Shown piece after piece: positions 1 to 64,000 of a stretch of DNA of 64,000 nt; position 1 is the first letter of the stretch, and every line of letters begins with the position of its first letter. The stretch comes from Exiguobacterium aurantiacum. GTDB lineage: Bacteria; Bacillota; Bacilli; Exiguobacteriales; Exiguobacteriaceae. The notes beneath the pieces are model-generated. The model saw only the letters and a list, made by a program, of their open reading frames with translations. It did no database searches and was not told the DNA's origin. Where the stretch lies: positions 462,501 to 526,500 of the forward strand of contig NZ_CP101462.1 in assembly GCF_024362205.1 (NCBI RefSeq), in the 5' to 3' direction. A program made the translations under genes and the position numbers.

Positions 1-13
1 AAGGATGATCCAA

Positions 14-601
14 GTGAATGGAACGCTCCGCACAATCGGACAAGAGAAGATGATCGCCTCAATCAAATCACCGAAACAACTCGAGAAGTTCCTGCAGTCA
101 GACGTGACGACGACGTTCCTTATGATGGGGACGCTCAGCACGCTCGACCGCTACGTCGCCCATTTGAAGCGTGAGAATCGGACCGTGTTCCTGCACGCCG
201 AACGCATCAACGGTATCAGTCTCGACAGGGATGGCATCGACTATTTGGCAAAACGGGTCGGCGCCGACGGCATTGTGACGACGAAGGCGTCGGTCATTCA
301 ACACGCCAAACGGGCCGGTCTGATGACGGTGCAACGCCTGTTCCTTGTCGACTCGGACGCCATCACGTCAGGCATCAAGATGGCGCGAGATCAACAACCA
401 GACGCGCTCGAACTGATGCCGGGCCTCATCCCGAGCGTCATCGAACACGTCGCGGAAAAAGTCTCGCTGCCAATCGTGACAGGCGGGATGATCCGAAAGC
501 CGATTCACGTGCATGAAGCGCTCAATCACGGGGCGTTCGCCGTCTCGACCGGGGACGAGCGGCTCTGGTCGTCGCAAGGGACGAAGGAGGATATCATATG
601 A
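14..601 (+). CDS. glpP: GlpP glycerol-3-phosphate-responsive antiterminator
   Basis: RNA-binding antiterminator of the GlpP family (TIM-barrel-like, about 190 residues). In Bacillus it binds leader mRNA when glycerol-3-phosphate is present and lets glp transcripts pass a terminator. Seen: family-typical SIKSPKQLEKFL near the start, LELMPGLIPSVIEHV, and PIVTGGMIRKP near the end; the length is full. I chose GTG at 14 because AAGGA at 1-5 sits 8 nt upstream; ATG at 5 has no room for a ribosome site, and ATG at 50 is also possible. The stop overlaps ugpC (ATGA), so it heads the ugp operon and probably controls it. The leader RNA lies outside the window. An in-frame extension beyond the left edge cannot be excluded. 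Confidence 0.88.
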   Translation: MNGTLRTIGQEKMIASIKSPKQLEKFLQSDVTTTFLMMGTLSTLDRYVAHLKRENRTVFLHAERINGISLDRDGIDYLAKRVGADGIVTTKASVIQHAKRAGLMTVQRLFLVDSDAITSGIKMARDQQPDALELMPGLIPSVIEHVAEKVSLPIVTGGMIRKPIHVHEALNHGAFAVSTGDERLWSSQGTKEDII

Positions 602-1689
602 AATCAATTCAACTGCAAAACATCAAAAAAGCATACGACGAAACGGAAGTCATCCGAGGGATTGACGTGACCATCGAGGCCGGTGAGTTCTTCGCCCTCG
701 TCGGACCGTCGGGTTGCGGCAAGAGCACGATGTTGCGGATGATTGCCGGGCTCGAGTCGATCACGAGCGGGACGCTCCGCATCGACGGCGTCGCCGCGAA
801 CGAATTGAAGCCGAGCGAGCGGCAACTGTCGATGGTGTTCCAAAACTATGCGCTCTATCCGCACATGACCGTCGAGAAAAACATCACGTTCGGGTTACAT
901 ACGAAAGGATTGACGAAGCTCGAGCAGCGCGAGCGGTGTTTGGAAGCGGCCGAGACGCTCGGACTGACGGACTATTTGAAACGGAAGCCGCGCGAACTGT
1001 CAGGCGGCCAGCGCCAACGGGTCGCACTGGCCCGGGCGATTGTGACCGAGTCACCGATTTGCCTCATGGACGAGCCGCTCTCGAACTTGGACGCGAAGCT
1101 CCGGGCTAAGATGCGCTCGGAAATCCGGCAACTGCAACGCAAGCTCAAGCTGACGATGATTTACGTCACGCACGACCAAGTCGAGGCGATGACGATGGCC
1201 GACCGGATGATGCTGTTGAACGATGGTCAGGTCCAACAAGTCGGTCAACCGCTCGATTTGTACAACAAGCCGGCGAACACGTTCGTCGCCTCATTCATCG
1301 GGTCGCCGCCAATGAACCTCACGCCGGTGCAACGGAGTGACAAGGGCTGGGTCGCCTCAGACGGACGCTTGTTTCATCCGAACACACTGACGCGGGAAGA
1401 CACGGCAACGCTCGGCATCCGGCCCGAACAAATCACACCGGCGAAAGACGAGATCACGTTCTACGCCGAACTGAAAAATATCGAAGTGCTCGGCACGGAA
1501 ACGATTCTCGCCTTTGACATGGGCGGCGTCGAATGGCTCGCCAAATGGCCGGGCCAGTGGCCGCTGTCGATTGGAGAAAAGATCGCCTGTTACGTCGACC
1601 CGAAACAGATGTCACTGTTTGACACGGACGGGAATCGCATCGAGCCGCGGCAACCGAAACTGTTTGAGGCGTTGGAGGTGTTTCAATGA
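598..1689 (+). CDS. ugpC: UgpC/MalK-type ABC transporter ATPase
   Basis: ATP-binding subunit of a CUT1-family importer, placed on glycerol-3-phosphate or glycerophosphodiesters by its neighbours. Seen: Walker A GPSGCGKST (residues 36-44), signature LSGGQ (134-138), Walker B LMDEP (D158, E159), switch His192 in VTHDQ, and a C-terminal OB/TOBE region, as in MalK/UgpC. The length of 363 aa is normal. It overlaps glpP by 4 nt and ugpA by 4 nt (ATGA), so translation is coupled. MsmX-like ATPases can serve several importers, so it could also energise the arabinose permease here, whose own locus has no ATPase; that is inference. Confidence 0.9.
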   Translation: MKSIQLQNIKKAYDETEVIRGIDVTIEAGEFFALVGPSGCGKSTMLRMIAGLESITSGTLRIDGVAANELKPSERQLSMVFQNYALYPHMTVEKNITFGLHTKGLTKLEQRERCLEAAETLGLTDYLKRKPRELSGGQRQRVALARAIVTESPICLMDEPLSNLDAKLRAKMRSEIRQLQRKLKLTMIYVTHDQVEAMTMADRMMLLNDGQVQQVGQPLDLYNKPANTFVASFIGSPPMNLTPVQRSDKGWVASDGRLFHPNTLTREDTATLGIRPEQITPAKDEITFYAELKNIEVLGTETILAFDMGGVEWLAKWPGQWPLSIGEKIACYVDPKQMSLFDTDGNRIEPRQPKLFEALEVFQ

Positions 1690-2591
1690 CGGTCGCTCTT
1701 CCGAGACAACGAATCCGTACACGATTGTCTGACGCGGCGAGCGGACTGCTCTACTTGTCCCCGTCAATCGCATTATTTGGGATTTTCCTCGTCTATCCGC
1801 TGTTCCGGACGATTTACTTGAGCTTCTTTCAAACGGACACGCAAGGGACGCCGCTCAGTTATGTCGGTGGCGAGCATTACGCCAAACTGTTCACGAGCGC
1901 CTCGTTTTGGCAGAGCATCCAGGCGACGGTCGGCTTCGTCCTGTTGACCGTCCCACTGACGATTTTAATCGCGCTCGGTCTGGCTCTCCTCGCCAATGAG
2001 AAGTTGCGCGGTATCGGCATCTTCCGGACGGCGTTCTCGGCAACGATGGGGATGAGCGTCGCGGCCTCGTCGGTCATCTGGATGTTCATGTACAACCCGT
2101 CGATCGGTATCTTCAACCGCTTCTTGGAGGCGGTCGGGGCGAGCGGGGTGCAGTGGCTCCTCGACCCGCAATATGCGCTCCTGTCCGTGTCGCTCGCGAC
2201 CGTCTGGATGAACATCGGCTTCACGTTCTTGATTCTCCTCGGCGGGCTGCAAAACATCGACCGGACGCTTTACGAGAGTGCGGACATCGCCGGGACGGGC
2301 TACTGGACCCAACTCCGGGCCATCACGATCCCGATGCTGTCACCGACGCTCTTCTTCGTCGGCATCATCTCGCTCATCAATGCGTTCCAGACGTTCGGGC
2401 AAATCGATTTGCTGACGAAAGGCGGGCCGACGAACTCGACGAACGTCATCGTCTACGCCATCTATAAGGACGCGTTCATCAACTATAACGTCGGCGGGGC
2501 GAGTGCGCAGGCCGTGCTCTTGTTCCTCACGGTCCTGGCGTTGACGTGGCTCCAGTTCAAGCTCGTCGAAAGGAAGGTGCATTACCAATGA
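1686..2591 (+). CDS. ugpA: UgpA-like ABC transporter permease
   Basis: Inner-membrane permease of the glycerol-3-phosphate-type ABC importer (MalF/UgpA class, 301 aa). About six hydrophobic segments are visible, starting with LLYLSPSIALFGIFLVYPLF. The EAA coupling loop is YESADIAGTGYWTQLRAITI followed by PML. Start and stop overlap ugpC and ugpE by 4 nt each. It pairs with UgpE to form the channel. Confidence 0.9.
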   Translation: MTVALPRQRIRTRLSDAASGLLYLSPSIALFGIFLVYPLFRTIYLSFFQTDTQGTPLSYVGGEHYAKLFTSASFWQSIQATVGFVLLTVPLTILIALGLALLANEKLRGIGIFRTAFSATMGMSVAASSVIWMFMYNPSIGIFNRFLEAVGASGVQWLLDPQYALLSVSLATVWMNIGFTFLILLGGLQNIDRTLYESADIAGTGYWTQLRAITIPMLSPTLFFVGIISLINAFQTFGQIDLLTKGGPTNSTNVIVYAIYKDAFINYNVGGASAQAVLLFLTVLALTWLQFKLVERKVHYQ

Positions 2592-3397
2592 CGATTCGTA
2601 AAGCAGTCACGTATATGCTACTCGTCTTGAGTGCCATCGTCATGCTGTTCCCGATCGCTTACGCGTTCTCGATCAGCCTGATGGACGGGAGCGAGGTATT
2701 GAAAGGGAATCTTATCCCGCGGGACGTGACGTTCGACAACTACGTCGCCGCGTTCGAGCGGATCCCGCTCCTGACGTATTTATGGAACAGCCTCGTCGTG
2801 GCGCTCCTCGTCATGGTCGGCCAAGTCGTCTTGTCGAGCTTGGCTGCGTTCGCATTCGTCTTCATCGACTTCAAAGGGAAAGGGCTCATCTTCATGCTCT
2901 TCCTGGCGACGATGATGGTGCCATGGGAAGCGACGATGGTACCGAACTTCTTGACGATTCAGTCGCTCGGCTGGCTCAACTCGGTGTGGGGGCTGTCGGT
3001 GCCGTTCTTCGCGCTCGCGTTCGGGACGTTCCTGCTCCGGCAACAGTTCAAGACGATCCCGTACGAGATGTATGAAGCGTCGCAAATCGCCGGCATCAGC
3101 CGCTTCCGCTTCTTTTGGAACGTCGTCTTGCCGGTATCGAAGACGCCGCTCGTCACGTTGTCCGTATATAGCTTTTTGACGACATGGAACATGTACTTAT
3201 GGCCGCTCCTCGTCACGAACACGGAGCAGGCCCGCACGGTGCAAATCGGGATTAAACAGATGCAGTCGAACGAGGTCGCCTCGGATTGGGGTGTCGTCAT
3301 GGCGGCGGTCATCTTGATTATCATCCCGACGCTGATGCTGTTATTCGCAGGACAAAAGCAGTTACAAGAAGGATTGACACAAGGTGCAATCAAATAA
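2588..3397 (+). CDS. ugpE: UgpE-like ABC transporter permease
   Basis: Second permease subunit (MalG/UgpE class, 269 aa from this start). The start at ATG 2588 overlaps the ugpA stop as ATGA and gives the normal short cytoplasmic N-terminus (MTIRKAVTYMLLV); an upstream in-frame start would lie inside ugpA. The EAA loop reads YEASQIAGISRFRFFWNVVL followed by P. The gene is followed after 12 nt by the substrate-binding lipoprotein. Confidence 0.9.
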   Translation: MTIRKAVTYMLLVLSAIVMLFPIAYAFSISLMDGSEVLKGNLIPRDVTFDNYVAAFERIPLLTYLWNSLVVALLVMVGQVVLSSLAAFAFVFIDFKGKGLIFMLFLATMMVPWEATMVPNFLTIQSLGWLNSVWGLSVPFFALAFGTFLLRQQFKTIPYEMYEASQIAGISRFRFFWNVVLPVSKTPLVTLSVYSFLTTWNMYLWPLLVTNTEQARTVQIGIKQMQSNEVASDWGVVMAAVILIIIPTLMLLFAGQKQLQEGLTQGAIK

Positions 3398-3409
3398 TAG
3401 GGGGAATAC

Positions 3410-4720
3410 ATGATGAAAAAGAAAGCGTTATTCGCAGGGTTGGCCAGTTCGGTGTTGTTGCTCGGGGCATGTGGTAGCGAAGAGGCGGAGCCGGCCGCTT
3501 CGGCGACGGAGGACGGGAAAACGGAAGTCGTATTTTGGCACGCGATGAGCGGGGACTTGGAGACTGCGCTCAACAACCAAGTCGACGCCTTCAACGAGTC
3601 GCAGGAAGACTATGAAGTGAAGCCGGTATTCCAAGGCACGTATGAAGAGGCGCTCACGAAGTTCAACGCCGTCGCCGGTTCGACAGATGCACCGGCCATC
3701 ATGCAGACGTTCGAGGTCGGTACGAAATACATGATCGACACGAACAAGATCACGCCGGTCCAGGAGTTCATCGACAAAGAAGACTTCGACACGGGTGTCT
3801 GGGAAGAGAACATCTTGAGCTATTACCAAGTCGATGGCAAGCAGTACTCGATGCCGTTCAACTCGTCGACACCGGTGCTCATCTACAACAAAGATGCGTT
3901 CGAACAAGCGGGACTCGACCCAGAGAAGGCGCCGCGGACATACGATGAGCTGAAGCAAGCGGCGAAGGCGCTGACGAGCGACGACCAGACCGGCTTCACG
4001 ATGCTCAACTACGGTTGGTTCTTCGAACAACTCGTCGCCGCGCAAGGCGGACTCTACGTCGACAACGACAACGGCCGCAGCGGGGCGCCGACGAAAGCCG
4101 TCTTCGATGGGGAAGAAGGGCAGAACGCCTTCAACTTGATTAAAGAGATGTATGACGACAAGACGTTCATGAACGTCGGTCAAAACTGGGATGATATGCG
4201 TGCCGCCTTCCAATCAGGGAAAGTCGCCATGTATCTCGACTCGTCGGCCGGGATACGCACCGTCGCGGACAGCGCCGACTTCGAGGTCGGAGCATCGTAC
4301 TTGCCGGTCCCGAACGAAGCCGAGCGCGAAGGTGTCATCATCGGCGGAGCCTCGCTCTGGATGGGTGACGGCATTGCCGACGAGACGAAGCAGGGCGCAT
4401 GGGAGTTCATGAAGTATGCGGCGTCGAAAGAGGCACAGGCCAAGTGGCACGTCGAGACGGGCTACTTCGCCATCAATCCGGACGCGTATGATGAGCCGAT
4501 CGTCAAAGAGATGTGGGCCGAGTACCCGCAGCTGAAAGTGACGGTCGATCAATTGAGCGAGACGACAGCCTCACCAGCGACACAAGGTGCGCTCATCTCG
4601 ACGTTCCCGCAGTCCCGCCAAAGCGTCGTCAACGCCATGGAGAGCCTGTATCAAGGCGTATCGGTCGAAGAGGCGTTGAAGCGCGCGGCCGATGAGACGA
4701 CTTCCACCTTGGGGCAATGA
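3410..4720 (+). CDS. ugpB: UgpB-like substrate-binding lipoprotein
   Basis: Extracellular solute-binding protein of the importer (family 1 SBP, 436 aa), membrane-anchored by a lipidated Cys. Seen: Lys-rich N-terminus, hydrophobic stretch, lipobox LLGACGS, then an acidic linker. Mature features include VVFWHAMSG and NKDAFEQAGLDPEKAP, typical of UgpB-type binding proteins. The ribosome site is GGGGG ahead of the ATG at 3410; ATG 3413 is equally possible. The ligand is assigned from glpP upstream and the phosphodiesterase downstream, not from binding residues. Confidence 0.88.
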   Translation: MMKKKALFAGLASSVLLLGACGSEEAEPAASATEDGKTEVVFWHAMSGDLETALNNQVDAFNESQEDYEVKPVFQGTYEEALTKFNAVAGSTDAPAIMQTFEVGTKYMIDTNKITPVQEFIDKEDFDTGVWEENILSYYQVDGKQYSMPFNSSTPVLIYNKDAFEQAGLDPEKAPRTYDELKQAAKALTSDDQTGFTMLNYGWFFEQLVAAQGGLYVDNDNGRSGAPTKAVFDGEEGQNAFNLIKEMYDDKTFMNVGQNWDDMRAAFQSGKVAMYLDSSAGIRTVADSADFEVGASYLPVPNEAEREGVIIGGASLWMGDGIADETKQGAWEFMKYAASKEAQAKWHVETGYFAINPDAYDEPIVKEMWAEYPQLKVTVDQLSETTASPATQGALISTFPQSRQSVVNAMESLYQGVSVEEALKRAADETTSTLGQ

Positions 4721-4721
4721 C

Positions 4722-5411
4722 ATGTCGATTTACGCCCATCGCGGATATAGCGCCAAGTATCCGGAGAACACGATCAGTGCGTTCAAGGCGGCGATGCCTC
4801 ACGTCGACGGCATCGAGCTCGACGTCCAATTGACGCGCGACGGCCGCCTCGTTGTCATCCACGATGAGACGGTCGACCGGACGACGAACGGGAGCGGTTT
4901 CGTCAAAGATATGACGCTCCGGCAGCTCCGCTTGCTCCGGACGGACAGTGGGGAACGGATTCCGACGCTCGAGGAAGTACTCGTCTTGATTGAACCTTCC
5001 GACGTCACGCTCAATATCGAGCTGAAGACGGATCAATTTGATTACGAGGGGATCGAGTATTTGACGTGGCTCGCCGTCACCGAGTTCAAGCTAGAAGAGC
5101 GGGTCGTCTTCTCGTCGTTCAACCCGGACACGCTCGTCCGGTTGCGGGACGTCGCCCGTGACGCGAGAATCGCCGTCTTGACCGGGGATGGTCATCCGGG
5201 ATTAATCGACCTTGTCGAGCGAATCGGGGCCGAGGCGGTCCACGCCCAGTCTGAGTTCGTCGGGACGAGAGATGCGGCGACGCTACGCGAACAGAATCGC
5301 CTGCTACGCCTCTACACAATCAACGACCCGAGCGAGCTGCCGGACATGACCGGTGTCGACGCCATCATGACGGACGAGATCGAGCGGTTTCAATCGAAGT
5401 CGCGTCACTAA
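4722..5411 (+). CDS. ugpQ: Glycerophosphodiester phosphodiesterase
   Basis: GDPD-family enzyme that hydrolyses glycerophosphodiesters to glycerol-3-phosphate and an alcohol. Seen: AHRGYSAKYPENT at the start (catalytic His and Arg, metal-binding Glu), IELDVQLTRDG and VVIHDETVDRTTNG (second catalytic His), LNIELK, and a late FQSKSRH tail. It has 229 aa and no signal peptide, so it is cytoplasmic and would act on imported diesters. I chose ATG 4722, one base after the ugpB stop, because it begins exactly at the conserved N-terminus with GGGG 7 nt upstream. It closes the ugp operon. Confidence 0.9.
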   Translation: MSIYAHRGYSAKYPENTISAFKAAMPHVDGIELDVQLTRDGRLVVIHDETVDRTTNGSGFVKDMTLRQLRLLRTDSGERIPTLEEVLVLIEPSDVTLNIELKTDQFDYEGIEYLTWLAVTEFKLEERVVFSSFNPDTLVRLRDVARDARIAVLTGDGHPGLIDLVERIGAEAVHAQSEFVGTRDAATLREQNRLLRLYTINDPSELPDMTGVDAIMTDEIERFQSKSRH

Positions 5412-5447
5412 AGTGAGGCTGAGATATACTTCAGTCAATTTGTAAAG

Positions 5448-5488
5448 AGAGGTCAGCTGGCGCGACGTGTTCGCATCAGCTGGCCTCT
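5448..5488 (+). terminator. Hairpin between ugpQ and the convergent gene
   Basis: Arms AGAGGTCAGCTG (5448-5459) and CAGCTGGCCTCT (5477-5488) pair over 12 positions with one G-T. The U-tract is weak (TTCTC), so it may be a processing hairpin as much as a terminator. Confidence 0.5.
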
Positions 5489-5509
5489 TCTCATGGCAAT
5501 TCTCTAAAT

Positions 5510-5857
5510 TTAGTACCCTTCGTTCAATGTGGTAAATGCATCTTCTCTCAAAGGTGAATCGCCATACGAGTTATGCCCATAATAGGTGACCACGTACTCT
5601 TTCTCTTGATTGGTTTTGACGAAAAATTCATATTCGACTCTCTGTTCATCCTCGAAATTTAAGCGATATAAGTATCCATATTGATTCATGCTGAACTCGA
5701 CATCATAGGCGTTCTGATCGATTGAAAAATGCTCAGTTAACGTGTCGTTCAAAAAAGTTTCTCGCTGATTTACCTCATGAAGAAGGAAAAAGACACCTCC
5801 TAACAGGAGTAACGCAAAAGCGAATTGAAACTTGGGTAAAAGTTTCCTGGATGTCAT
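5510..5857 (-). CDS. Small membrane-anchored protein, DUF3139-like
   Basis: 115 aa: basic N-terminus, one membrane helix (FAFALLLLGGVFFLL), then a polar extracellular domain rich in Tyr, Phe and acidic residues. Size and layout resemble DUF3139-type proteins, but this is a weak impression and I do not recognise a function. AAGGAAGGA lies 8 nt before the ATG. It stands alone, convergent with ugpQ. Confidence 0.6.
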   Translation of the reverse strand: MTSRKLLPKFQFAFALLLLGGVFFLLHEVNQRETFLNDTLTEHFSIDQNAYDVEFSMNQYGYLYRLNFEDEQRVEYEFFVKTNQEKEYVVTYYGHNSYGDSPLREDAFTTLNEGY

Positions 5858-5915
5858 CTACATCGTCCTTCCTTAATGAGATTGATAAACTGCTACCGCA
5901 CGAGGCGCGTGTATA

Positions 5916-5953
5916 CATGACAAAGACCGCTCAATGAAGCGGTCTTTGTCATG
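5916..5953 (-). terminator. Long perfect hairpin at the end of the 50-aa gene
   Basis: Arms 5916-5931 and 5938-5953 are perfect reverse complements around a 6-nt loop (CAATGA). The stop codon of the minus-strand 50-aa gene lies inside the arm. On the minus strand the tract after GCGGTCTTT is short of U, so efficiency is uncertain. Confidence 0.55.
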
Positions 5954-6101
5954 TTTTCTTCGGCGAATCACTAAAAGCAAAATACAACCCGACGCCAATC
6001 GCGAGTCCAATCAAGTAGTTGTCGAGAGCGATGGCTAACGAGACACCGACCGCGAGGGCGAGCGGGAAGGCGTAGCTGCCGGTCGTCTGTTTGTTGGACA
6101 T
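5949..6101 (-). CDS. Small hydrophobic protein, 50 aa (paralogue A)
   Basis: Reading the minus strand gives a 50-residue protein with a polar N-terminus, a hydrophobic core containing ALDNYLIGLAIGVGLYFAF, and a basic end (SPKKT). AAAGGAGG lies 8 nt upstream of the ATG, so it is very likely translated. It is clearly related to the 48-aa protein just upstream: both share P-(L/V)A-(L/V)A, DN, GL-x-IG and FAF at matching positions. Function unknown; predicted as one or two membrane helices. Confidence 0.72.
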   Translation of the reverse strand: MSNKQTTGSYAFPLALAVGVSLAIALDNYLIGLAIGVGLYFAFSDSPKKT

Positions 6102-6150
6102 GGAGAACTCCTCCTTTGTCCAGTTTCTACGGGTGTCGCCTCAAAAAGTT

Positions 6151-6297
6151 TCAAGCTTTCTTCTTCGTCCCTTGGAACGCGAAGAACATCGCGATGCCGA
6201 TCCCGAGTCCGAGCCACCAGTTATCGAACAACAGACCGAAGATGAGGATAAAGGCGACAGCGACCGGGAGTGCTAAAAATCCACGTTGACGTTTCAC
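6151..6297 (-). CDS. Small hydrophobic protein, 48 aa (paralogue B)
   Basis: The minus strand encodes KRQRGFLALPVAVAF, then FDNWWLGLGIGIAMFFAF, then a basic GTKKKA end: a small membrane protein homologous to the downstream 50-aa protein. I chose GTG 6297 because AAAGGA lies 8 nt upstream; an in-frame ATG at 6306 sits inside that ribosome site. The two genes probably form a two-gene unit. Function unknown. Confidence 0.68.
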   Translation of the reverse strand: MKRQRGFLALPVAVAFILIFGLLFDNWWLGLGIGIAMFFAFQGTKKKA

Positions 6298-6484
6298 AAA
6301 AATCATCCTTTCTGCTTCTCTCTGTTCGACTGTTCCCGGTTTCGAATCAATTCATTCTAAAAGCAAGCGTTTTCATAAAAATGGCTCAACGGCAACGTTT
6401 GTCTAAACGATGAACACTTGTATTTTCATGTGAAATTGTGAGCAAATGAATCTATTCAACGGACGAGGACCCTGCTATATTAAT

Positions 6485-6504
6485 CATGTGATATATTTCA
6501 CATG
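6485..6504. promoter_or_regulatory. Crp/Fnr-type palindrome upstream of cstA
   Basis: CATGTGATATATTTCACATG is a near-perfect 20-bp inverted repeat with the core TGTGA-N6-TCACA, the consensus of Crp/Fnr-family regulators, including Bacillus Fnr. It is centred about 50 bp before the cstA start. A possible -10 (TATATT, 6475-6480) lies just upstream, which would make the site a downstream operator; a -10 at TATATA (6524-6529) would place it near -41. I cannot decide between activation and repression. Confidence 0.65.
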
Positions 6505-6543
6505 AAGAAATCATAAATCACTTATATATAGGAGGACCACTCG

Positions 6544-7986
6544 ATGGTTACATTTTTCATTGCTTTAGGATTATTATTGCTCGGTTATCTCGTCTACGGC
6601 CGGTACGTCGAGAAGACGTTCGGTATCAAAGAAGAGCGGACGACGCCCGCCTATGCGTCACAGGACGGCGTCGACTACGTGCCGATGGGGACGAAGCGCA
6701 ACTCGATGATTCAACTGTTGAACATCGCCGGGGTCGGCCCAATCTTCGGGCCGATCATGGGTGCCTTGTATGGCCCGGTCGCGTTCCTCTGGATCGTGCT
6801 CGGTTCGATCTTTGCCGGCGCGGTGCATGACTATTTGACCGGTATGATCTCGCTTCGCAACAACGGGGCGCACTTGCCGCAGCTCGCCGAGAAGTTCCTC
6901 GGTCGGTCGCTCCGTCACGTCGTCAACGGCTTCGCGCTACTCTTACTGCTCTTAGTCGGGACCGTGTTCGTCACGTCACCGGCCAATATGATCAACAACT
7001 TGTTCGACGGCAACGGCTCGACGCTCGCCATCGTCACGTTCGGCATCTTTGCCTACTACATCTTGGCGACACTGCTCCCGGTCGATAAAATCATCGGCCG
7101 CATCTACCCGTTCTTCGGGGCGCTTCTCTTGTTGAGCGCCGTCGGCATCGCCGTCAGCCTGTTCACGCAAGGCTATCAAATCCCGGAGATGACGTTGACG
7201 AACATGCATCCGGACGGCTTGCCGCTCTGGCCGCTCATCTTCTTCACGATCTCATGCGGGGCACTGTCAGGCTTCCATGCCACTCAGTCACCGATCATCT
7301 CGCGGACGACGATGAAAGAGAGCAACGGTCGCAGCATTTTTTACGGCATGATGATCGTCGAAGCGGTCATCGCCATGATCTGGGCGGCTGCCGCCATGGC
7401 CATCTTCGAGCCGGGTGAACTGCTCGCCATGATCAATGCCGGCACGCCGGCGCTCGTCGTCCAAGAAGTGGCGACGCTCATGCTCGGCAGCATCGGCGGC
7501 ACGCTCGCCATCCTCGGTGTCATCGTCTTGCCGATCACGTCGGGCGACACGGCGTTCCGGAGTGCCCGGATGATCATCGCCGACTACTTGAACATCGTCC
7601 AGAAGAAGTTCACGTCACGGTTGTGGATCGCGCTTCCGCTCTTCGTTTTGTCGTTCATCTTGACGAAAGTCGACTTCCGTCTGTTGTGGCAATACTTCAA
7701 CTGGGCCAACCAGACGACGGCGGTCATCGCCTTGTTCGTCGGCGCGACGTATCTGTATATCAAAGGACGGAACTACTGGATTGCCTTGTTGCCGGGGACG
7801 TTCATGTTGTATGTCGTCTGGTTCTACATTTTGACGGCACCGATCGGCTTCGAGATGGACGGGGTGCTCCCGTATGTTTTGGCCACAATCGGTACGGTCA
7901 CACTGTTCGGCTTGTTCTTCCGCCACGCGAAAGCGATGCGCGAACAAGGGCTCGAGTGCGACATTTCAAGCGATCAAGCAGCATGA
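6544..7986 (+). CDS. cstA: CstA-family carbon starvation / pyruvate transporter
   Basis: Polytopic membrane protein of the CstA family, whose characterised members take up pyruvate (or peptides) under carbon limitation. Seen: conserved N-terminal GYLVYGRYVEK, then NIAGVGPIFGPIMGALYGP and AGAVHDYLTGMISLRNNG, and many hydrophobic helices. At 480 aa it belongs to the short Gram-positive form; the E. coli protein is about 700. TAGGAGGACC precedes the ATG. It is a single gene between its own Crp/Fnr-like palindrome and a strong terminator, so it is probably controlled by energy or oxygen state. Confidence 0.9.
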   Translation: MVTFFIALGLLLLGYLVYGRYVEKTFGIKEERTTPAYASQDGVDYVPMGTKRNSMIQLLNIAGVGPIFGPIMGALYGPVAFLWIVLGSIFAGAVHDYLTGMISLRNNGAHLPQLAEKFLGRSLRHVVNGFALLLLLLVGTVFVTSPANMINNLFDGNGSTLAIVTFGIFAYYILATLLPVDKIIGRIYPFFGALLLLSAVGIAVSLFTQGYQIPEMTLTNMHPDGLPLWPLIFFTISCGALSGFHATQSPIISRTTMKESNGRSIFYGMMIVEAVIAMIWAAAAMAIFEPGELLAMINAGTPALVVQEVATLMLGSIGGTLAILGVIVLPITSGDTAFRSARMIIADYLNIVQKKFTSRLWIALPLFVLSFILTKVDFRLLWQYFNWANQTTAVIALFVGATYLYIKGRNYWIALLPGTFMLYVVWFYILTAPIGFEMDGVLPYVLATIGTVTLFGLFFRHAKAMREQGLECDISSDQAA

Positions 7987-7987
7987 C

Positions 7988-8017
7988 AAAAGGGTTTGGC
8001 CGAGGCCAAACCCTTTT
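7988..8017. terminator. Bidirectional terminator cstA / kinase
   Basis: AAAAGGGTTTGGCC and GGCCAAACCCTTTT form a perfect stem with A- and T-tracts on both sides, between convergent genes. Confidence 0.85.
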
Positions 8018-9192
8018 TAGTCGGTTGTTTCTTGTTCCGTGAGCAGCGTCGTACTCGTTGTGCTGTGGGAATACAGATAGATGGAGAACGTCGTCCCTTC
8101 TCCGTACACCGAGTCGGCGTGAATGCCCCAACCGTGTGCCTCGGCGATCCGTTTGCAGATGCGGAGGCCGAGCCCGGTCCCTTTGATCGGACGGTGGGCG
8201 TCCGAGTCGACTCGGTAGTATTCGTCGAACACGTACGGGATGGCGTCGCTCGGGATGCCGATCCCCGTGTCCCGTACCGACAGGACGTACGTGTCGCCCT
8301 CGATTGTCATCTCGACATAGACCGTGCCGCCGTCCGGAGAGTACTTAATGGCGTTGCCAATCAAGTTGTGAAGCAACTGCAACAGTTTTTCCTCGTCGGC
8401 CTCGATCGTCACGTCGTCGGCTGACAAGATGACGTCGTGCTGGGGAGAAGTCGCCTTGTAGTGGGCGACGACGTCCTCGAGCACCGGTCGCAAGGCGAAC
8501 GTCGACATCGATAACAGCTCTTCGGAATAGTTCACCCGCTGATAGTCGAGGAAGTTGTCGACGAGGCGCTCGAGCCGCTCGGCTTCCCGTTTGACGAGCG
8601 TCAACATCCCGTGCGTCTTGTCGTTATCGCTATGCTGGTACATGAGCAGTTCGGCATAGCCGTTGATGGCTGTGAGCGGGGAGCGGAACTCGTGGGACAG
8701 CTCGGCGAGAAAGGCATCCTTCTGTTCCTCGAATCGGATCGAGTCGGTGATGTCGCGCCACATGATGAACACGCCACGCGGGGTGTGCGTGAAGTTCAAA
8801 ATGACTTGCATCGTCCGCTCGCCGATGCGGAGCGACTTCGCATCCATGCTCGGGCAACAGCCGAACCGGTTCGTCATGAGCTCATCCCAAAACAACGTCA
8901 CATCGTTTATGTCGGCGCCGTTCTGCTCGAACGTCTCATGAAAGAAACGACTCATGCCGTCGATATTCTGAAAACGACGCGTCTCCATGGACGGACAGAT
9001 GGTGCGTAGTTGTTCATTCGAATACAGATGGTTCCGCGTGAAGTCGATAAAGCAGACGGCGTCCTGGACTTCTTCGACGAGTGAAGCGATCGGGAAGGCG
9101 TGAGGGGATCGTGATCGCTTCGTCACGATGGAACGACTGCTCGATGACCGTCCGTGATGTCTTCGGGCCGGATAGAACGATTTTCGATTCAT
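8017..9192 (-). CDS. Orphan cytoplasmic PAS-type sensor histidine kinase
   Basis: 391-aa kinase without membrane helices. A basic Ser/Arg-rich N-terminus is followed by a PAS-like region (about 35-155, ending MWRDITDSIRFEEQ), then HisKA with AELSHEFRSPLTAINGYAEL (phospho-His), and HATPase_c with the N box LLHNLIGNAIKYSPDGG and G boxes DTGIGIP and GTGLGLRI. AAAGGAGG precedes the ATG. No response regulator lies next to it, so it may feed a distant regulator or a phosphorelay. FGCCPS within the PAS-like region gives a Cys pair of possible redox or metal interest. Confidence 0.85.
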   Translation of the reverse strand: MNRKSFYPARRHHGRSSSSRSIVTKRSRSPHAFPIASLVEEVQDAVCFIDFTRNHLYSNEQLRTICPSMETRRFQNIDGMSRFFHETFEQNGADINDVTLFWDELMTNRFGCCPSMDAKSLRIGERTMQVILNFTHTPRGVFIMWRDITDSIRFEEQKDAFLAELSHEFRSPLTAINGYAELLMYQHSDNDKTHGMLTLVKREAERLERLVDNFLDYQRVNYSEELLSMSTFALRPVLEDVVAHYKATSPQHDVILSADDVTIEADEEKLLQLLHNLIGNAIKYSPDGGTVYVEMTIEGDTYVLSVRDTGIGIPSDAIPYVFDEYYRVDSDAHRPIKGTGLGLRICKRIAEAHGWGIHADSVYGEGTTFSIYLYSHSTTSTTLLTEQETTD

Positions 9193-9406
9193 GGGAAAAC
9201 CTCCTTTCCATCATAGGTTGTATATGAAAGTAAGTGAGTACGTAGCATTCCCATTCATTATACGATATTCCGCCCTAATTCCCTATACCACCCATGGGCC
9301 TACCTAAAAACAAGGTCATTTCGGGACGATAGCACGTGTTTGGCACAGAATGTTCAAACCATGAACCTAGGAAATAGACGACAATATAAAAAAGGAGTGA
9401 TCAAGC

Positions 9407-10258
9407 ATGGGACAAGCGATATTGGTGACCGGGAATGTGGGACAATACGTAGTGAAATATTTAGAGGCACGAGGGGAGGAGGTCGTTGTGGCCGGGAGCC
9501 GACTCGATGAATTGGCGCGACGTTTCCCGGTGGCAAGGCAGGTTCAGCTCGATTTCGAAAAACCGGAGACGTTCGAGGCGGCACTCGATGGCATCGACCG
9601 CGTCTTCATGATGCGTCCGCCACAGATTGGGGATGCGGATGTGTTTCAACCGTTCGTGGATGCCATGGCTAAACGTTCGCTTCGCCTCGTCACGTTCCTT
9701 TCCCTCATGGGGGTCGAGCGCAACCCGTTCCCGCCGCACCATAAAATTGAAAAGATGATTGAGGTAGCTGGGTTGCCTTATGCACATATCCGTCCTGGCT
9801 TTTTCATGCAGAACGTGACCGGCGTCCATGCCGAAGAGATTCGGAACGATGACAGCATCTTTATCCCGGCCGGCCGTAGTAAAGTCAGTTTCATCGACGC
9901 TGAAGATATCGGCAAAGCGATTGCACATGTCTTATCCGATCCGGAGGCGCATCAAAACAAGTCCTATACGCTCACCGGTCCCGAGGCGCTCGACTATGTC
10001 GACATTGCGAACATGTTGACGCTCTTGACGGGACGGCACATCACCTACGCCAATCCGAGCATGCTGTGCTATCGCTCCCGCTATGTGAAGGAGCGCGGGC
10101 TAGACCCGGCGTACGTGAACGTGACGATGGCGCTGTACCTCATGACGCGGCTCGGGACGGCAAAGGCGGTGACCGACGACTTTGAGCGATTGACCGGAGA
10201 ATCACCCCGAACGTTCGCCGCTTTCGCTAGTGAACACCTTCATGCATTTGAGCGCTAA
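9407..10258 (+). CDS. NmrA-like NAD(P)-binding protein with a shortened glycine loop
   Basis: Atypical short-chain dehydrogenase fold of the NmrA/HSCARG type, 283 aa. Seen: ILVTGNVGQYVVKYLEARG at the N-terminus, VFMMRPPQ, IRPGFFMQN, and SFIDAEDIGKAIAHVL. The family motif TGATGxVG is cut to TGNVG, three residues short in the dinucleotide-binding loop (see findings). The rest is full length. AAAAAGGAGTG precedes the ATG. Such proteins act as redox sensors or quinone reductases; its role is unknown and cofactor binding may be weakened. Confidence 0.75.
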   Translation: MGQAILVTGNVGQYVVKYLEARGEEVVVAGSRLDELARRFPVARQVQLDFEKPETFEAALDGIDRVFMMRPPQIGDADVFQPFVDAMAKRSLRLVTFLSLMGVERNPFPPHHKIEKMIEVAGLPYAHIRPGFFMQNVTGVHAEEIRNDDSIFIPAGRSKVSFIDAEDIGKAIAHVLSDPEAHQNKSYTLTGPEALDYVDIANMLTLLTGRHITYANPSMLCYRSRYVKERGLDPAYVNVTMALYLMTRLGTAKAVTDDFERLTGESPRTFAAFASEHLHAFER

Positions 10259-10262
10259 CAAA

Positions 10263-10290
10263 AGCCCCATCATCCGCGGATGATGGGGCT
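10263..10290. terminator. Hairpin between NmrA-like gene and M23 peptidase
   Basis: AGCCCCATCATC and GATGATGGGGCT pair perfectly. The T-rich side is on the minus strand (GCTTTTGTTAG), so it mainly serves the peptidase gene. Confidence 0.75.
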
Positions 10291-10296
10291 GATTGA

Positions 10297-11013
10297 TTAG
10301 AACAATGTGTATGGGTTAACGCTATTGGCAGCCGTCGAGCTGCTATAGACGTATTTGTCTTTGTGGACCTCGAAGTGGAGATGGTTCCCGAACGAATTGC
10401 CGGTGTTGCCGACCGTACCGATTTTCGCACCTTTGGCAACTTTTTGTCCTTTAATGACGTTCAAGCGATCCATGTGGGCGTAGACAGTCGTATACGCTTG
10501 ACCGTTGATCGTGTGTGTAATCATGACGTGATTGCCGTAGGCGCCATAATTCCGGGCGACGATGACTTGACCGTATGCTGCCGATTGGACCGTCGTGCCT
10601 TTGGCGGCTGCCAAATCGATGCCGTTATGGAACGTGTAGCCGTACTTCCCGCTCGCCGGGCCGTACCCTTGCGTCAACGTGCCTTTCGTCGGGACGAGGA
10701 GCTTGCCCGCTGTCGCCGTTTGGAGTGATGTGCTGCTATATTTTTTTACGTATGTACTCGAGACGTATTTTGTACTGCCGTTATAATTGATTTTCGTCCA
10801 TGAACCGGTCGCGCCGAGATATGTGAACGTTTGGCCGAGTTTGGCGCTGCCGACTTTTTGGTAAGACGTCGATGGGCCGCTCCGCACGTTCAGGACATTC
10901 GTCGTGACTTGGACTTTATACGATGTCGAAGCCTCTACTGGTGTCGAAGCTGGAAGCGTCAAGCCGGAAACAAGAAGAGCGCCTAATGTGATCGTCATAA
11001 GTTGTTTTTTCAT
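10297..11013 (-). CDS. Secreted SH3b-M23 peptidoglycan endopeptidase
   Basis: 238-aa exported cell-wall hydrolase. Order: signal peptide (MKKQLMTITLGALLVSGLTL, cleavage probably after VEA), SH3b domain (NVLNVRSGPSTSYQKVG and GSWTKINYNGSTKYV), then an M23 metallopeptidase domain. Zinc and catalytic residues are visible: FHNGIDLA (His, Asp) and HLHFEVH (HxH), plus GTVGNTGNSFGNH. I chose ATG 11013 because it begins the signal peptide, with AAAGGA about 11 nt upstream; the in-frame upstream extension lacks these signals. It is alone, with an AT-rich region upstream. Confidence 0.88.
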   Translation of the reverse strand: MKKQLMTITLGALLVSGLTLPASTPVEASTSYKVQVTTNVLNVRSGPSTSYQKVGSAKLGQTFTYLGATGSWTKINYNGSTKYVSSTYVKKYSSTSLQTATAGKLLVPTKGTLTQGYGPASGKYGYTFHNGIDLAAAKGTTVQSAAYGQVIVARNYGAYGNHVMITHTINGQAYTTVYAHMDRLNVIKGQKVAKGAKIGTVGNTGNSFGNHLHFEVHKDKYVYSSSTAANSVNPYTLF

Positions 11014-11450
11014 AGTATGGAAAATCCTTTCAATTATGTAACAATGCGACAGAACAATGATATTTACCTTACAAAAAAATTTTACCATCAAAAAATAGAA
11101 TCAAATATGTCATTTATATTTCAAAAAAGTATAATCGTTATGAAAACGATAGTGTATTGGGAAAAATCGAGGCATATCAACGTAAATGAGACATATAGCG
11201 TTTTGTTGATAAAAGAATATACGCTTAAAATTCAAATAAACTCCGATTTCTCATGGTTTAGCTTTTAAAAAATAGGGTAATTTTAATTGGTTCAGCCTAA
11301 ATAAAAAAACCGATGAAAATCAGCTACTTTTGTCAGTCCTTTCCTTGAAGTGCTTCCTCCTATACATAAGAAAAAACCGAGGCATGCGCCCCGGTTTAGC
11401 GTGTCTACCTTTACATGGAAGGCGCGACCACGTCCAGATGAACATTTCGA
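11014..11450. other. AT-rich intergenic region
   Basis: A 437-bp gap without a convincing gene. It is strikingly AT-rich compared with the coding DNA around it. It must carry the promoter of the minus-strand M23 peptidase and ends with the terminator of the ydhK-like gene. A plus-strand open frame at 11002-11268 has no ribosome site and no recognisable protein features. Confidence 0.6.
11371..11397 (-). terminator. Terminator of the ydhK-like gene, copy 1 of a recurring element
   Basis: On the minus strand AAACCGGGGC and GCCTCGGTTT pair around GCAT, followed by a U-tract. The surrounding TATACATAAGAAAAAACC is shared with the element at 22981-23020. Confidence 0.8.
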
Positions 11451-12032
11451 TTATGGTGCCGATAGTTCTTCCTCGGTGACCCATTTATGATTGGTCACTT
11501 CTTCCCCAGATTCTAACGTGAAATCGACCATGTAGACGGTCGTCTCTTCGGCCGAATCGATGGTAGCGGTCGTGCCGCCCATACCGGTCATATGTTCCGC
11601 CTCGACGTCAATCTCATCGCCGACCTCATATGGTTCGGTCGTGGCGTTTTTGACTTCTTCATGGATAATCCATTTATGGTCTTCGACACGTTCACCCCCA
11701 TGCATCGGATCATACGAGATGCTGTATACGACCGTGTCGTAAGCACCGACAATCGTCGCTTCGGCTCCTTCCATACCAGGCATATGGGCTTCTGTGATGA
11801 TGGCCGTGTCACCGACTGCGAACGTCGGATTCTCCGCCGCTGTCAAGCCTGCCGGCACGTCGCCAGAACCGGACATGTCCATCCCTGAATGATCATTGCC
11901 GTCCATCGTCTCTTCCATTTGGTCATTCATATTCGTATCGGTATTCGGCGCTTCATCTTCGCCGCAAGCGACGAGCAATCCGCTCAGTGAGAGTGCCATC
12001 GTCATCATTCCAAGTTTTTTGTTTACCTTCAT
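11451..12032 (-). CDS. ydhK: YdhK-family (DUF1541) lipoprotein
   Basis: 193-aa surface lipoprotein: basic start, hydrophobic helix, lipobox LLVACGE, a Met/Asp/His-rich linker, then two tandem DUF1541 repeats. Repeat 1 has VGDTAIITEAHMPGMEGA and repeat 2 has VGDEIDVEAEHMTGMGGT; both end in DHKW/NHKW plus an (H/T)EE motif. The paired HM-x-GM motifs look like copper ligands. I chose ATG 12032 with GGAGGG 7 nt upstream. It lies directly downstream of the multicopper oxidase on the same strand (26-bp gap), so both probably handle copper at the cell surface. Confidence 0.82.
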   Translation of the reverse strand: MKVNKKLGMMTMALSLSGLLVACGEDEAPNTDTNMNDQMEETMDGNDHSGMDMSGSGDVPAGLTAAENPTFAVGDTAIITEAHMPGMEGAEATIVGAYDTVVYSISYDPMHGGERVEDHKWIIHEEVKNATTEPYEVGDEIDVEAEHMTGMGGTTATIDSAEETTVYMVDFTLESGEEVTNHKWVTEEELSAP

Positions 12033-12058
12033 TACTATTCCCTCCAAATAACGTGTGG

Positions 12059-13558
12059 TTAGTTTACTTTCAACTGTCCCATCATCCCGTTTTCTTCATG
12101 TTCCAGAATGTGGCAGTGATACATGAACGTCCCTGTCTCTCGAAACGTCATCTCGATTTTCACTTTCTCGCCCGGTGCGACGGCGACCGTATCTTTCCAG
12201 CCCCGTTCATTGTCAGGCGGGGGATTGCCGTCCCGTTCGAGAATCCGGAATTGGACGCCATGGACGTGGAACGGGTGGGTCATCCGGCCCATCATGTCTT
12301 CTCGGTTATAAATTTCCCACACCTCGGTCGAGCCTTGTTGGACATTGATGTCGATTCGATCGGGGTCGAACTGTTTGCCGTCAATCGACACCATGTTGCC
12401 CATCCCGAACAACGTGAGACGTCGGTCGGCAACGCTCGATTCGTTAGGCGCAGACGTTCCGTCAAAGGCATCGCTCCATTCGCCGTCTTGCTCGACTTCG
12501 TCACGCACCGTGAACGTCGTGAACGGAATCCCATCCGCTTGAAGAGCGAGGTCGTCTCCGATTGACAAATCGGAGAAGTCGATTAAAATCTCGGCACGTT
12601 CGCTAGGTGTGAGCGTCAACGTTTGGAGTGATACGGGTTTGTCGAGCAACCCGCCGTCGGTCGCAATTTGGGTGAACGCTTTCCCGTTCGAGAGGGAGAA
12701 GTCGAGATTCCGGGCGTTGGATCCGTTGACGAGACGGACGCGTAACATATTCGTCGTCACGTCGAACGTCGTATTGATGGCTCCGTTCACGATCAACGTA
12801 TCGCCGACCGTGCCATCGACGTTCATCTGGCGGTCGTAATCGAGTTGTCCATCGTCTGTGAAGAGACGATCTTGCACGATGAGCGGGATGTCATCGACGC
12901 CGTACTCATTTGGCAACTCGGTCTCCGCTTGATCCGTCACGTACAAGAGTCCGGCCAGGCCCAGGTATACTTGTTCGGCCGTCGCGCCCATCGGATGTGG
13001 ATGGAACCAGAGCGTCCCCGGTTGTTGGTCGATGTCGAGACGGACTTGTGTCTGCTCGCCCGGTTCGATCGAGTGATGGGGGCCGCCGTCTTCTTCTCCA
13101 GGTATGACGAGACCGTGCCAATGGAAAGAGGTCGGCTCGTCGAGCTGATTGATTGTATTGATATAGACAGTCTTTCCAGCCGGCAACTCAATCATCGGTC
13201 CGAGTAAATCTCCGTTATAGCCAAGCGTCTCGGTGTTGACGCCTTCGTCGAAGAATCGATGCTTGCCACGTTCGGTGCGGACCGTATAATAAAGCGCCTC
13301 GTCTGTGACGCGGTCAGGCTGTAGCCGTTCCGGGATGGGGAGCGGTTGGGCTGGTTCGTCGGAGGTGATGAGGTCGATGGTGTTCCCACGTCCCATCCCG
13401 CCGTTGCCGTGCATCATGCCGCCATCGTCCCGATCTCCCATGAATGACCCGTTTCCCATCATCCAGCCTCCAGGAGCGAACGTGAACAACAAGAGGAGCA
13501 GTCCGATCATTATACTTACGATACCCATCCCGATAATCCATTTCATTACGCGGTTCAT
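12059..13558 (-). CDS. Membrane-anchored multicopper oxidase
   Basis: 499-aa multicopper oxidase related to CueO/CotA-type enzymes, likely oxidising Cu(I) outside the membrane. Seen: N-terminal membrane helix (IIGMGIVSIMIGLLLLLF), a Met/Gly/His-rich segment (about 30-60), then cupredoxin domains with all four copper-binding motifs: FHWHG, WFHPHP, HPFHVHG and HCHILEHEENGMM (type 1 Cys, His and axial Met). The ribosome site is AAAGGA, 9 nt before the ATG. It is divergent from the CopB-type ATPase and followed by the ydhK-like gene, a copper-detoxification layout. Confidence 0.9.
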   Translation of the reverse strand: MNRVMKWIIGMGIVSIMIGLLLLLFTFAPGGWMMGNGSFMGDRDDGGMMHGNGGMGRGNTIDLITSDEPAQPLPIPERLQPDRVTDEALYYTVRTERGKHRFFDEGVNTETLGYNGDLLGPMIELPAGKTVYINTINQLDEPTSFHWHGLVIPGEEDGGPHHSIEPGEQTQVRLDIDQQPGTLWFHPHPMGATAEQVYLGLAGLLYVTDQAETELPNEYGVDDIPLIVQDRLFTDDGQLDYDRQMNVDGTVGDTLIVNGAINTTFDVTTNMLRVRLVNGSNARNLDFSLSNGKAFTQIATDGGLLDKPVSLQTLTLTPSERAEILIDFSDLSIGDDLALQADGIPFTTFTVRDEVEQDGEWSDAFDGTSAPNESSVADRRLTLFGMGNMVSIDGKQFDPDRIDINVQQGSTEVWEIYNREDMMGRMTHPFHVHGVQFRILERDGNPPPDNERGWKDTVAVAPGEKVKIEMTFRETGTFMYHCHILEHEENGMMGQLKVN

Positions 13559-13622
13559 AAGGCATCATCCTTTCTAGTTCAAGCGAGAGCCTATTTAGTT
13601 ATACCAACAACTTATGAAATAT

Positions 13623-13680
13623 TTGTTAAACGAGAAAAATAGGTTTTATATACTGCATAGGGGTATATGGTATACATAGG
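13623..13680 (+). promoter_or_regulatory. copB promoter with CsoR-like operator
   Basis: TTGTTA (13623-13628) and TATATA (13647-13652) form a promoter with an 18-bp spacer. Overlapping and downstream lies TATACTGCATAGGGG, then TATATGGTATAC: an imperfect dyad (TATAC...GTATA) around a G-run, resembling CsoR-type copper operators. The operator call rests on resemblance and context only. Confidence 0.45.
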
Positions 13681-13691
13681 AGGTGGTCATT

Positions 13692-15698
13692 GTGGAACAT
13701 CCACACCACGCGTCATCTCATCATGAACACGGAGAAGCGCATGACTCGCACGCCGGCGGACATGAAGGGATGATTGAGGAGTATAAACGTCGATTTTTCG
13801 TCTCGTTAGGACTGACAATCCCGATTCTCATCTTGTCGGACATGATTCAAGAGTGGGCCGGTTTCGAACTCACGTTTCCTTATGAGAAGGAGACGTTATT
13901 CGTGTTGGCGACGATTGTGTACGTCTACGGAGGCTGGCCATTTTTAAAAGGGAGTCTCGACGAATTGCGTCAACGAAATCCCGGAATGATGATGTTGATC
14001 GGACTCGCCATCAGCGTCGCGTACTTCTATAGTGTCGCCATCGTGTTCGGGTATGGGCATGGACATGACTTCTTTTGGGAGTTGGCGACGTTGATCGTCA
14101 TCATGTTGCTCGGGCACTGGATTGAGATGCGCTCCATCATGGGCGCCTCGAACGCGTTGCAACAGCTCGTTCGACTCTTGCCGAGTGTGGCGCACCGCAT
14201 CAATGGGAGTGACATCGAAGACGTTCCCGTTTCGGCGCTCGCTGCCGGAGATTTGATTCTCGTCAAGCCGGGCGAACAGATTCCTGTCGACGGGGAACTG
14301 CTGAAAGGGCGGACGACGGTCGATGAGTCGATGTTGACCGGTGAATCGATGCCTGTCGAGAAAGAGGCGGGGGACGTCGTCATCGCCGGGTCGATCAACC
14401 AAGAAGGCAGCATGACGATTTCGACGACGCGCACGGGAGAGAGCACGTACTTGTCGAAAGTCATCGACTTGGTCAAAGAAGCGCAGGAATCTAAATCGAA
14501 AACGCAAAACCTGGCCAATCGGGCCGCCAAGCTCTTGTTCTATGTCGCCGTCGGGGCAGGGGTGCTGACGTTCGTCATTTGGCTCGCCCTCGGTTATCCC
14601 GTCAGTATGGCCGTCGAGCGGATGGTCACCGTCATGGTCATCTCATGTCCGCACGCGCTCGGTCTCGCGTCTCCGCTCGTCGTGGCGGTCTCGACGGCCC
14701 TGTCGGCGAAACGCGGGCTGTTGATTCGGAACCGGACCCAGTTCGAGGAGGCGCGCCATCTCGATGCGGTCATTTTCGATAAGACGGGCACGTTGACACA
14801 AGGCGACTTCGGGGTAACGGACATTGAAGCCGCATCCTCGTATACGAACGACGACGTATTGCGTCTGGCCGCCGCCGTTGAGACGGTGTCGCAACATCCG
14901 CTCGCAAAAGGGGTTCTTCGGGAAGCGGAAGAACGCAAGTTGACGTTGCCCGAAGTCGTCGATTTCGCCTCGATCACGGGTGTCGGACTGGAAGGTCGCG
15001 TGGACGGGGCGCACGTAAAAGTCGTCAGCCCCCGCTATATTCGGGAGCACGAGCTCTCAATCGATGAAGTGGCGTTTGATCAGTTGTCCGCCGCCGGCAA
15101 GACCGTCGTCTTCACGCTTCGTGACGGGGAGTTGGTCGGCATGATTGCTTTAGCGGACATGGTTCGCGATGAAGCGAAAGAGACGGTCCGTGCGTTGAAA
15201 GACCGGGGCGTCCGCTCAATCATGCTCACCGGGGACAACCGAAAAGTGGCTGACTGGGTCGCGTCGCAACTTCATATCGAGGAAGTGTACGCCGAAGTAT
15301 TGCCGGACGATAAATCGCGGCAAGTGCAAACCGTCCAAGCCGATGGCAGCAAAGTGGCGATGGTCGGAGACGGCATCAATGATGCACCGGCCTTGGCCCA
15401 AGCGGATGTCGGGATTGCCATCGGGAGCGGGACCGACGTCGCCGTCGAGACGGCCGATATCGTCCTCGTCCGGAGCAACCCGAAAGACGTGCTATCGATT
15501 CTCGACTTGTCTCGCAATACGTACAACAAGATGATTCAGAATCTATGGTGGGCCGCCGGCTACAACATCGTCGCGATCCCGCTCGCGGCGGGTGTGTTGG
15601 CACCGCTCGGCATCATTTTGTCCCCGGCCGTCGGTGCGGTGCTCATGAGCCTCAGTACGGTCATCGTCGCGCTCAATGCCCGAACGCTCAAGCTTTAA
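13692..15698 (+). CDS. copB: CopB-type (P1B) copper/silver-transporting ATPase
   Basis: Heavy-metal P-type ATPase, 668 aa from GTG 13692 (AGGAGGTGG ends 5 nt upstream). Order: His-rich cytoplasmic N-terminus (EHPHHASSHHEHG), eight-helix core, actuator LTGES, transmembrane metal site CPH in MVISCPHALGLASPLV, phosphorylation loop FDKTGTLTQG, nucleotide-domain HP in SQHPLAKG, and GDGINDAPAL. CPH instead of CPC marks the CopB/P1B-3 class, which exports copper or silver. Divergent from the multicopper oxidase; a lipoprotein gene follows after 59 bp. Confidence 0.92.
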   Translation: MEHPHHASSHHEHGEAHDSHAGGHEGMIEEYKRRFFVSLGLTIPILILSDMIQEWAGFELTFPYEKETLFVLATIVYVYGGWPFLKGSLDELRQRNPGMMMLIGLAISVAYFYSVAIVFGYGHGHDFFWELATLIVIMLLGHWIEMRSIMGASNALQQLVRLLPSVAHRINGSDIEDVPVSALAAGDLILVKPGEQIPVDGELLKGRTTVDESMLTGESMPVEKEAGDVVIAGSINQEGSMTISTTRTGESTYLSKVIDLVKEAQESKSKTQNLANRAAKLLFYVAVGAGVLTFVIWLALGYPVSMAVERMVTVMVISCPHALGLASPLVVAVSTALSAKRGLLIRNRTQFEEARHLDAVIFDKTGTLTQGDFGVTDIEAASSYTNDDVLRLAAAVETVSQHPLAKGVLREAEERKLTLPEVVDFASITGVGLEGRVDGAHVKVVSPRYIREHELSIDEVAFDQLSAAGKTVVFTLRDGELVGMIALADMVRDEAKETVRALKDRGVRSIMLTGDNRKVADWVASQLHIEEVYAEVLPDDKSRQVQTVQADGSKVAMVGDGINDAPALAQADVGIAIGSGTDVAVETADIVLVRSNPKDVLSILDLSRNTYNKMIQNLWWAAGYNIVAIPLAAGVLAPLGIILSPAVGAVLMSLSTVIVALNARTLKL

Positions 15699-15757
15699 CA
15701 AGTTCTTCACATTTAGTCTCTATACTGGGGAAGATGCTAAAGATGGAGGGACTTTAA

Positions 15758-16717
15758 ATGAGACGAACATTACTCGTGCCGACGCTCATGATGACGGTAT
15801 TCCTTGCCTCGTGTGGGGCGGACCCAACAGAGAATCAGACCGCTGTACCGGTTGTCGAGGAAGAAGAGGAATCGACAACCGAACAGGTCCCAGACCGCTG
15901 GGAAGCGACAGCAACAGGCACCGAAGTCTCCCATATTCACGGTGCCGGTTTTTGGCAAGACGGCCGTCCGGTCATCGCGACGCATACCGGACTGATGGAA
16001 TTTAAGGAAGACGGCTGGTACGAGTTGTTGTCGAACCGGCATGACTATATGGGCTTCGAGCTCGTCGCGGACGGCTTTTACGCGAGCGGTCACCCGGCAC
16101 AGGATTCGCCGTATAAAAATCCGCTCGGTATCGTCCGTGGGACCGATAAAGGGGAGACGCTCGACATTCGCTCGTTAGAAGGTGAGGCCGATTTTCATTA
16201 TATGAGTGCGGGCTTTGAATCCGAGAGCCTCTACGTGTATTTGGAAACGGCGGCGCAGGAGCTCGTGCCCGGGTTTTATCGGTCGCTCGACGGCGGTACG
16301 TCATTTGAGCCGATGAAGATGGATGGGCTCGAAGGTCGTGGCCTCGCCGGCATCACGGCCGATGCGAGCGAGCCGAAACGCGTCTTCGTCTATGGCCCGG
16401 ACGGCATCCTCGTTTCAGACGACGGGGGCGACACGTTCGAGCCGTTCCTGGAACAGAAAAATATCGTCACGATGGCCGCGGCAAAAGGACAACTGGCGTA
16501 CATCACTAAACAGGACGCTTCGTTTGAATTGGTCGTCTCTGATTTGACCGAGGAGACGGAGACGACCGTCGAGCTGCCATCGATGACCGCGGGAAGTGTC
16601 CCAATCGAACTGTTCATACAAGACGGACGACTATTGCTGGCGACATCGGACAACAGTGTATACGTCTACGAAGGCGAGCAATGGACGCAACTGTTACAAG
16701 CAGGGAAAGTGAACTGA
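15758..16717 (+). CDS. BNR-repeat lipoprotein (F510_1955-like)
   Basis: 319-aa lipoprotein: short basic start, hydrophobic segment, lipobox FLASCGA, acidic linker (EEEEEST), then a beta-propeller-like domain with Asp-box style motifs YRSLDGGTSFEPM and VSDDGGDTFEPF. This resembles the F510_1955 group labelled glycosylhydrolase, which I recall next to copper genes, though the family's activity is not established to my knowledge. HIHGAGFW near the start could bind metal. GGAGGG precedes the ATG. It lies between copB and the two-component system, so a role in copper stress is inferred. Confidence 0.7.
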   Translation: MRRTLLVPTLMMTVFLASCGADPTENQTAVPVVEEEEESTTEQVPDRWEATATGTEVSHIHGAGFWQDGRPVIATHTGLMEFKEDGWYELLSNRHDYMGFELVADGFYASGHPAQDSPYKNPLGIVRGTDKGETLDIRSLEGEADFHYMSAGFESESLYVYLETAAQELVPGFYRSLDGGTSFEPMKMDGLEGRGLAGITADASEPKRVFVYGPDGILVSDDGGDTFEPFLEQKNIVTMAAAKGQLAYITKQDASFELVVSDLTEETETTVELPSMTAGSVPIELFIQDGRLLLATSDNSVYVYEGEQWTQLLQAGKVN

Positions 16718-16756
16718 AAAAATGGTCGGCGCCTGAGTCAGGGGCCGACCATTTTT
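16718..16756. terminator. Bidirectional terminator
   Basis: AAAAATGGTCGGC (16718-16730) and GCCGACCATTTTT (16744-16756) form a perfect 13-bp stem with A and T tracts between convergent genes. Confidence 0.88.
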
Positions 16757-18149
16757 AGTGGAGCGGAAGCGTGATTGTGAACGTCGTCCCGGATTGGTCG
16801 GAGGCGACGGTCAACGTGCCGTCATGCAGACGAATGATTTGATGGGCGATGGCGAGCCCGAGGCCGCTGCCGCCCGTCCGACGGGAACGAGACTTCTCGA
16901 CCCGATACAGGCGGTCAAAGATGTAAGGCAAGTCCTCTTGTGGGATGCCTTTCCCATCGTCTTGAATCGTGAAATGAAGCGATTTATCCGCAAGCTGCAT
17001 ATCAAATCGGACGTGGCGCGCCTCGCTGTGTTCAATCGCATTGTGGGCGATGGAACGGAACACTTGTAAGATTCGGTTTCGGTCCAACTGAAGGACGACG
17101 TCTGTTGCACTGCAATCGGTCTGAGCTTTAAAAGCGATTGGCGTCACCCGGAACATCGTATCGAGCACTCGGTGTAAATCTTCACATAACTCACTTGCAG
17201 GCACGGTTTCATGATGCAACGTGAACGTGTTCTCGTCTAACTGGGCGAGCTGGAACGCGTTCTCGACGAGTTCGGTCAGCGCTTGGCTCTCCTCGAGAAT
17301 GGTCTGAATCGACTGCTTTTTTAAAGGCTCTGGCGTTTGTGGTTTTGACGCGATTTCGGCATAGCCTTGGAGATACGTGAGCGGCGTTTTAATCTCATGG
17401 GCGAGATCAGATAAAAATTGGTTCCGTTCTTTGCGGAGGCGAGCCAGTTCGAGCGACATCGCTTCAATCGAGCGGGCGAGTTCCCCGATCTCGTCTTCTC
17501 GAGTCGTCGGGAGCGTCAACGTCTCAGGATTCGTCAAGACATCCTCGGTCGCTCGGCGCAACAGCTGAATCGGATTTGAAATCAAACGACTCAGCAAGAC
17601 GAACGTCAAGACGGTGATGACGAGCGCGATCCCCGTGATGTAGAGGAACCGGAGTTGAAGGCGATGGCTGATCTCGTGAATGATCTCGGTCGGGAGAAAC
17701 ATGTACACATACCCGTAGCGTGTCGCGTCTTCCATGGCATCAATCGGGGTCCGCACCGCGAGATACGGTCCGTTCTCCCAATCATTCTCGAGAACGATCG
17801 TTTCTTTCACGTCCTCTCGGCTCGATTCGTCTTGAACGAGCGTTGCGAGAGGGTCGGGGAAGCGATTGGACGTCTGTAAAATCGAATGGTCGGGAGCAGT
17901 GATGGCGACTTTTGTGTCGGTCTCGCTTTCCATCGTCGCGACGTGACCGATCGTCTCGTCATCAAAGCTCATCGCCAATACGTTCGCGTGACTTTCCGCC
18001 CTCGACTCGAGCCGATCGATTTCTTCGACGACGCGCTCACCGAGGAGAGTATGGTAGAGCAATAAAAACAAGACGCCTTCAATCAACAGCGTGGTCAATA
18101 AAAAAATCAGACTGATCCGGAACGGGAGGCTGTTGCGTCGAAAGGTCAT
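16755..18149 (-). CDS. Two-component sensor histidine kinase
   Basis: 464-aa membrane sensor kinase. Two helices (about 10-32 and 155-180) flank an extracytoplasmic sensor of about 120 residues; then HAMP, HisKA with SDLAHEIKTPLTYLQGYAE (phospho-His), and HATPase_c with AHNAIEHS, DDGKGIP and GGSGLGLAIAHQ. I chose ATG 18149 because it overlaps the regulator stop as ATGA and is followed directly by the first helix. Co-transcribed with the OmpR-type regulator upstream. Between copper genes, it may sense metal or envelope stress, but the sensor shows no obvious metal motif. Confidence 0.88.
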   Translation of the reverse strand: MTFRRNSLPFRISLIFLLTTLLIEGVLFLLLYHTLLGERVVEEIDRLESRAESHANVLAMSFDDETIGHVATMESETDTKVAITAPDHSILQTSNRFPDPLATLVQDESSREDVKETIVLENDWENGPYLAVRTPIDAMEDATRYGYVYMFLPTEIIHEISHRLQLRFLYITGIALVITVLTFVLLSRLISNPIQLLRRATEDVLTNPETLTLPTTREDEIGELARSIEAMSLELARLRKERNQFLSDLAHEIKTPLTYLQGYAEIASKPQTPEPLKKQSIQTILEESQALTELVENAFQLAQLDENTFTLHHETVPASELCEDLHRVLDTMFRVTPIAFKAQTDCSATDVVLQLDRNRILQVFRSIAHNAIEHSEARHVRFDMQLADKSLHFTIQDDGKGIPQEDLPYIFDRLYRVEKSRSRRTGGSGLGLAIAHQIIRLHDGTLTVASDQSGTTFTITLPLH

Positions 18150-18823
18150 GAGTCCGACCGCTCCTCGCTCCAGCGATAACCGCGTCCCCACACCGTCTTC
18201 AAATAGTCGTCGATCGGGAAGCCGGCCTCGCCGAGTTTGTCGCGAATCATGCGGATATGGGCATCGACCGTGCGCGGGTCCGATTCGGACGAATACGGCC
18301 ATACCAAGTCATATAAATCCATCCGGTTGTACAACCGGTTCGGATGTTGCAGAAACAACTTTAAGATGGCCGTCGCTTTCGGCGTCATGACGATTTCTTG
18401 TTCTTGATACAGGATGCGCCCGCTCGCTTCTTCATAGCGCAACTGTCCATAATTTATATTCGTGACACGGCTCCGACGTAACACCGCTCGAATCCGAGCC
18501 AACAATACGTTGCCTTCGAACGGTTTCGTGACATAGTCGTCAGCCCCGGCGTCCAATCCACGGATCGTCGTCTCACTATCCGAGCGGGCCGTCAGCAGGA
18601 CGACGGGCAGTTCGGCGTCGAGCGCCTTGATTTGGCGACACAACGTGATGCCGTCGACACCGGGCATCATGATGTCTAACATGACCAAGTCCGGACGCTC
18701 GGAAAGCAGCTCCATGGCTTCTCGTCCGTCCGCGGCCTCAATGCATGTGTAGCCGTCCCCTTCGAGGAATAAGCGGAGGAGCCGTCTCATTTTCACTTCG
18801 TCATCGACAATCAAGATGTTCAT
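18146..18823 (-). CDS. OmpR-family response regulator
   Basis: 225 aa: receiver domain with the acidic pocket D7/D8, phospho-acceptor D50 in VMLDIMMPG, the conserved Thr/Lys in LLTARS and TKPF, and a C-terminal winged helix ending WGRGYRWSEE. AAAGGAGG lies 8 nt before the ATG. It overlaps the kinase by 4 nt. The MurE-like gene lies 77 bp upstream on the same strand, so read-through is possible. Confidence 0.9.
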   Translation of the reverse strand: MNILIVDDEVKMRRLLRLFLEGDGYTCIEAADGREAMELLSERPDLVMLDIMMPGVDGITLCRQIKALDAELPVVLLTARSDSETTIRGLDAGADDYVTKPFEGNVLLARIRAVLRRSRVTNINYGQLRYEEASGRILYQEQEIVMTPKATAILKLFLQHPNRLYNRMDLYDLVWPYSSESDPRTVDAHIRMIRDKLGEAGFPIDDYLKTVWGRGYRWSEERSDS

Positions 18824-18900
18824 CTATTGTCCTCCTTTTGTCTTCTCTTCCTATACCGCTCCTAACGATTTCGAGAGTCAGATGAGGTTCTCCTTGTCGT

Positions 18901-20343
18901 TCAGGGGCGAAAGAACTGTCGGACAAGTTCGGCTTCGTCGAACGGCAAGAGGTCATCTTGTATGCGCTCGACGCGGTCATGTCCTTTTCCGAACAGGACC
19001 CCACAGTCATAGTCTACCATCCGCTCACAGAAGAAACGGATGGCTTCTTCGCGCTCGTTGAACCGGGCGAGTTCGGCAGACTGACCATCCGCTAAATCGG
19101 CGAGGATTTGCTGGGGTTCCTCATGACGCGGGTCATGGACCGTCAAGATGAAATCGGCGCCTGAAGCAGCGACCACATCGGTCATCATCCGACGTTTCAT
19201 CCGGTCTCGCTCACCGGCGGCGCTGAGCAACACGAGCACGCGAGAGTGACGGGTCGTTAGCGATGTCACGACTTTTTCAATGGCATCCGGGGTGTGCCCG
19301 TAATCGATATAGACTGGTGTCGTGATGCCCGTCACTTTCTCGAGTCGACCGCTCGGTAAGCTCAAGTTCGAGAGGCGAGGGATGATTGCTTGTAAGGTCA
19401 CTCCCGACTGATGGACGATACTGATCGCACACAACGTGTTGTCGAGGTTATAGTCTTCTTGAAACGGGAGCGCAGATGACGCCGTCTTTCCGTCCATATG
19501 AACGATAAAACGGTCATCTTCCGTCTGTCCGAATAAATCGGCTACAGACGAGTGGCGGCTGAACACGAACCGACTCGCCTGAGGAGGTGCGACGGACCGC
19601 ATGAGCTCATGATATGGGTCGTCACCATTGACGATTCCACAACCCGCATCCGACAATTGCGCGAACAATTGAGCTTTCGTGTACGCATACGTCTCCATCG
19701 TGCCGTGATAGTCTAAATGATCGTGCGACAGATTGAGAAACGAGGTCGTGTCGAAGGAGAGACTGGAGATGCGTCCCTCCGCGATGGCTTGGGAAGAGAC
19801 TTCAATCAGACAATCCGTCACATCGGCTTTGACCATGGCATGGAGGTGACGCTGAATCGTCAGCGAATCGGGTGTCGTGTTTGGTGTCTCGAACGTCTGA
19901 CCGGCATACGTGATACCGAGTGTGCCGATCAAGCCGGCGGATATGCTGAGTTGGTCGAACAGTTGATGGGCGAGCGCGGTCGTCGTCGTTTTTCCGTTCG
20001 TCCCGGTGACGCCATGCAGACGAAGTCGCGTCGACGGATAATCATAGAACGCATTGGCGAGTTCGCCTAAAGCCTGTTTTGTATCTTTGCAATAGATGAC
20101 AGGCATCCGGGCTTCAATCGGACGTTCGGCGATGATAGCGACGGCCCCGTTGTGGATTGCCTCGTTTACGTAGTCATGGCCGTCGTGGCGATACCCCGAG
20201 ATACAGACGAATAAAAAATTTTGTTTGATTTCTTTTGAGGATAAGGAAATGCCTTCGATCACAGTTTCGGCAGGGTTGTCTAAATACGTCCATGTCACGA
20301 GCTGTTTTAGCTCTGCCAACAGGTCTTGCATCGTTTTGAGCAC
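18901..20343 (-). CDS. MurE-like UDP-MurNAc-tripeptide ligase
   Basis: 480-aa Mur ligase. Seen: MurE N-domain signature FVCISGYRHDGHDY, ATP loop GVTGTNGKTTTTALA, substrate region NTTPDSLTIQ, carbamylated-Lys site YTKAQLF, SSQAIAEGR, SHDHLDYHGTM, and C-domain YIDYGHTPDAIEKV and LFGKGHDR. The usual DNPR motif that reads the third amino acid is HDPR here (VHDPRHEEP). GTG 20343 has AAAGGAG 10 nt upstream; ATG 20331 is the alternative. No other cell-wall genes surround it, so it is probably a second copy or a specialised ligase rather than the division-cluster murE. Confidence 0.82.
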   Translation of the reverse strand: MLKTMQDLLAELKQLVTWTYLDNPAETVIEGISLSSKEIKQNFLFVCISGYRHDGHDYVNEAIHNGAVAIIAERPIEARMPVIYCKDTKQALGELANAFYDYPSTRLRLHGVTGTNGKTTTTALAHQLFDQLSISAGLIGTLGITYAGQTFETPNTTPDSLTIQRHLHAMVKADVTDCLIEVSSQAIAEGRISSLSFDTTSFLNLSHDHLDYHGTMETYAYTKAQLFAQLSDAGCGIVNGDDPYHELMRSVAPPQASRFVFSRHSSVADLFGQTEDDRFIVHMDGKTASSALPFQEDYNLDNTLCAISIVHQSGVTLQAIIPRLSNLSLPSGRLEKVTGITTPVYIDYGHTPDAIEKVVTSLTTRHSRVLVLLSAAGERDRMKRRMMTDVVAASGADFILTVHDPRHEEPQQILADLADGQSAELARFNEREEAIRFFCERMVDYDCGVLFGKGHDRVERIQDDLLPFDEAELVRQFFRP

Positions 20344-20518
20344 GGCTTGATTTCTCCTTTTTCGATAAAGTCCATTTTGACAGTATAGTCCCTGTTTGTG
20401 AAAAAGAAGTGAAATGGTAGGAATGCTCGCTCGACGAGATGGACCATAGGGTTTTAACGAAAAGAGATTAGGCAAAGAAATATGTAGAAGCAAATGAATC
20501 GAAAGGCAGGAGAGAGAA

Positions 20519-21016
20519 ATGAAACCTTATGCAAAATTCGGAGTGATGATTCTCGTGTCGACGTTCCTCATGTATTGGCTCATGTATTTGAACGTGTTCC
20601 AACTCAATCACGTCTTCTTCAGTCAGACGCGTCTGTACATGGCGCTCATCATGGGCTCGGTCATGGCGTTCGTCATGCTGCTGTTCATGTGGGGCATGTA
20701 TAAGAACAAGAAGTTGAACGCCGTCATCTTAGGCGTGAGTGCGCTCGTGTTCGGCTTGTCGCTATGGCTCGTCCGTAGCCAGACGACGGTCGATGACGTC
20801 AGTTGGATGCGCGCGATGATCCCGCACCACTCAATCGCCATCTTGACGAGCGAACGGGCGGAGATCGAGGACCCGCGCGTAAAACAGTTGTCGGAAGACA
20901 TCATCGAAGCACAACGAAGTGAAATTGAAGAGATGAAGCGATTGATTGAAGAGTTAGAAAAAGAAGAAGCGGAAGCGGCTGAAGAAGCCGAATCGCAAAC
21001 GAAAGCGGCCGAGTGA
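20519..21016 (+). CDS. DUF305 membrane protein
   Basis: 165 aa: about three membrane helices (MILVSTFLMYWLMYL, LIMGSVMAFVMLLFMWGM, AVILGVSALVFGLSLWL), then a DUF305 domain with the metal-binding-like MIPHHSIAI motif and EIEEMKRLI, and an acidic coiled-coil tail. DUF305 proteins often accompany copper and heavy-metal genes, which fits this block. GAGAGA precedes the ATG. The last codons are part of the hairpin that became duplicated around the downstream IS element. Confidence 0.83.
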   Translation: MKPYAKFGVMILVSTFLMYWLMYLNVFQLNHVFFSQTRLYMALIMGSVMAFVMLLFMWGMYKNKKLNAVILGVSALVFGLSLWLVRSQTTVDDVSWMRAMIPHHSIAILTSERAEIEDPRVKQLSEDIIEAQRSEIEEMKRLIEELEKEEAEAAEEAESQTKAAE

Positions 21017-21026
21017 TCGGCCGCTT
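21003..21026. repeat. Left copy of the duplicated terminator flanking the IS1182-type element
   Basis: This 24-bp palindrome (core GCGGCCGAGTGATCGGCCGC between AA and TT) overlaps the stop of the DUF305 gene and is repeated exactly at 22723-22746 in direct orientation on the other side of the IS. Before insertion it was the shared terminator of the two convergent host genes. Confidence 0.9.
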
Positions 21027-21027
21027 C

Positions 21028-21063
21028 AGACTGTAGACAAAACATTGTCTGCAGTCTTTTTTA
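21028..21063 (+). terminator. Inward hairpin at the IS1182 left end
   Basis: AGACTGTAGACAA and TTGTCTGCAGTCT pair with one G-T around AACA, followed by a T-tract. It would stop host transcripts entering the element. Confidence 0.75.
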
Positions 21064-21226
21064 TTTGCCCGACCGGGCACAGCTCGCTTTTCTGGGGGCA
21101 AGCAGGGAGCCGCATCGCGACTTTGTCGCTGCTGGGTCTCCCTTTGCTTGCTAATCCCCTGGAAGTCTCGCCGTGCCCGCAGTCGGCCCACGCATCAATC
21201 CCTCTTTTCGTACCGTCGTCGCTTTT

Positions 21227-21232
21227 TTATAA
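21227..21232 (+). promoter_or_regulatory. Transposase -10 box
   Basis: A perfect TATAAT in TTTTTTATAATGAG lies about 36 bp before the transposase start. A matching -35 is not clear. Confidence 0.5.
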
Positions 21233-21267
21233 TGAGAGATATAGAAACAATTATGGAGGCGAATCGG

Positions 21268-22635
21268 ATGATCAGGAAATCAACAGAATCGGAAACCAAT
21301 CGGACACAACTGGAGATGGTCACGCTCGACGAGCTTGTGCCAGCGGACCATCTGGTCCGAAAAATCGAGGCGGTGATCGACTTTGAGTTCATCTATCCGC
21401 TCGTGGAGGACTTATATTCTGAGGACCGTGGCCGGCCAAGCGTCGACCCTGTCGTTCTGATCAAGATGGCCTTCCTTCAGTACCTGTTCGGTATCCGATC
21501 CATGCGACAGACAATTCGTGAGATCGAGACGAACGTCGCATACCGTTGGTTTCTCGGGTTCGGATTCACGGACAAGGTGCCACATTTCTCGACGTTCGGG
21601 AAGAACTATGTGCGTCGGTTCCAGTACACGAGCTTATTCGATGACATCTTCTATCATATCCTTGAACAGGCTGCGGACGCAGGGTTCATCGATCGCGCCG
21701 TCCTATTCGTAGACTCGACACACGTCAAAGCGAACGCAAACAAGCGGAAGCTCGTCAAGAAGACCGTCCGGCAAGAGGTGAAACACTATCAGGAACAACT
21801 CGATGCCGAGGTCGAGCGAGACCGCGAAGAAAGTGGAAAGAAGCCCTTAGGGCCAAAAAAGAATCAGGCGGAGGAGACGAAGGAAATCAAGGTCAGCACG
21901 ACAGACCCTGAGAGTGGATATTACGTAAAAGGTGAGCGTGAGAAGCAGTTCGCTTACTCTGTCCATGCGGCGAGCGACGCCCATGGGTTCGTGCTCGGTG
22001 CTATCGTCACACCGGGTAACGTGCACGATAGTGTAGCGTTCCCCAATCTGCTCGACAAGGTCTCCGACCGCCTGATTCAACCGTTCGCCGTCGCCGCCGA
22101 CTCCGCCTATAAAAATCCGGCCATTGCCAAGCTGTTGATTGACCGTGGGATCCTGCCGGTCTTCCCATACACCCGCCCGAAGGGTAAGAAGGGCGCCTTC
22201 AAGACCAAGGATTTCATCTACGACGAGCACCATGACGTCTACATCTGCCCAAACAACGAGTTATTAACGTACAGCACGACGATGCGCGAGGGGAAACGCA
22301 AGTACGTCTCGAATCCCGCGGTTTGTGTGAACTGCCCGCTGCTCGAGCAGTGCACGAAGAGCCAGAAGCACCAGCGGATCATCGAGCGACACCTCTGGCA
22401 ACCCTATATGGACGAGGTCGAAGACCTCCGCCACACGGAATTGAACCGCAACATCTATGACCGTCGTAAACAGACGGTCGAGCGCGTGTTCGCGGACGCA
22501 AAAGAGAAGCATGGCATGCGTTGGACCCGTTATCGGGGACTTGAAAAAGTTTCAATGCAGGCGATGCTTACTTTTGCTGCCCTCAATCTCAAGAAGATGG
22601 CGGGCTGGGCATGGAAGAACGCCCAGCCCGCCTGA
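21268..22635 (+). CDS. IS1182-family DDE transposase
   Basis: 455-aa transposase. The N-terminal domain carries RTQLEMVTLDELVPADHLVRK-type family sequence, followed by SVDPVVLIKMAFLQYLFGIRS. Catalytic-core candidates: Asp in LFVDSTHVKAN, Asp in AADSAYKN, Glu in RRKQTVERVFADAKEKHG. A Cys group (CVNCPLLEQC) lies between the last two. I chose ATG 21268 with GGAGG 8 nt upstream; longer in-frame starts precede the likely +1. The gene is intact, so the element may still be active. Confidence 0.9.
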   Translation: MIRKSTESETNRTQLEMVTLDELVPADHLVRKIEAVIDFEFIYPLVEDLYSEDRGRPSVDPVVLIKMAFLQYLFGIRSMRQTIREIETNVAYRWFLGFGFTDKVPHFSTFGKNYVRRFQYTSLFDDIFYHILEQAADAGFIDRAVLFVDSTHVKANANKRKLVKKTVRQEVKHYQEQLDAEVERDREESGKKPLGPKKNQAEETKEIKVSTTDPESGYYVKGEREKQFAYSVHAASDAHGFVLGAIVTPGNVHDSVAFPNLLDKVSDRLIQPFAVAADSAYKNPAIAKLLIDRGILPVFPYTRPKGKKGAFKTKDFIYDEHHDVYICPNNELLTYSTTMREGKRKYVSNPAVCVNCPLLEQCTKSQKHQRIIERHLWQPYMDEVEDLRHTELNRNIYDRRKQTVERVFADAKEKHGMRWTRYRGLEKVSMQAMLTFAALNLKKMAGWAWKNAQPA

Positions 22636-22675
22636 AAAGGGGCTCGGGCAGAGCGCCTCAAGGCCCGAAAACGAC

Positions 22676-22710
22676 AAAGTCACGTTTCAGTTCGCCTGAA
22701 ACGTGACTTT
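22676..22710 (+). terminator. Perfect hairpin at the IS1182 right end
   Basis: AAAGTCACGTTTCAG and CTGAAACGTGACTTT form a 15-bp perfect stem with a 5-nt loop just inside the right inverted repeat; likely the transposase terminator and a shield against antisense entry. Confidence 0.7.
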
Positions 22711-22722
22711 GTCTACAATCTG

Positions 22723-22746
22723 AAGCGGCCGAGTGATCGGCCGCTT
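22723..22746. repeat. Right copy of the duplicated terminator
   Basis: Exact direct repeat of 21003-21026. It keeps the TTTTCTC tail that must have belonged to the original terminator, and now serves the minus-strand 67-aa gene. Confidence 0.9.
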
Positions 22747-22749
22747 TTC

Positions 22750-22953
22750 TCATGTGTCGGTACGGAGTTGCATCTCGATCAATTCGACGGCGATTGTCAG
22801 TGCCTGAATGCGTCGGCGGGCCAGTGTTAGTTGCGACTTGTAGCGCTCAGGGGAAGCTTTCACTTCGAGCGTTGTCACTGTCTCGTTCAACTTGTGGAGA
22901 ATTGAGTCGATCTGTCGTTTCGCTTCCGTCAGTTCTGTCATTGAATGGTCCAT
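22750..22953 (-). CDS. Small coiled-coil protein, 67 aa
   Basis: The protein is almost entirely amphipathic helix with heptad-like spacing (LTEAKRQIDSILHKLNETV, then RRRIQALTIAVELIEMQL). No membrane helix and no Cys. AGGAGGT lies 4 nt before the ATG. I do not recognise the family; before the IS insertion it was the convergent neighbour of the DUF305 gene. Confidence 0.6.
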   Translation of the reverse strand: MDHSMTELTEAKRQIDSILHKLNETVTTLEVKASPERYKSQLTLARRRIQALTIAVELIEMQLRTDT

Positions 22954-22990
22954 GGTACCTCCTAAAGGGTTTTCATCCAGTATACATAAG

Positions 22991-23018
22991 AAAAAACCTA
23001 GGACATGTGCCCCAGGTT
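22991..23018 (-). terminator. Terminator, copy 2 of the recurring element
   Basis: On the minus strand AACCTGGG and CCTAGGTT pair, then a U-tract follows. It overlaps the stop codon of the 57-aa gene and resembles the element at 11361-11400, including TATACATAAGAAAAAACC. Confidence 0.75.
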
Positions 23019-23190
23019 AGCGGATTTGCGGTATATAGTCTTTAGTCCGGCGGTTTGTTGCGCGCGGTGTAACGAGGAAGAAGATTCCTAGCATCACCCC
23101 GACGCCAAGTCCCCAGAGGCTGTTGAACAGAAACATCAACACAATCCCGAAGACGAGTCCAATACTCACATCACCCATACGGTCAAACAT
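23017..23190 (-). CDS. Small membrane protein, 57 aa (paralogue C)
   Basis: The minus strand encodes MFDRMGDVSIGLVFG, then a hydrophobic region containing LFNSLWGLGVGVMLGIFF and a basic tail (RATNRRTKDY). The GLGVGV-x-x-GIFF core resembles the small proteins at 5949-6101 and 6151-6297 (GLxIGxxxxFAF), so the three may be one family. AGGTGG lies 6 nt before the ATG. Function unknown. Confidence 0.68.
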   Translation of the reverse strand: MFDRMGDVSIGLVFGIVLMFLFNSLWGLGVGVMLGIFFLVTPRATNRRTKDYIPQIR

Positions 23191-23280
23191 GCGTTACCAC
23201 CTTTTCTTCATTGGCTAGACAAGCGGCTCATCTACATTCGAGATGTGATTCACCTGAGAGGCTAGCACGTCTCCCTATTG

Positions 23281-24204
23281 TTATACGTTCATCTGCTCAT
23301 TTGGTTTCGTTTTGTAGAAGCTATAGACGACACTGATCAAAATGACGAGCACGATCGTCCCGAGCGACATCCAGATTGGCATCTTGTACACGTCACCGAA
23401 TATCATCTTCGTCCCGATGAAGACAAGCATAAAGCTGAGTCCGTGCTTCAAGTAGTAGAAGCGATCAATCAAGTTGGCGAGCACGAAGTAGAGGCTACGG
23501 AGTCCAAGAATCGCCATAATGTTCGCGTAGAAGATGATATACGGATCGAGCGAGTAGGCGAAGCTGGCCGCGACCGAGTCGACGGCGAAGACGATATCCG
23601 ACAGCTCGATAAAAATCAGCGCGATGAAGAGCGGCGTGAAGAACAGCTTGCCGTTGATGCGTTGCGTGAACTTCCCGGACGAGATGTCTTGCGTGATCGG
23701 CAAGCGGCGCTCGAGCCAACGAATCGTCTTGTTCTCTTCGAGCGACTCATCCTTACCGATGTTCTTAAACATCATCCAGCCGGTGTAGACGAGGAAGGCA
23801 CCGAACACGTAATAGACCCAACCGAAGTTTTCCAAGAGCGAGACGCCTGCGACGATGAATACGGCCCGGAAAAGAATCGCACCGAGGATACCCCATAACA
23901 ACACCTTATGTTGGTACTTGAGCGGAATCGCGAAGTAGGCGAAGACGAGCGAGAAGACGAACACGTTATCGATGGCGAGTGCCTTCTCGATGAAGTAGAC
24001 GCTCGCGTATTCGGTCGCGGCCGTGCTTCCTTGCGAGTGGAACAACCAACCGCCGAACGCGAGAGCGATCCCGATCCAGACGAACGTCCATGTCCATGCC
24101 TCGCGGAGCGAGACTTCGTGTGCCTTGCGGTGGAACACCCCGAGATCAAGTGCGAGCATGAAGATGACGAGTGCCAAAAAGGCGATGAGTAGGGTCAACA
24201 ACAA
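23281..24204 (-). CDS. TerC-family integral membrane protein
   Basis: 307-aa TerC/Alx-type membrane protein, a family linked to manganese efflux or metal loading of exported proteins and to tellurite resistance. Seen: about nine helices, conserved acidic motifs in the membrane (LDLGVF, EKALAIDNVFVFSLVF, FIELSDIVFAVDSVAA), as in characterised members. The start is TTG, 24204 or 24201, with AGGAGG 5 or 8 nt upstream. A clear promoter with two palindromic operators lies directly upstream. Confidence 0.88.
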   Translation of the reverse strand: MLLTLLIAFLALVIFMLALDLGVFHRKAHEVSLREAWTWTFVWIGIALAFGGWLFHSQGSTAATEYASVYFIEKALAIDNVFVFSLVFAYFAIPLKYQHKVLLWGILGAILFRAVFIVAGVSLLENFGWVYYVFGAFLVYTGWMMFKNIGKDESLEENKTIRWLERRLPITQDISSGKFTQRINGKLFFTPLFIALIFIELSDIVFAVDSVAASFAYSLDPYIIFYANIMAILGLRSLYFVLANLIDRFYYLKHGLSFMLVFIGTKMIFGDVYKMPIWMSLGTIVLVILISVVYSFYKTKPNEQMNV

Positions 24205-24217
24205 TTCCTCCTTTTAG

Positions 24218-24269
24218 GTTCATATGAACTCTATATTTTTATATTAAGTTCATATGAACCTAAAGTCAA
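24218..24269 (-). promoter_or_regulatory. TerC-gene promoter with two identical operators
   Basis: Minus-strand promoter: TTGACT (24264-24269), 17-bp spacer, TAATAT (24241-24246). GTTCATATGAAC, a perfect 12-bp palindrome, fills the spacer (24248-24259) and is repeated downstream at about +5 to +16 (24218-24229). The centres are exactly 30 bp apart, about three helical turns. This is a classic repressor layout; the regulator is not in the window. Confidence 0.8.
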
Positions 24270-24320
24270 ATTAATTATCAGGCATCTTTTTGATTGGACG
24301 AGACGAGAGAAGGTCAATAG

Positions 24321-24358
24321 AAAAAGACCACCACAAGCGATTCGCTCATGGTGGTCTC
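24321..24358 (-). terminator. Terminator of the CsbD-like gene
   Basis: AGACCACCA (24325-24333) pairs with TGGTGGTCT (24349-24357), with an inner AGCG/CGCT stem; the U-tract is on the minus strand. Confidence 0.8.
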
Positions 24359-24414
24359 GTCTGTACATAATTAGTGCTCTTGAAAACGGGTCGCTTTGTT
24401 CCAGTCCCAATTCC

Positions 24415-24600
24415 TCACTTTTTAGGCTTTTGGAATTGATTCAGAACGCCTTTGACTTTGTCCGCTAAAGAGTCAGAATGGCCGTCGTTGCGTTGATGGA
24501 TCGATTTATCATCATTCATTTTCCCAGTTATTTCTTTCGCCTTGGCCGCAACTTGGTCAATGATGTGGTCATACTTACCGTTTTGTTTGTGATCAGACAT
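24415..24600 (-). CDS. CsbD-like stress protein
   Basis: 61 aa, highly charged and helical: KYDHIIDQVAAKAKEITGKM and SDSLADKVKGVLNQF. This matches the general-stress CsbD family pattern (K(A)KE-x-TGK near the middle, DKVKG near the end). I chose ATG 24600 with AGGAGG 10 nt upstream. CsbD is under the general stress factor in Bacillus; no such promoter could be confirmed here. Confidence 0.7.
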   Translation of the reverse strand: MSDHKQNGKYDHIIDQVAAKAKEITGKMNDDKSIHQRNDGHSDSLADKVKGVLNQFQKPKK

Positions 24601-24728
24601 AAGTCTAATTCCTCCTCGTATCATGTCTTTATTAATGTTTTAACCAATTTTGAAGAAGGATAAACTTTTAAGGTCGAAAGAACTTGTTTTCACATATTGT
24701 TAGTTTGAAAAAATCAAAGTGATATTGA

Positions 24729-25709
24729 TCATAACGCACCGACGACCGCATGCGGCACGTACGGTTCTTCGAGCGAAGCGATTTCGTCCGCTGTCAGCGT
24801 GACGTTCAAAGCACCGACGGCCTCGTCCAAATGACGCGCTTTCGTGGCGCCGACGATCGGTGACGTGACCGTGTCTTGTTGTAGGAGCCAAGCGAGGGCG
24901 ACTTGCGTCCGGGTGATTCCGCGCGTCTCGGCGATCGCGGCGACTCGTTCGATGATGAGCCGGTCGGCGTCCATCGTCGCGTCATACTTCGAACGTTGAA
25001 TCACATCCGTCTCGGAGCGGTGGGTCACGGTCGACACGTCGCGTGTCAGGCGCCCCGAGGCGAGCGGACTGTACGGCGTCACACCGATCCGTTCTTCACG
25101 GCAGAGCGGCAGCATTTCACGCTCTTCTTCCCGATAAATCAAGTTCAAATGGTTTTGCATCGACACGAACCGGGTCCAGTTGTTCCGTTCCGCCACGTGG
25201 AGCGCTTTTTGAAACTGCCAGGCGTACATTGCTGATGCGCCGATATATCGGGCCTTCCCGGACTTGACGACGTCATGGAGCGCCTCCATCGTCTCTTCAA
25301 TCGGCGTATCGTAATCCCAGCGATGGATGATATACAGGTCGACATAGTCGGTCTCGAGCCGTTTCAAGCTATGGTCGATCTCGGACAGAATCGCCTTCCG
25401 CGACAACCCGCCACCGTTCGGGCCGTCGTGCATCCGACCGTGAACTTTTGTCGCGAGCACGATCTCGTCCCGGTTCGCATAATCACGAAGCGCACGTCCG
25501 ACATACTCCTCACTCGTGCCTTTCGAGTAGATGTTCGCCGTGTCAAAGAAGTTGATGCCGAGGTCAAGCGCTTGTTTGATGATCGGACGGGTCGCTGCCT
25601 CATCGAGCACCCAGTCGTGGATCCATCGGTTCGCATCGCCGAAGCCCATGCAACCGAGACAGAGACGCGAGACGTCGAGTCCCGTATTGCCAAGTTTTAC
25701 GTATTCCAT
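24729..25709 (-). CDS. Aldo/keto reductase
   Basis: 326-aa NADPH-dependent oxidoreductase of the YajO type. Catalytic tetrad visible: Asp in FFDTANIYS, Tyr in the same motif, Lys in LATKVHG, His in YIIHRWDYD. Cofactor end: SPIVGATKARHLDEAV. AAGGAGG precedes the ATG. The small gene upstream on the same strand is 13 bp away, and the AraC-type regulator is divergent, so it probably belongs to an aldehyde-stress pair as in E. coli YqhC with its reductases (inference). Confidence 0.88.
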   Translation of the reverse strand: MEYVKLGNTGLDVSRLCLGCMGFGDANRWIHDWVLDEAATRPIIKQALDLGINFFDTANIYSKGTSEEYVGRALRDYANRDEIVLATKVHGRMHDGPNGGGLSRKAILSEIDHSLKRLETDYVDLYIIHRWDYDTPIEETMEALHDVVKSGKARYIGASAMYAWQFQKALHVAERNNWTRFVSMQNHLNLIYREEEREMLPLCREERIGVTPYSPLASGRLTRDVSTVTHRSETDVIQRSKYDATMDADRLIIERVAAIAETRGITRTQVALAWLLQQDTVTSPIVGATKARHLDEAVGALNVTLTADEIASLEEPYVPHAVVGAL

Positions 25710-25722
25710 ATGAAATCCTCCT

Positions 25723-25965
25723 TCAAAGTTTATGTGTGGAGAGGAATCGTTCGAACTCCTCCACGGTACTGTCGTCGTTGACGGTCAATCGTAATTCGGC
25801 ATGAGTGCCAAGCGGAATCGCCAACGCCTCGACAAGTGCCTCCGGTGTCGGTTCGAGTCGGAATGAATCGAGCCGAATCGTCGCGTCATGGGTCAGCAAG
25901 TAACGCGTGAGAAACGCCGCGAAACCGCGTTCGATTGTCACGTGATACGTCTTTTCCATGTCCAT
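25723..25965 (-). CDS. Unknown 80-aa protein
   Basis: Small acidic soluble protein (MDMEKTYHVTIERGFAAFL at the start, ELRLTVNDDSTVEEFERFL near the end), alternating strand and helix, no Cys, no membrane helix. GGAGGGGAATGGACATGG gives a good ribosome site. First gene of a two-gene unit with the aldo/keto reductase. Family not recognised. Confidence 0.6.
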   Translation of the reverse strand: MDMEKTYHVTIERGFAAFLTRYLLTHDATIRLDSFRLEPTPEALVEALAIPLGTHAELRLTVNDDSTVEEFERFLSTHKL

Positions 25966-26051
25966 TCCCCTCCTTTGCCATCAGTATGAAGCGGGAAGCA
26001 GGACGAGCGTTAGCGCGTTCATGTCGTGTTTTTGCCTAATCCTCTCAACAG

Positions 26052-26068
26052 GATGGACAGGCCTCGTC
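26052..26068. promoter_or_regulatory. Imperfect dyad upstream of the AraC-type gene
   Basis: TGGACAGGCCTCGTCCA has arms TGGAC/GTCCA around AGGCCT. It lies between the divergent genes, followed by a possible -10 (TATACT) near 26092. Candidate operator; low confidence. Confidence 0.3.
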
Positions 26069-26115
26069 CAAGAAAACAATCTGCCGTATACTGAAGGGGA
26101 GAAAACCGAGGGGGG

Positions 26116-26997
26116 ATGGGCGACATCGAGACACGACTGGAATTGATTGAGATCATTACACGACACATACCGGGGGACGGGGTGCATCCGACGATTGTTC
26201 CGGCGCTGACGTTCATTCATGAATCGATGGTGACCGAGCCGATCACCCGCGTCAATGAACCGTCGTTTTGCCTAATCCTGCAGGGTGGCAAAGAGATGTT
26301 GTTCGGTGACGAACGGCTCGTCTACGAGGGCGGACATTACCTCGTCGCCTCGGTCGACTTGCCTGTGACGGGTCAAGTGACGAAAGCGAGCACAGAACTG
26401 CCATACGTGGCACTGAAACTCGAGTTGACGATTGATGACTTGATCGATGCCGTCGGACACGTCGAACTGACCGAACCGCGTGAACCGAAGCGAGGCATGT
26501 ATATCGCCGATGCCGACGAGGCGTTGTTCGATGTCGCGCTCCGGCTCGCCCGTCTCGTCGACACACCGGATCACGTGGCACTCGCGCCGCTTTATAAGCG
26601 CGAGCTCCTGTATTGGGTGGCGCAAGGGTCGAACGGGGAGATGCTGCGGCAGTTGGCGTTTGAAGGGAGTCAGGCGTTCCGCATCAAACGCGTCATCGAC
26701 CATTTGATGACCCATTTCAACGAGACGATTCGGAGTGAGGAGTTGGCCCGCGTCGCCAATATGAGCGTCTCGACGCTCCACCGTCATTTCAAGGAAGTGA
26801 CGGCGATGAGCCCGCTCCAATTCCAAAAGCAGTTGCGGCTCCAAGAGGCGAGACGGCTGTTGCTCATGCAGGCGACGGACGTGGGCGAGGCGGCGTTCCA
26901 GGTCGGCTATGAGAGCCAATCGCAGTTCAGCCGCGAGTATGCCCGGTTGTTCGGGCTGTCGCCTCGGGCCGACGTGCGGCAACAACGACAGCTTTGA
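26116..26997 (+). CDS. AraC-family regulator (YqhC-like)
   Basis: 293 aa: N-terminal AraC_N/cupin-type sensor (PSFCLILQGGKEMLFGD, GHYLVASVDLPVTGQV) and C-terminal double helix-turn-helix (ELARVANMSVSTLHRHFKEV, AAFQVGYESQSQFSREYARL). This architecture matches YqhC, the E. coli activator of aldehyde reductases, and the divergent aldo/keto reductase supports a similar role. GAGGGG precedes the ATG. Confidence 0.83.
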   Translation: MGDIETRLELIEIITRHIPGDGVHPTIVPALTFIHESMVTEPITRVNEPSFCLILQGGKEMLFGDERLVYEGGHYLVASVDLPVTGQVTKASTELPYVALKLELTIDDLIDAVGHVELTEPREPKRGMYIADADEALFDVALRLARLVDTPDHVALAPLYKRELLYWVAQGSNGEMLRQLAFEGSQAFRIKRVIDHLMTHFNETIRSEELARVANMSVSTLHRHFKEVTAMSPLQFQKQLRLQEARRLLLMQATDVGEAAFQVGYESQSQFSREYARLFGLSPRADVRQQRQL

Positions 26998-27070
26998 CAA
27001 AGGAAATGCGCGAGCGGTATGCTTGAGGGGAAAATGACATGCATCAGGATTGTTACTGAATCATCAGGCA

Positions 27071-27113
27071 AAACCTAAACTGGGCGCACGCGTTGCGTCT
27101 GGTTTAGGTTTTT
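27071..27113 (+). terminator. Terminator of the AraC-type gene
   Basis: AAACCTAAAC and GTTTAGGTTT pair around an inner GCGCA/TGCGT stem, followed by TTTCTTG; located between the regulator and the HAD gene. Confidence 0.75.
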
Positions 27114-27142
27114 CTTGTGTTCAGGACAAAAAGGAGGACATT

Positions 27143-27979
27143 ATGCGACACATCATCTTTTTAGACGTCGACGGCACGCTCGTCGATGACCACGGCAACA
27201 TCCCGGAATCAGCCAAACGGGCCGTCCGACAGGCGCGACAGAACGGCCATCTCGTCTTCTTATCGACCGGGCGCTCGAAGGCCGAGCTGTTCTCGGACAT
27301 TCTCGACGTCGGCTTTGATGGCATCATCGGGGCGGCCGGAGGCTACATCGAGCTCGAGGAGAAAGTGCTGTACCATCAACAAGTCTCGACGGACGACCTG
27401 AGCCACCTCATCTCGTTCTTCACTGAACACGGCATCGACTTCTATCTCGAGTCGAACGACGGCCTGTTCGCCGGCGGCAACGCCAAGGCGCGCGTGGCGA
27501 CGATGATCGACGAGTTGATGGCGGACAATCCGGAAGCGAGCGCGACGATCGAGCGCGGCTTAAAGCCATTCCATGACGCGATGATGGAAGGGGTCGACCT
27601 CGTCCGTCCCGACGTGAACAAAATCTCGTTCCTCGGCTCATCCGTCCCACTCGACGTGATCCAACAAGAGTTCGCATCCCGCTTCACCGTCATCCCGAGC
27701 ACGGTCGCCGTATTCGGGGCCAACAGCGGGGAGCTGTCCATCCCGGGTGTCAACAAAGCGACGGCGATTGCGACGTTGCTCGAACATCTAGGGCTCGAGC
27801 GAGCGCAGACGTTCGCCTACGGGGACGGGTTGAACGACATCGAGATGCTCGAATACGTCAAGGTCGGTGTCGCCATGGGGAACGCCAAACCCGAGGTCAA
27901 GCGCGTCGCGGACGACGTGACGGATGCGTGTGATCAAGACGGACTCTTCAATAGCTTTAGAAAATATGGACTGATGTAA
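27143..27979 (+). CDS. HAD-family (Cof-type) phosphatase
   Basis: 278-aa HAD hydrolase with a C2b cap. Motif I FLDVDGTLVDD (nucleophile Asp), motif II LSTGRSK, motif III Lys region in VRPDVNKISF and GVNKATAI, motif IV YGDGLNDIEML. I chose ATG 27143 with AAGGAGG upstream; the longer in-frame start falls in the preceding terminator. Sugar-phosphate or flavin-precursor phosphatase are typical activities; the substrate is unknown. Confidence 0.87.
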   Translation: MRHIIFLDVDGTLVDDHGNIPESAKRAVRQARQNGHLVFLSTGRSKAELFSDILDVGFDGIIGAAGGYIELEEKVLYHQQVSTDDLSHLISFFTEHGIDFYLESNDGLFAGGNAKARVATMIDELMADNPEASATIERGLKPFHDAMMEGVDLVRPDVNKISFLGSSVPLDVIQQEFASRFTVIPSTVAVFGANSGELSIPGVNKATAIATLLEHLGLERAQTFAYGDGLNDIEMLEYVKVGVAMGNAKPEVKRVADDVTDACDQDGLFNSFRKYGLM

Positions 27980-27988
27980 CTGGTAATT

Positions 27989-28018
27989 GAGGCCGTCTTC
28001 GGAGACGGTCTCTTTTTT
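27989..28018 (+). terminator. Terminator of the HAD gene
   Basis: GAGGCCGTCT-TCGG-AGACGGTCTC stem-loop followed by six T. Confidence 0.9.
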
Positions 28019-28022
28019 ATGG

Positions 28023-28069
28023 TTGCATTTTGGATAAACTTCAATTAATATCGTTTCATAGCTAACGAT
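28023..28069 (+). promoter_or_regulatory. marR-tyrZ promoter with overlapping inverted repeat
   Basis: TTGCAT (28023-28028), 17-bp spacer, TAATAT (28046-28051). ATCGTT (28050-28055) and AACGAT (28064-28069) form an inverted repeat over the start site, fitting autorepression by the MarR-type protein. Confidence 0.65.
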
Positions 28070-28083
28070 TAAGGAGGACGCAG

Positions 28084-28593
28084 ATGAGACACGACCAGCG
28101 AGAACTAGAATGGGACGACCGATTCAAACTTTTTGTAGATGAATTCGATCGTGATGCCATAGCAATTTTGACATCGATTGATCATTTTGCACACACGATG
28201 AGAAGTCACTTTGAGAATCAAGTGCTCGTTCATTATCGTCTATCTTGGACCGCCTTCGCGATTCTTTACGAACTGTTCATCCACGGAAAGCTAGAAGTGC
28301 GTGATTTAGCGGGCAAAATTGGTATCAGTAAGGCCACGGTCAGTAATGTGTCAAAGACGCTTGAGAAGAATGGCTATTGCGGACGTGAGAGCGACAAAAA
28401 AGATCGCCGTATGACACGACTATTTTTGACCGAATCCGGTGAAGAGACAGTAGCGACACTATACCCGAAGTTCCATGCGGAGGAACGCCGACTCGTCCGA
28501 CATTTGGACACGGGTGAGAAAAAGACATTGCTTCGATTATTAAACAAAATGAACGACAAAGGAGAGAGTGAGTCGAATGAGACAGACGTTTGA
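28084..28593 (+). CDS. MarR-family regulator (YwaE-like)
   Basis: 169-aa winged-helix regulator: N-terminal dimerisation helix, HTH region [20 protein letters not shown], wing [29 protein letters not shown] precedes the ATG. Its end overlaps the start of tyrZ by 17 bp, so the two are co-translated. A MarR-type gene (ywaE) is also tied to tyrZ in Bacillus subtilis, where the pair guards against D-tyrosine misuse; the same role is inferred here. Confidence 0.85.
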
Positions 28594-29827
28594 AGAGATG
28601 ACACTGACCGATGAGCAGTTACTGGAAGTCGAGAGGCAGATGGCTGAATACACGCAAGGGGTGGACGACATCATTCCTACCGAAGAGCTGAGGATGAAAG
28701 TAGCGAAATCGCTGCTCAATAATCGTCCACTCAAGGTCAAGCTCGGCCTCGATCCCTCGGCGCCCGATATTCATTTAGGACACACTGTCGTGTTAAACAA
28801 GATTCGCCAATTTCAAGAAAACGGTCATGAGATTCACTTGATTATTGGTGATTTCACTGGAAAGATTGGAGACCCGACCGGGAAATCAACCGCACGGGTC
28901 CAACTGACGGATGAAGTGGTCAAACAAAATGCGCAAACGTATTTTGATCAATTCGGCAAGCTGATCGATATGGACCGTGTCGTCCTGCACTATAATTCAA
29001 AATGGTTGAAAGGACTCAGCCTCGAGGATGTCATCGGCCTAGCCGGTAAAATCACAGTCGCTCGTATGATTGAACGGGATGATTTCGAGGAACGGCTCGC
29101 CCTTGGTAAACCGATTTCCCTCCATGAGTTCTTTTACCCCCTATTGCAAGGGTATGACTCGATTCATCTCGAAAGCGATATTGAAATTGGAGGAACCGAT
29201 CAACATTTCAACATCTTGATGGGACGACATTTCCAAGAAAAGTTCAGACGAGAAAAACAAGTCGCCATCTTGATGCCGCTTTTAGAAGGGCTCGATGGGG
29301 TCGAGAAGATGTCGAAATCAAAACACAACTACATCGGTATCGATGAGTCACCCGCGGACATGTATGGGAAGACGATGTCGCTTCCGGATGAGCTCATGCC
29401 AAAGTTTTTCACGTTGGCAACCGGATTCCCACAAGAAACGATTGAGGCGACGTTACGCGCACTCTTGTCAGGGAGCTTACACCCACGAGATGCGAAAATG
29501 AAACTCGCTAAACGGTTCGTCGAGCTATACCACGGCGAAGAGGCGGCGGAACAAGCCGAACAAGGTTTCAAACGAGTGTTTCAGCTTCGATTATTGCCGG
29601 AGGATATGGAACAACGAAAAATTTCAGATGGCGAATCTTTGACGTTACTTGAGGCAGTCATGAAGTTCGACTTATTCTCTTCAAAGAGTGAGGCGAGGCG
29701 CATGATTGCCGGCGGTGGAGTCCGCATCAATGGGGACAAACAAACGGATGGCGACGCGCCGATTCTACTCAAAGCCGGTATGATTCTACAAGTCGGTAAA
29801 CGTAAGTTCATTCAACTGAAAGACTAA
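28577..29827 (+). CDS. tyrZ: Tyrosyl-tRNA synthetase, TyrZ type
   Basis: Class I aminoacyl-tRNA synthetase, 416 aa. Seen: HIGH-type motif PDIHLGHT, the tyrosine-binding region [32 protein letters not shown] in [10 protein letters not shown], and a C-terminal S4 RNA-binding domain ([18 protein letters not shown]). KMSKS rather than KFGKS and the MarR partner point to TyrZ, the second enzyme of Bacilli. GGAGAGAGTGAGTCG precedes ATG 28577. No T-box leader was seen upstream. Confidence 0.92.
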
Positions 29828-29860
29828 ACAAGGGAAGCCCGTTTCGGGTTTCCCTTGTTT
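29826..29860. terminator. Bidirectional terminator tyrZ / Rrf2
   Basis: AAACAAGGGAAGCCCG and CGGGTTTCCCTTGTTT form a 16-bp perfect stem around TTT. Confidence 0.92.
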
Positions 29861-30288
29861 TACGTGCTCGTTTTATCCATGTCGTTGACGACATCGGCGA
29901 GGGTCACATGCTTCAACACAGACTCCATCGCCGATTGGGCATGGATGAAAATCGGTTCGATCGTCGCTTGGATATGTTGGCCGACGGGGCACGCTGGGTT
30001 CGGATTGTCATGGATACTGAACAGCTCATTCTCCTCAACAACACTGACGGCGCGATAGACGTCATAGAGCGAAATCTCGGTCAAGTCTTTCGTAAGTTTG
30101 GCTCCGGCGACGCCAGGCTTCACTTCGATCAAATCGGCTTTCTTCAACATGGCCATGATTTTTCGAATCAAGGCCGGGTTCGTGTTGACACTGCCGGCCA
30201 AAAAGTCAGACGAGGTGACACCGTCCTTATTGACCTCGATCAACGTCAAGATGTGAATGCCGACCGCGAAACGGCTACTGATGGACAT
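29860..30288 (-). CDS. Rrf2-family regulator (YwnA-like)
   Basis: 142-aa winged-helix regulator: MSISSRFAVGIHILTLIE at the N-terminus, recognition helix NTNPALIRKIMAMLKKADLI, wing GVAGAKL, and a single Cys in NPACPVGQHI instead of the three needed for an iron-sulfur cluster, as in YwnA. AAAGGTGG precedes the ATG. Divergent from qorB with shared -35 DNA and three operators, so it most likely represses both genes and may sense electrophiles or oxidants through the Cys. Confidence 0.87.
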   Translation of the reverse strand: MSISSRFAVGIHILTLIEVNKDGVTSSDFLAGSVNTNPALIRKIMAMLKKADLIEVKPGVAGAKLTKDLTEISLYDVYRAVSVVEENELFSIHDNPNPACPVGQHIQATIEPIFIHAQSAMESVLKHVTLADVVNDMDKTST

Positions 30289-30313
30289 AGGCCACCACCT
30301 TTCTGCGGAGTCA

Positions 30314-30413
30314 TGTAAGTGAATTGGTTACATCTTCAGTATAACAGGGAACAAACAATTGACAAACGAAGATGCTGTAACTATGATGATTACATGTAAC
30401 TGATTCAATTACA
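30314..30413. promoter_or_regulatory. Divergent promoters with three TGTAA-N9-TTACA operators
   Basis: Sites at 30314-30332, 30376-30394 and 30395-30413 all read TGTAA-N9-TTACA; the last two abut exactly. Plus promoter: TTGACA (30359-30364), 17 bp, TATGAT (30382-30387), covered by site 2, with site 3 at the start of transcription. Minus promoter: TTGTCA overlapping the same -35, 16 bp, TATACT (30338-30343), with site 1 just downstream. Strong candidate for Rrf2 control of both genes. Confidence 0.82.
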
Positions 30414-30435
30414 GGTTAAAAGGAGGAAATGATTC

Positions 30436-31296
30436 ATGAAATACTTAGTCACAGGTGCAACCGGAAAACTCGGTTCGAAAATTGTCGATGTGTTACTCAA
30501 ATCGGTACCCGCAAGTGAACTCGCGGTCAGTGTGCGCAACCCTGAAAAAGCAGAAGCACTGAAAGCGAAAGGGGTCGATGTACGCCACGGCGACTTCGAC
30601 AAGCCGGAGACGCTCGATGAGGCGTTCAAAGGTGTCGAACGACTGCTCATCATCTCGGCGGACGGGGACAACGACACCCGCATCCGTCAACATGCGAACG
30701 CCGTCGAGGCGGCTGAACGCGCAGGCGTATCGTTCATCGCCTATACGAGTCTCGCCGACGCGACAGATAGCCAAAACCTGATGGCACCACCGCATGTCGA
30801 GACGGAAGGCGCGATCGAACGGACGGGGATCCCGCATGCGTTCTTGCGCAACAACTGGTACTTAGAGAATGAGCTCGGCAGCATTCAAGGCGTGCTCGCC
30901 GGCGCACCTTGGGTGACGGCGGCCCGTGACGGAAAAGTCGGTTGGGCGCTGCAAGAAGACTACGCCGAAGCGATTGCGAACGTTCTGATGGCGGACGATT
31001 TCGAACAAGATATCTTCGAATTGTCAGGCCCGCTCCATACGCAAGCCGAACTCGTCGAGGCGCTCGGTGAAGTGCTCGGGCGCGAAGTGACGCTCCAAGA
31101 AGTGAGTAATGACGCTTACGCTGGCGTCATGCGCGGCGCCGGGGTGCCGGAAGGGGCGATTCCGATCGTCGTCGGCATTCAAGATAGCATCCGCAACGGC
31201 TCGCTCGAGGTCGAGTCGAACGATTTCGAGTTGGTGCTCGGTCGTCCGGTGACACCGCTCAAAGAGGCGCTTCAAAAGCTCGTTTCGACGTTATAA
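30436..31296 (+). CDS. qorB: NAD(P)H:quinone oxidoreductase, QorB/YtfG type
   Basis: 286 aa, atypical SDR closely matching E. coli QorB by eye. Seen: nucleotide loop YLVTGATGKLGSKIV with the complete TGATG, LLKSVPASELAVSVRNPEKA, FIAYTSLADA, FLRNNWYLEN, and the C-terminal VTLQEVSNDAYAG. It reduces quinones. AAAAGGAGG precedes the ATG. The divergent Rrf2 regulator takes the place of the HxlR-type regulator found next to ytfG in E. coli. Confidence 0.9.
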   Translation: MKYLVTGATGKLGSKIVDVLLKSVPASELAVSVRNPEKAEALKAKGVDVRHGDFDKPETLDEAFKGVERLLIISADGDNDTRIRQHANAVEAAERAGVSFIAYTSLADATDSQNLMAPPHVETEGAIERTGIPHAFLRNNWYLENELGSIQGVLAGAPWVTAARDGKVGWALQEDYAEAIANVLMADDFEQDIFELSGPLHTQAELVEALGEVLGREVTLQEVSNDAYAGVMRGAGVPEGAIPIVVGIQDSIRNGSLEVESNDFELVLGRPVTPLKEALQKLVSTL

Positions 31297-31305
31297 AACA
31301 TAGTG

Positions 31306-31343
31306 ACGTCACGTTTTCGATGATCGAGAACGTGATGTTTTTT
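31306..31343 (+). terminator. Terminator of qorB
   Basis: ACGTCACGTTTTCGA pairs with TCGAGAACGTGATGT (two G-T) around TGA, then a T-tract. Confidence 0.85.
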
Positions 31344-31450
31344 GATGATTGCTAGCGATTTGTCTTCACATATTTGGGCACACGTCATCCCCATCCCGTA
31401 TACTAGGAATAAATGGATAATCAGAAGTATACATAGGAAGGATGGATCAC

Positions 31451-31627
31451 ATGAAAAACATAGTATTTCTAACGGGCGTTGTCCTCAGTTTGCTCATTCT
31501 ATTTGGGTTGCGCTATGAGTTCCACGTGATTGGGGATGTGGGCTTTAGAATCGCGGCCATTCTCATGTTCGTATCGGTACTCATCGTTCGGTCGATTGCA
31601 AAAATTTCATTCTTCAGCCATTCATAA
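31451..31627 (+). CDS. Small membrane protein, 58 aa
   Basis: Two membrane helices (IVFLTGVVLSLLILFGL and FRIAAILMFVSVLIV) joined by a short loop, with a basic/aromatic tail. ATG 31451 is preferred to ATG 31442, because AGGAAGG lies just before 31442 and 9 nt before 31451. A single gene between two terminators. Function unknown. Confidence 0.65.
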   Translation: MKNIVFLTGVVLSLLILFGLRYEFHVIGDVGFRIAAILMFVSVLIVRSIAKISFFSHS

Positions 31628-31664
31628 AAACAGACCGCGAATCGACATTCGCGGTCTGTTTTTT
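31626..31664. terminator. Bidirectional terminator
   Basis: AAAAACAGACCGCGAAT and ATTCGCGGTCTGTTTTT flank CGAC; perfect stem between convergent genes. Confidence 0.92.
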
Positions 31665-33189
31665 AGTTGGCCCGGGCTTCGAGCTGACCGGTCACATCTT
31701 CTAACGTACTCGCGGTCGAAGCGAGTCGGTCCGACATATGACTCAACTCTTTTTGGATGGCGACTTGTTCCTCGGTGGCGGCAGCGACGTGCTGGATCTG
31801 TTGCTGCAGTTCGCTCGCCGCTCGTTTCGTCGTCGCGAGACGTGATTCGAGCGTCTCCATCTGCGACGTCACACGTTGACGCGTCTCTTGAATCGAGCTG
31901 ATTTGACCGTCGATCTCGGATACGTCCTCGGTCAAACGATGGAAGACGGCAGTCACATCGGCCGAGACAGTTTGACAGTTCTCGGTCGCGCGTTTGAACA
32001 ACTGTGCCGAATCGCGGACGACGGTCGTGTCATCCATCAGTCCACCGAGAACGCGGGTCATCTCGGCCGCATAATCTCGGGACTGGACGGCGAGCTTGCC
32101 GACTTCAGAAGCGACGACGGCGAAACCACGCCCAGCGTCACCGGCCCGGGCTGCTTCAATCGAGGCGTTCAAAGCCAGCATGTTCGTCTGGTCGCTGATT
32201 GTCTCGACGTGTTGCAGGATGGCTTGAATCTCGGTCGACCGGTTCGACATCGTCGTGACGACGTGTTCGAGTCGTTCGGACTCACTAATGATTTCTTCGA
32301 CTTTCGTTTCCATCCGTTGCATGTCACCGTTCCCGGCTAGTGCGTCGGCCGCGATGCGTGACGAGGCGGCAGCTGTTTGCCCCATCCGTTCCTGGATGAG
32401 CGCCGTGAGGGAGCGAATCGATTGAATCTCATCGGCCCCGTGGTTCATCGACGTCTCTTGCTCGGTCGCGTGCGCGACGATCGGATCGACCGTGACGGCG
32501 ATTTGTTCCCCGGACTCGAGCGACTGGTTGGCCGCTGTCTCGAGTTCGGTCGCATGCGTCTTCAATGTCATGACGAGTTGACTCGCATCAGTGACCGCTT
32601 GCTTCAGCAAACGGCGCGTCTCGTCTTCCTGTGCTTTGAGACGCGACGACTCAAGGTTACGGAAATGAATCTGCGCGACGAGCACGGCGCTCAGCAAGAC
32701 GAGATAGACCGCATGGACGAGCAATAGGCTGAACGGATAGTCGGCCGTCCCGCAGATGATTTCGGGGACTAAAAAGTAGCCGACCAGATGTTGCACGGCG
32801 AAGATGACGGTGCTGTAGATGATCAAGTCGATACGACGCATGAACGACAAGATGGCCAAGACGACGAAAATCGAGAAGTGATATTCGACGAGCCCTTGAC
32901 CGCCGGCGACGGTCGAGATACTCGCGAACGTGAGCGTCAGCATCATCAAGTGCGGGAACCAGTGCGCTTTGACCCGCTGGCTGACGACCATGGCGATCAA
33001 TAGCACGATCGGAACGGCGAACAGGACCCATGTCGCGATGGGATATGCGTAGCCGACGGAGCCGTTCCGGAGCACGGTGTACGTATAGGCGAAATCGGTG
33101 AAGCGGTGGAGCAGGTGAACGATGACAGACGTAAGGACGATGACGAACGTGGTGACGAGCATCAATTGATTGCGTTTTTCAGAACTCAT
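31663..33189 (-). CDS. Methyl-accepting chemotaxis protein with multi-helix membrane sensor
   Basis: 508-aa chemoreceptor. The N-terminal third holds about six membrane helices with little extracellular sequence, including [20 protein letters not shown] and [18 protein letters not shown]; the rest is a coiled-coil signalling domain whose tip reads [20 protein letters not shown] and [15 protein letters not shown]. No HAMP domain is obvious. I chose ATG 33189 with GGGGG 7 nt upstream. The conserved EYHF motif inside the membrane suggests sensing of a membrane-soluble or heme-bound signal (inference). A motility-factor promoter lies upstream. Confidence 0.85.
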
Positions 33190-33228
33190 ACAGTTTCCCC
33201 CTGATAATAGGTCGATATAGCTACTCAT

Positions 33229-33255
33229 TTATCGTCCGATTGACACGAATGTTTA
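33229..33255 (-). promoter_or_regulatory. Sigma-D-type promoter of the chemoreceptor gene
   Basis: On the minus strand TAAA (33252-33255), 15-nt spacer, GACGATAA (33229-33236), close to the Bacillus sigma-D consensus TAAA-N15-GCCGATAT; 40 nt before the ATG. Confidence 0.65.
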
Positions 33256-33275
33256 TCGTTTTTACGTGTCGGCGC

Positions 33276-33304
33276 AAAAAAAAGAGAAGCCAATGTGCTT
33301 CTCT
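33276..33304 (-). terminator. Terminator of the TVP38 gene
   Basis: AGAGAAGC (33283-33290) and GCTTCTCT (33297-33304); eight A on the plus strand give the U-tract. The hairpin includes the stop codon end. Confidence 0.8.
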
Positions 33305-33989
33305 AGTCTGTAGTGAGCCCGAGCCATCGTTTGACCGGTTCGCGGAAATAGTAAGTGACACCAATCAACGTGACGAAGACGAGGGCGGCGATGACGACCA
33401 AGGTGATGCTTCCCGAGGCGAGACTCGCACCGAGGAAACTGTAGGCGAGCGTCCCCGGGATCATACCGAGCACAGTCGCGAGGATGAACGATTTGAATTT
33501 AACTTTGGCGATTCCGCCGGCATAACTGAGCAAATCGAAGCTGACGAGCGGGATGAGCCGCAATATGAACACGTACAGGAAGCCGCGCTGTTCCATCTGT
33601 GTGAACAGTTTCTCCGACCACGGATAACTCTCGACCTTGAGCACCGAACGGCCGAACAGTCGGGCCATGACGTAACCGGTAACGGCCGCGGCCGTCGCCC
33701 CGAACAAGATATAGAGGACACCCGGCCATACCCCGAAGGCGAGGCCGGCCCCGAGCGACAGCACGGACGTCGGCAAGAAGATGAGCGGGCCGATCGCGTA
33801 AATGAGAAAGAAGACGACCGGACCCCACCAGCCGAACGACAGCACGATGTCACGGACATCAGACGGGCGCAGCTCGTAATGGACATGTGTGATATAGAAG
33901 ATGCTCCCGAATACGGCGAGCATGAGACTGAGTTTGAGCCAGCGTGGCACGCGAATCATTCCTTTCGAATCGATCAGTCTTTTTTTCAT
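33303..33989 (-). CDS. TVP38/TMEM64-family membrane protein
   Basis: 228-aa membrane protein of the DedA-related VTT family, linked to lipid scrambling and envelope maintenance. Seen: GPLIFLPTSVLSLGAGLAFG with re-entrant loop character, and the conserved FILRLIPLVSFDLLSYAGGIA segment with its Arg and Asp, then GMIPGTLAYSFLGASLA. The ATG at 33989 has a weak ribosome site; GTG 33950, with AAAGGA 9 nt upstream, would give a 215-aa protein and is a serious alternative. Confidence 0.85.
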   Translation of the reverse strand: MKKRLIDSKGMIRVPRWLKLSLMLAVFGSIFYITHVHYELRPSDVRDIVLSFGWWGPVVFFLIYAIGPLIFLPTSVLSLGAGLAFGVWPGVLYILFGATAAAVTGYVMARLFGRSVLKVESYPWSEKLFTQMEQRGFLYVFILRLIPLVSFDLLSYAGGIAKVKFKSFILATVLGMIPGTLAYSFLGASLASGSITLVVIAALVFVTLIGVTYYFREPVKRWLGLTTD

Positions 33990-34157
33990 CGTATCGTATT
34001 TTTCGTTCGAATGAAGGTGAGTCAGCTTACAAACTGGTGCCCAATGTGCTGATGGAACCGATTGTGCTACTGAAAATAGAAACTTAGGTCAACGCATGTG
34101 CGATCACGCTTCATGTGAACCTGCTTTCCTACGATAAAGCACATAGGAGGGATGATC

Positions 34158-35867
34158 ATGAAAAATTTAAGTATGTCTAAAAAGTTTGCGGTGCTCATCA
34201 CTGTGTTCATCGCGACGCTCGTCATTATCGCGGCGCTCAGCCACGTCTTTATAAGCAGGATGGCCGACGCAGGAGAAGAAATTTATGAGGAGCGGTTGTT
34301 ACCAATTAAGGCACTCGGTCAAGTTCGGACGGACAACCGTGCGCTTGAAGGTTATGTACTCGAGTTGATGTTAGCAACCGAAGAAAGTCGTAACGCGGAA
34401 CTCCAAGAAAATATTACGGAGCGACGAGACAGCATGGTCGAGAATTTAAGGTTGTTCAATGAGAACTTCGCGTCGACAGATGTTGACATGCAACAACAAG
34501 TCACAGATTTGAATACGTTGATTACGACGTATTTGGAACGGATTGATATCGTCTTGCAACCGGCAATCAGAAACGAGAATACAGCAGCCTATCGCCAATA
34601 TGTCAGCGAGCTACGCCCGATTCGCCTCGCCCTCGTCGAAACGGCGACGGTCGTCATGGACGGCATCAACCAAGAAGCTGAGACGGCAAGCACGACGATG
34701 CAGAACGAGCGGACGGAATCGGTCACATTGTTCTGGGTGCTCGTCGCCATCGGCGCGCTCATCTCAATCGGGCTCGGCGTCTATATCACGCGCCTCATCG
34801 TCCGCCCGGTCCGTGAGTTGAATGGACTCATGAGCCGTGCTGGGGCCGGTGATTTGACGGTCGACAGCACGTACACGTCGCGCGACGAGATCGGGTCGCT
34901 CGCAGCATCGTTCAACGACATGAAGGACAGTCTTCGCGATTTGATCGGCAACGTCACGTCGACGGCGGGACGCGTCGCGACGTCATCGGACGATTTGAAA
35001 TCGAACGTCGAAGAGACGACGAAAGCGACAGAGATGGTCGCCGTCACGATGGAAGAGATCGCGTCAGGTTCGCTCCGTCAATTGACGCGGGTGAAAGAAT
35101 CGAGCAGTACGCTCACCGAACTGACGAACGGGATTCATCACGTCTCGGACAGTGCCCAACACATGACCGAACTGTCGGACGGGGCACTTCAAAAAGTCGG
35201 GACTGGCAATGAGTTGATTGACACGCTCGAGTCACAGCTCGAGGCGATGAACGAAAAAGTGAAGGCGTTGCAGACGGTCATCGGCCAGCTCGACGTCCGC
35301 TCGCAAGAGATCGGCAGCATCACCGGTACGATTTCAGGTATCGCCGAACAGACGAACTTGCTCGCCTTGAACGCGGCCATCGAAGCGGCCCGAGCTGGCG
35401 ACCACGGACGCGGTTTCGCCGTCGTGGCCTCGGAAGTGCGGAAACTCGCCGAAGAGTCGGCCATCGCGACGAAACGGATTTCCGGTTTGATTGGAGACAC
35501 GCAGACAGAGACGAAACAAGCCGTCCAAACGATGCACGTCGTCGAGAGCGAGATGGGTCACAGCGTCACGAACGTCCAACAAGCGGGCGTCGCGTTCGAG
35601 GACATCAAGCGGGCGATCGAAGAAGTCGGACAAAAAGTCGAGGAAGTGTCAGGTGCTGTTCAAGAGATGGCAGCCGGGGCGACCGAGATTCTGACGTCCG
35701 TGAACGAGATCCAAGGCATCACCGAGACGACCGCGACTGAAACCGAGAACACCTCGGCGGCGACGGAAGAACAGATGGCATCGATGGAAGAGATCACGGC
35801 CTCGGCCCAAGAGCTGTCGAACATGGCAGACGAAATGCGTCAAATGACAAAACGATTTAATGTGTAA
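34158..35867 (+). CDS. Methyl-accepting chemotaxis protein (4HB-HAMP type)
   Basis: 569-aa chemoreceptor: first helix [20 protein letters not shown], a helical extracellular sensor (about 35-185) of the four-helix-bundle type, second helix [24 protein letters not shown] ([20 protein letters not shown]), and a signalling domain with tip [20 protein letters not shown] and [18 protein letters not shown]. Acidic extracellular helices suggest small-molecule sensing; ligand unknown. ATG 34158 has GGAGGG 6 nt upstream. CTACGATAAAG before it is a weak sigma-D -10. Confidence 0.9.
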
Positions 35868-35869
35868 CA

Positions 35870-35902
35870 AACAGGCAGGTCGCCATCGACCTGCCTGTTT
35901 TA
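35870..35902. repeat. Left copy of the identical 33-bp terminator flanking the island
   Basis: Stem AACAGGCAGGTCG / CGACCTGCCTGTT with loop CCAT and a T-tract. It ends the chemoreceptor gene and is repeated base for base at 39224-39256. Confidence 0.92.
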
Positions 35903-36176
35903 CGTTCTTAGTACTTGTTCCGTGTGCCGTTTTAAAGAAACATAGCTGTTCAGGGACCGTGGTCATCATCTAAATAAATCTATCAGGCGAGGGGCACGCG
36001 ATGGGTCAATTTCCCATAGGTAGTTAGTAATGATGCCGAAAATACTTTTTATGTAAAAATAACCATTTTGTAATAATTTGCTATCTGTTGATTGAATCTA
36101 ATCTAAATTATGGTAGATTGAGACTTGTATCACAGCTTCACGCTACAAAATAACAATAGGAAAGAAGGAATGCGTT
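35903..36176 (+). promoter_or_regulatory. Upstream region of the secreted-peptide gene
   Basis: AT-rich, no gene seen. A plausible promoter is TTGAAT near 36093 with TAGATT near 36115 (16-bp spacer), giving a leader of about 55 nt. The first 100 bp are less AT-rich and show nothing recognisable, including no transposase remnant. Confidence 0.45.
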
Positions 36177-36506
36177 ATGAAAAAGAAGACAAAACAGTTC
36201 ACGAGCTCAGCTTTAGTAGTCGGCACGATTTTATTAGGCGCAGGGTCTGCATCAGCAGCAACTTTCGGTACTGCATCTAGTGGAGCATCTTCAGTAGAGT
36301 CGTTTCAAATCAAGTACAATGGCGAGGCTTGGAACTATAGTAGCTCGAAGTATAAGTCTACTTCGTTTAAATACACGCGAAATAGTAGAACTCTACTAAG
36401 TAAAACGGCCTACAGCAGCAAAGTATCGGGTTCTGTGTGGGACGATTTAAGATGGGGAGACAAGTACACTACATACTTTAGTTGGGCCCGTGGTGCACTA
36501 AAGTAA
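36177..36506 (+). CDS. Secreted lactococcin-972-like bacteriocin candidate
   Basis: 109-aa precursor with a Sec signal peptide (MKKKTKQF, hydrophobic core, cleavage near SASAA) and a mature part of about 78 residues rich in Ser, Tyr, Lys and Trp, without Cys. Mature motifs EAWNYSSSKYKS and SKTAYSSKVSG, and a C-terminal aromatic run (YTTYFSW), follow the pattern of lactococcin 972, which has a Sec leader, W-x-Y near the N-terminus and an aromatic end. GAAAGAAGGAATGCGTT gives the ribosome site. The next genes encode a permease and ATPase of the kind found with this family. Homology is judged by eye, so the family call is moderate. Confidence 0.6.
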   Translation: MKKKTKQFTSSALVVGTILLGAGSASAATFGTASSGASSVESFQIKYNGEAWNYSSSKYKSTSFKYTRNSRTLLSKTAYSSKVSGSVWDDLRWGDKYTTYFSWARGALK

Positions 36507-36547
36507 GGCTTCTTGATTTAGGTTTTTTTTAAAGTAGATGAGATGAA

Positions 36548-36587
36548 TTAGGCCCGTCAGGTATGTTCCTAGTAGGGCCTGATTTTG
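36548..36587 (+). terminator. Hairpin after the peptide gene
   Basis: TTAGGCCC (36548-36555) pairs with GGGCCTGA (36575-36582), then TTTTG. It could let the peptide be made in excess over the transporter. The rest of the 236-bp gap to the permease is AT-rich with no gene seen. Confidence 0.5.
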
Positions 36588-36742
36588 AGCTCATACAACG
36601 TGATCAATGTATATCTCACTGGAGTGCTATCTTACTTTTTTTGATTATAAATTATAACTTACGGTTTTTTTTAGCTAGGTAGTTGGTGTTTATTAATACG
36701 TGATACCATAAATTTATAAATGCCATCTTTAAGGAGTAGGTT

Positions 36743-37183
36743 ATGAAATATTCTCTATTTAGATTTATCGATGTTTTTGAATCTTTTTCCATCTATCTCT
36801 TTTGTTTTGTTGTAAATTTGATATTTGCTTATGTACAAACTGTGGATTTAGGGGATTCTTTTATTTTAATGTCATTTATTGAAAGTATTGTCGACTATCA
36901 ATTTATTATAAGTATTCTGCTTACCTTTATTATGATGGTCTTTCATTATCAATTTTTAAACCGGAGAAAAACAGAAATAGCCTGCCGAATACTTGTGGGA
37001 GACACAAAGGAAAAAATCATCATCCGATATATTTTGAACAGTCTGGCCATATTGACCTTCAGCTTTTTGTTATCTCTATCATTGAACTATTATTTAAATT
37101 TGAATGTAACCAGCAATCTCTACTTGGTAATGCTGTTTATTGTATACATATTAATTAGTGCAGGTCAGGTGAAAAGAGAATGA
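36743..37183 (+). CDS. Short ABC permease half (bacteriocin-associated)
   Basis: 146 aa with four hydrophobic helices. The middle reads RRKTEIACRILVGDTKEKII, like the cytoplasmic coupling segment after the second helix of FtsX/MacB-type permeases, followed by IRYILNSLAILTFSFLL. It looks like only the last three-helix core of such a permease. AAGGAG precedes the ATG. Its stop overlaps the next permease gene by 4 nt (ATGA). In lactococcin-972 systems one long seven-helix protein is usual, so these two frames may be its split equivalent. Confidence 0.6.
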   Translation: MKYSLFRFIDVFESFSIYLFCFVVNLIFAYVQTVDLGDSFILMSFIESIVDYQFIISILLTFIMMVFHYQFLNRRKTEIACRILVGDTKEKIIIRYILNSLAILTFSFLLSLSLNYYLNLNVTSNLYLVMLFIVYILISAGQVKRE

Positions 37184-38400
37184 GAATCTTACACTTTTTT
37201 ATAACTAAAATCTTTTTAAAGAGATGGATACTTGTTTTTGCAATGATCCTATTGCTTTTCCTAGCGAATTACCTGTCGTTTAGTGCCACTCGTTCAATTA
37301 TCTCAACGTTTCAAGGCTATCAAGAAATAGAAACGCTAAATCGAGAAGGCAATTATATAGCTAACCTCAATCCAGATAGTGAAGCGGATTTTGATCGATT
37401 TGATGTAGAAGATACACAACGGCTATACGGCTATTTGAACGACAATTATACATATGCTCTGCAGGCCGATGGTTTTACGACTTCATTGGACAATGAACAT
37501 GATATGGAAGCTACTTTCAGTTACATCAATGAAGAGGCTTATAAGATCAATCAATATAAATTATCTGAAGGAAACCATTTAAATTTTGATTATCAATTCA
37601 ACAAAGAACAAATATCTGTTTTGATAGGTGCCGGTCTGGCTTCGACCCATCCTGTGGGGTCAACGATTGAGACCACCGATCCTGTCACTCAACAAAAAGT
37701 CGATTTAAAAGTTCAAGGGGTCTTGAAAAAGAATACACACCGTTCTAATTTTTATGCGCCCAATTCAAAGAATTATTTCAACTTTTCAATTCTCCTACCG
37801 GTTAACGAACAATTTATCCAAAGTGCGGGCCTTGACCTCCACGTGAATGGTTTGATGGATATAGTGCTTTTGGATTCTACAAAAGAGGAAGCGACGAAAT
37901 TGAGTGAACAGATCCAGAAGAATTTAGGGTTAGACTTTAACTTCTTCAATCAACAAGAGAACTTTACTTATTTTGAAGATTATTACGTGAGTTCATTAAA
38001 AATTATTTCTGCGATTACTGGGGTTTTGCTCATTGTCATCGTTTGTTTGGCTATCTGGAATACATTGATAAGTGTCCGATTAATGATTAAAGATTTTACA
38101 GTCAATTTATTAGTCGGATTGAGCTATTCCAAACTGAGAAGCATTTTTTACAGTTACTTCGGGATCTTGTTTTCGATCAATCTAGTCATCTTGTTTGCAA
38201 TCACTGCTTTCAATAGATACGGGTTTTGGTTAAGAAAAGACTCGATTTTTGCTACGTACGGAATGTTTGGCTTGATCAGTATGGATTGGATCGCCTTACT
38301 AGTTGTTCTATTCATCGACGTTATCATTGCGTTCATGATTGTAGAAATTGCGCTTAAAAAAATTAAAGGCATTCCGATCTCGGTGGGGGTTATGAAATGA
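37180..38400 (+). CDS. MacB/FtsX-like ABC permease with large extracellular domain
   Basis: 406 aa: N-terminal helix (WILVFAMILLLFLANYLSF), an extracellular domain of about 230 residues (acidic, many Tyr/Asn, containing GAGLASTHPVGSTIETTD and VDLKVQGVLKK), then three C-terminal helices (ITGVLLIVIVCLAIWNTLI, YFGILFSINLVILFAITAF, IALLVVLFIDVIIAFMIV). The layout is that of the MacB class, which works on periplasmic or surface substrates. It overlaps the upstream half and the downstream ATPase gene (ATGA), so all are co-translated. Export of, or immunity to, the peptide is inferred. Confidence 0.65.
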   Translation: MRILHFFITKIFLKRWILVFAMILLLFLANYLSFSATRSIISTFQGYQEIETLNREGNYIANLNPDSEADFDRFDVEDTQRLYGYLNDNYTYALQADGFTTSLDNEHDMEATFSYINEEAYKINQYKLSEGNHLNFDYQFNKEQISVLIGAGLASTHPVGSTIETTDPVTQQKVDLKVQGVLKKNTHRSNFYAPNSKNYFNFSILLPVNEQFIQSAGLDLHVNGLMDIVLLDSTKEEATKLSEQIQKNLGLDFNFFNQQENFTYFEDYYVSSLKIISAITGVLLIVIVCLAIWNTLISVRLMIKDFTVNLLVGLSYSKLRSIFYSYFGILFSINLVILFAITAFNRYGFWLRKDSIFATYGMFGLISMDWIALLVVLFIDVIIAFMIVEIALKKIKGIPISVGVMK

Positions 38401-39059
38401 GTAGTGTCATCAAGCTAGAAATCCAAAAAAAAACGTTTAAGAAGAAAGGTTTTTCGATTTTAAATGATTTCGAGTTGGAAGTTCAACCTGGTGAAAGAGT
38501 TTCGATTATCGGGGAGTCTGGAGTTGGTAAGTCTTCGCTGCTCAATATTATCGGTTTACTTGACACACAATACGAAGGAAGTTATGAGCTCTTTGACTCA
38601 TCTGTGAAGGATTTATCGCGAGATAAATTGGCTGAATGGCGTAATCAAAAAATTGGGTTTGTACTTCAAGAGTCGGCACTGATTGATTCCTTGACCATCG
38701 AGGATAATATTAAACTACCCCTTATGTACGCAAACATCGAAAAAGATCCGAGTGTCCAAGAACACTTTAAGCGAATTGTTAACAAAATAGGAATTGAGTC
38801 CATTTTGAAAAAGAAACCGCTTGAGTGTTCGGGTGGACAACGATCAAGAGCCGTCTTTGCTAGGGGGGTCATCATGAATCCTCAAATCATTTTATCGGAT
38901 GAACCGACGGCGTCACTTGACTCAAAGAACAAAGAAAACATCATCGATTTACTTTTTGAGATGAATAAAGAATTCAATACGACCGTTATTACCGTAACGC
39001 ATGATTTAGACGTAGCCAATCGTCATGGACGAGTAATTACTCTCGAAAGGAGTGAATAA
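38397..39059 (+). CDS. ABC transporter ATPase (lactococcin-972 group)
   Basis: 220 aa, short ATPase of the LolD/MacB type. Walker A GESGVGKSS, Q-loop FVLQES, signature CSGGQRSRAVFARGV (Leu replaced by Cys in the usual LSGGQ), Walker B IILSDEP, D-loop SLDS, switch His in VTHDLD. Low-GC codon use, like the rest of the island. It energises the overlapping permease genes. Confidence 0.82.
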   Translation: MSSVIKLEIQKKTFKKKGFSILNDFELEVQPGERVSIIGESGVGKSSLLNIIGLLDTQYEGSYELFDSSVKDLSRDKLAEWRNQKIGFVLQESALIDSLTIEDNIKLPLMYANIEKDPSVQEHFKRIVNKIGIESILKKKPLECSGGQRSRAVFARGVIMNPQIILSDEPTASLDSKNKENIIDLLFEMNKEFNTTVITVTHDLDVANRHGRVITLERSE

Positions 39060-39060
39060 A

Positions 39061-39216
39061 ATGGGATTTTTTGCAATGGTCATCTCCTTTATACTCGGTA
39101 TATTCTTAACCGTTATTGGCTTTGCTCGCAGAAAACATAACTTGTTGTACAAACTTTCAATAGTACTCGGGATTGCTCTCATTGTGTTTGCGGTGTATCT
39201 AGCAAGGCCCCAATAA
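39061..39216 (+). CDS. Two-helix 51-aa membrane protein, immunity candidate
   Basis: Starts 1 nt after the ATPase stop, with AAAGGAGTGA as ribosome site. Sequence: MGFFAMVISFILGIFLTVIG, basic loop FARRKHNLLYK, then a second helix LSIVLGIALIVFAVYLA. Last gene of the island operon, ending just before the right terminator copy. Position and form suit an immunity or accessory protein; no family recognised. Confidence 0.7.
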   Translation: MGFFAMVISFILGIFLTVIGFARRKHNLLYKLSIVLGIALIVFAVYLARPQ

Positions 39217-39223
39217 GAAAACG

Positions 39224-39256
39224 AACAGGCAGGTCGCCATCGACCTGCCTGTTTTA
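39224..39256. repeat. Right copy of the identical 33-bp terminator
   Basis: Base-for-base repeat of 35870-35902 in the same orientation. It ends the island and also contains the stop codon of the convergent DUF1801 gene. Confidence 0.92.
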
Positions 39257-39676
39257 GCGTGACTCGTAAGCCGCAATCCATTGCTCGGGCGTCATCTTCG
39301 AGACGAGTTCACCCATCAACTCATATGGGATATGCTTCACGTTTTTGAAGCGGATACAGCTCTTGCCCATGTCGAGCTTCGTCGGCACTTGGGCGGCGTA
39401 GGACTCCTCGAACCAGCGGAGCAACTCCGGGTCACTATAGACGCCCATATGATACACGGCGACGTGGTTCTTTTGAGCGATGACACTCAAAAACGGGAGC
39501 GGGGTGCCCGGCGTGACGTGATACCCGGACGGATACGTCGATAGCGGGACGACGTAGTGGATACCTGTGCCGTCGGTCGTCTTCTCGAACCCGTCCGGTA
39601 GGTGTTCATCGATGACGTCAATCAAACGGATGAAAGCGTCGAGCCGCTTGTCGTCGACGAGTGTCGTATAGTCCAT
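39254..39676 (-). CDS. DUF1801 family protein
   Basis: 140-aa soluble protein of the YdhG/DUF1801 fold: TGIHYVVPLSTYPSGYHVTP, FLSVIAQKNHVAVYHMGVYS, and the C-terminal KSCIRFKNVKHIPYELMGEL, the family's KxxxRFK-type segment. It overlaps the upstream DUF2200 gene by one base (TGATG), so the two are co-translated. Molecular function unknown. Confidence 0.8.
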   Translation of the reverse strand: MDYTTLVDDKRLDAFIRLIDVIDEHLPDGFEKTTDGTGIHYVVPLSTYPSGYHVTPGTPLPFLSVIAQKNHVAVYHMGVYSDPELLRWFEESYAAQVPTKLDMGKSCIRFKNVKHIPYELMGELVSKMTPEQWIAAYESR

Positions 39677-40032
39677 CAGACGTCACCTCCCCGTAAAATC
39701 TTCGCCATCGCCTTGCCTTTGGCCAGCTCATCGATGAGCTTGTCCAAATAACGGATCTCGCGCATGAGCGGCTCCTCGACGTTCTCGACGCGGACGCCGC
39801 AGACGACGCCTTTGATCAAGGCGCGGTCCTCGTTCATATGAGGTGCGGTGGCGAAGAACGTGTCAAAGTCGACCTCGGCTGCAAGTTGCTGTTCAAGCCC
39901 GGCCTCGTCATAGCCGGTCAACCAGCGGATGATCGTGTCGACTTCGTCTTTCGTCCGTCCTTTTCGTTCGGCTTTCGCGACATAGAGCGGATAGACGCTT
40001 GCGAAGCTCGTCGTGTAAATGCGGTGTGCCAT
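39676..40032 (-). CDS. DUF2200 family protein
   Basis: 118 aa matching DUF2200 along its whole length: [39 protein letters not shown], and [20 protein letters not shown]. Function unknown. First gene of a two-gene unit with the DUF1801 gene, divergent from the MarR-paiA operon. Confidence 0.85.
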
Positions 40033-40106
40033 GAGATCCCCTCGTTTCGTGGAATGATACCTCTATTTTCTCACACAAGCAAAGCTCATACGCATAATAT
40101 TTTTTG

Positions 40107-40158
40107 TTGCAAATGCAACTAAATGCATTATACTGAACGTAACGTATTGTAAATACAA
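40107..40158 (+). promoter_or_regulatory. marR-paiA promoter with two TTGYAAATRCAA operators
   Basis: TTGCAAATGCAA (40107-40118) contains the -35 (TTGCAA); the -10 TATACT (40129-40134) follows after 16 bp; TTGTAAATACAA (40147-40158) lies downstream of the start. The two 12-mers differ only at paired symmetric positions, as expected for a MarR-family operator. Confidence 0.75.
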
Positions 40159-40174
40159 CAATCAGGAGGATTGT

Positions 40175-40627
40175 ATGAGAGACCAGTTACGTGAAATCGG
40201 GATGATTGCCCGTGCCCTCGATTCGATCAGCAATATCGAATTCAAAGAGCTCGAGCTGACGAAAGGGCAATATTTATATTTGGTCCGGATTTGTGAAGAG
40301 CCGGGCATCATCCAAGAGAAGCTCGCCGAACTCATCAAAGTCGACCGGACGACGGCGGCGCGAGCGATTCAAAAGTTGGAGACGAACGGGTTGATCATCA
40401 AGCAGGACGACCCGCACAACAAGAAAATCAAACGGCTCGTCCCGACCGAACGGGGCAAAGGACTGTACCCGGTCATTATCCGCGAGCACGAACATTCGAC
40501 GGACGTCGCGCTCGCCGGGCTGAGTGACCAGGAAGCCGAGCAGCTGCTCCGGCTATTGAAGCGGGTCCGCCACAATATCGAAGGGGACTGGGACGCGGTG
40601 AAGAAAGGAAAGAAACGAGACTACTAG
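40175..40627 (+). CDS. MarR-family regulator upstream of paiA
   Basis: 150 aa: helices ELTKGQYLYLVRICEEPG, HTH EKLAELIKVDRTTAARAIQK, wing QDDPHNKKIKRLVPTERG, typical of MarR. TCAGGAGGATTGT precedes the ATG. It is 11 bp from paiA on the same strand and probably represses both through the two operators upstream. Confidence 0.87.
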   Translation: MRDQLREIGMIARALDSISNIEFKELELTKGQYLYLVRICEEPGIIQEKLAELIKVDRTTAARAIQKLETNGLIIKQDDPHNKKIKRLVPTERGKGLYPVIIREHEHSTDVALAGLSDQEAEQLLRLLKRVRHNIEGDWDAVKKGKKRDY

Positions 40628-40638
40628 GGGGAACAATC

Positions 40639-41157
40639 ATGATCACCATCAAAGCTTGCACAATCGAAGACGTTGACGCACTTCGCACCATCAGTATCGA
40701 GACGTTCACGGAGACGTTCGAAGCCGAGAATGACCCGGCGCATCTGGCCGCGTATCTCGAGCGGGCGTACAACATGGCGCAACTTAAAAAAGAGCTTTCG
40801 AATCCAGACTCACAGTTCTTCTTCGCCATACTCGACGGGGAAGTGGCTGGTTACTTAAAAGTGAACGCCAACAACGCCCAGACCGAGGCCATGGGCGAGG
40901 AGACGTTCGAACTCGAACGGATCTATGTGCGACGCGCCTTCCAAGGAAGTGGCGTCGGGAAGGCGTTGTATGACCAGGCCATCACGTGCGCGGGTGAGCT
41001 GAACAAACGTGAAATCTGGCTTGGCGTCTGGGAACATAACCATAAGGCACTCGCCTTTTACCGAAAGCACGGCTTCGTCCAGACCGGGGCGCACACATTC
41101 TATATGGGCGACGACGCCCAAGTCGATTTGATTATGGCCAAGCCGCTTCGTCCGTGA
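40639..41157 (+). CDS. paiA: PaiA-like spermidine/spermine N-acetyltransferase
   Basis: 172-aa GNAT enzyme closely following Bacillus PaiA by eye: SIETFTETFEAENDP, LKKELSNPDSQFFFAILDGE, acetyl-CoA loop RRAFQGSGVGKALY, IWLGVWEHNHKALAFYRKHG, FVQTGAHTFYMGDDAQVDLI. PaiA acetylates polyamines and affects sporulation and degradative-enzyme genes in Bacillus. AGGGGGAACAATC precedes the ATG. Its last 26 bp overlap the convergent haloacid dehalogenase gene. Confidence 0.92.
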   Translation: MITIKACTIEDVDALRTISIETFTETFEAENDPAHLAAYLERAYNMAQLKKELSNPDSQFFFAILDGEVAGYLKVNANNAQTEAMGEETFELERIYVRRAFQGSGVGKALYDQAITCAGELNKREIWLGVWEHNHKALAFYRKHGFVQTGAHTFYMGDDAQVDLIMAKPLRP

Positions 41158-41818
41158 CCCATTCCAGTATCCCGGACAAATCCTCATAGACGGCGTCAGG
41201 AGCCAGGTCGGGCATGTCGACCGGTTTGCCGTTACGATTGATCCAGGCCGTGTGGAACCCGAAGTTTTTCGCACCGGCGATGTCCCAACCATTCGAGGAT
41301 AGAAACAGTACCTCGTCCCGCTTCAACCCGCTGTTCTTGAACCAGTGCATGTAGGCGGCCGGTGACGGCTTGGCTTTTTTGATGCCGTCGATGCTGACGA
41401 GTTCGTCGAACAGGTCGGTGAACCCGGCGTTGTGGATGAGTTCCTCGAGCATCGCGTCCGTCCCGTTCGAGAGGACGATGGTCTGTTTATGATGCAGCTG
41501 GTGCAAGACGTCCGCAACTTCTTCATATGGCGACAGCTTCGCATATGTGGCAATCAATGCGTCCTCGGTCTCGGCCGTCCACGTCACTTCGGCCGCCGAC
41601 AAGGCGTACCGGAGCGCGTCGCGCGTGACGACGGAGAAGTCCTCATAACGCCCCATGATGTGGCGGGTAAAGAAGTAGTCGAGCTGTTTCGTCCGCCACG
41701 CCTGGCTAATTTGTTCACCTTTTCCGGGGAACTGTTCGTCACACGCCGTCTTGACGGAATGCACGTCGAACAAGGTCCCGTATACATCGAACACGAACGC
41801 TTTAATAGTTGGTTTCAT
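41132..41818 (-). CDS. (S)-2-haloacid dehalogenase-like HAD hydrolase
   Basis: 228-aa type II haloacid dehalogenase family protein. Motif I VFDVYGTLFD (Asp nucleophile, Tyr typical of dehalogenases), VLSNGTD (motif II), KKAKPSPAAY (Lys), and SSNGWDIAGAKNFGF (active-site Asn/Asp). Convergent overlap with paiA and divergent from paiB, so it splits the paiA/paiB pair. Substrate not proven; such enzymes may act on short 2-haloacids or phosphoesters. Confidence 0.88.
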   Translation of the reverse strand: MKPTIKAFVFDVYGTLFDVHSVKTACDEQFPGKGEQISQAWRTKQLDYFFTRHIMGRYEDFSVVTRDALRYALSAAEVTWTAETEDALIATYAKLSPYEEVADVLHQLHHKQTIVLSNGTDAMLEELIHNAGFTDLFDELVSIDGIKKAKPSPAAYMHWFKNSGLKRDEVLFLSSNGWDIAGAKNFGFHTAWINRNGKPVDMPDLAPDAVYEDLSGILEWVTDEAAWP

Positions 41819-41924
41819 GAAATCCCTCCTCAGTAAAATTTCGTCACCTACTCTTTACCCTAGTTGGCGTGAATTATACGGAGGGATCCAGTCAGTTGAT
41901 GAAGGACAAGACAGGAGGAAGACG

Positions 41925-42521
41925 ATGTACGTCCCAAAACTATACGCCGTGAACGATCCGAAAGAAGTCCACGCATTTCTGAAGGCCCACCCGTTCGGCA
42001 CCGTCGTCACGCATGACGGACAGAAGCCGATCGCGACGCACGTGCCGCTCCGTTTCCATGAGGAGGAGGGGCACGTCTGGTTTACGACACATGTCGCCAA
42101 AAACAATCCGCAGTGGCGGTCGATTGAAGACCAGACCGTGCTCTTGATCGTCCAAGGGCCGAACGCCTATGTGTCCGCATCCTGGTACGGGCACGAGGAC
42201 GTATCGACGTGGAACTATCAGGCGGTGCATGCATACGGACAGGCGACGATTATGAACGAGGCACAACTCGAGGAAGAGTTGGAGGGACTGCTTCAAGACC
42301 ATGAAGGAGACCGCGAGCATGCCGTCGTCTGGGAGGAACTGTCGGAGCCGGTGCAACGGCAGAAATATGGCGTCGTCGGGTTCCGCATCGACATTTCGGA
42401 GATGCAGGCGGCGTTCAAGCTGAGCCAGAATCGAAACGAGACGGATTATACACGGATCGTCTCCGAGCTCGAGCAAACTGGGTGTCCGATGGCAGATGTG
42501 ATGCGAGAACATAAAAAATAA
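41925..42521 (+). CDS. paiB: PaiB FMN-binding transcriptional regulator
   Basis: 198-aa split-barrel protein matching Bacillus PaiB: YVPKLYAVNDPKEVHAFL, GTVVTHDGQKPIATHVPL, QGPNAYVSASWYGHEDVSTW, NYQAVHAYGQATI, FKLSQNRNETDY. PaiB acts with PaiA in control of sporulation and protease genes. I chose ATG 41925 with AGGAGG 6 nt upstream; longer in-frame versions begin inside the divergent gene. Confidence 0.92.
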   Translation: MYVPKLYAVNDPKEVHAFLKAHPFGTVVTHDGQKPIATHVPLRFHEEEGHVWFTTHVAKNNPQWRSIEDQTVLLIVQGPNAYVSASWYGHEDVSTWNYQAVHAYGQATIMNEAQLEEELEGLLQDHEGDREHAVVWEELSEPVQRQKYGVVGFRIDISEMQAAFKLSQNRNETDYTRIVSELEQTGCPMADVMREHKK

Positions 42522-42570
42522 CCCTTTTCCCCGTCTGTGCGATTTAAACGCAGATGGGGGAAGGGTTTGT
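42521..42570. terminator. Bidirectional terminator paiB / yesL-like
   Basis: CCCTTTTCCCCGTCTGTGCG and CGCAGATGGGGGAAGGG pair with small bulges around TTTAAA; A/T tracts at both ends. Confidence 0.75.
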
Positions 42571-42571
42571 T

Positions 42572-43192
42572 TCATGAAGATTCAATGTCGACATGGTGGC
42601 TCGTGATGGCGCGATCTAACTGGTGGAGGTACAGTTTCATCGTTAAAAACACGATGAAGGAAAAGCCGAACAACAAATAGAGCGGAGACCGATATGCGAG
42701 CATACCAAGCGCTGTGAATAACAAGAGCGCGAGCACGACAATATAGCCGTATCGCATGATGCTGAATAACGCCAACTTCAAGGCATCCATCGTCTTCATC
42801 TCGTAGTGCGTCAAAATCGGAAATAGAAATAACGATAGGGAGACGAAGACAAATCCAATCACGAACAGACCGGTGAAGAGAATCGTCTGCCCGGTGTCGA
42901 TTTGACGAATGAGCAAAAAGTCGATCAACAAGACGAATACAAACAAGGTCCAGGCTATACCGAGTTTATAATGACGGCGCACCCCTTCATTAAAGAAGCG
43001 GAAGTAGGCGCGGAACACGCTGTAGTCTTGGTTGACCGACCATTGCCGTGTGACGGCATGTAAGGCGTACAAGGCCGGGAACAAAGTGATGACAGGCAGA
43101 ATGGTCAGTAAGAAGACCACGTTCAGTTGCACCAGGCTGGTGACAAATTCGAGCGCTTGGAATAGCTTGTTATGTTCATGTTTTAAATTCAT
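42572..43192 (-). CDS. YesL-like (DUF624) membrane protein
   Basis: 206 aa with about five helices. Conserved N-terminal block QLNVVFLLTILPVITLFPAL followed by ALHAVTRQW is the DUF624 signature. In Bacillus yesL lies in carbohydrate loci and may help sugar transporters. ATG 43192 has GGAGG 5 nt upstream. It sits 27 bp after araR on the same strand, so araR and this gene form an operon and it probably serves the arabinose system. Confidence 0.83.
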   Translation of the reverse strand: MNLKHEHNKLFQALEFVTSLVQLNVVFLLTILPVITLFPALYALHAVTRQWSVNQDYSVFRAYFRFFNEGVRRHYKLGIAWTLFVFVLLIDFLLIRQIDTGQTILFTGLFVIGFVFVSLSLFLFPILTHYEMKTMDALKLALFSIMRYGYIVVLALLLFTALGMLAYRSPLYLLFGFSFIVFLTMKLYLHQLDRAITSHHVDIESS

Positions 43193-43219
43193 GAGGACCT
43201 CCAAGAAGTTAGCAGGGAA

Positions 43220-44344
43220 TCAGCCTAATTTAGATTCGAGACGGTTATAGGGTGCAGTCGAGTTACGCACGATCAATTCAGGTTCATACGTATGTGACGG
43301 CGGCGTGTCCTTTTTCTCGACAGCTGCGATGATCCACTCGGCTGCGGCACGACCCAATTCTTGCTTCGGGTGGATGATCGAAGTCAGTTTCACCTCTGTC
43401 GCGACGGCAAGCACCGAGTCGTCATATCCGACGAGTGAGACGTCTTGGGGGACAGAGAGGCGTAGATTTCTCAACTGGTCCAACACGCTAAGGGCGAGTT
43501 GGTCGTTATAACAGACGATCGCGCTCGGCCGTTCGTCCGCGTTCTCGAACACTTGATGAATCACGTCATAAAAAGAAGGCACAAGTTCTTCTGTCGTATA
43601 CGTTATAATTAATTCTGGCTCTAAGGGAAGATTGTATTCCCGGAACGCGCGTATGAAGCCGCGCATCCGATGGACCCCTTGAAGGTCATCTGTTTTGAAG
43701 AGTCCCATGATGCGCTCATGGCCAAGTTTGATGAGATGTTCGGCAGCCAAGAATCCGCCTTTCTCGTCATCCATGATCAAATAAGGAGGCGTCAACTGCG
43801 AATAGTACTGGTTAATCATCAAATACGGCGTATGCTGTTGTTCGAGCTCTAAATAATATTTGATATTCGGATTGTAGCTACTGCTCTTCGTCGGCTCGAC
43901 GATCAACCCATCAATTTGACGATCTAACATCATCTCGAGACATTGCCGTTCTTTCTCGACGTTGTTATCCGTACAAGATAAAGTCAACGTGTATCCTTTT
44001 GAAGCCAAGTGAGATTCAATCCCCCGGATAATAGACGGGAAGATATAATCAGACATGTAGGTCGTGATGACCCCGATGTTTTTACCATTGCCTAAACGTT
44101 CAATCGTCTGGGGGGTCGAAGTCGGAAGGACGGGGGAACAATACGTGCCCGAGCCTTGTTCACGGTAAAGATAACCTTCATTCACTAATTCTCCTACAGC
44201 TTGTCGAATCGTATGACGGCTCACTCCAAATGATTGGACCAATTCATTTTCAGAAGGAATTTTTTCACCGGGTCTTACCGTTCCATCTTTTATCCATTCA
44301 AGAATATGATCTTTGACCATATTGTACTTTGTGCGTTGTGCCAT
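43220..44344 (-). CDS. araR: AraR arabinose repressor (GntR/LacI chimera)
   Basis: 374 aa: GntR-type winged helix at the N-terminus (PSENELVQSFGVSRHTIRQA, GYLYREQGSGTYC) fused to a LacI/GalR effector domain (NIGVITTYMSDYIFPSIIRG, VGYDDSVLAVATEVKLTSI). This fusion and its place beside ara genes define AraR, which represses ara genes until L-arabinose binds. The ATG at 44344 has a weak ribosome site (CAGGGA). GTACG-type AraR boxes lie upstream, so it is probably autoregulated. Confidence 0.92.
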   Translation of the reverse strand: MAQRTKYNMVKDHILEWIKDGTVRPGEKIPSENELVQSFGVSRHTIRQAVGELVNEGYLYREQGSGTYCSPVLPTSTPQTIERLGNGKNIGVITTYMSDYIFPSIIRGIESHLASKGYTLTLSCTDNNVEKERQCLEMMLDRQIDGLIVEPTKSSSYNPNIKYYLELEQQHTPYLMINQYYSQLTPPYLIMDDEKGGFLAAEHLIKLGHERIMGLFKTDDLQGVHRMRGFIRAFREYNLPLEPELIITYTTEELVPSFYDVIHQVFENADERPSAIVCYNDQLALSVLDQLRNLRLSVPQDVSLVGYDDSVLAVATEVKLTSIIHPKQELGRAAAEWIIAAVEKKDTPPSHTYEPELIVRNSTAPYNRLESKLG

Positions 44345-44711
44345 CTGGCGTCCCTGCTTTCTCTCATGTACGTCGAACAACTCATACGTACAAGATATGA
44401 TCTTACTTCCATATTAACAAACAAATGTACCGTTTACTATGAATAAGCAAAAAAAGCATCTGAATTTTCTATGAATATGTACGGATGAAATATAAAAATA
44501 CATAAAAATCAAATTGACATGTACGAACGTGTGTAATAGACTCGAATTGTACAGAAAACGCTTTCATTACCAATCATATCGGTTTATTGGCTAGTAAATG
44601 TATAGTGTTGTGTGGGCTTCATTATACAGTTTGCTTTTTTATTTAACTCAACATGTACGTACATCTTTATCATGCTTTGCACATGAATATAAATTGATGG
44701 AGGAATTCACA
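44345..44711 (+). promoter_or_regulatory. araR-araN regulatory region with AraR boxes and cre
   Basis: Gene-free 367 bp. AraR-like boxes with a GTACG core at 44366-44375, 44384-44394, 44423-44435, 44475-44486, 44517-44530 and 44653-44664; the last contains ATGTACGTACAT, a perfect 12-bp palindrome. The araN promoter is TTGACA (44514-44519), 17 bp, TAGACT (44537-44542), with one box in its spacer. A cre site (TGAAAGCGTTTTCT on the minus strand, 44553-44566) lies about 10 bp past the start, giving CcpA repression. The long untranslated leader (about 160 nt) holds the palindrome as a possible roadblock operator. Confidence 0.8.
44553..44566 (-). promoter_or_regulatory. CcpA cre site upstream of araN
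   Basis: TGAAAGCGTTTTCT fits the cre consensus TGWAARCGYTWNCW at all positions. Confidence 0.82.
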
Positions 44712-44870
44712 ATGAATCGTAAATCGAAAAAAATGTTTGCGTTGACGATGTCAGCACTGATGACAACTTCTTTAGCGCTCGCCGGCTGTTCGGGAGACGA
44801 GGCAGGCGCGGATGGAAAAGTTGAACTGACATTTATGTTCCGTGGAAATCCAGAAGAGGATGAATTATAA
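44712..44870 (+). pseudogene. araN: araN 5' fragment (interrupted by IS30-family element)
   Basis: Start of the arabino-oligosaccharide-binding lipoprotein: KSKKMFALTMSALMTTSLA, lipobox LAGCSGD, and VELTFMFRGNPEEDE, after which the frame runs into the IS and stops after 52 residues. GGAGG precedes the ATG and the promoter region is intact, so a short secreted lipopeptide could still be made. The frame resumes exactly in register at 45903, which shows the gene was whole before insertion. Confidence 0.9.
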
Positions 44871-45905
44871 AATTAAGTGCAACACCCAAAAGTGAACACA
44901 AAAAAAGCCCACAGCGACGTCCTCGTGTAGAATGAAGTCACCACAACACACATTCAGACGGAGGAATCGCTATGAGCTACACCCATCTTACCACAACGGA
45001 ACGCGTGAAAATAGAGACGTATCTGGAGCTCGGGATGTCCATCCGGTCCATCGCGAGACGGATCGGGCGACAGCCATCGACCGTCTCGCGGGAGATCAGA
45101 CGGAACCCCGGCTACGAATCGGGACGTGCCCAGAAACGCTACGAGAAGGCGAAGACCAACTGTGGCGCCAAGACGAAACTCGACGACACGATGCGCCGGA
45201 CGATCGTCGAGAAGCTGCGTGCGACCTGGTCCCCGGAACAGATCGTGGGACGGCTCTTCAACGGAAAGCTCGCCTTCTCCACCATCTACCGTTGGATCTA
45301 TGCGGGACGGATCGACGTGCCCCTGACCGTGCTCCGCCAGAAAGGGAAACGTCAAAAGCCGACCGAGACGCGCGGACGCATCAACGTCGGACTCTCCATC
45401 TCGCAACGACCGCCAGAGGTCAGGGGGCGCCGGACGTTCGGGCACTGGGAGCTCGACACCGTCGTCTCCGGACGAGGGAAGTCGAAGGCGTGCGTCGCGA
45501 CGTTCATCGAGCGGAAGAGCCGGTTCTATCTCGCCCTGCCGATCGCGGACCGCACCGCGGCCTCGATGGAGGGGGCGATCCATGCGGTGCACGTCGCCTT
45601 CCCGGACGGCACGTTCGAGACGGCGACGACGGACCGGGGCAAGGAGTTCAGCGGTCACGAGCGCATCCAGGCGTCACTCGGTGTGCCGATGTATTTCGCC
45701 GACCCGTACGCATCGTGGCAACGGGGAAGCAACGAGAACGCCAACGGGCTCCTGCGCGAGTTCTTCCCGAAAGGAACGGACTTCGCGCAGGTGGCGCATG
45801 ACGAACTCGCGGACGCGCTCACCAAGATCAACGGGCGGCCGAGAAAATGCCTGAACTGGAAAACCGCACACGAGGCCTTCACCGAGGAAGTGTTGCGCTT
45901 AATTT
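44867..45905 (+). mobile_element. IS30-family insertion sequence inside araN
   Basis: About 1.04 kb. Inverted repeats AAATTAAGTGCAACAC (44870-44885) and GTGTTGCGCTTAATTT (45890-45905) match at 15 of 16 positions. AATT occurs at both joints (44863-44866 and 45901-45904) and may be the target duplication, but the exact ends cannot be fixed because the repeats are AT-rich. GC content of the element is higher than that of its host gene. Confidence 0.85.
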
Positions 45906-45907
45906 GA
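44972..45907 (+). CDS. IS30-family DDE transposase
   Basis: 311 aa: N-terminal HTH ([32 protein letters not shown]), then a DDE core with [12 protein letters not shown] (Asp), [12 protein letters not shown] (Asp), and [19 protein letters not shown] (Glu), exactly the IS30 pattern. GGAGG lies 7 nt before the ATG. The stop TGA lies at or just past the right inverted repeat, so it may be supplied by araN sequence. Intact, so potentially active. Confidence 0.92.
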
Positions 45908-47123
45908 CAAACCGTCAGAGTTAAAAGCCTACCAAGCAACAGTAAAACGTTTTGAAGAAGCCAACAAAGATGTGAAAGTGACGATGGTCCAAACGGCCCC
46001 GGATCAGTATGATACAAAACTCAAATCGGCCATCGCAGGTCGGAAAATCCCGGACGTCTTCTTCTATAATCCTGCCCAAGTGAAGGCCTATGTAAACTCG
46101 GGTGTGCTCCTCGACATCACCGAAGCGGTTGAAAATTCGGAAGACGTCAAGCTAGACGACATTTGGGAGAAAGGTGTCGACAAATATCGCTTCGATGGGG
46201 AGACGCTCGGAGAAGGGGCGATTTACGGACTACCGAAAGACTTAGGTCCGTTCGCACTCGGCTACAACAAGACGATGTTCGAAGATGCGGGCATCCCGCT
46301 CCCGGATAAAGACAAACCATATACATGGGATGAGTTCGTGGACGTGGCTAAACAGTTGACGAAAGACACGAACGGTGACGGCAAGATGGATCAGTACGGC
46401 ACTGGTTTCAACGTGAACTGGGCCCTTCAACCGTTCGTCTGGAGTAACGGGGCCGACTGGATCAATGAAGATGGTACGAAAGTGACAATCGATGATCCGA
46501 AGTTCATCGAAGCGTTGCAATTCTTCGTCGATCAACAGTTGAAACACGGGATCACACCGTCAATCGGCGAAACACAGACGCTCGACACGTACCAACGTTG
46601 GCTGAAAGGACAACTCGCCTTCTTCCCGGTCGGACCGTGGGATATGGCGGCATTCAAAGAACAGTTGAAATTCGAGTACGACTTACTTCCATGGCCAGCC
46701 GGTTCGACTGGTAAAGCGTCAGGATGGGTCGGGTCGCTCGGGATTGGCGTAGGTTCGACGACGGAACATAAAGAGGAAGCGGCAGAGTTGGCCATGTACT
46801 TGTCTGCGGACCAAGAAGGGCAACAAGCGCTCGTAGACGCGCAAGTCCAATTGCCGAACAGTGTGGAAATCGCAGACAACTGGGCAGCGGACACGTCGAT
46901 CAAACCAGACAACAAACAAGAATTCCTTGATTTAATCAACGACTATGGCCGCGGCTTCCCGGCTGAGAAGACATACACGGCAGAATGGTATGACGAGTTC
47001 TTCAAAAACATCCAGCCTGTGCTCGACGGTAAAACGTCGGTCGAAGACTATGTGAAGACGGCGCAGCCGAAAATGCAGAAATTGCTCGATGCGGCGATCG
47101 CACAAGAGGAACAGGCGAACTGA
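45904..47123 (+). pseudogene. araN: araN 3' fragment
   Basis: Remainder of the binding protein, in frame with the 5' part: [79 protein letters not shown], ending AQEEQAN. It lacks its own signal peptide and ribosome site; a GTG at 45972 has none either. Without secretion and lipidation it cannot serve as a binding protein even if some is translated. Confidence 0.88.
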
Positions 47124-47192
47124 TCAGAGAGTCGAAACGGAGGTGGCGATGTTCGCCACCTGCGTCTCTGACGTTGAAAGGATGGAAGGGTA

Positions 47193-48089
47193 ATGAAAAC
47201 AAAATCGATTTCCAAGTTATATCGAACTGAACAGCGGTACGCCTATTTGTTCGTTGCGGCACCGGTCATTGGGTTCTTCCTCTTTGCGTTCATACCGTTG
47301 ATGTACTCTGTTTACGGCGCCTTCACGAATTGGAACGGCCTCGGTCAAATGAAATTTATTGGGTTTGAGAACTTCGTTAACTTGTTCCAAGATGAATATT
47401 TTTATAAATCGATGTACAACACGCTCTTCATGATGATTGGGATCCCAATCGGCATCGTCCTCGCGCTTCTGCTCGCCCTCGCGTTGAATCGAAAGATTTT
47501 TGGGACGGACACGTTCCGCGTGATTTACTACATTCCCGTCATCTCGTCGATTGCCGCCGTCTCGATTTTGTGGCAATGGGCGTATAACGGTGACTATGGA
47601 TTGGTCAACCAATTCCTGGCTTTGATCGGGATCGACGGGCCGAACTGGCTCCAAAACACCGATACCGTCAAACCGGCGCTCATCCTCATGGCGATTTGGA
47701 AAGGGCTCGGCTACACGATGCTCCTTTACTTGGCGGCGCTCCAAAGTGTCCCGAAATCATTTTATGAAGCAGCGAAACTGGATGGGGCCAACGCGTGGCA
47801 AAGCTTTTGGCACATCACGCTCCCGATGGTCAAACCGGTCACGTTCTTCATCATCGTGACGAACATCATCGGTGGGGCACAAATCTTCACGGAAATTAAC
47901 GTCATGACACCAACTGGGGGTCCGGAGTACTCGTCTGCCTCTGCGGTCTTCTACATTTGGCAAAAATCGTTCGGGAACTTCCAACTCGGTTACGCTTCGG
48001 CGATGGCGCTCGTCCTCGGGCTCTTCATTTTCATCGTCACGTTGCTCCAATTCCGGATGAATGAAAAATCATCGTTCGATCTTGATTGA
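47193..48089 (+). CDS. araP: AraP arabino-oligosaccharide ABC permease
   Basis: 298-aa MalF-type permease with six helices (RYAYLFVAAPVIGFFLFAFI at the start). The EAA loop reads YEAAKLDGANAWQSFWHITL followed by PMV. GGAAGG precedes the ATG. It lies 69 bp after the araN end. Function by position and similarity to Bacillus AraP, which imports arabinose oligomers and is energised by MsmX; no ATPase gene lies in this cluster. Confidence 0.9.
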   Translation: MKTKSISKLYRTEQRYAYLFVAAPVIGFFLFAFIPLMYSVYGAFTNWNGLGQMKFIGFENFVNLFQDEYFYKSMYNTLFMMIGIPIGIVLALLLALALNRKIFGTDTFRVIYYIPVISSIAAVSILWQWAYNGDYGLVNQFLALIGIDGPNWLQNTDTVKPALILMAIWKGLGYTMLLYLAALQSVPKSFYEAAKLDGANAWQSFWHITLPMVKPVTFFIIVTNIIGGAQIFTEINVMTPTGGPEYSSASAVFYIWQKSFGNFQLGYASAMALVLGLFIFIVTLLQFRMNEKSSFDLD

Positions 48090-48119
48090 GCGATTCGCGT
48101 ATAGGAAAGGAGAATGACC

Positions 48120-49004
48120 ATGCAATTAGCTCTCTCACGGAAAAAAGAGAACGTGGAAACGATGTCGGTGAAGAAGAAGGATCGAATCACGGATTTCTTC
48201 ATCTTTATCTTCCTCTCTATCGGAGCGGTCGTCATGATCGCACCGCTGCTGTGGATGGTGTCGACGTCGCTAAAATCAAAAGAGGATGTGTTCGCACTCC
48301 CGCCCGTATGGATCCCGACCGATATTTCGTTTAGCAAGTACACGGAAATTTGGAGTATGGGTCCGTTATTATCGGGGATATCGAACAGTTTGATTGTCGC
48401 ATTATCCGTTACGATCGTCGGGACGTTCACGTCGAGCTTGGCAGCGTTCGCCTTCGCGAAGTTGAACTTCAGAGGCAAGAATAAAATCTTCCTACTCTTG
48501 TTCGCTTCTGTCATGATCCCATACCCGGTGCTCATGATTCCCCAGTTCATGATGTTCTCGAGCATCGGCTGGGTGGACACGCTGTTACCGTTGATCGTAC
48601 CGGGGCTGTTCGGGAATATTTTCATGATTTTCTTCTTGCGCCAATTTTTGAACAGCATCCCGAACTCAATTATTGAAGCGGCCAAGATTGATGGCTGCTC
48701 GTACTTCCAAATCTTCTACAAGATTATCTTCCCATTGATCAAGCCGGCCGTGGCCGCGCAATTGATTCTTTGGTTCATGGCAATCTGGAACGACTATCTC
48801 GGGCCGATTTTGTATTTGAACTCGCCGGAGAAACAGACGCTTCAACTTGTCATCGCGAACTTCAACGCATCTTATGCAATTCAAAGTGATTATCCGTTAA
48901 TCATGGCCGCGTCCGTCGTGGCGTTACTCCCGATGTTGATCGTCTTCATGATCTTCCAAAAACAGATCATCGAGTCGATTGCGATTTCTGGTGTGAAGGG
49001 CTGA
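48120..49004 (+). CDS. araQ: AraQ arabino-oligosaccharide ABC permease
   Basis: 294-aa MalG-type permease, partner of AraP. N-terminal cytoplasmic tail, then FFIFIFLSIGAVVMIAPLLW and LWMVSTSLKSKEDVFALPP, EAA loop IEAAKIDGCSYFQIFYKIIF. ATG 48120 has AAAGGAG 7 nt upstream; ATG 48114 is in frame but too close. Confidence 0.9.
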   Translation: MQLALSRKKENVETMSVKKKDRITDFFIFIFLSIGAVVMIAPLLWMVSTSLKSKEDVFALPPVWIPTDISFSKYTEIWSMGPLLSGISNSLIVALSVTIVGTFTSSLAAFAFAKLNFRGKNKIFLLLFASVMIPYPVLMIPQFMMFSSIGWVDTLLPLIVPGLFGNIFMIFFLRQFLNSIPNSIIEAAKIDGCSYFQIFYKIIFPLIKPAVAAQLILWFMAIWNDYLGPILYLNSPEKQTLQLVIANFNASYAIQSDYPLIMAASVVALLPMLIVFMIFQKQIIESIAISGVKG

Positions 49005-49033
49005 GACAAGACAGAGTGCGTGCATGGAGGTCG

Positions 49034-50350
49034 ATGAGGTTGGCACTCCCGAAAGCGCCGTTTGATCAACAAGTGGAAGATGTGACGCCAGACGTGCTCA
49101 ACAAAGAGAGCGAGTGGACGACGAACTTCACGCATGATGGGGCGATCTTTAAAGATGGTGACACGTACTACGTTTTCTCGACGGATTACATGGTGGGTAG
49201 TCCTCCGACGCCCGGCATTCAAATCCGTAAATCGACCGATCTCATTCACTGGGAGTTCGTCGGCCGTGTGTTCGATCAAGTGTCTGAAGAGGCGTTCGCT
49301 TGGGCCGGTGGGAATACGTTCTGGGCCCCGGCGATCACAAAAATCGGAGATCGGTTCCACTTGTACTATTCCGTTTCAGGGGTCGGGAGCCGCACGTCGT
49401 ACATCGGGCTCGCGACCGCCTCAACGATTGAAGGGCCTTGGGAAGACGAGGGTGCCGTCGTGACGTCGAAAGACGGAGACAGGGGTGTCGCCAACGCGAT
49501 TGACCCTCACGTGACGCAAGATGCGGCAGGCAAATGGTGGATGACGTATGGGTCGTACTTTGGGGGGGTCTTTTTGACGGAGATTGATCCAGGCACTGGG
49601 AAACGAGTGGACGAATCGTCAGAAGGAACGTTGCTTGCCAAACGGAAAGACATGTCGATGGGCATCGAAGGGCCGGAAATCTTATATAACGATGAAACAG
49701 GCTATTACTACTTGATGGTGTCGTACGGTTGGCTAGAAGATACGTACAACGTCCGAATCGGTCGCTCGAAGTCGATCGCGGGACCGTACGTCGATTCGCG
49801 TGGCCGTGACTTACGCGACGAATCGGATGAGTCGTTTGATACGGGCGTGAAAATCGTGGGTCCGTACCGTTTCGAAGGAGATGACGGATACGTCGGGACC
49901 GGGCACTCGGCATTCTTACAAGATGGGACCGATACGTTCGTGTTGCATCAGGCGCGACCGAGTGAAGACATCTATTGGTCACATTTGCACGTCCGAAAAG
50001 TGTATTGGACGAAAGATGGTTGGCCGGTCGTCTCGCCCGAGCGCTACGCCGGGGAAGGAGACGTCGAGGTCGACGACGCCCATCTGGTCGGGGACTGGGA
50101 CGTCATCACGTTCCCTCGGTTCGACGATGGGCAGCAAGCCTCGAGCACGTTGACGTTGGAACGAGGCGGGAAGCTCGAAAACGGGGACGGGTCCTGGCGA
50201 TTGAACGGCTCGGTCCTCGAGGTCGAAGTCGGACAAGAGACGTATGAGACGCAAGTCGGAGCGGCTTGGGACTGGGAGAATTGGCAACCGACGATCATCT
50301 TCACAGGTCTGAGCGAGGACGGCACCGCCGTATGGGGCAAAAAACAATAA
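49034..50350 (+). CDS. GH43 endo-1,5-alpha-L-arabinanase, intracellular (copy 1)
   Basis: About 438 aa. Five-blade propeller catalytic domain with the three GH43 acids: Asp in FTHDGAIFKDGDTYYVFST, Asp in NAIDPHV, Glu in GIEGPEILY; then a C-terminal beta domain (LVGDWDVITFPRF onward) typical of two-domain arabinanases such as AbnB relatives. No signal peptide, so it cuts imported arabino-oligomers. Start uncertain: ATG 49034 sits 3 nt after GGAGG, while TTG 49040 has ideal spacing. Its neighbour downstream is a paralogue of the same architecture. Confidence 0.87.
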   Translation: MRLALPKAPFDQQVEDVTPDVLNKESEWTTNFTHDGAIFKDGDTYYVFSTDYMVGSPPTPGIQIRKSTDLIHWEFVGRVFDQVSEEAFAWAGGNTFWAPAITKIGDRFHLYYSVSGVGSRTSYIGLATASTIEGPWEDEGAVVTSKDGDRGVANAIDPHVTQDAAGKWWMTYGSYFGGVFLTEIDPGTGKRVDESSEGTLLAKRKDMSMGIEGPEILYNDETGYYYLMVSYGWLEDTYNVRIGRSKSIAGPYVDSRGRDLRDESDESFDTGVKIVGPYRFEGDDGYVGTGHSAFLQDGTDTFVLHQARPSEDIYWSHLHVRKVYWTKDGWPVVSPERYAGEGDVEVDDAHLVGDWDVITFPRFDDGQQASSTLTLERGGKLENGDGSWRLNGSVLEVEVGQETYETQVGAAWDWENWQPTIIFTGLSEDGTAVWGKKQ

Positions 50351-50366
50351 AAGGAGAAATGGGAAC

Positions 50367-51677
50367 ATGCAAAAACTGAACGGTCCTAAACGAGAAGAAC
50401 GTTATCTGCTAGAACGATTGACGAACGAAACGATGTGGGGCACGCACAACGCCCACGATCCCGCCTCGATCAAAGTCGGGGACTGGTATTACGTGTTCTC
50501 GACGGACGCTGCCCACGGGCATCAAATCAACGGGGGGATTCAAGTGCGCCGCTCACTTGACTTGATCCATTGGGAATACGTCGGCTTGGCGTTTGAAGAA
50601 CTTCCGCACGAGGCTGTGGAATGGACCGGGGCGCCAGGGCTTTGGGCGCCGGAAGTCGTGTTCATGGGTGGTCGCTATGTCATGTACTATGCGGCTTCAC
50701 AGTTTGGACAGACGCAGTCCTATATCGGTGTCGCCAGTGCGGAAACGATAGATGGACCGTGGCATGATCACGGGCTCGTCGTGAAGAGTGAGGCTGGGAC
50801 GTCAGGACCGAACGCGATCGATCCGAATATCACGTTCGATGCACATGGAGAACCTTGGCTCGTCTATGGCAGCTTCTTTGGTGGGCTGTATGTGTTCCCA
50901 ATCGATCCGGAGACCGGGAAGAAACGTCCGGGGAGTGAGGGGACGTTGATCGCGAAACGGCATCAACGTGTCGAAGGGGCGATCGAAGGACCGTATATCG
51001 TCTATCGGGAGACGGATCGCCATTATTACTTGTTCGTCTCGTACGACTCCTTGTTCAAGGACTATCACATCCGTGTGGCCCGCTCGACTTCGATCACCGG
51101 ACCGTACGTCGATTTTGATGGGAACGTCATGACCGACCTCGAGATCGACCCGCAACAAGTCGGCATGAAGATTTTAGGGGGCTATCGGTTCGGGGCTGGG
51201 GAAGGTTGGGTCGGTCCCGGTCATAACTCCATCTTGCATGACGGGGACAAGGATTATCTCTTCCATCACGTCAGAGGTGAGCAAGACCCGCACTGGCACG
51301 AACTGCATATCCGGAAAATCATTTGGACGGAATCGGGCTGGCCGCTCGTATCTCCGCAACGATATGCCGGGGAAGAAGAACGGTCCATCGAGATGGAGGA
51401 ACTCGTCGGGGAGTGGGAGTGGATCTACATGGACCGGACGAAACATGACGTCCTGCCTTCAAGTAAAATTCAACTTCTAGATGACGGGACGTTCGTGACG
51501 GAGTATGGCGAACGAGGCCGTTATGAGAAGCTGACGGATACGACCATCAAACTCTACGGTCCTGAAGGGATCACTTGGCATGTGTTACCGGGCTGGGACT
51601 GGGAGAATTGGCGAGAGACGCTCGTGTTCGCGGGATTGTCTGACCAAGGGCACGTCTTTATCGGCAAACGACTGTAA
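50367..51677 (+). CDS. GH43 endo-1,5-alpha-L-arabinanase, intracellular (copy 2)
   Basis: 436 aa, same two-domain plan as the gene before it: NAHDPASIKVGDWYYVFSTD (first Asp), NAIDPNI (second Asp), AIEGPYIVY (Glu), calcium/His region VGPGHNSILHDGD, C-terminal domain LVGEWEWIYMDRT. No signal peptide. AAAAGGAGAAATGGG precedes the ATG. The pair looks like a tandem duplication followed by divergence. Confidence 0.88.
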   Translation: MQKLNGPKREERYLLERLTNETMWGTHNAHDPASIKVGDWYYVFSTDAAHGHQINGGIQVRRSLDLIHWEYVGLAFEELPHEAVEWTGAPGLWAPEVVFMGGRYVMYYAASQFGQTQSYIGVASAETIDGPWHDHGLVVKSEAGTSGPNAIDPNITFDAHGEPWLVYGSFFGGLYVFPIDPETGKKRPGSEGTLIAKRHQRVEGAIEGPYIVYRETDRHYYLFVSYDSLFKDYHIRVARSTSITGPYVDFDGNVMTDLEIDPQQVGMKILGGYRFGAGEGWVGPGHNSILHDGDKDYLFHHVRGEQDPHWHELHIRKIIWTESGWPLVSPQRYAGEEERSIEMEELVGEWEWIYMDRTKHDVLPSSKIQLLDDGTFVTEYGERGRYEKLTDTTIKLYGPEGITWHVLPGWDWENWRETLVFAGLSDQGHVFIGKRL

Positions 51678-51791
51678 ATATCCGTACAACTTATCGCAGT
51701 ATCTTTAAAGATGAATGTCACAGTTTTTTCAGAAGTGACGCAAAAACATTCAGATAAAATGTTGAAAACAGTTGATTAATTTAAAATAGTT

Positions 51792-51839
51792 GATACAATC
51801 AAGGTGTAAGTTATACGTACAACTTGATTGTATCTTTTT
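51792..51839 (+). terminator. Hairpin enclosing an AraR box
   Basis: A 12-bp perfect stem with the AraR dyad as its loop and a T-tract after it; probable terminator of the upstream araPQ-GH43 transcript. Confidence 0.65.
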
Positions 51840-51928
51840 GTTTTCTGTACGATTCAGACATGTTATTTGAATAGTTGTACGGATGAAAAGACAGGAGTGC
51901 CCACACACTTTATTTTTTTCATCCTATA

Positions 51929-51942
51929 TGTAAGCGCATTCT
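51929..51942 (+). promoter_or_regulatory. CcpA cre site upstream of araB
   Basis: TGTAAGCGCATTCT matches the cre consensus TGWAARCGYTWNCW except at one position (A for T at position 10); located about 20 bp before the araB start. Confidence 0.7.
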
Positions 51943-51963
51943 TTTGAAGGTAGGGTGATGAAT

Positions 51964-53655
51964 ATGGCCAACTATACAATCGGCGTCGACTACGGGACGC
52001 AATCAGGACGTGCGGTCCTCGTTGACGTAGCGACAGGTCGAGAAGTGGCGACCGCGGTCAAACCGTACACACATGGCGTCATGGATGAATATTTACCGGA
52101 TGGGGTAACCCGTCTCGAGCATGATTGGGCGCTCCAACATCCGCAAGACTATTTAGAAGTATTAGAACTCACCATCCCGGCCGTCGTGAAAGAGGCGGGG
52201 ATCACGGCTGACCAAGTCGTGGGACTCGGTATCGATTTCACAGCTTGCACGATCTTACCGATTGACGAACACTTGAACCCGCTTTGTTTCCGCGAGGAAC
52301 ATCAACAAAACCCGCACAGCTACGTGAAGCTTTGGAAGCATCATGCCGCGCAAGACGAGGCGGACGAGTTGAACCGCATCGCGGCCGAACGGGGCGAAGC
52401 TTTCTTGAAACGATACGGCGGGAAAATCTCATCGGAGTGGATGATTCCGAAAGTGTGGCAAATCCTGAACGAAGCGCCGGCCATTTATGAAGCGGCGGAC
52501 CAGATTCTAGAAGCGACGGATTGGGTCGTATCCCAGATGACGGGACACGTCGTTCGGAACAGTTGCACGGCTGGATATAAAGCCATTTGGCATAAACAAG
52601 ACCGCTACCCGTCAAACGAGTTCTTTAAAGCGCTCGACCCGCGGTTAGAGAATGTCGTCGAAGAGAAACTAACGCGCGACATCGCACCAATCGGGTCCAA
52701 GGCGGGTGAACTGACAGAGGCGTTCGCCGCGCGGATCGGACTCCTTCCAGGTACGGCTGTCGCGGTCGCGAACGTCGACGCCCATGTGGCGGTACCGGCT
52801 GTCGGAATCGCCGAACCTGGCAAGATGCTTATGGTCATGGGCACATCGACGTGCCACATCCTACTCGGTGAAGACGAACAGGTCGTTCCAGGCATGTGCG
52901 GCGTCGTCGAAGACGGCGTCATCCCAGGGTTGATGGGCTATGAAGCCGGTCAATCGTGTGTCGGAGACCATTTTGAATGGTTCACCGAGACGTGTGTCCC
53001 AGGGCATTACGTGGAAGAGGCCGCCTTGAAAGGCATCGGCATCCATCAGTTGTTGACGGAGAAAGCGGCCCGGCAACGTGTCGGGGAGAGCGGTCTCGTC
53101 GCCCTCGACTGGTGGAACGGGAACCGATCGACGCTCGTCGATACGAATTTGACGGGTGTCCTGCTCGGAGCGACATTGCTCACGAAACCAGAAGACATTT
53201 ACCGGGCATTGATTGAAGCGACAGCGTATGGGACGCGAACGATTGTGGAAGCGTTCCGGAACAGCGGTGTCCCTGTGCATGAAGTATATGCAGCCGGTGG
53301 GATCGCCGAGAAGAACGCCCTCATGATGCAAATCTATGCGGACGTCTTGAACATGGAAATCAAAATCTCAGCCTCCTCGCAAACGCCTGCCCTCGGGTCG
53401 GCCATGTTCGGGGCGGTGGCGGCCGGTACGGAGCGAGGCGGTTACGCCACGATCACGGAAGCTGCAGCGAAGATGGGCCGTGTCAAAGAAGAGACGTACA
53501 AGCCGATCCCGGAAAACGTCGCGACGTATGATGCTCTGTTCGCCGAATATACGAAGCTATACGACTACTTCGGTCGCGGTGAAAACGATGTGATGAAACG
53601 CTTGAAAAAAATCAAGGCTGAAGCGTCACGTGTGAAGGAGGAGCCGGTATGGTAA
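51964..53655 (+). CDS. araB: L-ribulokinase AraB
   Basis: 563-aa FGGY-family kinase that phosphorylates L-ribulose. Seen: [18 protein letters not shown] (phosphate 1 motif), [47 protein letters not shown], and the C-terminal FGGY segment [21 protein letters not shown] chose ATG 51964 with AGGTAGGG 8 nt upstream; ATG 51958 is close. First gene of the araBDA operon; its stop overlaps araD. Confidence 0.93.
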
Positions 53656-54347
53656 GCCGTCGTTTGAAGGAAGCCGTGCTCGAAGCGAACTTGGCCCTCC
53701 CGCAACACGGCTTGGTCACCTTCACATGGGGCAACGTCAGCGGCATCGACCGGAACGCCGGATTGGTCGTCATCAAGCCGAGCGGTGTCCCTTACGAACG
53801 ATTGACCGTGGAAGACATGGTCGTCGTCGATTTGGAGGGTAACGTCGTCGAAGGCGAGCTTCGTCCCTCATCAGATACACCGACCCATCTCGCGCTCTAC
53901 CGGTCTCTCCCTGAGATCGGCGGGGTCGTGCACACCCATTCGCCATGGGCGACGAGCTGGGCCCAGGCGAAGCGGGCAATCCCGGCGTTCGGAACGACAC
54001 ACGCCGATTACTTTTATGGCGAGATTCCGTGTACTCGAGAATTGACAGACGAAGAGATCGCAACGGCGTATGAGCTCGAGACCGGACACGTCATTTTAGA
54101 GACGCTCGACGAATTAATGCTCGAAGCGGTCGCCGTACCCGGTGTGCTCGTGGCCAACCACGCACCGTTCTGCTGGGGCAAAGACGCGAATGAGGCCGTC
54201 CATAACGCGGTCGTCCTCGAGGAAGTCGCCAAGATGGGACTTCACGCCTTGAACTTGAACCCTGGCCTGACACCGATTAAACAGAGCATCTTAGATAAAC
54301 ACTATTTGCGAAAACATGGGGCGAACGCATACTACGGCCAAAAATGA
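53649..54347 (+). CDS. araD: L-ribulose-5-phosphate 4-epimerase AraD
   Basis: 232-aa class II aldolase fold enzyme converting L-ribulose-5-phosphate to D-xylulose-5-phosphate. Seen: [12 protein letters not shown] (substrate Asn), [23 protein letters not shown], zinc ligands in [14 protein letters not shown] (two His) and [10 protein letters not shown], and the third His in [10 protein letters not shown]. The start overlaps the araB end; GGAGGAGCC precedes it. Confidence 0.93.
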
Positions 54348-54381
54348 CCGGCACTTCGCCCTCACATTAGGGGGACTTTGG

Positions 54382-55869
54382 ATGTTGACAGCGAAAACAT
54401 ATGAATTTTGGTTCGTGACAGGAAGCCAAATGCTTTACGGCGAAGACGTGCTTCGACAAGTGGAGGGTCATTCAAAAGAGATGGTGGCCGGGCTCGATGC
54501 GGCCGACGTCTTCAGCGACCGGGTCGTCTTCAAGGGCGTCGTCAAAAACGCAGAAGAGATCCGTCAGATGATGCTTCAAGCGAATGCGGACGACTCATGT
54601 GCGGGCGTGATCACCTGGATGCACACGTTCTCCCCATCGAAGATGTGGATCAGTGGCATGTGCGTCCTGCAAAAACCGTTGCTCCATTTCGGTACACAGT
54701 TCAATCGCGACATCCCATGGGACGCGATCGATATGGACTTCATGAACTTGAACCAATCGGCGCACGGCGACCGGGAGCACGGCTTCATCACGAGCCGGAT
54801 GAACGTCAAACGTAAAGTGCTCGTCGGCCACTGGGAAGACGAGACGACACGCGGGAAGATGGCGAGCTGGATGAAAGTCGCTCATGCGTTGGCCGAAAGC
54901 AAAGTGTTAAAAGTGGCTCGTTTCGGTGACAACATGCGCAACGTCGCCGTGACGGAAGGCGATAAAGTCGAAGCGCAGATCCGCCTCGGTTGGACGGTGG
55001 ACGGATATGGTGTCGGTGATCTCGTCGCATATATGGACGCCGTGACTGACACAGATCTCGACGCGCTGATGGACGAATACGCGTCTCGTTATGAGCTGAC
55101 GAACAAAGGGATGGCTGAAGAGGAGTTCCTCGATTCGGTCCGTTACCAAGGCCGGATTGAACTCGGCATGAAAGCCTTCCTCGAGGCAGGCGGCTATACC
55201 GCCTTCACGACGACGTTTGAAGATTTGTACGGCATGAAGCAGTTGCCGGGTCTCGCCGTTCAACGCTTGATGGAGCAAGGCTATGGCTTTGCCGGAGAAG
55301 GTGACTGGAAAACGGCAGCGTTGGTACGTCTCATGAAAATCATGGCGAACAACGAGCGAACCTCGTTCATGGAAGATTACACGTACCACTTCGAGCCGGG
55401 CAACGAGATGGTGCTTGGCGCCCACATGTTGGAAATTTGTCCGACGATCGCGGTCGACAAGCCAAGAATCGAAGTCCACCCGCTCGGTATCGGCGACCGG
55501 GAAGCACCGGCCCGGATCGTCTTTGAAGGACAGAGCGGCAAGGCGTTGAACGCGAGCATCATCGATCTCGGCCATCGCTTCCGTCTCCTCGTCAACACGG
55601 TCGAAGGAATTCAGCCGGAAGAGGCGATGCCGAACTTGCCGGTCGCACGCGTTCTTTGGAAAACAGAACCTTCGATGGCGCAAGCGGTCGAAAACTGGAT
55701 TCAAGCCGGTGGGGCGCACCACACCTGTTATTCGTATGAAGTGACGACCGACCAACTGCGGGACTTCGCGGAACTGCTCGACGTTGAAATTGCGGTCATC
55801 GACGCCAAGACGGAGACGGTCCAATTCAACAACGAACTACGTTGGAACGAACTTTACTATCGACCATAA
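54382..55869 (+). CDS. araA: L-arabinose isomerase AraA
   Basis: 495-aa isomerase converting L-arabinose to L-ribulose. Seen: FWFVTGSQMLYGEDVLRQVE (N-terminal family signature), WMHTFSPSKMWISG, LLHFGTQFNRDIPWD, active-site Glu/His region DYTYHFEPGNEMVLGAHMLE, HHTCYSYEVT near the end. I chose ATG 54382 with AGGGGG 7 nt upstream, 34 bp after araD. Confidence 0.94.
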   Translation: MLTAKTYEFWFVTGSQMLYGEDVLRQVEGHSKEMVAGLDAADVFSDRVVFKGVVKNAEEIRQMMLQANADDSCAGVITWMHTFSPSKMWISGMCVLQKPLLHFGTQFNRDIPWDAIDMDFMNLNQSAHGDREHGFITSRMNVKRKVLVGHWEDETTRGKMASWMKVAHALAESKVLKVARFGDNMRNVAVTEGDKVEAQIRLGWTVDGYGVGDLVAYMDAVTDTDLDALMDEYASRYELTNKGMAEEEFLDSVRYQGRIELGMKAFLEAGGYTAFTTTFEDLYGMKQLPGLAVQRLMEQGYGFAGEGDWKTAALVRLMKIMANNERTSFMEDYTYHFEPGNEMVLGAHMLEICPTIAVDKPRIEVHPLGIGDREAPARIVFEGQSGKALNASIIDLGHRFRLLVNTVEGIQPEEAMPNLPVARVLWKTEPSMAQAVENWIQAGGAHHTCYSYEVTTDQLRDFAELLDVEIAVIDAKTETVQFNNELRWNELYYRP

Positions 55870-55873
55870 TCTA

Positions 55874-55898
55874 AAGGGCCACTTCGTTGGCCCTTCTT
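55874..55898 (+). terminator. Hairpin between araA and abfA
   Basis: AAGGGCCA and TGGCCCTT pair around CTTCGT; the T-tract is weak (CTTCTTC), so it is probably an attenuator or stabilising hairpin that lowers abfA expression relative to araA. Confidence 0.55.
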
Positions 55899-55913
55899 CA
55901 TGGAGGAGATACA

Positions 55914-57437
55914 ATGAACAACCAACTCATCAAACCGACGCACGTGACGACAGGGACGACACAGCTCATCGTCAATGCCGACTTAACCAAAGGGACGATC
56001 AGCAAGCACATCTATGGTCACTTCGCTGAGCATTTGGGTCGTTGTATTTATGAAGGGCTCTGGGTCGGTCCCGAGTCACCGATTCCAAACACGGATGGCA
56101 TTCGCAACGACGTGCTCGCCGCCTTGAAGAAATTGAACATCCCGGTCCTCCGTTGGCCGGGCGGCTGTTTTGCCGACGAGTACCACTGGAAGGATGGGGT
56201 CGGTCCGAACGAGAATCGAAAACGGATGGTCAACACGCACTGGGGTGGGGTCGTCGAAAACAACCACTTCGGTACGCATGAATTCATGCGCCTCTGCGAG
56301 CTGCTCGAGTGTGAACCGTACATCTGTGGGAACGTTGGAAGCGGAACGGTGCAAGAGATGTCGGAATGGGTGGAGTACATGACGTTCGGTGGCGAGTCAC
56401 CGATGTCGAACTGGCGACAAGAGAACGGCCGGAACGAACCGTGGGAACTCACGTACTTCGGCGTCGGGAATGAGAACTGGGGCTGCGGCGGTAACATGCG
56501 CCCTGAATATTATGCGGACCTGTATCGCCGCTACCAGACGTACGTCCGCAACTACGACGGTAATAAACTTTATAAAATCGCCGGTGGGGCGAACATCGAC
56601 GACTATAAATGGACAGAGGTCCTGATGCGGGAAGCAGGGACGATGATGGACGGGCTCAGCCTCCATTACTACACGATCCCAGGTGACTTCTGGTTGGGCA
56701 AAGGCTCGGCTCTCGATTTCACGGAGGACGAATGGTTCATCACGTTGAAGCGCGCCCTCCATATGGACGAGTTGATCACGAAGCACGGCCAGATCATGGA
56801 CCAGTATGACCCAGAGAAACATGTCGGCTTGATCGTCGACGAGTGGGGCACTTGGTTCGATGTGGAGCCGGGGACGAACCCAGGTTTCTTGTATCAACAA
56901 AACTCGATCCGGGATGCACTCGTGGCTGCGGTCCACTTCAACATCTTCCATAACCATAACGACCGCGTCCATATGGCGAACATCGCTCAAATGGTCAACG
57001 TGTTGCAGGCGATGATTTTGACAGAAGGAGACCGATTCATCCTCACGCCGACATACCATGTGTTCGAGATGTACAGTGTCCACCAAGACGCCGAACGCGT
57101 CGAACTCGCCGCGCACACACGTAACTATGTGGCCAAAGATGAAGCCATCCCGGCCGTGAACGCCACCGCTTCGCGAAATGCGGAAGGTGTGCTTCATATC
57201 AGCCTCTGCCAACTCGACCACGAGCAAGGCGATACGGTCGAAATCGATTTACGGGGAGTCGGCGCCATCTCTGACGTGTCGGCCCGGATTTTGACGGCAG
57301 ACCATTTAAACGCTCACAACACGTTCGAACAACCTGACCTCGTCTCACCACGGGACCATGACGTGACCGTCACGGAAGACGGCAAGCTCGTCCTCGACGT
57401 GCCGGCGATGAGCGTCATCACCATCGCGGTCCGCTGA
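55914..57437 (+). CDS. abfA: GH51 alpha-L-arabinofuranosidase
   Basis: 507-aa intracellular exo-enzyme removing terminal arabinofuranose. Seen: family N-terminal block [39 protein letters not shown], acid/base Glu in [11 protein letters not shown], nucleophile Glu in [16 protein letters not shown]-terminal beta domain. GGAG precedes ATG 55914. It completes debranching of oligomers cut by the GH43 enzymes. Confidence 0.94.
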
Positions 57438-57438
57438 G

Positions 57439-57678
57439 ATGACAGTGGCGGAGACGCGGCGATGTCGGACCTGTCCACCGCAAGCGACAGACCAAGACTG
57501 GCTGTTGACCATCGATGCGGAAGTCATGAAGCAGGTGTCGGATACGGAATATGAGGCACGCCTCACCCATTGCGCGGCTTGCCCGTTCCAGCAACAAGAT
57601 ACTTGCTTGAAATGTGGGTGTTACGTCTCGTATCGGGCGCGACTCGCGACGAAACACTGCCCAGTGAACGTTTGGTAA
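57439..57678 (+). CDS. DUF6171-like Cys-rich protein
   Basis: 79 aa with eight Cys: CRTCP near the start, CAACPFQQQDTCLKCGCYV in the centre, and KHCPVNVW at the end; the central block is the DUF6171 pattern (C-x2-C, C-x2-C-x-C). It probably binds zinc or an iron-sulfur cluster. It starts 1 nt after the abfA stop and lies 15 bp before galM, so it is a true member of the arabinose operon. Function unknown. Confidence 0.8.
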   Translation: MTVAETRRCRTCPPQATDQDWLLTIDAEVMKQVSDTEYEARLTHCAACPFQQQDTCLKCGCYVSYRARLATKHCPVNVW

Positions 57679-57693
57679 AAAGGAGTGGATGTC

Positions 57694-58698
57694 ATGGAGC
57701 GGCAACTAGAAACAGCGATTGACGAGTCGACGATCACGCTCGAAAACGGCTTGTATCGTTTGAACATATTGACTTACGGAGCGACGTTGCAAGAATTTTC
57801 GATTCAGGACGACGGCTGGAAAAATATCGTCTTGTCGTATGGAACAGTCGAGGCGTACATGCAGGACACGTATTATTTGGGTGCGACGATCGGACGGGTC
57901 GCCGGACGGATCGACCAGAGTACGTTCGACCTGGATGGTGTGACGTATCACGTGCCCGCGAATGAAGGTGTCCATCACCTTCACGGCGGAGAAGGGTTGC
58001 ACCGTCGCGTTTGGACGGTCGAACAGAGGACATCCGACCGTGTGACGCTTCATTGCGTCAGTCCGGAAGGAGAGAACGGATATCCCGGGACACTCGACGT
58101 CCGCGCCATGTTCGAACTGGTCGACCATGGCGTCAGCATCACATACGAGGCGACCTCTGATCAAGATACGGTGTGTGATTTGACGAACCATACGTATTTC
58201 AACTTGAGCGGAGGTGAGCGGGACATCTTGAACCATGAGCTTACGTTGTCCGCTGACACGTTCGCTGAGCTGCGGGATGATTTGATTCCGACGGGTCGCT
58301 TGCTTGAAGTCGATCAGACAGCGTTTGATTTCCGGTCTGGTCGCGCCTTGGCGGACGGTCTCGAGTCAACCCATCCACAAAACGAATTGGTCAACGGCTA
58401 TGACCATCCGTTCGTCTTCACGGAGCGACGGGAAGCGAGACTCTATGAGCGAGAGTCACAGCGAGAGTTGACGATCTCGACGACGGCCCCCGCCATTGTC
58501 CTCTATTCGGGCAATCAGATGAACGAGACGACTTCATTGCGTGAAGGGACGTCGAGACGTCACTACGGCGTCTGTCTGGAACCGCAACACCTCCCTGATG
58601 CGGTTCACCAGGAGACGTTCCCGTCGATTCGCTTGAAGGCAGGAAACACGTACCGTTGGCAAACGACGTACCGCGTCGAGACAGGAGTCAGCCGATGA
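57694..58698 (+). CDS. galM: Aldose 1-epimerase
   Basis: 334-aa mutarotase, here likely for arabinose anomers released by the arabinosidases. Seen: LGATIGRVAGRI, catalytic His in CDLTNHTYFNLSG, GYDHPFVF, and catalytic Glu in GVCLEPQHLPDA. ATG 57694 has AAGGAG 8 nt upstream. The stop overlaps araM as ATGA. Confidence 0.9.
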   Translation: MERQLETAIDESTITLENGLYRLNILTYGATLQEFSIQDDGWKNIVLSYGTVEAYMQDTYYLGATIGRVAGRIDQSTFDLDGVTYHVPANEGVHHLHGGEGLHRRVWTVEQRTSDRVTLHCVSPEGENGYPGTLDVRAMFELVDHGVSITYEATSDQDTVCDLTNHTYFNLSGGERDILNHELTLSADTFAELRDDLIPTGRLLEVDQTAFDFRSGRALADGLESTHPQNELVNGYDHPFVFTERREARLYERESQRELTISTTAPAIVLYSGNQMNETTSLREGTSRRHYGVCLEPQHLPDAVHQETFPSIRLKAGNTYRWQTTYRVETGVSR

Positions 58699-59864
58699 AC
58701 CTCGAACAGATTAACGAACACGTTCAAGCTTGTGATTGCGGGAATCCCCATCACGCGATCACGATTGAACGGATGGTCGCGTCTGAACACGTTTGGGTCG
58801 AATTGGCTGCGTTCGTCCACGAAAAAGAGTGGAACCACCTCCTCGTCGTCGCCGACACGAATACCGAGCGCGTCGGGTTTCTCCCGCTACGAGAAGCCTT
58901 GATGGACATCGGAGTTGATGTGTCGCTCGTCTCGCTCCAAGCGGATGAGCAAGGCGACGTCTTGGCGGAGGAACGCTCGGTCGTCCAAGTATTGCTTCAA
59001 CAAGATGAAACCGTCGATGCGCTCATCGCGCTAGGGGCCGGCACGATTCATGACGTCACCCGGTTCTGTGCGGCCAAAACGAAAGTACCGTTCATCTCGG
59101 TGCCGACCGCGCCGTCAGTGGACGGCTTCACGTCGAAAGGGGCCCCTCTCATTGTGAGAGGCAAGAAAATCACGTACCAGCTCGTGTCCCCGATTGCGGT
59201 GTTCGTCCCGAGTCAGGTGATTCGGAAGGCACCCGACGCGTTGATTGCGGCCGGGGTCGGCGATATGCTCGGGAAATACACGTCCTTGTTGGACTGGCGG
59301 TTCGGAGCATTTGACGGCGGTGAACCGTTTTGTCCGGTCGCCGCATCGCTGACGGAACAGGCGTTACAATCGTGTGTGGACGCCTTGCCTGCCATCTATA
59401 AACGAGACGCGGACGGGTTGGATCAACTGATGGAGTCGCTATTGTTGTCCGGAGTCGCCATGTTGATTTTCGGTCATTCACACCCGGCTTCCGGTGGTGA
59501 GCATCATTTATCCCACTATTGGGAGATGGACTTCATCGCCAACCATCGTCCGGCGATCCTCCATGGAACGAAAGTCGCCATCGCCACGATGGAACTCATC
59601 GATTCTTATAAAACAATGATGCTCGAATGGCCCGACACGCCGGGCGCGCTACGGGCGTGGGCCGAGCAGATGCCGACGCGGCAAAAGCTCGAACACATCT
59701 TCCACGCGTTACAGGCACCGCTCCGGCCGGACGAGATCGGGGTCTCCTCGCTCCTGTTAGCGAGTAGCAAGCGAGAGGCGTACCGTTTGAGAGAACGACA
59801 TACACTGTTAAAACATATGAGTTTGAACCGAACACAATCTGAGGTAGGGGAGCGTTCTTTATGA
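58695..59864 (+). CDS. araM: AraM, glycerol-1-phosphate dehydrogenase family
   Basis: 389-aa iron-dependent-alcohol-dehydrogenase fold protein, matching Bacillus AraM, an NADH-dependent sn-glycerol-1-phosphate dehydrogenase. Seen: ALGAGTIHDVTRFCAAKTK (NAD-binding glycine loop), SVPTAPSVDGFTSKGAPL, AAGVGDMLGKYTSLLDW (metal Asp), metal His residues in FGHSHPASGGEHHLSHYWE and LHGTKVAIATM. ATG 58695 overlaps the galM stop. Its role in arabinose growth is not understood in Bacillus either. Confidence 0.9.
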   Translation: MNLEQINEHVQACDCGNPHHAITIERMVASEHVWVELAAFVHEKEWNHLLVVADTNTERVGFLPLREALMDIGVDVSLVSLQADEQGDVLAEERSVVQVLLQQDETVDALIALGAGTIHDVTRFCAAKTKVPFISVPTAPSVDGFTSKGAPLIVRGKKITYQLVSPIAVFVPSQVIRKAPDALIAAGVGDMLGKYTSLLDWRFGAFDGGEPFCPVAASLTEQALQSCVDALPAIYKRDADGLDQLMESLLLSGVAMLIFGHSHPASGGEHHLSHYWEMDFIANHRPAILHGTKVAIATMELIDSYKTMMLEWPDTPGALRAWAEQMPTRQKLEHIFHALQAPLRPDEIGVSSLLLASSKREAYRLRERHTLLKHMSLNRTQSEVGERSL

Positions 59865-60808
59865 GAGAGACGATCACGAATCCGCTAGTGGAACAACGAG
59901 CGGACCCATGGATCATACGCCATACAGATGGCTATTATTACTTCACGGCCTCGTTGCCGGACTTCAGAGGTATCCCGCTCCGTCGAGCGAAGACGCTCGT
60001 GGCCTTGACCGAGGCGGAGGAACGAGTCGTCTGGACCAAACGTGAGACGGGCATCATGAGTGCGAACATCTGGGCCCCGGAATTACATCACATCCAAGGG
60101 AAATGGTACCTCTATTTCGCGGCTGCGCGAGAAAATCACGTATTCGATCATCGGATGTATGTGCTCGAGAACAGCTCGGCGAATCCGCTCGAAGGGGAAT
60201 GGGTCGAAAAAGGACAGGTCCGGACTTGGTGCGAATCGTTCGCGCTTGATGCGACGACGTTCGAGCACGAGGGGCGCCTCTATTATGTATGGGCCCAAAA
60301 AGACCCGTCCATCGATGGCAACTCGAACCTCTATATCTCGGAGATGGCGAACCCGTGGACACTCACGGGGCCACAGACGATGATTGCGACGCCGGAGTAT
60401 GACTGGGAGAAGGTCGGGTTCCTCGTGAACGAAGGGCCGGCCGTGTTGAAGCGGAATGGTCACATCTATATCACGTTCTCTGCGAGTGCGACGGACCATC
60501 ACTACTGCATGGGCCTCCTGCGCGCCGAAGAGACGAGCAATCTATTGGACGCGGCGAGTTGGACGAAGCATCCCGAACCGGTCTTCGGAACCGATGAAGC
60601 GGCCAGTCAATTCGGACCGGGTCATAATAGTTTTACGACGCTAGATGACGGGACGGACATCCTCGTCTATCATGCCCGTAACTATAAAGAAATCGTCGGG
60701 AATCCGCTCTGGGACCCGAACCGACATACGCGTGTCCAACCGTTCATGTGGGATGAAACTGGCCCGGTGTTCGGCCGGCCGATTCGCGACGAGGAGGCTG
60801 TACGATGA
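59861..60808 (+). CDS. GH43 exo-acting arabinosidase (copy 1)
   Basis: 315-aa single-domain GH43 enzyme without signal peptide: EQRADPWIIRHTDGYYYFTA (catalytic-base Asp), IWAPELHHIQGKWYLYFAA, SFALDATTFEHEGRLYYVWA, LVNEGPAVLKRNGHIYITFS (acid Glu), FGPGHNSFTTLDDG. This pattern fits exo-alpha-1,5-L-arabinofuranosidases or arabinosidases of GH43 rather than the two-domain endo-enzymes upstream. Overlaps araM by 4 nt. Confidence 0.85.
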   Translation: MRETITNPLVEQRADPWIIRHTDGYYYFTASLPDFRGIPLRRAKTLVALTEAEERVVWTKRETGIMSANIWAPELHHIQGKWYLYFAAARENHVFDHRMYVLENSSANPLEGEWVEKGQVRTWCESFALDATTFEHEGRLYYVWAQKDPSIDGNSNLYISEMANPWTLTGPQTMIATPEYDWEKVGFLVNEGPAVLKRNGHIYITFSASATDHHYCMGLLRAEETSNLLDAASWTKHPEPVFGTDEAASQFGPGHNSFTTLDDGTDILVYHARNYKEIVGNPLWDPNRHTRVQPFMWDETGPVFGRPIRDEEAVR

Positions 60809-61749
60809 AGCAAGTAGAAGATCGACATTTGATATTAGAACAGCGGGCCGACCCGTGGGTATATTTGCATACGGATGGCTACTACTACTTCACGGCGTCG
60901 GTGCCTGAGTATGACTTGATCGAGCTACGCCGCGCCAAGTCGCTTCAAGCGCTTCGGACGGCCGAGCCGGTGACCGCATGGGTGAAGCACGAGACAGGTC
61001 CGATGAGCGACTTGATTTGGGCGCCTGAACTGCACCACATTCATGGCAAGTGGTATCTCTATTTTGCGGCCGCGAAATCGCGGGACATCGTCAACGGTCT
61101 GTTCGACCACCGCATGTTCGTGTTAGAGAACGAATCAACGAATCCGCTCGAAGGGGAGTGGGTCGAAAAAGGGCAGATCCAGACCGAATGGGATTCGTTT
61201 GCCCTTGATGCGACCGTGTTTGAGCACAAAGCGACCCACTATTTGGTGTGGGCCCAAAAGGACCCGGCCATCGAGGGCAACTCCAATCTATACATCGCTG
61301 AGCTCGAAAACCCATGGACGATTAAATTGCCACAAGTCATGCTGACGAAGCCTGAGTATGACTGGGAGACTCGCGGTTTCCTCGTCAACGAGGGGGCGGC
61401 CGTCTTGAAGCGAAACGGCCACATCTTCATCACGTATTCGGCGAGTGCGACCGATGAGAACTACTGTATGGGCATGTTGTGCGCCTCGGACGACGCTGAT
61501 GTGTTAAACCCGGCATCGTGGTCAAAATCATTCCGGCCGGTGTTCCAGACGAATGCCGACGTGAATCAATTCGGGCCAGGTCACAATAGCTTTACCGTGA
61601 ATGAAAAGGGAGAAGACGTCCTAATCTACCATGCTCGGACGTATACGGAAATCGAAGGGGATCCCCTCTACGATCCGAACCGTCATGCGCGCGCACAAGT
61701 GTTCACGTGGAATGAAGAAGGGCGCCCGGAATTTGGGAAGCCGCTCTAA
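60805..61749 (+). CDS. GH43 exo-acting arabinosidase (copy 2)
   Basis: 314 aa, a clear tandem paralogue of the preceding gene: LEQRADPWVYLHTDGYYYFT, SFALDATVFEHKATHYLVWA, FLVNEGAAVLKRNGHIFITY, FGPGHNSFTVNEKG. The catalytic Asp and Glu are kept. It overlaps the previous gene by 4 nt and ends the operon at a strong terminator. Confidence 0.86.
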   Translation: MKQVEDRHLILEQRADPWVYLHTDGYYYFTASVPEYDLIELRRAKSLQALRTAEPVTAWVKHETGPMSDLIWAPELHHIHGKWYLYFAAAKSRDIVNGLFDHRMFVLENESTNPLEGEWVEKGQIQTEWDSFALDATVFEHKATHYLVWAQKDPAIEGNSNLYIAELENPWTIKLPQVMLTKPEYDWETRGFLVNEGAAVLKRNGHIFITYSASATDENYCMGMLCASDDADVLNPASWSKSFRPVFQTNADVNQFGPGHNSFTVNEKGEDVLIYHARTYTEIEGDPLYDPNRHARAQVFTWNEEGRPEFGKPL

Positions 61750-61754
61750 TCAGT

Positions 61755-61787
61755 AACAGACGCTCACACGTTGTGGGCGTCTGTTTT
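61755..61787 (+). terminator. Terminator of the arabinose operon
   Basis: AACAGACGC and GCGTCTGTT pair around an inner CAC/GTG stem, followed by TT. The 180 bp from here to the next gene are AT-rich with no gene seen. Confidence 0.85.
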
Positions 61788-61971
61788 CGTGGAAGAGGAG
61801 AATATGGAGCAAACATTCGAGTTCTTATGAAAAAATATACATGACTTGTGTCTAAACGGTATTTTTAATCGATCATTGACTACACATAAAAACTCATTTA
61901 CAAGCAAGGTGTGAAGAGGTTTATAGTTATAAAAAGAGAGATTAAATCTTGTAGGAATCGAGCGAAGATAA

Positions 61972-62469
61972 ATGAAGATGAAATGGATCGTGCGAGCACT
62001 AGGTGGTCTGCTTGTCCTCCTAGCCTTGGTTGAATTAGCAACGGACCGGTCTGACCCACCGAACCCTCCGATTGAACACACGTTTGAGGAACCGATTGCG
62101 TTTCCGTTTGAGATTACGCAACGCTACAGTGAGATTGATATCGAAAAGCCGCACCATATGCATCAATTCGTGTTTAACTATGTGAACGAGGAGACGGCAC
62201 AAGAGTTGCGCTACATTGTCCATAAAGTCGTCGATGAGCCTGAAGACATGGAGGACATCTCGTCATATGGAGACCAATACATACTTGCGGACGGGACCTC
62301 TGCTTTCTACGATGAGACGGAATCGACGTCCCAAGGGTTATGGTGGATCAACAAAGACGGCTTCACCGCCCGCATCATCTACTACATCGATGGCAACTCC
62401 GTCGAACTTGACGACGAGACCCGCTTACCGGTCCAGCAACTGATCAATTTAGCCAATCAAACATTATGA
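61972..62469 (+). CDS. Membrane-anchored or secreted protein, DUF4367-like
   Basis: 165 aa: N-terminal helix (WIVRALGGLLVLLALVELA), then an extracytoplasmic domain with QGLWWINKDGFTARIIYYID and ETRLPVQQLINLANQTL, similar in layout to DUF4367/anti-sigma C-terminal domains (Trp-rich strand followed by a final helix). No Cys for lipidation. The ribosome site is weak. Function unknown. Confidence 0.6.
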   Translation: MKMKWIVRALGGLLVLLALVELATDRSDPPNPPIEHTFEEPIAFPFEITQRYSEIDIEKPHHMHQFVFNYVNEETAQELRYIVHKVVDEPEDMEDISSYGDQYILADGTSAFYDETESTSQGLWWINKDGFTARIIYYIDGNSVELDDETRLPVQQLINLANQTL

Positions 62470-62473
62470 CGTC

Positions 62474-62519
62474 AGCCCGCTTTTCTCATTCGGTGAGAAA
62501 TGCGGGCTGTTTCTATTTT
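62474..62519 (+). terminator. Terminator
   Basis: CAGCCCGC and GCGGGCTG close an inner TTTCTCA/GTGAGAAA stem; a T-rich tract follows. Confidence 0.8.
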
Positions 62520-62543
62520 TCCTTAAATATCTTGAAGTTCAGA

Positions 62544-62594
62544 TTGACAGCACGCCCGGATTCGTCCTATACTCATAAATGATAATGATTATCA
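62544..62594 (+). promoter_or_regulatory. Promoter with Fur box for siderophore uptake
   Basis: TTGACA (62544-62549), 18-bp spacer, TATACT (62568-62573). TGATAATGATTATCA (62580-62594) is a perfect 7-1-7 Fur box over the start of transcription, giving iron repression. Confidence 0.9.
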
Positions 62595-62640
62595 ATGTCG
62601 GCGTTAGAACGTTGTCATACAGAAAAAAGGGGATTAGGAC

Positions 62641-63675
62641 ATGAACTACAAGAAAATGCTACATATGTTCATCATCATGTCTGCTTTCGTGCTCGTGCTC
62701 GCAGGATGCGGCTCGAACAACGAAGATGCAGCCACGACAGATGAGTCTGCCGAAACGGCAGAAGGCTATCCGATCACAATCAAACACGCCTTAGGCGAGA
62801 CGGTCATCGACAAGAAGCCAGAACGCGTCGCAACGGTCGGTTGGTCGAACCAAGACGTCGCACTCGCGCTCGACGTCGTACCAGTCGGATTCTCGGCTGC
62901 GAACTACGGCGTCCAAGACGGCAGCGGCATGTTGCCATGGACAGCTGACAAGTTGAAAGACCTCGGTGAAGAAAACCCGAACATCTATCAAGACACGGAC
63001 GGCCTCGACTTCGAAGCGATCGCCGATTCACAGCCTGACGTCATTCTCGCCGCCTACTCAGGCATCACGCAAGAAGACTACGATACGTTGACAGAGATCG
63101 CACCGGTCGTCGCATACCAAGAGACGCCTTGGGTGTCATCATGGCAGGACACGGTCCTTTATGACTCGATGGCCATGGGCATGGAAGCAGAAGGAAAACA
63201 GTTGATCGAAGATACAGAGAAGCTCATCGCCGACAAGGCTGCTGAAGTACCAGAGATTGAAGGCAAGAAAGCGGCGTTCATCGCCCTCAGCCCTGACGAT
63301 CTTTCGAAGTTCTACATCTACACGACAGGTGACCCACGCGGTGCCTTCATCGAAGAGCTTGGCATGGAGTACCCTGAGAACATCACAAGCCAAATCAAAG
63401 ATGAGAACAGCTTCTACCTCGAGCTCAGCTCAGAGAACGCTGACATCTTGAACGACGTCGACATCTTCGTCGCCTACGGGAACGAAGAGACGTTGAAAGC
63501 ACTTCAAGCTGACCCGCTCTACAGCAAAGTGCCGGCCATCGAACGCGGTTCGGTCGTCATGATCGAAGATAACACGCCGCTCGCGGCTGCTGGGACACCA
63601 TCACCACTCTCGATCGAATACACGATTGACGACTACGTGAAACTCGTGTCAGAAGCACTCGCGAAAGTCGAGTAA
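62641..63675 (+). CDS. Iron-siderophore ABC transporter binding lipoprotein
   Basis: 344-aa FecB/FhuD-type binding protein: lipobox LVLAGCGSN, acidic linker, then the conserved KKPERVATVGWSNQDVALAL, IYQDTDGLDFEAIADSQPDV, SGITQEDYDTLTEIAPVVAY, and the Glu residues used for salt bridges to the permease. It resembles Bacillus YfiY-type proteins for hydroxamate or citrate siderophores; the ligand is not fixed by sequence. Under a perfect Fur box and followed after 4 nt by its permease. Confidence 0.9.
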   Translation: MNYKKMLHMFIIMSAFVLVLAGCGSNNEDAATTDESAETAEGYPITIKHALGETVIDKKPERVATVGWSNQDVALALDVVPVGFSAANYGVQDGSGMLPWTADKLKDLGEENPNIYQDTDGLDFEAIADSQPDVILAAYSGITQEDYDTLTEIAPVVAYQETPWVSSWQDTVLYDSMAMGMEAEGKQLIEDTEKLIADKAAEVPEIEGKKAAFIALSPDDLSKFYIYTTGDPRGAFIEELGMEYPENITSQIKDENSFYLELSSENADILNDVDIFVAYGNEETLKALQADPLYSKVPAIERGSVVMIEDNTPLAAAGTPSPLSIEYTIDDYVKLVSEALAKVE

Positions 63676-63679
63676 TCAA

Positions 63680-64000
63680 ATGAATATGCCGAAGAAGTTA
63701 CACACGCCGAAACGGTTCGGGCTCCTCCTCGTAGGGTCGCTCGTCCTGCTCGTCGTCTGTATGCTCGCTTCGCTTGCTTTCGGCTCACGGACAGTCGGAT
63801 GGGATGAACTGCTTGACGGTTTATTCCGTCCGGCTGTTCAGTCGTATGAAGCGGATATCGTCCGACAGCGGGTCGTTCGGACGGTGTTCAGCTTCATGTG
63901 CGGGGCCGCGCTCGGTGTCTCGGGTGCATTGATGCAGTCGGTGACACGTAACCCGATCGCCGACCCGAGCATTCTCGGGGTCAATACGGGGGCGGCGCTG
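63680..64000 (+). CDS. FecCD-family siderophore permease, cut by the window end
   Basis: First 107 codons of a FecCD/BtuC-type permease. Seen: membrane helix FGLLLVGSLVLLVVCMLA, the typical RQRVVRTVFSFMCGAALGVS and GALMQSVTRNPIADPSILGV blocks. No stop before the edge. It starts 4 nt after the binding-protein stop; the ribosome site is weak, so translation is probably coupled. ATG 63686 is an alternative start. Confidence 0.9.
   Translation, partial: MNMPKKLHTPKRFGLLLVGSLVLLVVCMLASLAFGSRTVGWDELLDGLFRPAVQSYEADIVRQRVVRTVFSFMCGAALGVSGALMQSVTRNPIADPSILGVNTGAAL

Follow-up and report, generated by a model that had tools for sequence, protein, structure and literature searches.

Introduction

How is a TerC-family gene controlled that carries two identical palindromes in its promoter, and would the protein that binds them act on other genes as well? 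This question is raised by a locus of Exiguobacterium aurantiacum, situated in a stretch of 64,000 nucleotides (contig C1 462501-526500 of a genome of 3,154,266 bp, here G000) that we call the window. In Bacillus subtilis, meeY is under riboswitch control and meeF lies in a constitutive operon that is further inducible by stress-responsive sigma factors, and MeeF and MeeY support the activity of a manganese-dependent lipoteichoic enzyme (PMC10550928). B. subtilis mutants without TerC proteins are reported to be defective in lipoteichoic acid synthesis (PMC10550928, PMC12096827). A study of MntR and AhrC in B. subtilis states that the role of YkoY and YceF in manganese transport remains unclear, and its available text names no operator of the type described here (PMC10448178). 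For Exiguobacterium, terC has been listed among tellurium genes (PMC5360010). Open-licence searches on the operator letters, TerC, Exiguobacterium regulons, LiaR/LtaS and TerC/LtaS returned no literature on such an operator among the matches listed, and no regulator study was among the matches listed for Exiguobacterium and TerC. The available portions of PMC3616900, PMC10888875 and PMC3412718 likewise contain no operator of this type.

Two identical palindromes in the terC1 promoter

The product of the gene, here terC1, scored 372.4 bits against TIGR03718 (curated cut-off 246.4 bits) and also matched PF03741 in a profile search. Its 21 long named relatives are all from Exiguobacterium (87-96% identity); the remainder are one short Exiguobacterium match and five non-Exiguobacterium proteins at 40-43% identity. 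The terC1 promoter contains the 12-bp palindrome GTTCATATGAAC twice, with centers 30 bp apart, and both copies are nested in imperfect 20-bp palindromes (Table 1). One copy is located in the promoter spacer between the TTGACT and TAATAT hexamers, the second inside a leader of about 30 nt that ends just before AAGGAGG. The earlier note had marked positions 24218 to 24269, which begin at the leader palindrome and extend up to the start of the -35 hexamer, as twin operators in the promoter of a TerC-family gene, and the identity and spacing of the palindromes, the position of one of them in the promoter spacer and the assignment of the downstream gene were all borne out. Copies scattered at random over the genome, which would speak against an operator, were not seen. 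G000 holds just two perfect copies of GTTCATATGAAC, both in the terC1 promoter, at a chance expectation of 0.21 copies (first-order Markov). Eleven further places in G000 match GTTCATATGAAC with one mismatch, seven within predicted reading frames and four outside, and one of these four lies upstream of gltB.

A transposase ORF of the window (21148-22635; DDE_Tnp_1_6/DUF772) lies near terC1, and one near the paralogue terC2 (L254:3-1295) is nearly identical to it over the part compared.

Table 1. Positions of the promoter elements, genes and predicted operators around terC1 in the window.
Feature	Position	Strand	Remarks
Predicted operator 1, GTTCATATGAAC	24248-24259	none	terC1 promoter spacer; extended palindrome 24244-24263
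Predicted operator 2, GTTCATATGAAC	24218-24229	none	Transcribed leader, just 5' of the ribosome-binding site; extended palindrome 24214-24233
-35 hexamer TTGACT, terC1 promoter	24264-24269	-	98% pairwise identity in the genus
-10 hexamer TAATAT, terC1 promoter	24241-24246	-	17-bp spacer; 88% pairwise identity
Shine-Dalgarno AAGGAGGAA of terC1	24205-24213	-	Read from the sequence; orthologues similar
terC1, Alx-type TerC family membrane protein	23281-24204	-	Start TTG at 24204 or 24201
Third operator-like site, ACAAGTTCTTTCGACCTTAA (minus strand)	24668-24687	none	Upstream of the CsbD-like ORF; matrix score 18.0
Short CsbD-like ORF adjoining terC1	24415-24600	-	PF05532 E 0.0095, 16.2 bits, below the cut-off of 40

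Conservation of the half-sites in terC1 orthologues

We compared the terC1 promoter across 38 genomes of the family, 19 from the window's genus (g1) and 19 from a sister genus (g2). The comparison covers 34 upstream regions, 16 from g1, where no terC1 match was found in three of the 19 genomes, and 18 from g2, with G027 left out. A site was counted as present at no more than one mismatch in the eight half-site bases. Of the 34 promoters, 33 retain the spacer site; G024, the exception, has the leader site alone. The leader site is kept in 17 promoters, namely in all 16 of g1 and in G024, one of the 18 from g2; in the other 17 g2 promoters it was not found by the same criterion. Hence, the proposed twin arrangement holds in part: the spacer site is kept widely, whereas its leader twin was found only in the window's genus and in one divergent sister species. 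In G006, the terC1 gene (L026, C2:170056-170976) contains an internal TGA and TAA, yet the operator sequences are intact.

Within the 16 g1 promoters the half-sites GTTC and GAAC show a pairwise identity of 94% (site 1) and 97% (site 2), compared to 66% and 62% for the central four bases. The 40 bp upstream of the -35 hexamer reach 31% identity. The distance between the two sites is 30 bp in eight of these genomes and 31 bp in the other eight, and the promoter spacer measures 17-18 bp by eye in the orthologues. One half-site carries GACC in place of GAAC in 10 of the 33 spacer sites and in three of the 17 leader sites. A palindrome with fixed arms and a freer center that overlaps sigma-A-type promoter elements in a fixed manner (the spacer in terC1 and ltaS2, the position directly after the -10 in terC2, see below) is the mark expected of a dimeric DNA-binding protein. 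The dimer-type operator of the earlier note is therefore supported by the conserved half-sites, but what is conserved is GTTC-N4-GAAC, with more freedom in the center, and not the perfect 12-mer. Since the center is freer, a search for the perfect 12-mer misses the regulon. Indeed, the suggestion to look for further GTTCATATGAAC pairs as a regulon marker led nowhere, as G000 has just the two terC1 copies. The regulon-defining motif predicted from the alignments is (A/G)GTTC-N4-GAAC(T/C).

These data make it probable that the two terC1 palindromes are operators for one dimeric regulator recognizing RGTTC-N4-GAACY. Its role as a repressor is inferred from site position only. An alternative would be that the leader palindrome works at the RNA level, as a hairpin close to the ribosome-binding site, instead of serving as a DNA operator. 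Being transcribed, site 2 can fold into a 4-bp stem-loop that outer pairs extend (-4.6 kcal/mol for a stretch of 39 nt). However, transcription is expected to start downstream of site 1, the copy with the wider conservation, the natural GTTC....GACC variants break the stem without compensation, and the leader palindrome has no Rfam match. We regard an RNA hairpin as barely credible and keep to the reading of both palindromes as DNA operators.

The riboswitch that is known from related genes was also searched for. Riboswitches of the yybP-ykoY type (B. subtilis meeY, E. coli alx) govern genes of the same protein families, and the NCBIfam models TIGR03716 and TIGR03718 carry the name R_switched. 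In agreement with the earlier note, which had seen no riboswitch of the manganese type in the leader, no Rfam family reached the gathering score in the window. The manganese riboswitch gave no match at gathering score in L254-L257 and L261 either; together the scan covered terC1 of G000, G023 and G024, terC2 of G000 and G023, and ltaS2 of G000. Unlike the yybP-ykoY systems, terC1 has a leader of only about 30 nt.

Related sites at terC2 and ltaS2

The second TerC gene, terC2, is a YkoY-type paralogue (277 bits against TIGR03716 for the G000 copy, cut-off 138) and is present in all 38 family genomes. Its best upstream core is exact in 32 genomes and has one mismatch in six; by genus, this corresponds to 13 exact and six one-mismatch cores among the 19 g1 genomes and to 19 exact cores in g2. 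The core is positioned just 3' of the -10. A folE2-type GTP cyclohydrolase gene (PF02649) is the divergent neighbor of terC2 in one genome per genus (L254:5088-5996 and L255:3927-4868). The G000 locus also contains two divergent SAM riboswitches, arranged back to back (L254:10155-10256 on the minus and 10462-10564 on the plus strand).

The third gene, ltaS2, encodes an LtaS-type paralogue with sulfatase fold and occurs in 12 of the 19 g1 genomes. These hold 13 copies in total, of which one is interrupted by the end of a contig. PF00884 (Sulfatase) was matched by the G000 copy. Against the lipoteichoic acid synthase profile NF053595, the G006 copy reached 689 bits over most of the profile, which is under the cut-off of 970, and we therefore use the name LtaS-type paralogue. 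All 13 copies have the operator motif in their promoter, located in the spacer; eleven of these promoters were read, and those of G014:C7 and G007:C17 were matched by the promoter-embedded pattern described below. None of 19 ltaS1-type promoters read (seven g1, twelve g2, excluding genomes that also carry ltaS2, G000 among them) has the operator, and no site in them comes below six mismatches of 16. Taken together, the sites at terC1, terC2 and ltaS2 suggest a small regulon that ties metal supply to the cell envelope.

Pattern scans and controls

To place the motif in its promoter context, we used the pattern TTGAN{4,5}RGKTCNNNNGAMCN{1,2}TWWWWT, with the reversed pattern as control. It gave 39 matches in 29 of the 38 family genomes (15 at terC1, 11 at ltaS2 and 13 at a yugP-type gene), while the control gave none. 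The terC1 matches count the G014 promoter twice, as it lies on identical contig ends (end of C49, L088:2842-2861, and start of C23, L016:11-30), probably an assembly overlap. The pattern was also run on 398 genomes drawn from the whole class. There, the 38 family members repeated their matches, and five of the 360 others matched; the reversed pattern was found in five genomes, all outside the family. The matches in the 360 non-family genomes, of which three of five neighborhoods (L258-L260) were inspected, were taken as background. The terC1 and ltaS2 promoters had served as the template for the pattern, so that independent evidence comes only from the yugP matches and from the lack of matches elsewhere.

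A 20-position matrix was built from the terC1 sites alone and scanned over 170,515 bases of G000. Some of the scanned loci had been chosen for their near matches; a fair background is therefore approached only by the window and by the terC2 and ltaS2 loci (L254 and L256, themselves chosen around those genes). In these three, the terC1 sites scored 31.2 and 26.8, followed by the site upstream of the CsbD-like ORF (18.0), terC2 (15.5) and ltaS2 (12.5), and the next score was about 7. At the other G000 loci scanned, we found 27.5 for gltB, 17.5 for yugP, 17.5 for L082, 14.4 for L085 and 14.0 for L298 (inside a frame). In each of five random full-size first-order Markov genomes, 6-10 places reached a score of 12.5 or more, and 1-2 reached 15.4 or more. 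Since random genomes reach such scores, the score alone is no proof for terC2 and ltaS2, and position and conservation carry the case; the predicted ltaS2 site of G000 is convincing through these two only.

The bare core GTTC-N4-GAAC is near background in frequency (84 places against 69 for the control in G000, 86 against 52 in G003, and 75 against 68 in G023). A loose 20-mer with three mismatches was below background in G000 (11 against 15), and with two mismatches it gave 42 places against 24 when summed over the 19 g1 genomes.

Further candidate sites

The yugP-type peptidase gene (PF04298 in the G000 copy) has the operator motif in a TTGA-17-TAAAAT promoter of 13 of the 19 g2 genomes, and the gene was confirmed downstream in all 13. 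Reading covered these pattern-matched g2 genomes and one of the 19 g1 genomes. In the window genome the site is present with one degraded half-site, and its core lies inside the upstream DUF1405 frame; in the g2 genomes examined (L238, L243), that frame ends with the left half-site. As the site overlaps the upstream frame, we call yugP a probable member of the regulon.

After the two terC1 sites, the next-best place for the terC1 matrix in the window is the operator-like site upstream of the CsbD-like ORF (Table 1). Both half-sites are retained in the corresponding block of G006; changes occur between and around them. Downstream of the site is GTTTAn-N14-GGTTAn, which we take to be a sigma-B-like promoter. 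The CsbD-like ORF is a possible regulon member, judged from these alignments.

A high-scoring site is also found upstream of gltB (glutamate synthase domains PF00310 and PF04898) in six genomes read, two of them without terC1. The center of this 20-bp site is variable (L086:2225-2244, corresponding to G000 C1:1640224-1640243; L089, L090 and L092-L094), and no recognizable promoter spacer surrounds it. The gltB site is out of line with a metal or envelope theme. In G003 an operator-like site (L091:2604-2623, score 20.6) adjoins feoB (PF02421); the gene on its other side is presumably proC-like. A palindrome GTTCA-N2-TGAAC was observed in three g2 genomes (L320:985-1004, L315:1059-1078 and L333:970-989), flanked by NmrA-like (PF05368) and PPK2 (PF03976) genes, with the profiles tested in L320 only.

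These comparisons bear on the question whether one protein binds all sites. The flanking bases differ between the genes, so more than one regulator is possible, and the palindromes at terC1, terC2, ltaS2 and yugP might share the GTTC/GAAC half-site by chance. The core alone occurs frequently, and in both G000 and g2 genomes the yugP site runs into the 3' end of the preceding gene, which agrees with such an explanation. On the contrary, the sites have the same 4-bp center, the same tolerance for GGTC/GACC half-sites and similar promoter positions, and a matrix made from terC1 only ranks the terC2 and ltaS2 sites high. Separate regulators therefore appear quite improbable to us, and a single dimeric regulator remains the preferred reading.

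Comparison with known operators

Operators of MerR-type regulators lie in an over-long spacer of 19-20 bp. This type was rejected, as the terC1 spacer has 17 bp, and 17-18 bp in the orthologues. The LexA (DinR) box of Bacilli, CGAAC-N4-GTTCG, is made of the same letters around the same 4-bp center, but the order of its half-sites is reversed with respect to GTTC-N4-GAAC, and it was rejected as well. CesR/LiaR operators share with the terC1 set the inverted repeat and an envelope regulon. However, the CesR motif of the LiaR group, TCAGHCTnnAGDCTGA, differs from the terC1 operator in sequence and spacing (PMC4447274), and this candidate was likewise discarded.

MntR needs closer consideration. 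The terC1 operators might be MntR boxes through which manganese-loaded MntR represses or activates terC directly. A canonical MntR of 142 aa is encoded in G000 (238 bits against NF003025, cut-off 138), and the TerC proteins of B. subtilis are linked to manganese (PMC10550928). The operators of Bacillus MntR (mntH, mneP, mneS) are, similar to those of terC1, palindromic dimer sites in promoters of manganese genes, and several dimers may bind side by side; half-site and spacing differ, the B. subtilis sites being 18 bp long with 1 bp between them (PMC11275975), compared to 30-31 bp from center to center at terC1. The best-matching solved MntR is 6kta, and the segment HPSSVTKMVQKLD, the usual recognition helix, is unchanged between this protein and the MntR of G000. 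In B. subtilis MntR the recognition helix comprises residues 35-48, and His35, Pro36, Ser37 and Lys41 are placed beside base edges (PMC11275975).

We then looked at the promoters of mntH, which is absent from G000 and present in 19 of the 38 family genomes (four g1 and 15 g2). The four g1 promoters contain GTTTACCTAGGTAAAC, GTTTCCTTAGGTAAAC, GTTTACCTAGGGAAAC and GTTGCCTAAAGGAAAC, not GTTC-N4-GAAC. The palindrome that an MntR box at terC1 should share with them is hence not found; all four are of the GTTTnCnTAGGnAAAC type (in one case GTTGCCTAAAGGAAAC), and the best operator match in these promoters has 4-6 mismatches of 16. In the six of 15 g2 mntH promoters that were read, no operator match is better than 5 mismatches of 16, and they have mostly a GTTGCC-type half-palindrome at best. 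Because the recognition helix of MntR is the usual one and the g1 mntH promoters have a different palindrome, the terC operator is probably not that of MntR. MntR is an unlikely binder of this site, and we give direct control of terC by MntR very little chance. The near-perfect palindromes of the g1 mntH promoters (L263-L266), such as GTTTACCTAGGTAAAC, are probable MntR boxes of the genus.

Search for the binding regulator

A regulator gene under its own control should carry the operator. In eight genomes GTTCANNTGAAC occurs at 48 places, compared to 38 for the control, and seven of these are the known terC1 and terC2 sites. Among 40 of the 41 remaining places (30 inside frames and 10 outside, by ORF test) there was no convincing autoregulated regulator gene. 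Two of the places outside frames, L296 and L311, were rejected as regulator operators, since each forms the stem of a hairpin that resembles a terminator and ends a gene which we take to encode an RpiR-like regulator. Beside terC2 and ltaS2 of G000 (L254, L256) no regulator gene was seen, and none is common to the neighborhoods read (window, L254-L257). The window contains AraC-type and MarR-type genes, and around terC1 and terC2 of G023 (L257, L255) there are genes that we assume to be LytTR-, HxlR- and LysR-like.

Discussion

The arrangement of the sites allows a simple model of control. At terC1, a dimer bound between the -35 and -10 hexamers would block RNA polymerase. In g1, the leader site would place another dimer on the initially transcribed region, some three helical turns further downstream, which could serve as a second lock. 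At terC2 a dimer would occupy the start region directly behind the -10, and at ltaS2 it would fill the promoter spacer. If a signal such as the availability of manganese or stress on the envelope released the regulator, expression of the TerC metal exporters or metallochaperones and of the LtaS-type envelope enzyme would rise together. Two TerC genes and one LtaS-type paralogue in a single regulon are in keeping with control of the metal supply to envelope enzymes, and manganese or envelope stress are the likely signals. With respect to the metal response suggested in the earlier note, the wider targets (the second TerC, the LtaS-type paralogue and probably YugP) point to envelope metal supply as much as to metal efflux.

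A more specific version would be a regulon for exoenzyme metalation. In this case a family-specific repressor would sense manganese in the envelope, replace the manganese riboswitch and co-control both TerC metallochaperones with a likely manganese-dependent LtaS-type client and a membrane metallopeptidase. We consider this rather unlikely as a whole.

The regulator might also be an envelope-stress response regulator or another non-metal repressor, with the metal link being incidental. An LtaS-type paralogue is among the targets, a membrane peptidase probably is, and the CsbD-like gene with its presumed sigma-B-like promoter may be; gltB, if it is a target, is no metal-homeostasis gene. Some LuxR-type response regulators bind a 6-4-6 inverted repeat, and the terC1 site, a 6-4-6 inverted repeat itself, resembles these. 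However, such response regulators mostly activate, whereas the position in the spacer suits a repressor. Furthermore, the CesR motif gives no match, and the best-conserved targets are the two TerC paralogues. A non-metal regulator is rather unlikely on this balance, and we favor one dimeric, probably repressing regulator of the two TerC genes and ltaS2.

An operator of the terC1 type offers a concrete DNA bait for a new regulator. The family would represent a lineage in which TerC genes have promoter operators and, at the loci scanned, no riboswitch. A regulon of TerC genes and an LtaS-type paralogue, derived from promoter sequence alone, would independently support the link between TerC proteins and lipoteichoic acid.
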